Part shown: positions 1 to 39,721 of the stretch, in pieces
How positions within the stretch are numbered: the first letter of the stretch is position 1
How the letters are laid out: each line of letters begins with the position of its first letter
NCBI GenBank assembly: GCA_019635275.1
Contig: JAHBZV010000028.1
Span: 1 to 39,721, forward strand
Direction: 5' to 3'
From: Burkholderiaceae bacterium
GTDB lineage: Bacteria > Pseudomonadota > Gammaproteobacteria > Burkholderiales > Burkholderiaceae_E
DNA length: 39,721 nt
Notes under the pieces: generated by a model
What the model saw: the letters and a program-made list of their open reading frames with translations, nothing else
Database searches by the model: none
Told to the model about the DNA's origin: nothing
Made by a program: the position numbers and the translations under genes

Positions 1-265
1 TCTTCTCGGCCTTCTCGAGGTAGTTCGCGTAGATGTTGGTCGCCTTGTTCGCCACGCTCAGGCCGGCGGCGCCAGCCTTCAGGCCCGCTTCGGCCGCCTG
101 CTGGAAGCGGCCAGCGTGGTAGTCGATCCACGCGGCGATCACGGCATCGTCCTTCGGGAAGGGCTCGCAGTCGCCGCGGTGCAGCCGCGCCCAGTGCTTC
201 TTCAGCGTGGCGGGCGTGTATTCGTACTTCTTGTCGGCGTGGGGAAACGCGGTCCATCTGGCCAT
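1..265 (-). CDS. Unknown small protein, C-terminus cut by window edge
   Basis: The visible part is 88 codons, starting MARWTAFPHADKKYEYTPAT. An AGGAG ribosome-binding site lies just upstream of the ATG, which supports this start. The protein is charged, with Lys/Tyr/Trp near the N-terminus and then an Ala/Gly-rich helical stretch (AGRFQQAAEAGLKAGAAGLS) that could form a TPR-like or coiled helix. I do not recognise a named family. It starts 28 bases after the TetR gene on the same strand, so the two are probably co-transcribed. The neighbouring phasin, patatin and acyl reductase genes hint at lipid or granule metabolism, but that is inference from position only. The stop codon lies outside the window. 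Confidence 0.75.
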   Translation of the reverse strand, partial: MARWTAFPHADKKYEYTPATLKKHWARLHRGDCEPFPKDDAVIAAWIDYHAGRFQQAAEAGLKAGAAGLSVANKATNIYANYLEKAEK

Positions 266-293
266 GGTCGGCTCCTGCTGCGGGTTCGTGGGT

Positions 294-953
294 TCAGCTG
301 CGGATGTATTCGTTCGACAGGCGGGCGAACAGCTCGCGGCCCTGCGGCTCGAGCCACGGCGCGAGCATCGACAGCACCTGGTAGGCACCGCGGGCCATCG
401 CCGCGTTCTGGTAGTCGGCCTCTCCGAAGCGTCGGGCGTTGCGGATGTACTCGAACGACAGCCAGTAGGTCGCGACGACCACCATGTTGGTGGCGAGCGA
501 CTCGACCTCGCGGCCCCCGCCGCTCAGCGAACCGCTCGCCGCGAGCGACTGGCACAGCGCGCGTGCGGCGGCGGTCTTGCGGTCGACGATCGAGCGGAAG
601 TGCATCTCGAGGCGCCGGTTGCGCGACAGCAGGTCGTTGAGATCGCGGTAGACGAAGCGGTAGCGCCAGATCGACTCGAACAGCAGGTGAAGGAACAGCC
701 ACGCGTCCTCGAAGTGGATCTCGCGCTTCAGCGGGCCGTCGAGCAACGGGTCGATCTCGCGCTCGAACTGCTCGAACAGCGCGCCGACGATGTCGTCCTT
801 GTTGCGGAAGTGGTAGTAGAGATTGCCGGGACTGATGTTCATCTCGTCGGCAATGGCGCTGGTCGTGACGTTGGGCTCGCCCAGGTCGTTGAACAGCCGC
901 AGCGAAAGCTCCAGGATGCGCTCACGGGTGCGCCGCGGCGGCTTTCGCTGCAT
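294..953 (-). CDS. TetR-family transcriptional regulator
   Basis: A 219-residue DNA-binding repressor of usual TetR length. The N-terminal helix-turn-helix is at about residues 8-55: RERILELSLRLFNDLGEPN, then TTSAIADEMNISPGNLYYHF, a textbook TetR recognition helix ending in YYHFRNKDDI. The C-terminal two-thirds is an all-helical ligand domain with several Trp, Phe and Tyr (FLHLLFESIWRYRF), which would suit a hydrophobic ligand. I chose the ATG at 953 because the open frame upstream lacks family sequence and the HTH starts right after it. It lies downstream of the patatin and phasin genes on the same strand. It probably controls local lipid genes with an acyl-type effector, but that is inferred from context. 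Confidence 0.93.
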   Translation of the reverse strand: MQRKPPRRTRERILELSLRLFNDLGEPNVTTSAIADEMNISPGNLYYHFRNKDDIVGALFEQFEREIDPLLDGPLKREIHFEDAWLFLHLLFESIWRYRFVYRDLNDLLSRNRRLEMHFRSIVDRKTAAARALCQSLAASGSLSGGGREVESLATNMVVVATYWLSFEYIRNARRFGEADYQNAAMARGAYQVLSMLAPWLEPQGRELFARLSNEYIRS

Positions 954-1099
954 GCTTCCTCCGTCGGGTGATCGGCCGCGGTGCGGCACGTGGACCGTGA
1001 TCCGCGGCGCCCGCCGCGCATCCACTGGGCGCGATCTTACCGTGACCGGACCCGCCCGACGCGACGCCGCGCGCCGGCGCTCGGGTACGGGCGGCCGGC

Positions 1100-2347
1100 T
1101 CAGCCCACGGTGCCGGCCCTGCGCGTGCTCACGATCTCGATCGCGCGATCCAGGTCGTCCAGCGTGCGTCCGAGGCGATCGAGGGCGGCGCCGGTGCGTG
1201 TCAGCCGTGCGTGCGCGTCGGTGCGCAGCTCGCGAACGAGTCGCCGCGCGGGATGGCGAAGGACGGCGGCGTTGATCGACAGGCCGTGCCGGCGCAATAC
1301 CGGGTCGAGTTCGGCCTGGCGCGCGAGCAGGTCGGCGCGGGTGGCCAGGTACGCGTGCTCGCACAGCCGGCGCCGGCTCGACAGGCTGAAGATATTCGTG
1401 AAGAAGGTGTCGGCGTCGTCGCGGCGCGGCTCGAACAGCACGACGTCCGAACCCGGATGCGTGACGCGGTACTTCGCCAGGCCGACGGTCATGCGCGAGC
1501 GGATCGCCGTGCGGATCGTCTGGGCCATGACGGTGCTGATGCCCGAGCGCGACACGCGACGCGCCCCTGCGTGCCCCGCGTAGTAAGGCACCAGCGGGTT
1601 GACGCACAGCACCAGGCCGACGCCGTATTCCAGGGGCACCGACGCGTGGACCGTCTTGTTCAGCGCGCCGTCGAGATAGTGGCGGGCGCCGATCCGCACC
1701 GGTGCGAACAGGCCGGGGACCGCGCTCGAGGCGATCGCCGCCCTGGAAATCGGGATGTGGTCGTACCCGGGTGCGCCGAACTCGACCGGGTCGCCCGAGT
1801 CGATGTCGGTCGCGACGATGCGCAACGGCGCGCGGGTGTGGCGGAAGTCGTTCGTGCGCCCCGGCTGCGTGAGCAGGTGCGCGAGCTTGCGCTCGGCCGG
1901 GCTTCCGTCGACGAGTCCGTTGGGCAGCATGCGCAGCCCGCGTTCGACGGCCCGCCAGAACGCCGCCTGCGGACCGAGCAACGCCTCGTTCAGCCCGGCG
2001 CCGACCGATGCGCTGACGCCCGATGGGGCGGCGCGCAGCGCGCGGCGCCACTCCCGGTAGGCCGGGCGAAGCATGAGCGCCGGATCGAACGCGGTCTCGG
2101 CGTCGTCGTCCTCGACGAACATGCGCACCATCCGGTGCGGCGAGACACCGTTGACGAGGCCTGCGGCGATGAACGCGCCGGCGCTCACGCCGACGTAGGC
2201 ATCGAGCTGCGTGAGGTCGAGGCCGTCGATCGCCTCGGCCAGCGCGCACAGGGCGCCGAGCTCGTAGGCGGCGCCCATGAAGCCGCCGCCGGCCAGCGCC
2301 AGGCCGATGCGGCCCGGCGTGCCCGGTGGTGCGGGTTCGGTCGCCAT
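1100..2347 (-). CDS. Patatin-like phospholipase/lipase
   Basis: A 415-residue acyl hydrolase with a Ser-Asp catalytic dyad. The glycine-rich oxyanion motif LALAGGGFMGAAYELG is at residues 16-31, the nucleophile elbow GVSAG places Ser55, and the second catalytic motif HYLDGA places Asp226. These are the three patatin signatures in the right order. The C-terminal third (from about residue 300) is Arg-rich and helical, without a recognised domain. No signal peptide is visible, so it is probably cytoplasmic or granule-associated. It follows the phasin gene by 35 bases on the same strand. Patatin-like proteins may cleave membrane lipids, neutral lipids or polyhydroxyalkanoate; the substrate cannot be told from sequence. 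Confidence 0.93.
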   Translation of the reverse strand: MATEPAPPGTPGRIGLALAGGGFMGAAYELGALCALAEAIDGLDLTQLDAYVGVSAGAFIAAGLVNGVSPHRMVRMFVEDDDAETAFDPALMLRPAYREWRRALRAAPSGVSASVGAGLNEALLGPQAAFWRAVERGLRMLPNGLVDGSPAERKLAHLLTQPGRTNDFRHTRAPLRIVATDIDSGDPVEFGAPGYDHIPISRAAIASSAVPGLFAPVRIGARHYLDGALNKTVHASVPLEYGVGLVLCVNPLVPYYAGHAGARRVSRSGISTVMAQTIRTAIRSRMTVGLAKYRVTHPGSDVVLFEPRRDDADTFFTNIFSLSSRRRLCEHAYLATRADLLARQAELDPVLRRHGLSINAAVLRHPARRLVRELRTDAHARLTRTGAALDRLGRTLDDLDRAIEIVSTRRAGTVG

Positions 2348-2382
2348 CGCCCGGGCCGCGCCGCGCGACCTCGCTGCCGTGG

Positions 2383-2880
2383 TCAGGACGCAGCCTTCGC
2401 GCGACGCGCGGTTTTCTTCGCCGGGGCCTTGCGCGCCGCCGGAGCCTTGCGGGCCTTCGCCGGCGCCGCGCCGCTCAACGCCTGCACGCTGTCGTTCAGC
2501 GCTTCGACGCGTTTCATCAGCGACTGGATGTCCTTGCTGGTCGGAACGCCCAGGCGCGTAAGCGCGCGCGACACGCGGTCCTCGAAGACCTGCTCGAGCT
2601 TGTCCCAGGAATGCGTCGCCTGCTTGGTGATGTCGCCCGCCGCCTTGGTCATCTTGCCCGTTACCTCGCCGATCTTCTCTTCGGTCATGGCCCGGGTGCG
2701 TCGCTGGATGCCGACCCCTTCCTTGACCAGCGCCTCGAACACCTTGCCGCCTTCTTCCTGCGCCTTCGAGAACGCGCCGAGCCCGGCCAGCCAGATCTGC
2801 TGGGCGGAGTCGCGGATCGCCGAGGCCAGTTGCTTGCCCTCGGACTTGTTCTCCGCCATTGCCTTGAGTTTCTTCACCAT
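2383..2880 (-). CDS. Phasin (polyhydroxyalkanoate granule-associated protein)
   Basis: A 165-residue protein of the PhaF/PhaI-type granule-associated phasins. The core, about residues 15-130, is an amphipathic helix with the family phrase QIWLAGLGAFSKAQEEGGKV followed by FEALVKEG, then a long helical region ending in a leucine-zipper-like stretch (LMKRVEALNDSVQAL). The last 30 residues are an Ala/Lys/Pro histone-H1-like tail (KARKAPAARKAPAKKTARR), which in this family binds DNA and helps distribute granules at division. A GAGGAA ribosome-binding site precedes the ATG. Its presence implies that the host makes polyhydroxyalkanoate. It is transcribed divergently from the acyl reductase gene and leads into the patatin gene. 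Confidence 0.93.
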   Translation of the reverse strand: MVKKLKAMAENKSEGKQLASAIRDSAQQIWLAGLGAFSKAQEEGGKVFEALVKEGVGIQRRTRAMTEEKIGEVTGKMTKAAGDITKQATHSWDKLEQVFEDRVSRALTRLGVPTSKDIQSLMKRVEALNDSVQALSGAAPAKARKAPAARKAPAKKTARRAKAAS

Positions 2881-2968
2881 GACGCTGTTCCTCGTCGTTG
2901 ATGCGGCGGCACGGTGGCCGGCGCTGGGGTTGCCAATCAGGACCTCGCCTGCATCCGCAGTCTAGGCA

Positions 2969-2987
2969 GTGCCGCTAGAGCCGGCAC
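2969..2987. promoter_or_regulatory. Inverted repeat between divergent phasin and acyl-reductase genes
   Basis: Two 6-base arms, GTGCCG and CGGCAC, flank a 7-base spacer in the 203-base gap between the two divergent starts. A TACAAT hexamer at 3010-3015 could be a -10 for the reductase, but no good -35 is seen. The repeat could be an operator for the nearby TetR protein. With 6-base arms in GC-rich DNA, chance is a real alternative. Confidence 0.25.
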
Positions 2988-3083
2988 ACTAAAGGAGCAC
3001 GGCCGCCGATACAATGGCCGGCGCGGGCAGCGCACGCGGTGCGTTGCGCGGCGAACCACCAACGCTGGAGTCGGGGGAGACCC

Positions 3084-5078
3084 ATGAACTACTTCATCAC
3101 CGGGGCGACGGGCTTCATCGGCCGCAGGCTGGTACGCAGGCTCCTCGAGCGTCGCGGCTCGGTCGTCTACTTCCTGGCTCGCGACGCATCCCCCGAGAAG
3201 CTGGCGCCGCTCTACGCCGCCTGGGGGGTGGACGCGACTCGCGCCATTGCCGTGGTGGGCGACATCGCCCAGCCCGGGCTCGGCATCCGCGCGGCCGATC
3301 GCAAGCGGCTCGACGGCAAGATCCGTCACATGTTCCACCTGGCGGCCATCTACGACCTGAAGGCCGGCGCCGAGGAGCAGGTTGCGGTGAACGTCGAGGG
3401 CACGCGCAACGTGGTCGCGTTCGCCAACGCGATCCGGGTCGGGTGCCTGCACCACGTGTCGTCGATCGCGGCGGCCGGGCTCTACGAAGGCGTGTTCCGC
3501 GAGGACATGTTCGAGGAGGCCGAGAACCTCGAGCACCCGTACTACGCCACCAAGCACGAGTCCGAGGGGATCGTGCGACGCGAGGCGAAGGTGCCGTTCC
3601 GCATCTATCGGCCGGGGCTGGTGGTCGGCGACTCACGCACCGGCGAGATGGACAAGATCGACGGCCCCTATTACTTCTTCAAGCTGATCCAGCGGCTGCG
3701 CCAGATCGTGCCGTCCTGGATGCCGACGATCGGCATCGAGGGGGGGCGCATCAACATCGTTCCGGTCGACTTCGTCGTCGCGGCGCTCGACCACATCGCG
3801 CACGCCCGGGGGCTCGACGGCGGCTGCTTCCACCTGGTCGACCCCGAGCCGATGCGGGTGGGCGACCTGCTCAACGCGTTCGCGAAGGCCGCGCACGCGC
3901 CGCTGATGTCGATCAGGGTGAACGCCGCGCTGATCGGGTTCATCCCGAAGAGCGTCAAGAAGGGGTTGCTGGCGCTCACGCCGGTGCGGCGCATCCGCAA
4001 CGCGATCATGAAGGACCTCGGCCTGCCCGAGGACATCCTGCAGTTCGTGAACTATCCGACGCGCTTCGACTGCCGCGAGACGCTCGCGGCGCTCAAGGGC
4101 AGCGGGATCGAGTGCCCGCGCCTGGACGACTACGCCTGGGTGCTGTGGGACTACTGGGAGCGGCACCTCGACCCCGACCTCTTCATCGACCGGACGCTGA
4201 AGGGCCAGGTGGGCGGCAAGGTCGTGCTGATCACCGGCGGGTCCTCGGGCATCGGGCTGGCCGCCGCGCGCAGGATCGCCGCCGCCGGCGCGACCACCGT
4301 GATCTGCGGACGCGACGAAACCAAGCTCGACGAAGCCAGGCGCATCGTCGAGGCCGACGGCCACAAGCTGGTCACCTTCTCGGTCGACCTCGCCAGCACC
4401 GAGGATTGCGATCGCATGACGCGCTGGCTGGTCGACGAGTTCGGCGGCGTCGACGTGCTGGTCAACAATGCGGGCCGTTCGATCCGGCGCGGCATCGAGT
4501 CGAGCTTCGAGCGCTTCCACGACGTCGAGCGCACGATGCAGCTGAACTACTTCGGCGCGGTGCGCGTCACGATGGGCCTGCTGCCGAAAATGATCGAGCG
4601 GCGGCGCGGCCACATCGTCAACATCAGCTCGATCGGCGTGCTCACCAATGCGCCGCGCTTCTCCGCCTACGTCGCGTCGAAGTCGGCGCTCGACGCCTGG
4701 ACGCGCTGCGCGGCCAGCGAGTTCGCCGACGTCGGCATCACGTTCACGACGATCAACATGCCGCTCGTGCGCACGCCGATGATTGCCCCCACCCGCCTGT
4801 ACCAGAACGTGCCCACGCTCTCGCCCGAGGAGGCGGCCGACCTGGTGAGCCAGGCGATCGTCTACAAGCCGGTGCGCATCGCCACGCGCCTGGGCATCGC
4901 CGGCGAGGTGCTGCACGCGCTGATGCCGAAGATCATGCAGATCGTGATGAACACGTCCTTCCGGATGTTCCCGGACTCCGACGCGGCGAAGGGGGCCAAG
5001 GACGCGGCGGGCAAGCCGCCGCAGCTCAGTGCCGACCAGATGGCGTTCCAGCAGCTGATGCGCGGCATCCACTTCTAG
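3084..5078 (+). CDS. Fatty acyl-CoA/aldehyde reductase, alcohol-forming (two-domain SDR)
   Basis: A 664-residue fusion of two Rossmann reductase domains. Domain 1 (about 1-365) is an extended SDR with GATGFIG at residues 7-13 and active-site Y153xxxK157. Domain 2 (about 375-600) is a classical SDR with GGSSGIG at 385-391, NNAGRSIRR, and Y529xxxK533. From memory, the whole length matches the Marinobacter VT8 acyl reductase Maqu_2507, including IEGGRxNIVPVDFVV, NYPTRFD, RTMQLNYFG and TFTTINMPLV; an alignment was not run. Those enzymes reduce acyl-CoA or fatty aldehyde to fatty alcohol with NADPH, a step in wax-ester synthesis. The ATG at 3084 follows GGGGGAG and begins directly at the Rossmann strand. 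No export signal is seen. Mycobacterial AcrA1-type reductases share the layout, so product specificity is less sure than family. Confidence 0.85.
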   Translation: MNYFITGATGFIGRRLVRRLLERRGSVVYFLARDASPEKLAPLYAAWGVDATRAIAVVGDIAQPGLGIRAADRKRLDGKIRHMFHLAAIYDLKAGAEEQVAVNVEGTRNVVAFANAIRVGCLHHVSSIAAAGLYEGVFREDMFEEAENLEHPYYATKHESEGIVRREAKVPFRIYRPGLVVGDSRTGEMDKIDGPYYFFKLIQRLRQIVPSWMPTIGIEGGRINIVPVDFVVAALDHIAHARGLDGGCFHLVDPEPMRVGDLLNAFAKAAHAPLMSIRVNAALIGFIPKSVKKGLLALTPVRRIRNAIMKDLGLPEDILQFVNYPTRFDCRETLAALKGSGIECPRLDDYAWVLWDYWERHLDPDLFIDRTLKGQVGGKVVLITGGSSGIGLAAARRIAAAGATTVICGRDETKLDEARRIVEADGHKLVTFSVDLASTEDCDRMTRWLVDEFGGVDVLVNNAGRSIRRGIESSFERFHDVERTMQLNYFGAVRVTMGLLPKMIERRRGHIVNISSIGVLTNAPRFSAYVASKSALDAWTRCAASEFADVGITFTTINMPLVRTPMIAPTRLYQNVPTLSPEEAADLVSQAIVYKPVRIATRLGIAGEVLHALMPKIMQIVMNTSFRMFPDSDAAKGAKDAAGKPPQLSADQMAFQQLMRGIHF

Positions 5079-5107
5079 CGCGACGGCGCACGCAGGGCAG
5101 TCCGGCA

Positions 5108-5124
5108 GCGCCTCGGCGAGGCGC
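5108..5124. terminator. Hairpin between convergent genes
   Basis: A perfect 7-base stem, GCGCCTC and GAGGCGC, with a GGC loop lies in the 58-base gap between the convergent acyl reductase and hydrolase genes. It could slow polymerase from both sides. There is no T-run, so it is a weak intrinsic terminator at best. Confidence 0.35.
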
Positions 5125-5136
5125 CTGGGCCGCGCC

Positions 5137-6051
5137 TCAACCGCGCCCCGACGTCTCGATCGCCTCGAGCGCGCGGGCCCACACTCCGCGGTCGTAGGCC
5201 AGTTCGACGTGCCCGCGGGCAGTGAGCTCGATCGTCCGCGCGCCCTGCAGCGTCTGGATCGACTGCGGGGCGACGATGTTGTCGTGGTGCGAGAGGATCA
5301 CCGTGAAAGGCGCGCGCGGTTGCCCGGCCTCGCGCGCGGCGAGCTCGCGCAGCCAGCCGCTGTCCAGGCGCATCTGCGAGACGTTGCGTCCGTATCCGAA
5401 GCGCGCCAGCCAGGTGCCGCGGTGCGGGGTGCCCAGCGTCACCACCGCGTCGATCGCGCCGCTGCCGTGTTGCGCGAGGAACGCACGCACCGCCAGCCCG
5501 CCCATGCTGTGGGCGACCACCGCGACCCGCTCGGCGCCGGTGCGGACGCGCAGGCGCTCGACGGCGGCCTCGACGAGCGGGACGTAGTCGTCGATCGGGC
5601 CGAACACCGGTTCGAGATTGACCGAATCGACCGCATGCCCGCGCTCGGTCAGCCAGCGCGCGAACGGGTGCCAGATGCCGCGATTGCAGAAGTAGCCGTG
5701 CACGAGCAGCACCGGCACGCGGTTGCACCCGGCGCCGCTGGGCAGGGGCCGGGCGCCGTAACGGATCTGCGCGTAGAAGAACGTGCGCAACGACGCGACG
5801 ATTTCGCCGAGCCACGCGCGCAGCGCGGCGGCGAGGCCGGGGCGCAGGTCGGGGCGGGTGCGCCGCCGCAGCCACGCGCCAATGGTGAACTGCTTCCCGA
5901 GGATCGCCGCGTCGGCCAGCACCGGAACCGTGGCGGCGCCGAGCATCGCCAGCGCCGGATGCCAGTCGTGCGCGCGATGAAGCCACAGCGCCAGTTCCAC
6001 GACGCCGAGCGCGATCGCCGCCACGAGCACGGCCAGCAGACGCTGCATCAT
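5137..6051 (-). CDS. Alpha/beta-hydrolase (lipase/esterase), membrane-anchored
   Basis: A 304-residue triacylglycerol-lipase-like hydrolase. Residues 4-24 form one hydrophobic segment (LLAVLVAAIALGVVELALWL), a probable uncleaved membrane anchor, with a second weaker one at about 33-52. The hydrolase domain starts near 111 (VPVLLVHGYFCNRG, oxyanion residues at 118-120). The nucleophile elbow HSMGG gives Ser182. The likely acid is the Asp in SHHDNIVAP and the base the His in ARGHVEL, close to the C-terminus. It is the last gene of the Tat protein-GMC oxidase-hydrolase operon; its ATG lies 5 bases after the oxidase stop. Two adjacent ATG codons exist and either could be used. Substrate unknown; lipid or wax ester would fit the neighbours. 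Confidence 0.9.
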   Translation of the reverse strand: MMQRLLAVLVAAIALGVVELALWLHRAHDWHPALAMLGAATVPVLADAAILGKQFTIGAWLRRRTRPDLRPGLAAALRAWLGEIVASLRTFFYAQIRYGARPLPSGAGCNRVPVLLVHGYFCNRGIWHPFARWLTERGHAVDSVNLEPVFGPIDDYVPLVEAAVERLRVRTGAERVAVVAHSMGGLAVRAFLAQHGSGAIDAVVTLGTPHRGTWLARFGYGRNVSQMRLDSGWLRELAAREAGQPRAPFTVILSHHDNIVAPQSIQTLQGARTIELTARGHVELAYDRGVWARALEAIETSGRG

Positions 6052-6056
6052 CGCCG

Positions 6057-7685
6057 TCAGCCTGCCGGATCGGCGAGGCCGGGCGCGGCGCGACCGGTGA
6101 GCCGCGTGGCCAGGCCACTGGCCAGTCGGGCGGTGATGCCGTAGATCGAGAGCTGCGGATTGGCCCCGATCGACGTCGGGAAGATCGAGCCGTCGTGTAC
6201 CGACACGTTGGCCAGCTGCCAGTGGACGCCGTCGGGCCGCGCGACGCCGCGCTGCTCGTCGCCGGCGATCGCGCAGCCGCCCATCACGTGCGCGGAGACG
6301 ACGCGCAACAGCAGCGGCTTCATCGGCAGCGCGCCGATCGCGGCGCGCGCTTCGGGCCAGTTCCGGTAGCCGCCGGCCAGCTCGTGCACCGGGTAGACGG
6401 CCTTCGCGCCGGCCTCGAACTGGATCTGCGCCATCGTCAGCAGCGCGCGGCGCGCGCCTTCGAAGACGTAGTCGGTCAGCGGGTAGTCGAGCACCGGCGA
6501 GCCGTCCGCGCGCAGCTCGACGCGGCCGCCGGCAGCCTGCGGATGAAAGCCGTCGCGCAACAGCGCCAGCAGCGCGTGCGTGTGCGCGAAGTCCTTCATC
6601 TGCCGGGCGTGCTGGGGGCCGAAGCCCTGCAGCGTGGTCGCGAACAGCACCGGATGGATCGGCGGCGCTTCGAGCTTGTAGCCGATCGGCCCGTCGATCG
6701 GCTGGCCGTCGAGGAAGTGATCGCTGTAGATCGTCTGCGGCGCCCCCGAGAAGCCGTCGACACGCTGCTCGAAGGTCGCCGCCGACACCACGACGGGGTG
6801 CAGGAACGTGCGCGCGCCGGTCAGGCGGTGCGGGTCGGGAGCGTTGGATCGCAGCAGCAGGGCGGGGCTGTTGATGGCGCCGCCCGACAGCACGAAGTGC
6901 GTGGCACGGACCCGCGTGACGCGGCCGCTTGGCCGCAGGCCCTCGGCGTCGAGCCAGTGCACCTCGAGTGCGTCGGCCCGCCCGCCTGCAAGCTCGAGCC
7001 GTGCCGCCCGGGCCCGTGTGAACAGCGTGGCGCCCGCGTCCAGTGCGGTGGGCACCGTGGTCACGAGCATCGACTGCTTCGCGTTCGTCGGGCAGCCCAT
7101 TCCGCAATAGCCGAGGTTCAGGCAGCCGCGAACGTTGCGCAGGATCGCGGGCGCCGGGATGCCGAGCTTTCCTGCCCCGCGTCGCAGCAGGTCGTTGTTC
7201 TCGTTCGGTGGCGCGAGCCACGGCCCGATCGACAGTCGCCGCTCGGCGCGTTCGAACCAGGGGAACAGTGCCTCGGGCGTGTAGTCGTCGAGGCCGTAGT
7301 GCTCGCGCCACCAGGCCAGCGTCGGCGCCGGCGTGCGGAAGCTCGATGTCCAGTTGACGGTCGTCGAGCCCCCGACGCAACGACCCTGGAGGATGTTGAT
7401 CGCCTTGTCCTTGGTCTTGCGCGCGGCCGACTCCTGGTACAGCTGCGGATACGCATCGGCCTCGCGCATCCGGAAGTCGCGGGAGCTCTTGAGCGGGCCT
7501 TCCTCGATCATCAGTACGCGCAGGCCGGCGCGCGCGAGGATCTCGGCGGTGATGCCGCCCCCGGCGCCGGTGCCCACGATCGCCACGTCGCAATCGACCT
7601 GCTCAGGCAAGGCCGCGGCGGTGGCGTCCAGCACCTTCCAGCCGCGTGCAAGGCCGTCGGCCACCGGATCGGGAAAGCTGCTCAT
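6057..7685 (-). CDS. GMC-family FAD-dependent oxidoreductase
   Basis: A 542-residue glucose-methanol-choline family flavoprotein. The N-terminal FAD site DVAIVGTGAGGG is at residues 33-44, followed by LMIEEGP (adenosine-ribose binding Glu) and the GMC signature around GRCVGGSTTVNW. The C-terminal block has HVMGGC and then GSIFPTSIGANPQLS, where GMC enzymes carry the active-site His and FAD contacts. Long-chain alcohol oxidases and gluconate/sorbitol dehydrogenase catalytic subunits belong here. Several Cys occur near CLNLGYCGMGC, as in the bacterial subgroup with cysteine-rich motifs. It has no signal peptide, but the gene 49 bases upstream encodes a Tat-exported small partner, so the pair may be exported together. 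The alcohol substrate is not determined; the facing fatty-alcohol-forming reductase makes long-chain alcohols plausible. Confidence 0.92.
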   Translation of the reverse strand: MSSFPDPVADGLARGWKVLDATAAALPEQVDCDVAIVGTGAGGGITAEILARAGLRVLMIEEGPLKSSRDFRMREADAYPQLYQESAARKTKDKAINILQGRCVGGSTTVNWTSSFRTPAPTLAWWREHYGLDDYTPEALFPWFERAERRLSIGPWLAPPNENNDLLRRGAGKLGIPAPAILRNVRGCLNLGYCGMGCPTNAKQSMLVTTVPTALDAGATLFTRARAARLELAGGRADALEVHWLDAEGLRPSGRVTRVRATHFVLSGGAINSPALLLRSNAPDPHRLTGARTFLHPVVVSAATFEQRVDGFSGAPQTIYSDHFLDGQPIDGPIGYKLEAPPIHPVLFATTLQGFGPQHARQMKDFAHTHALLALLRDGFHPQAAGGRVELRADGSPVLDYPLTDYVFEGARRALLTMAQIQFEAGAKAVYPVHELAGGYRNWPEARAAIGALPMKPLLLRVVSAHVMGGCAIAGDEQRGVARPDGVHWQLANVSVHDGSIFPTSIGANPQLSIYGITARLASGLATRLTGRAAPGLADPAG

Positions 7686-7734
7686 CGGGCGGGTGCTCCG
7701 TCGGAAATTCGGCTCGGCACGAGGCCGCGGCAGG

Positions 7735-8229
7735 TCACAGTCGCGGCGGCCCGTCGTAGCCGATCGCCGCCCAGTGCGAAGGCTCGGCGTACCAGCTTCC
7801 GGTGACGAGGTCGTGCAGTGCGTGGTAGGCGCTCTGCAGCAGTGCGAGCCGGTGCGTGCGCCAGGCCTGGAGCACCGATGCGACCTCGGCCACGCCGGCC
7901 TCGCGCCAGGAGGCGGTCAGGCCGGTGAGCAGCAGGCGTGTCGGCGCGATGGCCATCAGCGCGAAGAGTTGCGCGAGCTCGTCCTGGGCAGCCGGGGACA
8001 GTGCCGAAATCGCAGTCTCGACAGCGGCGCTCGCCTGGCCGATCGCCAGCGTGCGCTGCGAGGGATCGGACGGCAGGGCTCCGTCGAGGATCGCCGGCAC
8101 GACGCCGGCGAGCACGTCGCGCCGGTTGGCGACGGCGTCGCGCCCGGCCAGCCACGATGCCGTGCCGCCCGCGACCAGCAAGGCGCCCCCGGCCAGGCCG
8201 AGCTTCAGGAACGTGCGACGTCGAACCAT
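7735..8229 (-). CDS. Tat-exported small subunit, gluconate 2-dehydrogenase subunit 3-like
   Basis: A 164-residue protein starting with a twin-arginine signal: RRRTFLKLG at residues 3-11, then a hydrophobic stretch (GLAGGALLVAGGTASWLAG). The rest is helical with Trp-rich segments (AWRTHRLALLQSAYHALHDL, GSWYAEPSHWAAIGY), typical of the small subunit that accompanies GMC dehydrogenases. The C-terminal W..IGYDGPP resembles that family. In known complexes this subunit carries the Tat signal and supports the FAD subunit at the membrane or in the periplasm. It is the first gene of the operon with the GMC oxidoreductase and hydrolase. No ribosome-binding site precedes the ATG, while a TAGAAT hexamer ends 6 bases before it, which suggests a leaderless message. 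Confidence 0.82.
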   Translation of the reverse strand: MVRRRTFLKLGLAGGALLVAGGTASWLAGRDAVANRRDVLAGVVPAILDGALPSDPSQRTLAIGQASAAVETAISALSPAAQDELAQLFALMAIAPTRLLLTGLTASWREAGVAEVASVLQAWRTHRLALLQSAYHALHDLVTGSWYAEPSHWAAIGYDGPPRL

Positions 8230-8235
8230 GGATCG

Positions 8236-8268
8236 ATTCTAGGGGAGCGCGCTAGAGATCCATCTCTA
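8236..8268 (-). promoter_or_regulatory. Candidate promoter and operator of the GMC operon
   Basis: Reading the minus strand, a TAGAAT -10-like hexamer (8241-8236) lies 6 bases before the first ATG of the GMC operon. Where the -35 should be there is no TTGACA-like hexamer but a perfect 7-base inverted repeat, TAGAGAT and ATCTCTA with a CC spacer (8253-8268). A regulator-dependent, possibly leaderless promoter is the simplest reading. The AT-rich repeat stands out in this GC-rich DNA. Confidence 0.45.
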
Positions 8269-8331
8269 AAGCGGGTCGATCGTGCATCGGCCGCTTGGAG
8301 TCGCGTGCGGGCTACGGCAGACTCCGTGCTC

Positions 8332-9042
8332 ATGGATCACGCAGATCGGCTGCAGCAGGCCGCGAAGGAAGTGGCGCAGCTGCGCGCATCGGTCGCATCG
8401 GATGCGCAGGCGCGCGCGTGGGCGCACGCGGTCAAGAGCTGGCAGGCACACCGGCTTGCCCGCACGCACCGGGACCTGCTGGCCGAACCTCGCCACGGCG
8501 CGGCGGCGCGGTTCTTCCTGCAGGACCTCTACGGCGCCAAGGATTTCTCCCAGCGCGACGCCGAACTCGCGCGCATCGTGCCGATGCTGGTGCGCCTGCT
8601 GCCCAATGCGGCACTGGCCACGATCGCCGACGCGATCGAGATGGATGCGCTGTCCGAGCGTCTCGACCTCGGCCTGGCTCGCCAGCTTCGCGAACCCGAC
8701 CCGCTGAGGATCGACGAAGTCGCCTACGCAGACGCCTATCGGCGCACCGGCTCGCGGCGCGAGCGCGAGCACCAGCTCGAGCTCATCGTGACCGTTGGCC
8801 GCTCGCTCGACCGGCTGGTGCGCCACCCGATGCTGGGGCGCCTGTTGAAGGCGATGGCCGGGCCGGCCCGCGTCGCGGGCCTGTCGCAGATGCACGACTT
8901 CCTCGTGCGCGGGTTCGAGGCGTTCCGGGCGATCGGCGGCGCCTCGGACTTCCTCGGGCGCATCGAGAGCCGCGAGCGGGCGATCCTCGAGGCGCTCTAC
9001 GCGGGGGCTCGGGCGGACTGGAGCGAGCGGCCGGCGGCGTGA
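8332..9042 (+). CDS. Conserved helical protein of unknown function
   Basis: A 236-residue, nearly all-helical, soluble protein without signal or membrane segments. The most distinctive stretch is RFFLQDLYGAKDFSQRD (about residues 60-77), followed by a helix that starts IVPMLVRLLPN. I recall similar FFLxDLYGxKDFxxRD proteins in Proteobacteria annotated only as hypothetical or DUF, so it is probably a conserved family, but I cannot assign a function. The Asp/Arg pattern might suggest a small-molecule or RNA partner; that is guesswork. It is divergent from the GMC operon and ends 33 bases before the rpsF promoter, so it looks monocistronic. The ATG at 8332 has no strong ribosome-binding site. 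Confidence 0.85.
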   Translation: MDHADRLQQAAKEVAQLRASVASDAQARAWAHAVKSWQAHRLARTHRDLLAEPRHGAAARFFLQDLYGAKDFSQRDAELARIVPMLVRLLPNAALATIADAIEMDALSERLDLGLARQLREPDPLRIDEVAYADAYRRTGSRREREHQLELIVTVGRSLDRLVRHPMLGRLLKAMAGPARVAGLSQMHDFLVRGFEAFRAIGGASDFLGRIESRERAILEALYAGARADWSERPAA

Positions 9043-9075
9043 ACCGGGGCGGCCGCTCGCTCCGGCGCCAGTAAC

Positions 9076-9104
9076 TTGAGCAGGACGCCCGGCTCCGCTA
9101 TAAT
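9076..9104 (+). promoter_or_regulatory. Sigma-70 promoter of the rpsF operon
   Basis: TTGAGC (9076-9081), a 17-base spacer and a perfect TATAAT (9099-9104). Transcription should start near 9111, giving a leader of about 180 bases before rpsF. This is one of the strongest promoter matches in the window, as expected for ribosomal protein genes. Confidence 0.8.
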
Positions 9105-9168
9105 TCCCGGTTCCTTGCCGCACGGTGTATCGACGCTATGGCGCCGGCGGCCTTTGTCCACAAGGTAC

Positions 9169-9241
9169 GCCCGCGCGACGGGCACGCGTCACGACAGCCT
9201 CCGGCCCGTGGGCCGCATCGAGCATCGGCCCCCAGGGCCGA
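9169..9241 (+). promoter_or_regulatory. Structured rpsF leader with competing hairpins
   Basis: Three inverted repeats lie in the leader: GCCCG/CGGGC (9169-9183), CGGCCC/GGGCCG (9202-9215) and TCGGCCC/GGGCCGA (9225-9241). The second and third share the same arm sequences, so the outer arms could pair instead (9202-9207 with 9235-9240). Known rpsF leaders in other bacteria bind the S6:S18 complex for autoregulation; whether this one does is inference. Confidence 0.4.
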
Positions 9242-9290
9242 CGGGGCTGACCGTGACGTCGTCGCGAGGGTGTCCGCACCAGGAGAACCG

Positions 9291-9656
9291 ATGCGTCACT
9301 ACGAAATCGTGCTGATCGTCCACCCCGACCAGAGCGAGCAGGTGCCCGCGATGATCGAGCGGTACAAGGCGATGATCGAGGCCCAGGAGGGCAAGGTCCA
9401 CCGGATCGAGGACTGGGGTCGGCGCCAGCTGACCTATCCGATCCAGAAGGTGGCCAAGGCTCACTACGTGCTGGTCAACATCGAATGCGGCAAGCCCACG
9501 CTCGACGAGCTCGAGCATGCCTTCCGCTTCAACGACGCGGTGCTGCGCCACCTCATCGTCGCGATGAAGAAGGCCGAGACGGGCGCCTCGCCGATGTGGA
9601 AGCAGATCCAGAAGGAAGAGGCCCGCAAGGCCGCTTCCGAGACGACGCAGGCCTGA
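9291..9656 (+). CDS. rpsF: 30S ribosomal protein S6
   Basis: A 121-residue protein that begins [18 protein letters not shown], the classical S6 N-terminus, with the family phrases [16 protein letters not shown] and YVLVNIEC. S6 binds S18 and helps assemble the platform of the small subunit. The C-terminal extension is Lys/Glu-rich, as usual in proteobacteria. The ATG at 9291 follows AGGAG; an upstream in-frame extension exists but does not resemble S6. It is first in the operon rpsF-priB-rpsR-rplI behind a strong promoter and a structured leader. Confidence 0.98.
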
Positions 9657-9740
9657 CGGCGCGCTGGCGTCGCGGCAGCCGATTCCGTGGGCAGCGAAGC
9701 CGGGAGCGAAGTTGGCAGCAAGGTCGACAGCGAAGCTGCG

Positions 9741-10052
9741 ATGGCGTCCAACCGGGTCGAGCTGTCCGGCGTGCTGGTCGAGCGCGAGGCGCTTCGGTAC
9801 ACGCCGGCGGGCATCGCGATGCTGAACGCGCGACTGAGCCACGGCTCGGAAGTGCGCGAGGCGGGGCAACCGAGGCAGGTCGAGTTCGACGTGGCCGTGC
9901 GCTTCGCGGGTTCGATTGCGGCGCGTGCCGACCGGCTGGCGCTCGGCGAGCAGGTCCTCGTCACCGGCTTCCTCGCGCCGCGCCGCCGCCAGTCGAAATC
10001 GCTCGTGCTGCACGTCACCGACTTCGCGTCGCCGCACCGATCAACGAATTGA
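9741..10052 (+). CDS. priB: Primosomal replication protein N
   Basis: A 103-residue single-stranded-DNA-binding OB-fold protein. It begins ASNRVELSGVLVEREALRYT, continues with GIAMLNARLSH, QVEFDVAVRFAG and GEQVLVTGFLAPRRR, and matches PriB in length and order. PriB acts with PriA and DnaT in restarting stalled replication forks. An open frame reaches back to a GTG at 9687, adding a Gly/Ser/Glu repeat-like stretch (GSEAGSEVGSKVDSE) unlike PriB; I prefer the ATG at 9741. Its place between rpsF and rpsR is the standard one in beta- and gammaproteobacteria. Confidence 0.93.
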   Translation: MASNRVELSGVLVEREALRYTPAGIAMLNARLSHGSEVREAGQPRQVEFDVAVRFAGSIAARADRLALGEQVLVTGFLAPRRRQSKSLVLHVTDFASPHRSTN

Positions 10053-10076
10053 ATTGACAGGGAAAGAGAGAACACC

Positions 10077-10352
10077 ATGGCCACCTTTCGCCGCGGTTCC
10101 AAGGACAAGAAACCTCGCCGTCCGTCGCAGAGCGCGCTGTTCAAGCGCAAGAAGTTCTGCCGCTTCACGGCCGAGAAGATCGAGTGGATCGATTACAAGG
10201 ACATCGACCTGCTGAAGGACTTCATCACCGACACCGGCAAGATCATCCCGGCGCGCCTGACGGGCACGAAGGCGCGTTACCAGCGCCAGCTGCAGGATGC
10301 GATCAAGCGCGCGCGCTTCCTCGCGCTGCTGCCGTACACCGACAACCACTGA
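10077..10352 (+). CDS. rpsR: 30S ribosomal protein S18
   Basis: A 91-residue basic protein with the S18 core [20 protein letters not shown], followed by [20 protein letters not shown] and [19 protein letters not shown]18 pairs with S6 on the 30S platform. A purine-rich ribosome-binding site (GGGAAAGAGAG) precedes the ATG by about 9 bases. Third gene of the rpsF operon. Confidence 0.98.
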
Positions 10353-10368
10353 GCCGGGGAATCACGAG

Positions 10369-10821
10369 ATGCAAGTCATCCTGCTCGAAAAACTCGTCAA
10401 CCTGGGCCAGCTCGGTGACGTCGTGAAGGTCCGCGACGGCTACGCGCGCAACTTCCTGATCCCGCAGGGCAAGGCGCGTCGCGCCACCGATGCGGCCATC
10501 AAGGAATTCGAGACGCGCCGTGCCGAACTCGAGAAGGCGCAGGCCGATCGCCTGACTGCCGCCCAGGCCCTGGGCGAGAAGCTCAACGGCGCGACGATCC
10601 GGATCACCGAGAAGGCCGGCGTCGACGGCCGCCTGTTCGGTTCGGTCACCAACTTCGACATCGCGGAGAACCTGAAGAAGCAGGGCTACGCGGTCGAGAA
10701 GGGCATGGTCCGCATGCCGGCCGGGCCGCTGAAGACGATCGGCGACGCGACGGTCGACGTCGCGCTGCACAGCGACGTGGTCGTGCAGATCACGGTGTCG
10801 GTCGCCGGCGAAACGGCCTGA
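10369..10821 (+). CDS. rplI: 50S ribosomal protein L9
   Basis: A 150-residue protein with the L9 N-domain ([19 protein letters not shown], then [14 protein letters not shown]), the long connecting helix (about residues 41-75, [17 protein letters not shown]) and the C-domain containing [15 protein letters not shown]9 binds 23S rRNA and reaches to neighbouring ribosomes. It closes the rpsF operon and is followed directly by a terminator. Confidence 0.98.
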
Positions 10822-10846
10822 GCCGAGCCGCTCGTCCGGCCGGCTG

Positions 10847-10876
10847 AACGGGGCGCGATCGCGCCCCGTTTTCTCT
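10847..10876 (+). terminator. Intrinsic terminator after rplI
   Basis: A perfect 24-base palindrome, AACGGGGCGCGA and its complement (10847-10870), followed by TTCTCTTCT. The GC-rich stem and T-rich tail make a good rho-independent terminator that separates the ribosomal operon from dnaB. Confidence 0.85.
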
Positions 10877-10957
10877 TCTGAAGTGCAGCGCTGCGCCGCG
10901 AAATTCTCTAAGATTGAGAACTCGCTTCCCGCCCCGTCGCAGCCCCTCCGAGCCTCG

Positions 10958-13405
10958 ATGTCCGCCGTTCCCAGTTCATTGCCGGATCACGATCCGCAGG
11001 TCGCCGCGCTGCGCGTGCCCCCGCATTCGATCGAGGCCGAGCAGGCCGTGCTGGGCGGCCTGCTGCTCGACAACACCGCCTTCGACCGCGTCGCCGACGT
11101 GTTGCGCGAGGAGGACTTCTACCGCCACGACCACCGGCTGATCTGGCACCAGATCGCGCGCCTGATCGAGCGCAGCCAGCCCGCCGACGTGGTCACCGTC
11201 TACGAGGCGCTGCAGTCGCTGGGCAAGGCCGAGGAGGCCGGCGGGCTCGCGTACCTGAACTCGCTCGCGCAGGAGACGCCGTCGGCGGCGAACATCCGCC
11301 GCTACGGCGAAATCGTCCGTGACCGCTCGATCCTGCGCAAGCTGATCTCTACCTCCGACGAGATCTCGACCTCGGCGCTCAATCCGCAGGGCAAGGACAC
11401 GCGCCAGCTGCTCGACGAGGCCGAGTCGAAGGTGTTCCAGATCTCCGAAGACGGCTCGCGCGGCCAGGCCGGCTTCCAGCCGCTGCCCGACCTGCTCGGC
11501 AAGGTCGTCGAACGCATCGACGAGCTGTACAACCAGAACAACCCGAACGACGTGACCGGCGTGCCCACCGGCTACGTCGACCTCGACCGGATGACCTCGG
11601 GGTTGCAGCCGGGCGACCTGGTGATCGTGGCCGGACGCCCGTCGATGGGCAAGGCGCAGCCGCTGGACGCGAAGATCCGCCTGCGCACCGGGTGGAAGCC
11701 GATGAGCGAGATCGCGGTCGGCGACGCGCTGGCGTCGATCGACGGCGCGCCGTCCATCGTCACCGGCATATTCCCGCAAGGCGAGCGACAGGTCTATCGC
11801 ATACGGTTCTCCGATGGGCGCAGCACCGAGTGCTGCGATGAGCATCTATGGCGTGTCCGGTATCGCGGCTGGGTCGCGCCGCGCGTCGTGAGCACGGCGC
11901 GGCTGCGCGAGATGCTCGAGCGGGTGCGATACCGCAACCGGCTCTGGATCGACATGCCGTCCGGGGACTTCGGCGCCGACGATCCGCTGCCGGTCGATCC
12001 GTGGGTGGTCGGCGCGTTGCTGGGCGACGGCTGCCTGCGGCACAACTCGGTGATGTTCTCGAACGCCGCCGCGGAAGTGCTCGATCGCATGCGTGCTCGC
12101 GTCGGCAGCGAACTGGTCCTGCAGCATGCGTCGGCCTACGACTGGCGGATCGTGCAGCCCAACCGCGGCGCGGTGGCCGGTCACGCCGGCCGGCATCCGA
12201 ATCCGCTGAAGCTGCAACTCGAAGCGCTCGGCCTGTGGGGTCGGTCTTCGCACGAGAAGTTCATTCCGGAGGTCTACCTGAACGCGGGCCGGCAGGCGAG
12301 GCTCGACCTGCTGCGCGGCTTGCTCGATACCGACGGCTGGGTCGAGCGGTGGGGCACGGTGCGCCTGTCCACTGCCAGCGAGCGCCTGGCGCTCGATCTC
12401 CAGGCGCTTGCGCGCTCGCTCGGCGGCTGGTGTTCGATCAGGGCCAAGCGTCCGACCTTCCGCGTCGACGGCGAGCGACGCGACGGGCTGCCGGCTTTCG
12501 TCTGCACGATCAGCCACCCCGAGCCGGCGAGCCTGTTCCTGCTCGGTGACAAGGTGGCGCGCGTGGCGCATGGGCGCGTGGCGCATGGGCGCGTGCGCCG
12601 TAAGCTGCCGGTGATCGTGTCGATCGAAGCCACGCGGCGCACGGCGGTGCAGTGCATCGCAGTGTCGCATCCCAGTCGGCTCTACATCACCGACGACTAC
12701 GTGGTGACGCACAACACCTCCCTCGCGCTGAACATCGCCGAGCACGTCGCGGTCGACCAGGGCCTGCCGGTGGCCGTGTTCTCGATGGAGATGGGGGCGA
12801 CGCAACTCGCGATGCGGATGGTGTGCTCGGTCGGCCGGCTCGACCAGCAGCGGTTGCGCACCGGACGGCTGATCGACGACGACTGGCCGCGGCTCACCAG
12901 TGCCATCCAGAAGATGCAGGATTCCCAGCTGTTCATCGACGAGACGCCGGCGCTCAACGCGCTCGAGCTGCGTGCGCGCGCGCGGCGGCTGTCGCGCCAG
13001 TGCGGCAAGCTTGGCCTGATCGTCGTCGACTACCTGCAGCTGATGTCGGCCACCAGCAGCGGCGAGAACCGTGCGACCGAGATCTCGGAGATCTCGCGCG
13101 CGTTGAAGGCGCTGGCCAAGGAACTCGACTGCCCGGTGATCGCGCTGTCGCAGCTCAACCGCTCGCTCGAGCAGCGCCCGAACAAGCGGCCGGTGATGTC
13201 CGACCTGCGCGAATCCGGCGCGATAGAACAGGATGCAGACGTGATCGTCTTCATCTACCGCGACGAGGTGTACAACCCCGACTCGACCGACAAGGGCGTC
13301 GCCGAGATCATCATCGGCAAGCAGCGCAACGGCCCGATCGGCACCGTGCGCCTCACCTTCGTCGGTCAGTACACGAAGTTCGAGAACTTCACCGCCGGCG
13401 TCTAG
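10958..13405 (+). CDS. dnaB: Replicative DNA helicase DnaB, intein-containing precursor
   Basis: An 815-residue precursor; removing the 354-residue intein leaves a 461-residue DnaB, the usual size. The N-domain (residues about 20-120) starts VPPHSIEAEQAVLGGLLLDN. The RecA-like ATPase domain begins near 175, with TGVPTGYVDLDRMTSGLQPG. The Walker A loop is GRPSMGK (226-232) joined after splicing to TSLALNIAEH (from 587). Downstream are FSMEMGATQLAMRM, the Walker B/H3 region LIVVDYLQLMS, and the DNA-binding end SDLRESGAIEQDADV. DnaB unwinds DNA at the replication fork, so the cell depends on correct splicing because the ATP site is interrupted. The ATG at 10958 fits the family N-terminus; the upstream in-frame extension does not. 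It is separated from rplI by a terminator and must have its own promoter. Confidence 0.97.
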   Translation: MSAVPSSLPDHDPQVAALRVPPHSIEAEQAVLGGLLLDNTAFDRVADVLREEDFYRHDHRLIWHQIARLIERSQPADVVTVYEALQSLGKAEEAGGLAYLNSLAQETPSAANIRRYGEIVRDRSILRKLISTSDEISTSALNPQGKDTRQLLDEAESKVFQISEDGSRGQAGFQPLPDLLGKVVERIDELYNQNNPNDVTGVPTGYVDLDRMTSGLQPGDLVIVAGRPSMGKAQPLDAKIRLRTGWKPMSEIAVGDALASIDGAPSIVTGIFPQGERQVYRIRFSDGRSTECCDEHLWRVRYRGWVAPRVVSTARLREMLERVRYRNRLWIDMPSGDFGADDPLPVDPWVVGALLGDGCLRHNSVMFSNAAAEVLDRMRARVGSELVLQHASAYDWRIVQPNRGAVAGHAGRHPNPLKLQLEALGLWGRSSHEKFIPEVYLNAGRQARLDLLRGLLDTDGWVERWGTVRLSTASERLALDLQALARSLGGWCSIRAKRPTFRVDGERRDGLPAFVCTISHPEPASLFLLGDKVARVAHGRVAHGRVRRKLPVIVSIEATRRTAVQCIAVSHPSRLYITDDYVVTHNTSLALNIAEHVAVDQGLPVAVFSMEMGATQLAMRMVCSVGRLDQQRLRTGRLIDDDWPRLTSAIQKMQDSQLFIDETPALNALELRARARRLSRQCGKLGLIVVDYLQLMSATSSGENRATEISEISRALKALAKELDCPVIALSQLNRSLEQRPNKRPVMSDLRESGAIEQDADVIVFIYRDEVYNPDSTDKGVAEIIIGKQRNGPIGTVRLTFVGQYTKFENFTAGV
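11654..12715 (+). mobile_element. Class 3 DnaB intein with LAGLIDADG homing endonuclease
   Basis: A 354-residue in-frame insertion in the Walker A loop, between Lys232 and the Thr that completes GKT. Its first residue is Ala (AQPLDAKIRL), not Cys or Ser. The class 3 Trp-Cys-Thr triplet is present: Trp66 in block B (CDEHLW), Cys334 in block F (VQCIAV) and Thr352 before the terminal His353-Asn354; the next residue is Thr. In class 3 inteins the block F Cys performs the first acyl shift. Endonuclease motifs GALLGDG (120-126) and RGLLDTDGWV (221-230) give candidate catalytic Asp125 and Asp227, so homing may still work. Rare ATA and CTA codons near the N-terminus suggest transfer. Confidence 0.93.
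12560..12594 (+). repeat. 15-base tandem duplication inside the intein
   Basis: The 15-base unit CGCGTGGCGCATGGG occurs twice in tandem followed by a partial third copy, encoding VAHGRVAHGRV at intein residues 304-314. It lies between the endonuclease region and the C-terminal splicing blocks, in a likely linker, and looks like a recent in-frame slippage event. Confidence 0.8.
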
Positions 13406-13422
13406 GGTGCACGGGCCCTGAG

Positions 13423-15120
13423 TCAGAGCGCGTCGGTGGCGAAGTCCGCCAGCCGCGAGCGCTCGCCGCGCTGCAGCGTGACATGGCCCGCATGCGGCCA
13501 GCCCTTGAAGCGGTCGACGACGTAGGTGAGGCCCGACGAGCCTTCGGTGAGATAGGGCGTGTCGATCTGCGCGATGTTGCCCAGGCAGACGACCTTGGTG
13601 CCGGGCCCCGCGCGCGTGACCAGCGTCTTCATCTGCTTCGGCGTGAGGTTCTGCGCCTCGTCGATGATCAGGTACTTGTTGCTGAACGTGCGTCCGCGCA
13701 TGAACGACAGCGCCTTGACCTTGACCCGGCTGCGGATCAGGTCGTTGGCGGTGGCGCGGCCCCATTCGCCGGCCGAAGGGTCGCTCTGGTTGAGTACCTC
13801 GAGGTTGTCTTCGAGCGCGCCCATCCACGGCTGCATCTTCTCTTCCTCGGTGCCCGGCAGGTAGCCGATGTCTTCCCCGACCGGCACCGTGGCGCGCGTC
13901 ATGATGATCTCGGTGTAGCGCTTGGTCTCGAGCACCTGCACGAGCCCGGCGGCCAGCGCGATCAGCGTCTTGCCGGTGCCCGCCTGCCCGAGCAGCGTGA
14001 TGAAGTCGATCTCGGGGTTCATCAGCAGGTTCAGCGCGAAGTTCTGCTCGCGGTTGCGCGCGGTGATGCCCCAGACCGCGTTCTTGTGGTGGCCGTAGTC
14101 GCGCAGCGTCTGGAGCACCGCGGTGCGCCCGGTGATCTCGCGCACCTGCGCCACCAGCGGCATGTCGCCTTCGAAGTAGACGAACTGGTTCAGCAGCAGC
14201 GACGACACCAGCGGGCCGCTGATCCGGTAGAAGGTCTGCCCGCCCTGCTGCCACGACTCGACGCCCTTGCCGTGCTTCTCCCAGAAGTCGGCGGGCAGGG
14301 CCAGCACGCCGGTGTAGAGCAGGTCGGTATCCTCGAGGACCTGGTCGTTGAAGTAGTCTTCGGCGGGCAGGCCCATCGTGTGGGCCTTGATCCGCATGTT
14401 GATGTCCTTGGACACCAGCACGACCTGACGGTCGGGCAACTGGTCCTGCATCGCACGGACCACCCCGAGGATCTGGTTGTCGGCCTTGCCCATCGGCAGG
14501 CTCGACGGCAGCATCGGCGCGATCGCCTGCGTCTGGAAGAACAGCCGGCCCTGCGCGTCGCGGTTGCCGAGCGCCGACAGCGCGATGCCCTGCTCGATGT
14601 CGCCGCCGGTGGCGATCAGCGCATCGAGCGAGCGGCTGACCTGCCGAGCGTTGCGTGAGACCTCGGACATGCCCTTCTTGTGGTTGTCGAGTTCTTCGAG
14701 CGTCATCATCGGCAGGTAGACGTCGTGCTCGGCGAAGCGGAAGAGGCTGCTCGGGTCGTGCATCAGCACGTTGGTGTCGAGCACGAAGAGCTTGGGCAGG
14801 CGAGCGGCCTGGCGCCGGGGCTCGCGCCGCGGCGCGGTGCCGGCGCGCGGCGCGGCGTGGCGCGCGGCGCCCGGCACGCTAGCCGCGGAACGCTCGGCGT
14901 GCGGCGCCGAAGGCGCGGCCGGGGTGACCGGGGCCACCGCCGGGACCGGCGCAGGCTGGGCGGCCGCCCCGCGCGCGGCGCTCATCGGCACGACTTCGTG
15001 GGCGGTGGCGGGCGCCGATTTCGACGGCCGCGCCGTGGCCGGTCGCGTGGCGCGCGCCTCGACGGCGCTGGAGATGTCGAGCAGGGTGGCGGGCTTGCCT
15101 GGCGGCTTGGGAAGCGGCAT
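13423..15120 (-). CDS. phoH: PIN domain-PhoH family ATPase
   Basis: A 565-residue protein of the PIN-PhoH (PhoH2-like) type. Residues 1-115 are a low-complexity Ala/Pro/Arg region without a known domain. A PIN ribonuclease domain follows (KLFVLDTNVLMHDPSSLF, acidic DTN site; later EELDNHKKG). The PhoH ATPase has Walker A GQAGTGKT and Walker B YLIIDEAQNLTPKQMK, and ends near SSGLTYVVDRFKGW. Family members couple RNA cleavage by PIN to ATP-driven unwinding. The ATG at 15120 is preferred over an upstream in-frame start that overlaps the peroxiredoxin gene. It is the last gene of a minus-strand operon with the peroxiredoxin and Mth938-like genes, and converges on dnaB with a 17-base gap. The RNA target is unknown. 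Confidence 0.93.
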   Translation of the reverse strand: MPLPKPPGKPATLLDISSAVEARATRPATARPSKSAPATAHEVVPMSAARGAAAQPAPVPAVAPVTPAAPSAPHAERSAASVPGAARHAAPRAGTAPRREPRRQAARLPKLFVLDTNVLMHDPSSLFRFAEHDVYLPMMTLEELDNHKKGMSEVSRNARQVSRSLDALIATGGDIEQGIALSALGNRDAQGRLFFQTQAIAPMLPSSLPMGKADNQILGVVRAMQDQLPDRQVVLVSKDINMRIKAHTMGLPAEDYFNDQVLEDTDLLYTGVLALPADFWEKHGKGVESWQQGGQTFYRISGPLVSSLLLNQFVYFEGDMPLVAQVREITGRTAVLQTLRDYGHHKNAVWGITARNREQNFALNLLMNPEIDFITLLGQAGTGKTLIALAAGLVQVLETKRYTEIIMTRATVPVGEDIGYLPGTEEEKMQPWMGALEDNLEVLNQSDPSAGEWGRATANDLIRSRVKVKALSFMRGRTFSNKYLIIDEAQNLTPKQMKTLVTRAGPGTKVVCLGNIAQIDTPYLTEGSSGLTYVVDRFKGWPHAGHVTLQRGERSRLADFATDAL

Positions 15121-15145
15121 GGTGGGATCGATCGGGAGGGGAGGA

Positions 15146-15628
15146 TCAGGAGATCGATCGCACGACCTCCAGGACTTCTGCAACGTGGCCGGGCACCTTC
15201 ACGCCGCGCCATTCGTGCGCGAGCTTGCCGACGGTGTCGATGACGAAGGTGGAACGCTCGATGCCGCGAACCTGGCGGCCGTACATCGTCTTGAGCTTCA
15301 TGACCCCGAACTGCTCGCACAACGCTTCGTCGGGATCGGAGACGAGCTCGTAGGGCAAGCCCAGCTTCCCCTTGAAGCCCTCGTGCGACTTCAGGCTGTC
15401 CCGCGACACGCCGAGCACGACCGCGCCCGCCTCGGCGAACGCGGCATGGAGCTCGCGGAAGTCACCCGCCTCGTTGGTGCAGCCCGGCGTGTTGTCCTTC
15501 GGATAGAAGAACAGGACGAGCTTGCGTCCCTTCAGTGTCGACAGTCTGACTTCGCCGCCGGTGGAGGCAGCGCTGAAATCGGGGACTTTCCTGCCGATCG
15601 CGACGCTCAACGAACCCTCTGCAGGCAA
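15146..15628 (-). CDS. bcp: Thioredoxin-dependent peroxiredoxin, Bcp/PrxQ type
   Basis: A 160-residue peroxidase that reduces hydrogen and organic peroxides. The active motif YPKDNTPGCTNEAGDF places the peroxidatic cysteine at residue 50 (numbered from the TTG at 15628). The E. coli-type resolving Cys five residues later is Gly55, and the alternative PrxQ position around residue 86 is Lys. The only other visible Cys is C104 in DEALCEQFG, so the resolving partner is unclear. There is no ATG start: the frame opens with TTG at 15628 or TTG at 15610. The latter has GAGGG just upstream and gives a more usual N-terminus (LSVAIGRKVPDF). It lies between the Mth938-like gene (37-base gap) and phoH (25-base gap). 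Confidence 0.94.
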   Translation of the reverse strand: MPAEGSLSVAIGRKVPDFSAASTGGEVRLSTLKGRKLVLFFYPKDNTPGCTNEAGDFRELHAAFAEAGAVVLGVSRDSLKSHEGFKGKLGLPYELVSDPDEALCEQFGVMKLKTMYGRQVRGIERSTFVIDTVGKLAHEWRGVKVPGHVAEVLEVVRSIS

Positions 15629-15665
15629 TTCGGTGTACCTGCCTGCAACATATCACAGACCAGCG

Positions 15666-16037
15666 TCACTGCATCAGCAGCGCGACCAGCACGCGCCGTC
15701 CCTCCATCATCAGGATGTTGTAGGTGCGGCACGCCGCACGCGTATCCATGACGTCGATCCCGACGCGCGCCTGCGCGAGCGCGGCGGTGAGCCGCGGGTG
15801 CGGGAAGCGCTGGCGCTCGCCGGTGCCCAGCAGCACGAGCTCGGGTCCGCGCGAAAGCAGCGACTCGAAGTGCGCCGGCGTGAGCGATTCGAAGCCGTCG
15901 ACCTCCCAGGCCACGACCTCGCCCTCGGGGGCGACCAGCACCGGATGGGCGTAGCGCTGCCGGTTGATCTCGACGTAGCCGGGCCCGTATGCGGTGAACG
16001 TGTTGAGTGCCGTGGTCGCGGCGGCGTGAAGCTTCAT
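15666..16037 (-). CDS. Mth938-like domain protein
   Basis: A 123-residue protein of the Mth938/NDUFAF3-like fold. Typical phrases are FTAYGPGYVEINRQRY near the start, ELVLLGTGERQRFPHP in the middle (the conserved GTG loop) and GIDVMDTRAACRTYNILM. Bacterial members have no settled function; the human relative helps assemble respiratory complex I, which should not be transferred automatically. It has a GGAG ribosome-binding site. It is first in the minus-strand operon and divergent from alaC across an 80-base gap. Confidence 0.88.
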   Translation of the reverse strand: MKLHAAATTALNTFTAYGPGYVEINRQRYAHPVLVAPEGEVVAWEVDGFESLTPAHFESLLSRGPELVLLGTGERQRFPHPRLTAALAQARVGIDVMDTRAACRTYNILMMEGRRVLVALLMQ

Positions 16038-16117
16038 CGGGACTCCGTTTCCGGCGTCGCGCGAGGGGCGCTAAGCCACTGAAAATGTTACATTAATGGT
16101 CTGACCGGAGTCCACCC

Positions 16118-17323
16118 ATGAGTTCGCCCCGCGAGTTTTCGCGCATCAAGCGCCTGCCGCCCTACGTCTTCAACATCACGGCGGAACTGAAGATGGCCGA
16201 GCGCCGCCGCGGCGAGGACATCATCGACATGAGCATGGGCAATCCCGACGGCCCGGCTCCGCAGCACATCATCGACAAGCTGGTCGAGGCCTCGCAGCGG
16301 CCGCACACGCACGGCTACTCGGTCTCGAAGGGCATCCCGCGGCTGCGCAAGGCGATCTCCGACTGGTACAAGCGGCGCTACGCCGTCGACATCGACCCCG
16401 AGACCGAGGCGATCGTGACGATCGGCTCTAAGGAGGGCATCGCGCACCTGATGCTCGCGACCCTCGATCGCGGCGACGTGGTGCTCGTCCCGAACCCCAG
16501 CTACCCGATCCACATCTACGGCGCGGTCATCGCCGGCGCCGAGACGCGCTCGGTGCGGATGACCCCGGGGGTCGACTTCCTCGAAGAGCTCGAGCGCGCG
16601 GTGCACGAGACCTCGCCGAAGCCGAAGATGATGATCCTCGGCTTCCCGAGCAACCCCACCGCCAAGTGCGTCGACATCGGCTTCTTCGAGCGGGTCGTCG
16701 CGCTGGCGCGCGAGCATGACATCATCGTCGTGCACGACCTCGCCTATGCCGACATCGTGTTCGACGACTATCGCGCGCCCTCGATCATGGAAGTGCCCGG
16801 CGCGCGCGAGGTGGCGGTCGAGTTCTTCACGATGAGCAAGAGCTACAACATGGCCGGCTGGCGGATCGGCTTCATGGTCGGCAACGCCGAGCTGGTTGCC
16901 GCGCTCGCGCGCATGAAGAGCTATCACGACTACGGCACCTTCACGCCGATCCAGGTTGCGGCGATCGCGGCGCTCGACGGCCCGCAGGAGTGCGTCGAGG
17001 AAGCGCGCCAGAAGTACCAGCTGCGGCGCAACGTGCTGGCCAAGGGGCTGCAGGAAGCCGGCTGGGACGTCGAGGTACCGCGCGCTTCGATGTACATCTG
17101 GGCGCAGATTCCCGAGCCGTATCGCGCGATGGGGTCGCTGGAGTTCGCCAAGAAGCTGCTGGTCGATGCGAAGGTGGCAGTGTCGCCGGGCATCGGCTTC
17201 GGCGAGTACGGCGACGACCACGTGCGCTTCGCGCTGATCGAGAACGAGCAGCGCATCCGGCAGGCGGTCCGCGGCATCAAGGAGATGTTCCGCAAGGACG
17301 GGTTGATCCGGATCGCGGCCTGA
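16118..17323 (+). CDS. alaC: Alanine-type aminotransferase (AlaC-like)
   Basis: A 401-residue fold-type I PLP aminotransferase. It begins with the AlaC/YfdZ-like [16 protein letters not shown], then [12 protein letters not shown]. The PLP lysine is Lys241 in [16 protein letters not shown], with the Asp of [13 protein letters not shown] contacting the pyridine nitrogen and [11 protein letters not shown] as the substrate loop. AlaC makes alanine from pyruvate and glutamate; related enzymes use aspartate or methionine, so substrate is probable rather than certain. The start follows CCGGAG. It precedes hom and thrC, a common order in Burkholderiales, and the three may act in amino-acid synthesis together. 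Confidence 0.9.
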
Positions 17324-17376
17324 CGTGCGAGTCCGTTCGCTCGGTTTCGGGTCGGCCTTCCATTGTCGGAGCGGTC

Positions 17377-17408
17377 GCGGCATGCGGCGGCCCGCCGCCG
17401 CATGCCGC
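17377..17408 (+). promoter_or_regulatory. Very stable hairpin between alaC and hom
   Basis: Two perfect 14-base arms, GCGGCATGCGGCGG and its complement, flank a CCCG loop. It lies 53 bases after the alaC stop and 170 bases before the hom start, in a 254-base gap. No T-run follows (TCTGGCAACG), so it may be a terminator of an unusual kind, a transcript-protecting structure, or part of a hom leader. Confidence 0.5.
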
Positions 17409-17577
17409 TCTGGCAACGTCATGGGTGCCCGAACGGAAGCCACGGCCGTTGCACTCGAATACCGTGGCGGCATCGGTCGGGCGCGGCCCGAAGGCTCGTG
17501 CCTCTCCCCGCGCAACCTTTGCCCGCGCAGTCCTTTCGTGTGTCGCACGCCGCGACATTCGCGCTGGAGCATCTGAC

Positions 17578-18921
<1,344 letters not shown>

Positions 18922-18938
18922 CCCCGCACCGAGCCCCG

Positions 18939-20372
18939 ATGAACTACCTGTCGACCCGCGGCGGCATGCCGCCGGCCCGCTTCACCGAAATCCTGCTGGG
19001 TGGCCTCGCCACCGACGGCGGCCTGGTCGTCCCCGAGCGCTATCCTCGCATCGACACGGCGACGCTCGCCCGCTGGCGCAAGCTGTCGTATCCGGCGCTC
19101 GCGTTCGAGATCCTGCGGCTCTATGCCGACGATGTGCCCGAGGCCGACCTGCGCGCGCTGGTCGACCGTACGTACACTGCACAGGTGTTCGGCTCTCCCG
19201 AGATCACGCCGCTGCACACGCTCGAGCCAGGGCTTCACCTGCTGCGGCTGTCGAACGGGCCGACGCTGGCGTTCAAGGACGTCGCGATGCAGCTGCTCGG
19301 CCAGCTGTTCGAGTACGTGCTCGCGAAAGAGGGCAGGGAGCTCAACATCCTCGGGGCGACTTCGGGCGACACCGGCAGCGCCGCCGAATACGCGATGCGC
19401 GGCCGGCGCGGCATCCGCGTCTTCATGCTGTCGCCCTACGGCCGCATGAGTCCGTTCCAGACCGCGCAGATGTTCTCGCTCGACGACCCGAACATCTTCA
19501 ACATCGCGGTCGACGGCGTCTTCGACGATTGCCAGGACATGGTCAAGGCGGTGTCGAACGACCTCGCGTTCAAGCAGCGCTACGCGATCGGCACGGTCAA
19601 CTCGATCAACTGGGCGCGGGTGGTCGCGCAGGTGGTCTACTACTTCAAGGGCTGGTTCGCGGCGACCGACCACGACGGCCAGCGAGTGTCGTTCGCGGTG
19701 CCGTCGGGCAATTTCGGCAACGTGCTGGCCGGCCACATCGCGCGGATGATGGGCCTGCCGATCTCGAAGCTCGTCGTGGCCACCAACGAGAACGACGTGC
19801 TCGACGAGTTCTTCCGCACCGGGCGCTACCGTCCGCGCGGCACCGCAGAGACCCACCAGACCAGCAGCCCGTCGATGGACATCTCGAAGGCGTCGAACTT
19901 CGAGCGCTTCGTCCGCGACCTGGTCGGCGGCGACGTGGCGCGCGTGGCGGCCATGTGGCGCGAACTCGACGGGCGCGGCGAGTTCGACATCGCCGGAACG
20001 CCCGAGTTCGGGCGGCTGCACGAGTTCGGCTTCGTCTCGGGGTGCAGCCGCCACGCCGACCGGCTGGCGACGATCCGCGAGACGCGCCAGCGTTACGGCG
20101 TCACGATCGACACGCACACCGCCGACGGGGTGTTCGTCGCGCGGCGCTGGCGCGAGCCGGGCGTGCCGATGATCTGCCTGGAGACCGCGCAGGCGGCCAA
20201 GTTCGCCGAGACGATCCGCGAGGCCATCGGCGAGGAAGCGCCTCGCCCGGCCGGTTTCGAAGACCTCGAGGCCCGGCCCCAGCGCTTCGAACGGATGGCC
20301 GCGGACGTCGACGCGCTCAAGCGCTACATCGCCGAGCGCTGCGGGCCGGGGACGCCGGCAGCGAGCGGCTGA
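18939..20372 (+). CDS. thrC: Threonine synthase
   Basis: A 477-residue PLP enzyme converting phosphohomoserine to threonine. It begins MNYLSTRGGMPPARFTEILL, the typical class of bacterial ThrC. The PLP lysine is Lys113 in LAFKDVAMQLLGQ. The GATSGDTGSAAEYAM loop binds cofactor phosphate, and FAVPSGNFGNVLAGH follows. Length and motif order fit the long proteobacterial form. A homoserine kinase is not in this window, so that step must be encoded elsewhere. It is followed by mobB after an 80-base gap containing a possible promoter. Confidence 0.97.
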   Translation: MNYLSTRGGMPPARFTEILLGGLATDGGLVVPERYPRIDTATLARWRKLSYPALAFEILRLYADDVPEADLRALVDRTYTAQVFGSPEITPLHTLEPGLHLLRLSNGPTLAFKDVAMQLLGQLFEYVLAKEGRELNILGATSGDTGSAAEYAMRGRRGIRVFMLSPYGRMSPFQTAQMFSLDDPNIFNIAVDGVFDDCQDMVKAVSNDLAFKQRYAIGTVNSINWARVVAQVVYYFKGWFAATDHDGQRVSFAVPSGNFGNVLAGHIARMMGLPISKLVVATNENDVLDEFFRTGRYRPRGTAETHQTSSPSMDISKASNFERFVRDLVGGDVARVAAMWRELDGRGEFDIAGTPEFGRLHEFGFVSGCSRHADRLATIRETRQRYGVTIDTHTADGVFVARRWREPGVPMICLETAQAAKFAETIREAIGEEAPRPAGFEDLEARPQRFERMAADVDALKRYIAERCGPGTPAASG

Positions 20373-20400
20373 GCACCCGGGGCCCCCTGAGCCCCTGCGC

Positions 20401-20429
20401 GTGGCAGGTTACCGCTGCGGCGCTACACT
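20401..20429 (+). promoter_or_regulatory. Possible promoter of the molybdenum-cofactor operon
   Basis: GTGGCA (20401-20406), a 17-base spacer and TACACT (20424-20429) lie between thrC and mobB. Each hexamer matches 4 of 6 consensus bases. Start of transcription would be near 20436, giving a very short leader. Confidence 0.35.
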
Positions 20430-20452
20430 GCTTCGGGTACCCTCGGATCGAC

Positions 20453-20974
20453 ATGAAAGTATTCGGCTTCGCAGGCTATTCCGGCTCCGGGAAGACCACG
20501 CTCATCGAGCAGTTGATCCCGCGCTTCGTGCTGCGCGGCCTGCGCGTGTCGCTGATCAAGCACGCCCATCACCTGTTCGACATCGACAAGCCGGGCAAGG
20601 ATTCCTACCGGCATCGGGAGGCGGGCGCTTCGGAGGTGCTGATCACCTCCGACCAGCGCTGGGTGCTAATGCACGAGCTGCGCGGCGAGCCCGAGCCGTC
20701 GCTTCACGAGCAGCTCGTGCGCTTCTCGCCGTGCGACCTCGTGCTGGTCGAGGGCTACAAGCACGCGGCGATCCCCAAGCTGGAAGTGCACCGGCCCGGG
20801 CTCGCCAAGCCGCTGCTGCACCCGGACGACCCCAACATCGTCGCGGTCGCGACCGATGCGGCGATCGAGACGCGGCTGCCGCTGCTCGACCTGAACCGGC
20901 CCGACGAGATCGCCGACTTCATCATCGACCATCTGGATCGTGTCCATGAAGCCAGGATTGCTGCCGTTCGATGA
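20453..20974 (+). CDS. mobB: Molybdopterin-guanine dinucleotide biosynthesis adaptor MobB
   Basis: A 173-residue P-loop GTPase. The Walker A motif GYSGSGKTTL is at residues 8-17, followed by SLIKHAHHLFDIDKPGKDS, then HREAGASEVLITS and LVLVEGYKH, all typical of MobB. It assists MobA in attaching GMP to molybdopterin and may deliver the cofactor. Its 3' end overlaps the moeA start by 29 bases in another frame, so translation of the two is probably coupled. MobA is not in this window. Confidence 0.95.
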   Translation: MKVFGFAGYSGSGKTTLIEQLIPRFVLRGLRVSLIKHAHHLFDIDKPGKDSYRHREAGASEVLITSDQRWVLMHELRGEPEPSLHEQLVRFSPCDLVLVEGYKHAAIPKLEVHRPGLAKPLLHPDDPNIVAVATDAAIETRLPLLDLNRPDEIADFIIDHLDRVHEARIAAVR

Positions 20975-22184
20975 CGCGCTGGCGGCGCTGCTCGAGCAGG
21001 CCGCCTCCGTCGACGGGGTCGAGGCGATCGACACCGCCGCCGCGAGCGGACGCGTGCTGGCCACGGACATCCGGTCCACGCTCGACGTGCCGCCGCGCGA
21101 CAACACGCAGATGGACGGCTACGCGGTGCGCCGCGCCGACCTGCTGCAGGCCGCACCCGACCGTCCGGTGCGGCTGCCCGTCGCGCAGCGCATTCCCGCC
21201 GGCCACGTGGGTCGGCCGCTCGCGCCCGGCGAGGCCGCGCGGATCTTCACCGGCGGCCTGGTGCCCGAAGGCGCCGATGCGATCGTGATGCAGGAGATGG
21301 CCACCGTCGACGGCGACACGGTGTCGTTCTCGCAATGCCCGGCGCCGGGCGAATGGATCCGGCGCGCCGGCGAAGACATCCGCAACGGCAGCGTGATCCT
21401 CGCGGCCGGCGCGCGGCTCACGCCGCAGGCCACTGGCCTGGCCGCCTCGGTGGGGCTGGCCAGCCTGCCGGTGCGCAGGCCGGTGCGCGTGGCGTGCTTC
21501 TTCACCGGCGACGAACTGGCGATGCCCGGCGAGCCGCTGCGCCCCGGCGCGATCTACAACAGCAACCGCTACGTGCTGGGCGCGTTGGTTCGCTCGATGG
21601 GCTGCGAGCTGGTCGACCTGGGCAACGTGCCCGATACGCTGGCTGCCACGCGCGAAGCGCTGCGTCGCGCCGCGCAGGGCAACGACCTGATCGTCACCTC
21701 GGGCGGCGTGTCGGTGGGCGAGGAAGACCACGTGAAGCCCGCGGTCGAGGCCGAAGGCGAACTGCGCATGTGGCAGATCGCGATCAAGCCCGGCAAGCCG
21801 CTTGCCTACGGGCGCGTGCGCCGCGGCGCGCCCGACGCCGGCGTCGCGCACTTCGTCGGCCTGCCCGGTAACCCGGTCTCGAGCTTCGTCACCTTCCTGC
21901 TGCTGGTGCGCCCGTTCGTGCAGCGGCTGCAGGGCATGGCCGACGTGGCGCCGCGTGCGCTGCCGATGCGCGCCGACTTCGACTGGCCAAAGCCCGACCG
22001 CCGCCGCGAGTTCCTCAGGGCGAAAATCAACGCAGACGGCGGGCTCGACCTGTTCCCGAACCAGAGTTCCGCCGTGCTCACCTCCACCGTGTGGGGCGAC
22101 GGGCTGATCGACAATCCGCCGCAGCACGCCATCGCGCGCGGCGACATCGTGCGTTTCCTGCCCTTTTCGGAGCTGACGAAATGA
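20946..22184 (+). CDS. moeA: Molybdopterin molybdenumtransferase MoeA
   Basis: A 412-residue enzyme that inserts molybdenum into adenylated molybdopterin. The N-region has VPPRDNTQMDGYAV, the MPT-binding loop is VTSGGVSVGEEDHVKP, and IKPGKPLAYGRV with FVGLPGNPVSSFVTF completes the catalytic domain; a beta domain IV closes the C-terminus. I chose the ATG at 20946 over a GTG two codons upstream. The start lies inside the end of mobB, and the stop overlaps the moaD start as ATGA, so mobB-moeA-moaD form one translationally coupled unit. Confidence 0.96.
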   Translation: MKPGLLPFDDALAALLEQAASVDGVEAIDTAAASGRVLATDIRSTLDVPPRDNTQMDGYAVRRADLLQAAPDRPVRLPVAQRIPAGHVGRPLAPGEAARIFTGGLVPEGADAIVMQEMATVDGDTVSFSQCPAPGEWIRRAGEDIRNGSVILAAGARLTPQATGLAASVGLASLPVRRPVRVACFFTGDELAMPGEPLRPGAIYNSNRYVLGALVRSMGCELVDLGNVPDTLAATREALRRAAQGNDLIVTSGGVSVGEEDHVKPAVEAEGELRMWQIAIKPGKPLAYGRVRRGAPDAGVAHFVGLPGNPVSSFVTFLLLVRPFVQRLQGMADVAPRALPMRADFDWPKPDRRREFLRAKINADGGLDLFPNQSSAVLTSTVWGDGLIDNPPQHAIARGDIVRFLPFSELTK

Positions 22185-22438
22185 CGATCACGATCCTCTA
22201 CTTCGCCGGGCTGCGCGAGGCGCTCGGCACCCACCGCGAGACGATCGACCTGCCGGCCGGCGTGCGTAACGCTGCGCAGCTGCGCGCGTGGCTGCGCAAC
22301 CGCGGCGGCGCGTGGGCCGAGACGCTGGCCGAGGGCCGCGCGATTCGCGTCTCGATCGACCAGGCGATGGCGCGTCCCGACACGCCGCTCGCCGCCGGCG
22401 CCGAGGTGGCCTTCTTCCCGCCGGTGACCGGGGGTTGA
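22181..22438 (+). CDS. moaD: Molybdopterin synthase small subunit MoaD
   Basis: An 85-residue ubiquitin-fold sulfur carrier. It begins TITILYFAGLREALGTHRE and ends AFFPPVTGG, the double-glycine tail that is thiocarboxylated and inserted into the MoaE active site. Start overlaps the moeA stop (ATGA). Its natural partner moaE is not next: ccdA and ccdB lie between them, and the TGA of moaD forms part of the -35 hexamer of the ccdA promoter. Confidence 0.96.
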   Translation: MTITILYFAGLREALGTHRETIDLPAGVRNAAQLRAWLRNRGGAWAETLAEGRAIRVSIDQAMARPDTPLAAGAEVAFFPPVTGG

Positions 22439-22470
22439 CGCCACCTTCCGGTGCGCATAGATTATGCGCA
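22435..22470 (+). promoter_or_regulatory. Promoter and palindromic operator of ccdAB
   Basis: TTGACG (22435-22440), a 17-base spacer and TAGATT (22458-22463) form a good sigma-70 promoter that starts at the end of moaD. A perfect 8-base inverted repeat, TGCGCATA and TATGCGCA with a GAT spacer (22452-22470), covers the -10 and reaches the A of the ccdA ATG. Transcription would start at about that A, and there is no ribosome-binding site, so the message may be leaderless. CcdA/CcdB complexes are known to repress their own promoter, and this palindrome is the obvious site. Confidence 0.7.
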
Positions 22471-22736
22471 TGAAACATGTCGTCCGCGAACGCAGCGTGC
22501 TGTACGACGTCAGCGCGCCGCGGCGCGCCACCAACGTTACCGTCAACGCCGACCTGCTGCGCCGGGCGCGCGAACTCGACGTCAATCTTTCCCAGACGCT
22601 CGAATCCGCGCTCGTGGTCGAAGTGGCCGAGCGCGCCCGGCAGCGCTGGCTGGCCGAGAACCGCGGCGCGATCGACGCCTACAACCGCGAGGTCGAGCGC
22701 AACGGCTGCTTCGCTGACTCGCTGCGCGGCTTCTAG
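22470..22736 (+). CDS. ccdA: CcdA-like antitoxin
   Basis: An 88-residue antitoxin from the ATG at 22470 (another ATG two codons upstream is possible). The N-terminal half is a ribbon-helix-helix DNA-binding domain (TNVTVNADLLRRARELDVNL, then SQTLESAL). The C-terminal half, RWLAENRGAIDAYNREVERN, then GCFADSLRGF, follows the F-plasmid CcdA toxin-binding tail closely (RWKAENQ...NGSFAD). CcdA neutralises CcdB and represses the operon. It lies between moaD and ccdB, with its own promoter and palindrome. Confidence 0.92.
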   Translation: MKHVVRERSVLYDVSAPRRATNVTVNADLLRRARELDVNLSQTLESALVVEVAERARQRWLAENRGAIDAYNREVERNGCFADSLRGF

Positions 22737-22760
22737 CGTGTTTCGGCTGGAGACAGTGCC

Positions 22761-23075
22761 GTGCCGCAATTCGACGTCTATCGCAACCCCGATGCCTCGA
22801 CGCGCGCGCGCTTTCCGTTCCTGCTCGAAATCCAGTCCGATCTTCTCGAATCGCTGGCCACGCGGGTGGTGGTTCCGCTCGCAATCGCCGGCGAAGACAC
22901 CACGCCGATCGCGCAGCTGATGCCGGTCTTCGAAGTGGGCGGCCGGCGCGTCGTGATGCGCACGCCCGAGATCGCGGGCATTCCGCGCAAGACCATCGGC
23001 GCGCACGTGGGCTCGCTCGCCGCGCATCGCCACGAGATCGTGGCGGCGCTCGACGTGCTCATCACCGGAGTCTGA
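22761..23075 (+). CDS. ccdB: CcdB-like gyrase-targeting toxin
   Basis: A 104-residue toxin of the CcdB family: FDVYRNPDASTRARFPFLLE, then IQSDLLESLATRVVVPL and FEVGGRRVVMRTPEIAGIP. F-plasmid CcdB traps DNA gyrase on cut DNA through its last residues Trp-Gly-Ile. Here the C-terminus is DVLITGV, so the Trp position is Thr while the Gly is kept; activity on gyrase may be changed. It starts with GTG, with GGAGA about 7 bases upstream. The spacing to ccdA is 24 bases and to moaE only 2 bases. Confidence 0.92.
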   Translation: MPQFDVYRNPDASTRARFPFLLEIQSDLLESLATRVVVPLAIAGEDTTPIAQLMPVFEVGGRRVVMRTPEIAGIPRKTIGAHVGSLAAHRHEIVAALDVLITGV

Positions 23076-23077
23076 CC

Positions 23078-23524
23078 ATGCCCGTCCGTGTCCAGCAAGA
23101 CGACTTCGACGCAGGCGCCGAGATCGCCGCGCTGCGCGCCGGCAACCTGAACGTCGGCGCGGTGGCCGCCTTCATCGGCACCGTGCGCGACCTGAACGAG
23201 GGCGCCGGCGTATCGGCCATGGCGCTCGAACACTATCCGGGCATGACCGAGCGCGCGCTCGAAGACATCTGCGCCCAGGCGCGCAGCCGCTGGAACATCC
23301 TCGACGCACTGGTCATCCACCGCTACGGAGATCTCGCGCCCGGCGACCAGATCGTGCTCGTCGTCGTCACGTCCGCGCACCGCGGCGAAGCCTTCGCCGC
23401 CTGCGAATTCATCATGGACTACCTGAAGACCCAGGCGCCGTTCTGGAAGAAGGAACGCACGCCGCACGGCGAGCGCTGGGTAGAGGCGCGCGAGAGCGAC
23501 GACGAAGCCGCGGCGCGGTGGTGA
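23078..23524 (+). CDS. moaE: Molybdopterin synthase catalytic subunit MoaE
   Basis: A 148-residue protein that, with MoaD, converts precursor Z to molybdopterin. Typical motifs are GAVAAFIGTVRDLNEG, then MALEHYPGMTERAL and IHRYGDLAPGDQIVLV with VTSAHRGEAFAACEFIMDYLK. The family-conserved Lys pair is present in APFWKKE. GGAG precedes the ATG. It must be transcribed through ccdAB or from the ccdAB promoter, because only 2 bases separate it from ccdB. Its stop overlaps the next gene's GTG start region. Confidence 0.97.
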   Translation: MPVRVQQDDFDAGAEIAALRAGNLNVGAVAAFIGTVRDLNEGAGVSAMALEHYPGMTERALEDICAQARSRWNILDALVIHRYGDLAPGDQIVLVVVTSAHRGEAFAACEFIMDYLKTQAPFWKKERTPHGERWVEARESDDEAAARW

Positions 23525-24426
23525 ATCTGGCCGCCGATCCCCCGGCCTGGCTCTGGGTCGCCTGCACGGTCGCCGCGGCGGGCGTGCAGACCGCGCGCAA
23601 CGCCGCGCAGCGTAGCCTCACCGGCCGGCTCGGCACGGTCGGCGCCACGCACGTGCGCTTCCTGTTCGGCTTGCCGTTCGGCCTGATGTTCCTCGCCGGG
23701 CTGGGGGCCGCCACCGGCCTCGGGGCCTTGCACCCTTCGTGGGCGTACGCCGGTTGGGCACTGATGGGCGCGGTGTTCCAGATCTTCGGCACCGCGCTGA
23801 TGCTCGCGGCGATGCGCGAGCGTTCGTTCGTGGTGTCGATCGCCTACGTGAAGACCGAGCCGCTGCAGATCGCGCTGTTCGGGTTGGTCTTCCTCGGCGA
23901 GCGCCTGAGCCTGCAGGCGAGCGCGGCGGTGCTGGTGGCCACCGCCGGAGTGCTGCTGATGTCGATGCCGGCCGGCGCCCGCGTGCCGCGCGCCGCGCTG
24001 CTCGGCGTGCTCTCGGGCGCGATGTTCGCGCTGTCGGCGGTGGGCTTTCGCGGCGCGATCCTCGCGCTCGGCGAGGGCCCGTTCTACCTGCGCGCCACCA
24101 CCACGCTCGCCACCTCGCTTGCGATGCAGACCGCGCTGCTCACCGGCTGGCTGCTCTGGGGCGACCGCAGCGTGTTGCGCGAGATCCTCCGCCTGTGGCG
24201 GCCGTCGCTGCTGGCCGGCGCCGCCGGCGCGCTCGCTTCGCAGTTGTGGTTTCTCGCGTTCTCGCTGCAGGCAGCCGCTGCGGTGCGCACCGTGGGCCTG
24301 GTCGAGATCGTGTTCGCCCAGGCTGTCTCGCAGCGGCTCTTCGCCCAGGGCACCACCGCGCGCGAAGCGGCGGGCATGGCGCTGATGGTGGGCGGCGTGC
24401 TCTGGTTGCTGCTCGCGGGGCCGTGA
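23518..24426 (+). CDS. EamA/DMT-family membrane transporter
   Basis: A 302-residue integral membrane protein with about ten hydrophobic segments, for example FLFGLPFGLMFLAGLGAAT, AALLGVLSGAMFALSAVGF and MALMVGGVLWLLLAGP. It has the two-repeat architecture of drug/metabolite (EamA) exporters, with the family glutamate-containing segment YVKTEPLQIALFGLVFLGE. The start is a GTG (two in tandem) overlapping the end of moaE, so it is co-translated with the cofactor genes. Substrate unknown. It converges on the HAD phosphatase gene. Confidence 0.88.
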   Translation: MVNLAADPPAWLWVACTVAAAGVQTARNAAQRSLTGRLGTVGATHVRFLFGLPFGLMFLAGLGAATGLGALHPSWAYAGWALMGAVFQIFGTALMLAAMRERSFVVSIAYVKTEPLQIALFGLVFLGERLSLQASAAVLVATAGVLLMSMPAGARVPRAALLGVLSGAMFALSAVGFRGAILALGEGPFYLRATTTLATSLAMQTALLTGWLLWGDRSVLREILRLWRPSLLAGAAGALASQLWFLAFSLQAAAAVRTVGLVEIVFAQAVSQRLFAQGTTAREAAGMALMVGGVLWLLLAGP

Positions 24427-24432
24427 GCGCGT

Positions 24433-24449
24433 CCGGCCGTTCAGGCCGG
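24433..24449. terminator. Hairpin at convergent transporter and phosphatase ends
   Basis: A 6-base stem CCGGCC/GGCCGG with a 5-base loop lies between the two facing stop codons, overlapping the phosphatase stop. It could serve both strands, but lacks a T-run. Confidence 0.35.
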
Positions 24450-25121
24450 GGCAGCGCCCACGCTGAGCATCGTGGCCAGCAGTTCACGCGCCTCGCGCAG
24501 CGACGGCACGATCGCGTGCGCGAGCGGCTCGTATGCGGGCGAGGGCGGCATCAGGTCGGGCACCACGATGCAGGTCGCGCCCGCCGCGTGCGCCGCGCGC
24601 AACCCGATCTCGGAGTCCTCCAGCGCGATGCAGTGCGCCGGCTCGGCGCCGATGCGCGCGATCGCCTCGCGATAGACGTCGGGCGCCGGCTTGCCGCGCG
24701 GCACCTGGTCGCCACCGACGATGGTCTCGAAGCGCTCGCGCAGGCCGGCCAGTGCGAGCTTCTCGAGCGCCAGCTCCTGCTGGGTCGACGTGGCCACCGC
24801 CACCGGCACCGCGCGCGCGGCCAGCCAGTCGAGCAGCTCCACCAGCCCCGGCTTCACCTGCACGCCTTCGCCGCGCAGCCGTTCGAGATAACGCACGCGT
24901 CCGCGCGCCGACACTTCGGACATCGGAAAGCTGCCGCCCATGCGGTCGAGCAGCGCCTGGCGCGACTCGCGACTGTCGAGACCCACCAGCGCGAGGCAGG
25001 TCTCGCGCGTGATCTCCCAACCGAAGGTGCCCGCGGCCTCGATCCAGCACTCGAGCGCGATGCGCTCGGTGTCGACCATCAGCCCGTCCAGGTCGAAGAC
25101 GACCGCCCGGTGCCCGCCCAT
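24441..25121 (-). CDS. HAD-superfamily phosphatase/phosphoglucomutase-like
   Basis: A 226-residue subfamily IA haloacid-dehalogenase hydrolase. Motif I is FDLDGLMVD, giving nucleophile Asp10 and acid/base Asp12. Motif II is the Thr/Ser of VAVATSTQQ, motif III the Lys of GGDQVPRGKPAPD, and motif IV EDSEIGLRAA. The helical cap (about residues 17-90) is typical of sugar-phosphate phosphatases and beta-phosphoglucomutases. Substrate cannot be assigned. It starts 2 bases after the old-yellow-enzyme stop, so the two form an operon. Confidence 0.93.
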   Translation of the reverse strand: MGGHRAVVFDLDGLMVDTERIALECWIEAAGTFGWEITRETCLALVGLDSRESRQALLDRMGGSFPMSEVSARGRVRYLERLRGEGVQVKPGLVELLDWLAARAVPVAVATSTQQELALEKLALAGLRERFETIVGGDQVPRGKPAPDVYREAIARIGAEPAHCIALEDSEIGLRAAHAAGATCIVVPDLMPPSPAYEPLAHAIVPSLREARELLATMLSVGAAPA

Positions 25122-25123
25122 GG

Positions 25124-26245
25124 CTAACTCCGCGCAGCGGGCCCGAACAGTTGCGGATGCTCGCGCGGCCGGCTGCGCCAGTACTGGCGAGGCGCCTCGA
25201 CGCTCGCCCCGAGCGCGGCGGCCGCGCGCCACGGCCAGTGCGGGTCGTACAGGATGCCGCGCGCCAGCGCCACCATGTCGGCCTTGCCCGAAGCGACGAT
25301 GTCCTCGGCCTGCTGCGGATCGGTGATCAGGCCCACCGCGATCACCGGCAGCTTCGTCTCGCCGCGGATCGCCTCGGCGAACGGCACCTGGTAGCCGGGG
25401 CCGACCTTCACCTTCTGCTGCGGCGAGATGCCGCCGCTCGACGCGTCGATCCAGTCGGCGCCGAGCGCGGCGCAGCGCCGCGAGAATACGATCGCGTCGG
25501 GCAGGTCGAAGCGCTCGGCGGCCGGAAGGTGCTCGAGCCAGTCGGTGGCCGACAGGCGTACGCCGAGCGGCTTGTGCGCCGGCCAGGCGGCGCGCATCGC
25601 GGCGATCACCTCCAGCGGCCAGCGCATCCGGTTCTCGAGCGAGCCGCCGTATTCGTCCTCGCGCCGGTTGGCGATCGGCGACAGGAACTGGTGCATCAGG
25701 TAGCCGTGCGCGGCGTGGACCTCGATCGCATCGAGCCCGAGGCGATCGGCGCGCAACACCGCGTCGACGAAGCGCGCCTTCAGCGCCTGCAACTCGTCGC
25801 GCCCGAGCGCATGCGGCGGCGCCTCGCGGTCGTTCATCGGCACCGCGCTGGGCGCCACCGGCGTCCAGCCGCCGGCGTCGGCGGGAATCTGCGCGCCGCC
25901 CTCCCAGGGGCGCGCAGTCGAGGCCTTGCGGCCGGCGTGGCCCAGCTGGATGCCGATTGCCGCCCCGCCCACGCTGCGCACCGTCCGCAGCACCCCGGCC
26001 AGCGCTTCCTCGGTCGCGTCGTCGTACAGGCCCAGGCAGCCGGGCGAGATCCGGCCCGCCGGCTCGACGCCGGTGGCCTCGATCAGCACGAGTCCCGCGC
26101 CGCTGAGCGCCAGCCGCCCCAGGTGCACCGTGTGCCAGGGCTGCGCGCAGCCCTCGACCGCGGAGTACTGGCACATCGGCGAAACGACGATGCGGTTGGG
26201 CAGGGTGAGCGAGCGCAGTTCAAGCGGGGTGAAGAGTCGGGACAT
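25124..26245 (-). CDS. NADH:flavin oxidoreductase (old yellow enzyme, YqjM-like)
   Basis: A 373-residue FMN TIM-barrel ene-reductase. Near the N-terminus [10 protein letters not shown] carries Cys25, the redox-tuning Cys of the thermophilic/YqjM-like class. The substrate-anchoring His pair is in [17 protein letters not shown], and GHAGRKAST and [11 protein letters not shown] are family blocks. Such enzymes reduce activated C=C bonds such as enones, with possible detoxification roles. It is transcribed divergently from clpB and leads into the HAD gene. Confidence 0.95.
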
Positions 26246-26300
26246 GGGTGTCGGTCGGGTTCGGGCGCCTCATTGTCTCACCCGGACGGTGCCGCCCGCC

Positions 26301-26329
26301 CTTGAAAACCCCCGATCGCGCCCGCAAAT
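26301..26329 (+). promoter_or_regulatory. Heat-shock (sigma-32) promoter of clpB
   Basis: CTTGAAA (26301-26307) is a perfect sigma-32 -35 core. After 14 bases comes CCGCAAAT (26322-26329), which matches the CCCCATNT -10 at about 6 of 8 positions. Transcription would begin some 40-45 bases before the clpB ATG. This fits the known RpoH control of clpB. Confidence 0.75.
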
Positions 26330-26379
26330 CCCTGCCAGTCGAGCGGGCCAGCCCCGCAGCAGCCATTCGGGGAGAGCCC

Positions 26380-28992
<2,613 letters not shown>

Positions 28993-29135
28993 GAAGGCGT
29001 GGCGCGCGCCGCGATCGAGTTGTCGAGCAGGATCGCCGGTCGAACCCGGTAGTCTGCGCTGATCGGGGCGGCGTGCCGGGCCGCCAGTCATGGCAGAATC
29101 CACGGCCCTGCAGCGCCTGCGCCGTCGAATTGCCC

Positions 29136-31583
29136 ATGCATTCCGTGAACCCTGATCCGGCCCGCCGGATCGTTGCCCGCATCGCCGACGAACTCGCAGT
29201 GCGCGCCACCCAGGTCGAGGCCGCCGCCGGCCTGCTCGACGCAGGCGCGACCGTTCCGTTCATCGCCCGCTACCGCAAGGAAGCCACCGGCGGCCTGGAC
29301 GACACGCAGTTGCGCACGCTGTCCGAGCGGCTTGGGTACCTGCGTGAACTCGAAGACCGCCGCGCGACGATCCTCGCCAGCATCGCGGAGCAGGGCAAGC
29401 TCACCGACGCGCTCGCCGGGCAGATCGCCGAGGCCGACACCCGGCAGCGCCTCGAAGACCTGTACCTGCCGTATCGGCCGAAGCGCCGCACGCGCGCGCA
29501 GATCGCCAGGGAGGCCGGCCTCGAGCCGCTCGCGGACGCTCTGCTCGCGGATCCGATGCTCGACCCGCAGCTCGAAGCGTCGAGATACCTGCGCGCCCCC
29601 GACGCGAACGGCGAGCACGGAGTGGCCGACCCGAAGGCCGCGCTGGACGGCGCGCGCGACATCCTGGCCGAGCGCTTCGCCGAGCGTGCGGACGTGCTCG
29701 AGGCACTGCGCGAGCGGATGTGGGCCGAGGGCTGGATCTCGAGCAAGGTGCACGAGGACAAGGCCGCCGAGGGCGAGAAGTTCCGCGACTGGTTCGACCA
29801 CGCCGAGCCGATCGCCAAGGTGCCCTCGCATCGCGCGCTGGCGCTGCTGCGCGGGCGCCAGCAGGGCGTGCTGTCGCTGAAGCTGGGGCTGGCGCCCGAA
29901 TTCGAGCAGCAACTGCCGCATCCGTGCGTCGCGACGCTCGCAGCGAAGGTGGGCCTCGCCCGGTCGGTGCACGCGGCCGCCTCCGCCGCGACTGCCGCTT
30001 CGGCTTCGCTGCCAGGCGGGCCCGCGGCGCGCGAGTCGGCGCGCCCCGCCGACGCCTGGCTCGCCGAGGCTTGCCGCTGGTGCTGGCGCGTGAAGCTGCT
30101 GCCGCACTTCGAGACCGAGCTGTTCGGACGCATGCGCGAAGCCGCCGAAGCCGAGGCGATCCGCGTGTTCGGCGCCAACCTGAAGGACGTACTGCTCGCG
30201 CCACCGGCTGGGCCGCGCGCGGTGCTCGGGCTCGACCCGGGCATCCGCACCGGCGTGAAGGCGGCGGTGGTCGACGCCACCGGCAAGCTGCTCGACACCG
30301 CCACGGTGTATCCGCACGAACCGCGCCGCGACTGGGACGGATCGATCGCGGCGCTCGCGGCGCTGGCGGCCAAGCACTCGGTCGAGCTGGTGGCGATCGG
30401 CAACGGCACCGCGTCGCGCGAGACCGACCGGCTGGTGGCCGAACTGATCGGCCGGCACCCGGAACTGCGGCTGCGCAAGCTGGTCGTCTCCGAGGCGGGC
30501 GCCTCGGTCTATTCGGCGAGTGAACTCGCGGCGAAGGAATTCCCGCAGCTCGACGTGAGCCTGCGCGGCGCGGTGTCGATCGCGCGGCGGCTGCAGGACC
30601 CGCTGGCGGAACTCGTGAAGATCGACCCGAAGTCGATCGGCGTCGGCCAGTACCAGCACGACGTGAACCAGCACGCGCTGTCGCGCCAGCTCGACGCGGC
30701 GGTCGAGGACTGCGTCAATTCGGTGGGCGTCGACGTGAACACCGCGTCGGCGGCGCTGCTCGCGCGGGTCTCCGGCCTGGGCGGTACGGTCGCGCAGCGC
30801 GTGGTCGACTACCGCGACGCGAACGGGCCGTTTCGCAGCCGCGAGGCGCTGCGCAAGGTGCCCTATCTCGGCGAGAAGACCTTCGAGCAGGCGGCCGGCT
30901 TCCTGCGCATCCGCGACGGCGACGACCCGCTCGACGCCTCGGCGGTGCACCCGGAGGCGTATCCGGTGGTCCAGCGCATCCTGGCGCGGGTGGGGCGCAG
31001 CGCGCGCGAGCTGATCGGCCATCGCGACGCGCTGCGCGGGCTCGAGGCGCGGCAGTTCGTCGACGAGCGCTTCGGCGAGCCGACGGTGCGCGACATCCTG
31101 GCCGAGCTCGAGAAGCCCGGCCGCGATCCGCGCGGCGAGTTCGTCACCGCGTCGTTCAGGGAAGGGGTGGAGACGATCGCCGACCTGCGCCCCGGGATGA
31201 AGCTGCAGGGCGTGGTCACCAACGTGGCGAACTTCGGCGCGTTCGTCGACGTCGGCGTCCACCAGGACGGCCTCGTGCACGTCTCGCAGCTGGCCGACCG
31301 CTTCGTGAAGGACCCGCGCGACGTGGTCAAGGCCGGGCAGGTGGTGTCGGTCACCGTGCTCGAGGTCGATGCGGCGCGCAAGCGTATCGCGCTGTCGATG
31401 AAGGGCGGGGCGCAGCCCGAGCGTGCGCCGCGCGGCGCCGTGCCGGGCGCCGGCAACCGGCAACGCGGCCGGGGCGACGGCAAGCGCGGCGCGACGGACG
31501 ACCGGAGCGGCCGGGCCGGCGAGCGAGCCGCCCAGCCCACCGCGCTGGGCGATGCGCTGTCGCGGGCGTTGAAGCGGTCGTAG
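29136..31583 (+). CDS. tex: RNA-binding transcription accessory protein Tex
   Basis: An 815-residue Tex protein. The N-region contains [20 protein letters not shown] and [21 protein letters not shown] YqgF-like RNase H fold starts near residue 360 ([18 protein letters not shown]). Helix-hairpin-helix segments follow ([16 protein letters not shown]), and a C-terminal S1 RNA-binding domain lies at about 688-757 ([20 protein letters not shown]). An Arg/Gly/Ala-rich tail ends the protein. Around residues 285-305 there is an Ala/Ser/Pro-rich insertion. Tex proteins bind nucleic acid and affect transcription and stress tolerance. The frame stays open from far upstream, through clpB in another frame; the ATG at 29136 fits the family, though no ribosome-binding site is clear. 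Confidence 0.96.
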
Positions 31584-31636
31584 AAGCAGTCGCAGGAGCG
31601 CGGGCGGCAGGGAAGAACTGGCCGTCGATCGCCGGC

Positions 31637-32668
31637 TCAGGCAGGCGCCGCGCGCTCGAGCAACCGCACCAGCGTCGCCAGCGTCCGATTCACCGGCGTC
31701 GCGACGCCGAGCGCCTGGCCGCGCCGCGCCACGTAGCCGTTGAGCGAGTCGATCTCGGTCGGCCGCCCAAGGGCGAGGTCTTGCGCGGTCGACGAGCTCG
31801 CCTCGCGCATCGCCGCGCCCAGCCGCATCGTGGCTTCGTACAGGCTGTCGACGTCGGCGACCGCCACGCCGTCGGCCCGCGCCACCGCGACACACTCGCC
31901 GATCGCCTCGCGCATCAGCGCGCCAACATCCGGGTCGTCCGCCATCGGTCCGTAGCGCGAGCGGCCCAGCGCCGAGATCGCGTTGAACGCGCAGTTCATC
32001 ACGAGCTTCGTCCAGAGTTCGCCGCGCAGGTCGGCTTCGAGCCGACTGGGCACGCCGGCGCGCTCGAACCAGTCGGCGACCATCCGGGCGCGCGCCGACG
32101 GCTGCAACGTCGCTGCGACCTGATTCGCAGCAGCCTGGCCCGGTGCGGCCTGGCGCGGCGCGGCCTGTCCCGGCGCGCGATCGTCGCGCGCGAACGCGGG
32201 CCGCGCGCCGTATTCGCCGATCACCAGGTCGCCGCGACCGGCGTGCAGCAGGTGCCCCGGCGCCGGCATCGAGGTCGCCACGTACACCACTGCGCCCAGC
32301 GCGTCGATGCCCGCGTCGCGCAGCTTCGGCACGTTGTCCACGCCGTTCTGCAGGCTGACGAGCACCGCGTCGGCGCGCAGCAGCGGCGCCAGCGCGCGGG
32401 CCGCACCGGCGGTGTCGCGCGTCTTCACGCAAAAGAGCACCAGGTCGGCGTCGCGAACCGCGTCGGGCCCGGTGTCGGCGGCAATCCGGATCCGGCGAGT
32501 CGCACCCGGGCTGTCGAAGAGCAGCCCGTCGCGCCGGATCGCCTCGACGTGCGCCGCCCGCCCGATCAGCGTGACCGGCGCACCGGCTTCGGCCAGCTTC
32601 GCGCCGAAGAAGCAGCCGACGGCGCCTGCGCCATAGACGGCTACGCGTGGCCAGGAAGTTGGTTGCAT
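31637..32668 (-). CDS. panE: 2-dehydropantoate 2-reductase
   Basis: A 343-residue NADPH-dependent reductase for pantothenate synthesis (ketopantoate to pantoate). The Rossmann motif VAVYGAGAVGCFFGAKL is near residues 9-25. Further family blocks are LVLFCVKTRDT, SLQNGVDNVPKLRDA and ELWTKLVMNCAFNAISALG, the last holding the conserved catalytic Lys and substrate-binding Asn. Between about residues 163 and 190 lies a low-complexity Ala/Pro/Gln insertion built from 15-base repeats. Homologues of the PanE/ApbA family can act on other keto acids. It converges on tex and is divergent from the decarboxylase gene. Confidence 0.94.
   Translation of the reverse strand: MQPTSWPRVAVYGAGAVGCFFGAKLAEAGAPVTLIGRAAHVEAIRRDGLLFDSPGATRRIRIAADTGPDAVRDADLVLFCVKTRDTAGAARALAPLLRADAVLVSLQNGVDNVPKLRDAGIDALGAVVYVATSMPAPGHLLHAGRGDLVIGEYGARPAFARDDRAPGQAAPRQAAPGQAAANQVAATLQPSARARMVADWFERAGVPSRLEADLRGELWTKLVMNCAFNAISALGRSRYGPMADDPDVGALMREAIGECVAVARADGVAVADVDSLYEATMRLGAAMREASSSTAQDLALGRPTEIDSLNGYVARRGQALGVATPVNRTLATLVRLLERAAPA
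32130..32174 (-). repeat. Three 15-base tandem repeats inside panE
   Basis: Three imperfect 15-base units (32130-32144, 32145-32159, 32160-32174), each close to GCGGCCTGGCCCGGC on the plus strand, encode APGQA-APRQA-APGQA. They lengthen a loop of the reductase without breaking the frame. Confidence 0.75.
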
Positions 32669-32845
32669 GGTTGATCCGTCGTTGTCGTGATGTCGGTGTC
32701 CGATGGTAGCGCGGCCCCGTGGTCGAATTCACGGTCACCGCCCCCGCCGAGCGGCCCGCCCCCGCCCGGCGATTTGTGCTTAACTTGCACCTTTTCCGGC
32801 GCGGGCCCCGCGCCCGTCGTCACCGCCATCGCTGGGTTCCCCGAC

Positions 32846-35095
32846 ATGCAATTCCGTTTCCCGATCGTCGTCATCGACGAGGACTGGAAGGCCGACTCCG
32901 CCAGCGGCCTGGGCATCCGCGCGCTGGCCAAGGCGATCGAGGACCAGCACTGGGAGGTCGTCGGCGGCTTCACCTACATCGACGTGTCGATGGTCGCCAA
33001 CCAGGCCGCGCGCGCGTCGGCGTTCATCGTGTCGATCGACGACGAGGAACTCGGCGACGACGGCACCGAGAGCAAGGCGGTGTCCGACCTGCGCAAGTTC
33101 ATCGTCGAGACGCGCCGCCGCAACGCCGACATCCCGATCTTCCTGTTCGGCGAGACCCGCACCTCGCAGCACATCCCGAACGAGATCCTGAAGGAGCTGC
33201 ACGGCTTCATCCACATGTTCGAGGACACGCCGGAGTTCGTCGCGCGCTACATCATCCGCGAGGCGACGAACTACCTGAATTCGCTGGCGCCGCCGTTCTT
33301 CAAGGCGCTGGTGAACTACGCGCACGACGGGTCGTACTCGTGGCACTGCCCGGGGCACTCGGGCGGCGTGGCGTTCCTGAAGAGCCCGGTAGGGCAGATG
33401 TTCCACCAGTTCTTCGGCGAGAACATGCTGCGCGCCGACGTCTGCAACGCGGTCGACGAACTCGGCCAGCTGCTCGACCACACCGGGCCGGTGGCGGCCT
33501 CCGAGCGCAACGCCGCGCGCATCTTCAACGTCGACCACCTGTTCTTCGTCACCAACGGCACCTCGACGTCGAACAAGATCGTCTGGCACTCGACGGTGGG
33601 CAACGGCGACGTGGTGCTGGTCGACCGCAACTGCCACAAGTCGATCCTGCACGCGATCACGATGACCGGCACGGTGCCGATCTTCCTGCAGCCCACGCGC
33701 AACCACCTCGGCATCATCGGGCCGATTCCGCTCGAGGAGTTCGACCCGGCGAGCATCCAGCGCAAGATCGACGCCAACCCGCTCATCAAGGACAAGAGCG
33801 CGCGCCCGCGCGTGATGACGATCACGCAGTCGACCTACGACGGCGTGGTCTACAACGTCGAGACGATCAAGCGCACGCTGGGCAACTACATCGAGAACCT
33901 GCACTTCGACGAGGCCTGGCTGCCGCACGCGACCTTCCATCCCTTCTATCACGAGTTCCACGCGATCGGCCCGAACCGGCCGCGCAGCGCGGAGGCGATG
34001 ATCTTCTCCACGCAGTCCACGCACAAGCTGCTGGCGGGGCTGTCGCAGGCCTCGCAGATCCTGGTGCAGGATTCCGAGAACAACCGCCTCGACCGGCACC
34101 GCTTCAACGAGGCGTTCCTGATGCACACCTCGACCAGCCCGCAGTACGCGATCATCGCGTCGTGCGACGTTGCGGCCGCGATGATGGAGCCGCCCGGCGG
34201 CACCGCGCTGGTCGAGGAGTCGATCTTCGAGTCGCTCGAGTTCCGCCGCGCGATGCGCAAGGTCGACGACGAGTTCGGCGAAGACTGGTGGTTCAAGGTC
34301 TGGGGCCCGAAAGACCTCGCCGACACCGGCATCGGCAAGCGCGAGAACTGGTTCCTGAAGTCGAGCGACAAGTGGCACGGGTTCGGCAAGCTGGTCACCA
34401 ACTTCACGATGCTCGACCCGATCAAGGCCACCATCGTGACGCCGGGCCTCGACATCAACGGCAAGTTCGCGCCCTGGGGCATCCCGGCTTCGATCGTCAC
34501 CAAGTACCTGGCCGAGCACGGCGTCGTGGTCGAGAAGACCGGTCTCTACTCGTTCTTCGTGATGTTCACGATCGGCATCACCAAGGGCCGCTGGAACACG
34601 CTGGTCACCGAGCTGCAGCAGTTCAAGAGCGATTACGACACCAACCAGCCGCTGTGGCGCGTGATGCCCGAGTTCGTCCAGGCGCATCCGGCCTACGAGC
34701 GGGTGGGGCTGCGCGACCTGGCCTCGCAGATCCACGAGCAGTACCGGCGCTACGACATCGCGCGGGTCACCACCGAGATGTACCTGTCGAGCATGCAGCC
34801 GGCGATGAAGCCGTCGGAGGCCTTCGAGTGCCTGGCGCACCGCAGGGTCGACCGGGTGCCGATCGACGAGCTCGAGGGACGGATCACCACGATGCTGGTG
34901 ACGCCCTACCCGCCGGGCATCCCGCTGCTGATTCCCGGCGAGCGCTTCAATCGCCCGATCGTCGAGTACCTGAAGTTCGCGCGCGACTTCAATGCGCGCT
35001 TCCCCGGCTTCGAGACCGACGTGCACGGGCTCGTCGTCGAGCGCGACAACGGTGTCGACCGCTATTACGTCGACTGCGTGAAGGTCTCCGCGTGA
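32846..35095 (+). CDS. Ornithine/lysine/arginine decarboxylase (fold type I)
   Basis: A 749-residue PLP-dependent basic amino-acid decarboxylase. The N-terminal wing domain (about 1-130, FPIVVIDEDWKADSASGLGI) is a receiver-like fold. The catalytic domain begins near SYSWHCPGHSGGVAFLKSPVG, with FVTNGTSTSNKIV as the cofactor phosphate loop, HFDEAWLPHA supplying the Asp, and the PLP Lys394 in STQSTHKLLAGLSQ. The C-terminal domain has VTPYPPGIPLLIPGERF. These decarboxylases make putrescine, cadaverine or agmatine and can raise cytoplasmic pH; the substrate cannot be decided from sequence. The ATG at 32846 fits the family start. Confidence 0.95.
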   Translation: MQFRFPIVVIDEDWKADSASGLGIRALAKAIEDQHWEVVGGFTYIDVSMVANQAARASAFIVSIDDEELGDDGTESKAVSDLRKFIVETRRRNADIPIFLFGETRTSQHIPNEILKELHGFIHMFEDTPEFVARYIIREATNYLNSLAPPFFKALVNYAHDGSYSWHCPGHSGGVAFLKSPVGQMFHQFFGENMLRADVCNAVDELGQLLDHTGPVAASERNAARIFNVDHLFFVTNGTSTSNKIVWHSTVGNGDVVLVDRNCHKSILHAITMTGTVPIFLQPTRNHLGIIGPIPLEEFDPASIQRKIDANPLIKDKSARPRVMTITQSTYDGVVYNVETIKRTLGNYIENLHFDEAWLPHATFHPFYHEFHAIGPNRPRSAEAMIFSTQSTHKLLAGLSQASQILVQDSENNRLDRHRFNEAFLMHTSTSPQYAIIASCDVAAAMMEPPGGTALVEESIFESLEFRRAMRKVDDEFGEDWWFKVWGPKDLADTGIGKRENWFLKSSDKWHGFGKLVTNFTMLDPIKATIVTPGLDINGKFAPWGIPASIVTKYLAEHGVVVEKTGLYSFFVMFTIGITKGRWNTLVTELQQFKSDYDTNQPLWRVMPEFVQAHPAYERVGLRDLASQIHEQYRRYDIARVTTEMYLSSMQPAMKPSEAFECLAHRRVDRVPIDELEGRITTMLVTPYPPGIPLLIPGERFNRPIVEYLKFARDFNARFPGFETDVHGLVVERDNGVDRYYVDCVKVSA

Positions 35096-35122
35096 AGACC
35101 TGAGGCCCCGGCGGGCGCGCGG

Positions 35123-35623
35123 TCAGACATCGATCGAGCGCATCGCCGGCGGCGGCCGGACGTGCGCGAGCCGGGTACCGGCAAGGACGTCGTAGATCGC
35201 GCGGCGGTCGCGATCGATCAGCGTCCAGGCATAGGGTGCGATGAGCAGCAGGCTCAGGCCCCGGTGCAGGTAGTAGCCGGCGGCGAGCGCGCCGATCGCC
35301 AGGCCCGACGCGGCGGCGAATCGGGCCAGCGCGCGCATCGGTGTCACCGCGCGGCCGTCGCGCGTCTGCAGTTGCAGCGCCAGCGTCTTCATCGGCAGCG
35401 AGCGACGGCCGTCGCTCCAGAAGTAGGTGAAATACGCGCCCAGCACGCCCAGCGTGAACAGCTGGAAGGCCGTGCGCAGCGCGCCGGGATGGCCGCGGAA
35501 CTGGGTGAGCGCCGAGAACGCGTAGTCGGCGAACCAGAGCACGCCGAACAGGATGATTGCCTCGTAGGCGATGCCCATCAGGCGGCGCCAGGGATCGGCA
35601 GCCGGATCCGGCGAACCCTGCAT
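35123..35623 (-). CDS. RDD-family membrane protein
   Basis: A 166-residue protein with about four hydrophobic segments (AIILFGVLWFADYAF, FQLFTLGVLGAYFTYFW, FAAASGLAIGALAAGYYL, SLLLIAPYAWTLI) and the typical family signatures KTLALQLQTRDGRAVT and TLIDRDRRAIYDVLAGTRL. RDD proteins are of uncertain function; some take part in ion homeostasis. Its ATG overlaps the stop of the DUF3106 gene by one base. Last gene of the sigma-DUF3619-DUF3106-RDD operon. Confidence 0.92.
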   Translation of the reverse strand: MQGSPDPAADPWRRLMGIAYEAIILFGVLWFADYAFSALTQFRGHPGALRTAFQLFTLGVLGAYFTYFWSDGRRSLPMKTLALQLQTRDGRAVTPMRALARFAAASGLAIGALAAGYYLHRGLSLLLIAPYAWTLIDRDRRAIYDVLAGTRLAHVRPPPAMRSIDV

Positions 35624-36195
35624 CAGAACTGCTTCGGGCGCGGCGGCGGTCGCTTGGGGCTGCGGCGAGCGAGGTCGGACAACGGCTGCGCGGCTTCCTT
35701 GGCCAGCCCCGTGCGCGCGCCGGCGTGGCGCGCGGCGGTGTTGCTGGTCCAGCCCGCGGTGCGCAGCACCGAGCGCTGCTCGGGGGTCATTTCCTGGTAG
35801 CGCTCCCACTGGGCCTGCCGCTCGTCGGGGGGCAGCCGTTTCGCGAGCCGGTAGTTCTGCCGCGCGAGCCTGCGCTGATCGGGCGTGAGCGCCGCCCATT
35901 CGCGGATGCGCTCGTGCGCGCGCTCGCGCGCATCGGGAGCCATGCGCGGCACCCGGCTGGCGAGCGACACCCAGATGCGTTTTTCCTGCGCCGACCAGCT
36001 GTTCCATTGCGTGGCGAACGGGCCGAGTACGGCCTGCTGCGCCGGGGTGAGCTCGCTCCAGAGCGGGCGGACCAGCGGCAGCAGCGACGCCCGGGGCGCC
36101 GCCGGCTCGTTCTCGGCGCGCACGGGCACGACGGCCGCCGCCAGCGCCAGGCACAGCGTGGCGACGATCGCGGCGGCGAGCTGCTCGCGGCTCAC
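35623..36195 (-). CDS. DUF3106 protein, secreted
   Basis: A 190-residue protein with an N-terminal signal peptide (LAAAIVATLCLALAAAVVP, likely cleaved after VRA). The mature part has DUF3106-type repeats: LWSELTPAQQAVLGPF, WNSWSAQEKRIWVSLA, WAALTPDQRRLARQNYRL and RYQEMTPEQRSVL, each a Trp..L(S/T)P.Q.. unit. The C-terminus is basic and Pro-rich (SPKRPPPRPKQF). It starts at a GTG overlapping the stop of the DUF3619 gene (GTGA). Function unknown; position in a sigma-factor operon and export suggest an envelope-stress or sensing role, which is inference. Confidence 0.88.
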   Translation of the reverse strand: MSREQLAAAIVATLCLALAAAVVPVRAENEPAAPRASLLPLVRPLWSELTPAQQAVLGPFATQWNSWSAQEKRIWVSLASRVPRMAPDARERAHERIREWAALTPDQRRLARQNYRLAKRLPPDERQAQWERYQEMTPEQRSVLRTAGWTSNTAARHAGARTGLAKEAAQPLSDLARRSPKRPPPRPKQF

Positions 36196-36644
36196 TCGCG
36201 GTCTCCCTGGGCGACGTTGCGCAGGAACACGCCGAAGCCGCGATCGGCGTAGGCCGAGATCGGCACCTCGTCGACGAGCACCGCCGCGTCGACGTCGGCG
36301 ATGTCGTCGGCCCGCAGGCGGCTGTCCCATTCGGAGATGCCGTAGAGCACCGCGGCGACGATTGCGACCGGCACGACGACCGCTGCGAGGCCCAGCCCGA
36401 AGCGCCGCCGTCCGTCGGGGCCGCCGCCGGCCGACGAGCGGCCGCCTGCGGCCGAGGCGACCACGATCGCGTGCCCCGCCTGGGCCGTCGCCGGCCTCGG
36501 CACGGCGACCTGGGCCTGCTTTGGCAGGCGGGCGAGAGCCGCCTCGCGGGCGGTGGCCAGCCGGTGTGTGACGCGCCACGGCAGGTGCTCTGCGGATTCG
36601 TCGAGCGCCTCGCGGGCGAGTTGGGCGATTCGTTGTTCGTTCAT
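36192..36644 (-). CDS. DUF3619 protein, probable membrane-bound anti-sigma partner
   Basis: A 150-residue protein starting MNEQRIAQLAREALDESAEH, with a cytoplasmic helical part, one membrane segment (GLGLAAVVVPVAIVAAVLYGI, about residues 88-108) and an acidic C-terminal part that includes DDIADVDAAVLVDEVPISAY. This matches the DUF3619 proteins found directly after ECF-like sigma genes in Burkholderiales. The topology (cytoplasmic N-half, single membrane span, outer C-half) is that of many anti-sigma factors, but binding to the sigma factor is inferred. It starts inside the sigma stop (ATGA) and its own stop overlaps the DUF3106 start. Confidence 0.88.
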   Translation of the reverse strand: MNEQRIAQLAREALDESAEHLPWRVTHRLATAREAALARLPKQAQVAVPRPATAQAGHAIVVASAAGGRSSAGGGPDGRRRFGLGLAAVVVPVAIVAAVLYGISEWDSRLRADDIADVDAAVLVDEVPISAYADRGFGVFLRNVAQGDRE

Positions 36645-37213
36645 GGTGCAATTCCGCGCGCCCGGAGCACGTCCGCCAGGGTGTGGGCCGCACGGGAACA
36701 GTGCGTCTTGACGCTGCCCTCCGAGCATCCCATGGCCTCGGCGGTCTCGGCCACGTTGAGATCTTCCCAGTAACGCAGCAGGAAGGCTTCGCGTTGACGC
36801 CGGGGCAGCTTGCCGATTTCCTCGTCCAGGATGGCCAGCAGCTGGGCGCGCTCGAGTCGATCGGCCCCGTCGGCCGCGGCGGCGCTGCCCGGCTCGGGTT
36901 CGAGGGCTTCGAGGATGTCGCGCTCGCCGGCCTCTTCCCCGGCGTCGCCGGCCAGCGTCGACAGCGGCGTCGTCCAGAGGTTGCGGACCTTCTGGCGCCG
37001 GAAGTGGTCGGTGATCGCGTTCTGCAGGATCCGCTGGAACAGCAGCGGCAGTTCCGACGGCGGGCGCTCGGCGTAGCGGGTGGTGAGCTTGAGCATCGCG
37101 TCCTGCACGACGTCGAGGGCGACCTCCTGGTCGCGCACCGCGTAGACCGCCTGCTTGAACGCTCGGCGCTCGGCCGCGGCGAGGAAATCGGACAATTCCT
37201 GCCGGGTGGCCAT
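36641..37213 (-). CDS. ECF-type RNA polymerase sigma factor
   Basis: A 190-residue sigma-70-family factor. Region 2 is at about residues 15-80 (FKQAVYAVRDQEVALDVVQDA, ending LQNAITDHFRRQKVRN). A variable acidic linker follows (EALEPEPGSAAAADGADRLE). Region 4 is LPRRQREAFLLRYWEDLNVA, then ETAEAMGCSEGSVKTHCSRA, a clear -35-recognition helix-turn-helix. It directs polymerase to a small regulon. It opens the operon with DUF3619, DUF3106 and RDD, and is divergent from ilvI. No ribosome-binding site is evident before the ATG. Confidence 0.94.
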   Translation of the reverse strand: MATRQELSDFLAAAERRAFKQAVYAVRDQEVALDVVQDAMLKLTTRYAERPPSELPLLFQRILQNAITDHFRRQKVRNLWTTPLSTLAGDAGEEAGERDILEALEPEPGSAAAADGADRLERAQLLAILDEEIGKLPRRQREAFLLRYWEDLNVAETAEAMGCSEGSVKTHCSRAAHTLADVLRARGIAP

Positions 37214-37301
37214 TCGGGTCGGGTTCGGCGGCAAGTGGAGAGAGGACGCTGCGCATGCTAGCAGAAGGCCCGCCGACAGCGCCCCGGCCGGCCGACGCGC
37301 C

Positions 37302-37331
37302 TTGACCCTCCCTGTTGCGGTGCAGTATGCT
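37302..37331 (+). promoter_or_regulatory. Promoter of ilvIH
   Basis: TTGACC (37302-37307), an 18-base spacer and TATGCT (37326-37331), 5 of 6 and 4 of 6 consensus bases. Start of transcription would be near 37338, leaving a leader of about 225 bases. The 351-base gap 37214-37564 contains this promoter, the leader hairpin and a GAAAGGA ribosome-binding site (37549-37555). I see no small gene in it. Confidence 0.65.
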
Positions 37332-37455
37332 GCTCGTCTACCCCTAGAGCGCCTCTTCCGGGACTGGTGGCTGCGGCGATCAGCGCGGACGGGGCGTTGT
37401 CTTTGCGTGCGCCGAGCGCCTTCACGAGAGGTATGCAGGCGCATCCGATCAAACT

Positions 37456-37480
37456 CGCAGGCCCCGTGCCGAGGCCTGCG
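37456..37480 (+). promoter_or_regulatory. Hairpin in the ilvI leader
   Basis: Two perfect 8-base arms, CGCAGGCC and GGCCTGCG, with a 9-base loop, in the transcribed leader 85 bases before the ilvI ATG. No T-run follows, so it is not a classical terminator. It may belong to a leader RNA controlling branched-chain amino-acid genes. Confidence 0.45.
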
Positions 37481-37564
37481 TCGTGGCGATTCGACGCGTA
37501 CCCGCGCGGCGATGGCCCATGGCGCCGGCGGACGGGCTCCCTGGACTTGAAAGGACTACTTTCG

Positions 37565-39286
37565 ATGGAAATCACAGGCGCGGAAATTGTCGTTCGCTGT
37601 CTCCAGGAAGAGGGCGTCGAGCACGTCTTCGGCTATCCGGGCGGCGCGGTTCTCTATATTTACGACGCGATCTTCAACCAGGACAAGTTCCAGCACGTCC
37701 TGGTGAGGCACGAGCAGGCGGCCGTGCACGCCGCCGACGCGTATTCGCGGTCCACGCAGAAGGTCGGCGTGTGCCTGGTCACCAGCGGGCCGGGCGTCAC
37801 CAACGCGGTCACCGGTATCGCGACCGCCTACATGGATTCGGTCCCGCTGGTCGTCATCACCGGACAGGTGCCGACCCACGCGATCGGCGAGGACGCCTTC
37901 CAGGAATGCGACACGGTCGGCATCACGCGCCCGTGCGTGAAGCACAACTTCCTGGTCAAGGACGTCAAGGACCTCGCGACCACGATCCGCAAGGCGTTCC
38001 ACATCGCCAACAGCGGGCGCCCCGGGCCGGTGCTGGTGGACATCCCGAAGGACGTGACGCGCAACAAGTGCCGGTTCGACTACCCGAAGACGGTGTCGAT
38101 GCGCTCGTACAACCCGGTCACGCGCGGCCACCAGGGGCAGATCAGGAAGGCGCTGAACCTGATCCTCGGCGCCGAGCGGCCGATGATCTACACCGGCGGC
38201 GGCATCATCCTCGCCAACGCCGCGCCGGAGTTGAACCGCTTCGTCGACCTGCTCGGCTTCCCGGTCACCAACACGCTGATGGGACTGGGCGGCTACCGGG
38301 CGAGCAGCGACAAGTACGTCGGGATGCCGGGCATGCACGGCACCTACGAGGCGAACATGGCGATGCAGCACTGCGACGTGCTGATCGCCATCGGCGCGCG
38401 CTTCGACGACCGCGTGATCGGCAACCCGAAGCACTTCGCGCAGAACCCGCACAAGATCGTCCACGTCGACATCGACCCGTCGTCGATCTCCAAGCGAGTC
38501 AAGGTCGACGTGCCGATCGTCGGCGACGTGCGCGAGACGCTGGGCGACCTGACCGCGCTGCTCGAGGAGTCGTTCGCGGCGGGCCAGAAGACCAACGCGC
38601 GCGCGCTCCAGGCCTGGTGGCAGCAGATCGGCGAGTGGCGCAAGCGCGAGTGCCTGAAGTACCGGCCGAGCAACGAGGTGATCAAGCCGCAGGCGGTGGT
38701 CGAGAAGCTCTGGGAAGTCACCGGTGGCGACGCGTTCATCACGTCCGACGTCGGCCAGCACCAGATGTGGGCGGCACAGTACTACCGGTTCGACAAGCCG
38801 AGGCGCTGGATCAACTCGGGCGGGCTGGGCACGATGGGCGTCGGGCTGCCGTACGCGATGGGCGTGCTGCTGGCGAACCCCGGGGCGCAGGTCGCCTGCA
38901 TCACCGGCGAGGGCTCGATCCAGATGTGCATCCAGGAGCTCTCCACCTGCAAGCAGTACAACCTGCCGGTGAAGATCGTCAACCTGAACAACCGCTACCT
39001 GGGGATGGTGCGGCAGTGGCAGCAAATCGAGTACGGCAGTCGCTACTCGCAGTCGTACATGGACGCGCTGCCCGACTTCGTCGCGCTGGCCGAGGCCTAC
39101 GGCCACGTCGGCATCCGGGTCGACAAGCCCGCCGACGTCGAGCCGGCGCTTCGCGACGCGTTCGGCAAGTACAAGGATCGCCTGGTGTTCCTCGACATCA
39201 TCACCGACGCCACCGAGAACGTCTGGCCGATGGTGCAGGGCGGCAAGGGGCTGACCGAGATGATTCTCGGCTCGGAAGATCTTTGA
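37565..39286 (+). CDS. ilvI: Acetolactate synthase large (catalytic) subunit
   Basis: A 573-residue thiamine-diphosphate enzyme forming acetolactate or acetohydroxybutyrate, the first common step to valine, leucine and isoleucine. It begins [20 protein letters not shown], with FGYPGGAVL next. The ThDP-activating Glu50 is in [16 protein letters not shown]. The FAD domain follows (about 190-350). The ThDP/Mg site lies in [14 protein letters not shown], ending with [19 protein letters not shown]. The ATG at 37565 is set by GAAAGGA and by the family N-terminus. ilvH follows after 10 bases. Confidence 0.97.
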
Positions 39287-39296
39287 GGAGCCGGCG

Positions 39297-39721
39297 ATGA
39301 AGCACATCATTTCGATCCTGATGGAGAACGAGCCGGGCGCCCTGTCGCGGGTGGTCGGGCTGTTCTCGGCGCGCGGCTACAACATCGAGACGCTCACGGT
39401 GGCGCCCACCGAGGACAAGTCGCTGTCGCGGATGACGATCGTCACCAGCGGCTCGGACGACGTGATCGAGCAGATCACCAAGCAGCTGAACCGGCTGATC
39501 GACGTCGTGAAGGTGGTCGACCTCACCGAGAGCCCCTACACCGAGCGCGAGCTGATGCTGATCAAGGTCCGGGCGGTGGGCAAGGAGCGCGAGGAGATGA
39601 AGCGGATGGCCGACATCTTCCGCGGCCGCATCATCGACGTCACCGACAAGACCTACACGATCGAGCTCACCGGCGACGGCACCAAGCTCGACGCCTTCAT
39701 CGACGCCCTCGACCGCACCGC
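39297..39721 (+). CDS. ilvH: Acetolactate synthase small (regulatory) subunit, 3' end cut
   Basis: The first 141 codons of the regulatory subunit. The N-terminal ACT domain is clear: MKHIISILMENEPGALSRVV, then GLFSARGYNIETLTVAPTED. It binds valine and passes feedback inhibition to the large subunit. The second domain (ELMLIKVRAVGKEREEMKRM) is started. The family is usually about 160-165 residues, so only some 20 residues are missing beyond the window. GAGGAG lies just before the start, in the end of ilvI and the gap. Confidence 0.97.
   Translation, partial: MKHIISILMENEPGALSRVVGLFSARGYNIETLTVAPTEDKSLSRMTIVTSGSDDVIEQITKQLNRLIDVVKVVDLTESPYTERELMLIKVRAVGKEREEMKRMADIFRGRIIDVTDKTYTIELTGDGTKLDAFIDALDRT

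What the first reader, a model, noticed from the sequence alone, without database searches (positions are those of the whole stretch)
11654..12715. Class 3 intein in the ATP-binding loop of a betaproteobacterial DnaB
The insertion starts with Ala and carries the Trp66-Cys334-Thr352 triplet plus His353-Asn354|Thr, the diagnostic set of the rare class 3 splicing mechanism, in which the internal Cys starts the reaction. It splits GRPSMGK from T, so the helicase is inactive until splicing. LAGLIDADG motifs with both acidic residues are intact, so homing may still occur. A cysteine-started splice in an essential replication enzyme could link replication to redox state; that last point is inference.
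Basis: partly seen in the sequence, partly recalled or inferred. Interest (0 to 1): 0.75.

Follow-up and report, generated by a model that had tools for sequence, protein, structure and literature searches.

The report
Class 3 intein inside bacterial DnaB
A self-removing, mobile protein segment of a known type sits in the ATP-binding loop of this bacterium's replication helicase; it looks intact, and many related bacteria and viruses carry the same kind.

Summary
Window 11654-12715 encodes a 354-aa intein between GRPSMGK and Thr of DnaB, with Ala1, Trp66, Cys334, Thr352, His353-Asn354, Thr+1 and both LAGLIDADG acidic residues. The 120 other full-length relatives counted all keep His64, Trp66, Cys334, Thr352, His353 and Asn354 (the selection favours this). 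A confident model (pLDDT 93.7) has the intein-plus-endonuclease fold. Class 3 is supported but no longer rare: 1701 were in print by 2020 (PMC7891396). Redox control of a P-loop class 3 DnaB intein was published in 2018 (PMC6195587). That switch does not transfer as such: its partner Cys48 is Val47 here, and Cys in 0 of 120 relatives. This lineage instead has Cys61 (B:7), at a position known to contact the scissile bond, and keeps the positions of the Msm zinc contacts. Both are untested openings. In the genus, 6 of 17 readable P-loops are occupied and 11 empty. dN/dS of the endonuclease half is 0.13 against the closest relative. Most likely a live mobile element: a new member of a known kind.

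The parts
10883..13405 (+). Intein-containing DnaB ORF (longest GTG start; an ATG at 10958 may be the true start)
   Evidence: NCBIfam PRK07004 replicative DNA helicase E 6.9e-259
10883..11653 (+). DnaB N-extein, ends GRPSMGK (Walker A)
11654..12715 (+). Class 3 intein, 354 aa, Ala1 to Asn354
11834..11836 (+). Cys61, block B position 7, first residue of the block-B CxxH (T/DxxH in other inteins)
   Evidence: alignment
11849..11851 (+). Trp66 (B:12)
   Evidence: 120 of 120 counted relatives
12005..12031 (+). LAGLIDADG motif 1, VVGALLGDG, acidic D125
12311..12337 (+). LAGLIDADG motif 2, LRGLLDTDG, acidic D227
12653..12655 (+). Cys334 (F:4), expected initiating nucleophile
   Evidence: 120 of 120 counted relatives
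12683..12685 (+). Tyr344, aligned with Msm DnaBi1 Tyr128 (zinc contact)
   Evidence: Tyr in 119 of 120 counted relatives; zinc site in PMC7360933
12707..12715 (+). Thr352-His353-Asn354 (G:5-G:7)
   Evidence: 120 of 120 counted relatives
12716..13402 (+). DnaB C-extein, starts with Thr+1

Best explanation
A mobile class 3 intein with a LAGLIDADG endonuclease domain, inserted in the Walker A loop of the only DnaB detected in the genome. The precursor is made in one piece and probably cannot form a normal ATP site. Cys334 attacks the Lys-Ala1 bond to give the block-F branched intermediate, the acyl group passes to Thr+1, Asn354 cyclises, and DnaB is joined without a scar. The free intein probably cuts intein-less dnaB alleles at the same conserved site and is copied in by repair. 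Shown here: sequence, site, motifs, predicted fold, sporadic presence and low dN/dS. Inferred from characterised relatives: the chemistry, splicing competence and homing.
For: Exact class 3 signature and junctions. Catalytic residues kept in 120 of 120 counted relatives. Model pLDDT 93.7, pTM 0.90; Foldseek 1lwt (PI-SceI) E 2.3e-15 over both domains, and the splicing domain on 6bs8 (Msm class 3) E 4.7e-5, rmsd 1.6 for the best chain. In a splicing-domain tree it sits with other WCT inteins, apart from 6 class 1 rows, though that split is weak (67/75). dN/dS against its closest relative (L002) is 0.13 overall and 0.13 over residues 100-300, at dS 0.21-0.22. P-loop occupied in 6 of 17 readable genomes of the genus, empty in 11, one genome without a match. 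One match to the DnaB ATPase part in the own genome at E 0.001, so the host should need splicing.
Against: No biochemical test. The own genome is 86.8% complete, so a second DnaB could be missed. Homing is not observed. dN/dS over residues 100-300 is higher against the 7 more distant relatives compared (0.20-0.50), and a low ratio shows past, not present, constraint. In 9 of 10 comparisons the inteins differ more at silent sites than their exteins do, L002 being the exception: this fits repeated gain, but uneven codon constraint could also produce it. The fold does not separate class 3 from class 1: gp41-1 scores about as well as 6bs8.
Confidence: 0.93

Rival explanations
1. A regulatory intein: splicing of DnaB is paused by oxidation or zinc acting on Cys334, and so gates replication under stress.
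For: Published for Msm DnaBi1, also in the P-loop, with H2O2 (PMC6195587) and zinc (PMC7360933); a figure legend in PMC7664689 reports H2O2 inhibition of N-cleavage in the M. chimaera intein. The three zinc-contact positions are present here as C334, I335 (a backbone contact in Msm) and Y344 (Tyr in 119 of 120). Cys61 at B:7 is in 103 of 120 counted relatives; in 35 of 40 genome contigs relatives ending in DDYVVTHN, a subset less biased by the CC search pattern, and 9 of 9 loci from the near-relative genomes; and in 12 of 12 newly fetched loci that could be read from the order-wide survey, a 13th (L148) not being full-length.
Against: The Msm disulfide partner Cys48 is Val47 here and is Cys in 0 of 120 counted relatives. 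Cys61 is less general in viral relatives: 18 of 29 of those ending in DDYVVTHN. The window lineage is separate from the group with the mycobacterial inteins. Any exposed catalytic Cys can be inhibited, so inhibition alone is not regulation. 11 of 17 congeners lack the intein, so the host does not need such control.
Confidence: 0.2
2. A decayed or very slow intein kept only because some precursor splices; the endonuclease is dead.
For: Decay is seen in the family: 9 of 88 bacterial and 6 of 33 viral sequences (duplicate loci included) lost one or both acidic residues. The window carries a 15-bp tandem duplication in the linker, absent from the four relatives shown.
Against: All catalytic residues are present, the model is confident, both LAGLIDADG acids are present, and dN/dS against the closest relative is low across the endonuclease.
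Confidence: 0.05
3. Class 2 chemistry: Thr+1 attacks the N-junction directly and Cys334 is a bystander.
For: Ala1 cannot start the reaction; classes 2 and 3 both lack a nucleophile at residue 1 (PMC5222942).
Against: The whole WCT triplet is present, with Cys at F:4 in every counted relative; three characterised class 3 mini-inteins absolutely require this Cys (PMC5222942).
Confidence: 0.02

Closest known systems
Mycobacterium smegmatis DnaBi1 / M. chimaera DnaB1 class 3 inteins (PDB 6bs8, 6own, 6rix, 6riy)
   Same: Same host protein, P-loop insertion (stated for Msm), WCT triplet, HINT fold, and the positions of the zinc-contact residues
   Different: The solved chains are mini-inteins of 139-146 aa without endonuclease; they carry Cys at the Cys48 position and Asp at B:7 (DxxH), while the window has Val47 and Cys61 (CxxH) and a full LAGLIDADG domain; separate branch in the tree
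DnaB P-loop class 3 inteins of Burkholderiales (Lautropia sp. SCN 69-89, Burkholderia, Paraburkholderia, Trinickia, Quisquiliibacterium, Polynucleobacter)
   Same: Same site, similar length, same motifs and block-B CC; 50-93% identity
   Different: Only sequence differences; the closest (L002, by contig number and position the same as L056, Burkholderiaceae bacterium PRO11, 93%) also carries part of a second intein in DnaB
Phage class 3 inteins (Xanthomonas phage LucasX DnaB, jumbo-phage helicases, mycobacteriophage proteins)
   Same: Similar inteins, mostly with endonuclease-length inserts; 507 of 50,697 phage records match; 6 of 6 phage loci read have Trp B:12, Cys F:4 and Thr G:5
   Different: The best full-length match in that collection is 40% identical; several other host proteins such as terminases and helicases
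PI-SceI and other LAGLIDADG inteins
   Same: Same domain order and endonuclease motifs
   Different: Class 1 splicing with Cys1 (recalled); different host; overall rmsd above 6 A because the two domains sit differently (reason inferred)

Membership tests
Class 3 intein | No Cys/Ser/Thr at intein position 1 | tested here: met
   Ala1; among 120 relatives Ala in 110, Cys in 3, Ser in 1, others in 6
Class 3 intein | Trp B:12, Cys F:4, Thr G:5 | tested here: met
   W66, C334, T352; 120 of 120 counted relatives each
Class 3 intein | His B:10, His G:6, Asn G:7 | tested here: met
   H64, H353, N354; 120 of 120 counted relatives each
Class 3 intein | Ser or Thr at +1 | tested here: met
   Thr+1
Class 3 intein | HINT fold | tested here: met
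   AlphaFold2 model matches 6bs8 chains C and A and 6rix_B at rmsd 1.6-2.0, other chains of 6bs8, 6rix and 6riy at 3.0-6.1; class 1 gp41-1 matches equally well
Class 3 intein | Groups with class 3 and not with class 1 inteins | tested here: inconclusive
   Split seen, but support only 67/75 on 142 columns with 6 class 1 rows
Class 3 intein | Cys F:4 starts splicing via a block-F branched intermediate | not testable with these tools
   Needs protein chemistry
LAGLIDADG homing endonuclease intein | Two LAGLIDADG motifs with acidic residue, Pfam domain | tested here: met
   D125 and D227; PF14528 E 6.7e-8 over residues 218-264; both motifs aligned with PI-SceI
LAGLIDADG homing endonuclease intein | Cuts the empty site and homes | not testable with these tools
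   Only indirect: 6 of 17 occupied, dN/dS 0.13 against L002
Msm DnaBi1-type redox switch | Cys at Msm position 48 to pair with catalytic Cys | tested here: not met
   Val47; Cys in 0 of 120 counted relatives
Msm DnaBi1-type zinc inhibition | Catalytic Cys, next residue backbone, and Tyr ten residues on | tested here: met
   C334, I335, Y344; sequence positions only, zinc binding not tested

The most novel reading that the evidence does not exclude
The Burkholderiales DnaB class 3 inteins carry a built-in thiol switch different from the mycobacterial one: Cys61 at B:7, a position which in a solved class 3 intein contacts the N-scissile bond, pairs with the initiating Cys334 under oxidation (or both hold zinc), so DnaB maturation stops until the thiols are free. 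This would be a second, independent switch in the same loop of the same helicase. The passages I saw name only Gly, Asp and Ser at B:7 in characterised class 3 inteins (PMC7891396).
Probability: 0.13. Interest if true: 0.55.

Novelty: new member of a known kind. Interest (0 to 1): 0.22.

Why it matters
As a single intein it adds little. As a group, DnaB P-loop class 3 inteins with full endonucleases in Burkholderiales, several from named strains, are counterparts of the endonuclease-less mycobacterial DnaBi1. They allow two tests: whether thiol or zinc sensitivity is a general property of class 3 splicing or a mycobacterial specialisation, and how a full intein loses its endonuclease in one genus where empty, intact and decayed states coexist.

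Tried and rejected
Chance motif: rejected (full-length homologues, fold, empty alleles). Class 1: rejected (Ala1, Cys at F:4; contrast the class 1 second-site inteins with Cys1 and Asp at F:4). Direct transfer of the Msm Cys48-Cys118 switch: rejected by alignment. A Cys61-Cys334 distance could not be measured: no coordinates of the model or of PDB entries were found among the files open to scripts (listing).

Biases in the counts. CCDEHLWR and DDYVVTHN were among the search patterns, and a locus was counted only if its match began at query residue 3 or earlier and ended at residue 354. So conservation of Cys60/61, His64, Trp66 and of the C-terminal THN is favoured by selection. For Cys61 I therefore also counted only sequences ending in DDYVVTHN, and loci from protein-based searches.

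Literature searches for this group. By title, none of the papers listed is on betaproteobacterial DnaB inteins (one search listed one unrelated paper, none;'s 32 papers 15 were listed,'s 627 papers 10). Only open-licence papers are held, so this is not proof of absence.

Rows dropped before counts: of 135 loci then held, 121 gave a full-length intein and 14 did not; the 121 rows hold 114 distinct sequences, so counts of 120 include some genomes reached twice. Tree: 105 rows with a DnaB-type P-loop reduced to 65 at 88% identity, which also removed L002, the closest relative. Tree: 40 of the held inteins chosen by hand, plus 6 phage loci (the starts of two, L151 and L155, moved by hand), 5 second-site inteins and 3 PDB fragments.

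Full report
What is there. The stretch 11654-12715 on the + strand translates to 354 residues without a stop, in frame within a DnaB ORF at 10883-13405. The flanks read ...IVAGRPSMGK / AQPLDA ... DDYVVTHN / TSLALN. The exteins score as DnaB (NCBIfam PRK07004 E 6.9e-259; Pfam DnaB_C and DnaB).

Class. Taking the conserved block-B histidine as B:10 (H64), the tryptophan is B:12, Cys334 is F:4 and Thr352 is G:5. This is the triplet by which PMC5222942 (passages; section 3 read) marks class 3, usually with Ser or Thr at +1. I collected relatives from same-genus, family and order genomes, viral contigs and named genomes. Of 135 loci then held, 121 gave full-length inteins. All 120 other than the window keep H64, W66, C334, T352, H353 and N354. 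Position 1 is Ala in 110, Cys in 3, Ser in 1 and another residue in 6. The search patterns and the demand for a match to the last residue favour such conservation; see Tried and rejected.

Structure. AlphaFold2 on an alignment of 45 sequences gave mean pLDDT 93.7 and pTM 0.90. Foldseek against the PDB ranks PI-SceI and archaeal intein-endonucleases first (1lwt E 2.3e-15, rmsd 8.4 over both domains). Shorter matches to the splicing domain include the WCT-engineered and wild gp41-1 inteins (E 3.3e-5 and 4.0e-5) and the class 3 DnaB inteins of M. smegmatis (6bs8_C, E 4.7e-5, rmsd 1.6) and M. chimaera (6riy, 6rix). The sequence profile finds the same families. The fold thus shows an intein with endonuclease; the class rests on the residues.

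Endonuclease and mobility. Both LAGLIDADG motifs keep their acidic residue (D125, D227) and align with those of PI-SceI. Against its nearest relative, L002 (93% by blastp), dN/dS is 0.13 for the whole intein, 0.15 for the splicing blocks and 0.13 for residues 100-300, at dS 0.20-0.22. Against the seven more distant relatives compared, residues 100-300 give 0.20-0.50. All are below 1, so the endonuclease half has been under purifying selection. In the genus, a P-loop-spanning query found DnaB in 17 of 18 genomes: 6 carry the intein (including the window's) and 11 run straight through. Across the order, 18 of 399 sampled genomes matched at E 1e-20 or better, the window's own included. Decay is visible nearby: 9 of 88 bacterial sequences have lost one or both acidic residues, among them the same-genus L009 and the same-family L007, L008 and L010; so have 6 of 33 viral ones.

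Relatedness. In the intein tree the window groups with L003 and L005 of its own genus (99 SH-aLRT), inside an 18-row clade (97) of mainly Burkholderiaceae inteins that also holds a Dyella (Rhodanobacteraceae) and a Paludibacterium (Chromobacteriaceae) intein. L004 of the same genus lies in that clade but outside the trio. L007-L010 lie elsewhere, three of them (L008, L009, L010) on end branches of 0.8 or more, so their places are unsure. Extein and intein silent divergence disagree: in 9 of 10 comparisons the inteins are further apart than the exteins (for example L003, dS 0.84 against 0.30), while for L002 they are closer (0.22 against 0.35, on 216 extein codons). This fits repeated horizontal arrival, as expected of a homing element, although silent sites in dnaB may also be more constrained. 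In a splicing-domain tree Msm DnaBi1, M. chimaera DnaB1 and the mycobacteriophage inteins fall in a 9-row group (97/92) with three viral contigs and an Enterococcus phage. The window falls in a different group of 27 rows, not strongly supported (92/73). The split from class 1 rows is weak (67/75).

Redox claim. PMC6195587 (passages) showed that H2O2 reversibly blocks Msm DnaBi1 splicing through a Cys48-Cys118 disulfide, with the intein also in the P-loop. The alignment shows that it does not transfer as such: Cys48 corresponds to Val47, and 0 of 120 counted relatives have Cys there. Two features could still make splicing conditional. First, the Msm zinc site (Cys118, backbone of Val119, Tyr128; PMC7360933 passages) maps to C334, I335 and Y344, with Tyr in 119 of 120. 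Second, this lineage has Cys at B:7 (Cys61), where class 1 inteins usually have Thr and Msm has Asp. PMC7891396 (section 6 read; passages) says that class 3 inteins in general have no conserved residue at this position and had been characterised with Gly or Asp there. In its own intein the residue is Ser, in hydrogen-bond distance of groups at the N-scissile bond, the bond which the F:4 thiol attacks. Proximity of Cys61 and Cys334 is therefore plausible but inferred; I had no coordinates to measure it. Cys61 is common in bacterial relatives (35 of 40 in the less biased subset) and less so in viral ones (18 of 29).

Verdict. A new member of a known kind: an apparently intact, mobile class 3 intein in DnaB. 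Class 3 is no longer rare (1701 in nr, 82.5% with LAGLIDADG motifs; PMC7891396). The specialist interest lies in the family's Cys61 and zinc-site conservation, which make a testable contrast with the mycobacterial switch. PMC7664689, PMC3196547 and PMC5050341 were seen as passages only. Tori and Perler 2011 was not held and was seen only as a citation. Other titles were seen in listings only.

Noticed in passing
L002, L004, L011-L015 (same-genus dnaB genes): A second intein sits at SDLRE/SGAIEQ in DnaB of congeners; in L011-L015 it is 422-423 aa and class 1 (Cys1, Asp at F:4, HN/S), in L002 and L004 it runs to the end of the fetched frame and comes beside the P-loop class 3 intein. M. smegmatis DnaB likewise pairs a class 3 P-loop intein with a class 1 one (PMC6195587); whether the second sites are identical was not tested. 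The frame of the window's own DnaB continues through this site without an insert.
   Followed up: partly
window 12563-12592: 15-bp tandem duplication (GTGGCGCATGGGCGC twice, VAHGR repeated) in the linker between endonuclease and block F; the four relatives shown lack it.
   Followed up: partly
window 9138-10821: Upstream ORFs read by eye as ribosomal S6, PriB-like, S18 and L9, usual neighbours of dnaB (recalled); not tested with a profile.
   Followed up: no
window 13423-15628, - strand: Downstream ORFs read by eye as a PIN/PhoH-type ATPase (13423-15183) and a peroxiredoxin (15146-15628); PhoH is another intein host (named in a figure legend of PMC6195587) but looks uninterrupted here; not tested.
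   Followed up: no
G009:C13:14422-14781 (L159): P-loop is empty but the open frame is 816 aa, longer than the roughly 490-540 aa of four other frames with an empty P-loop, so another insert may lie downstream.
   Followed up: no
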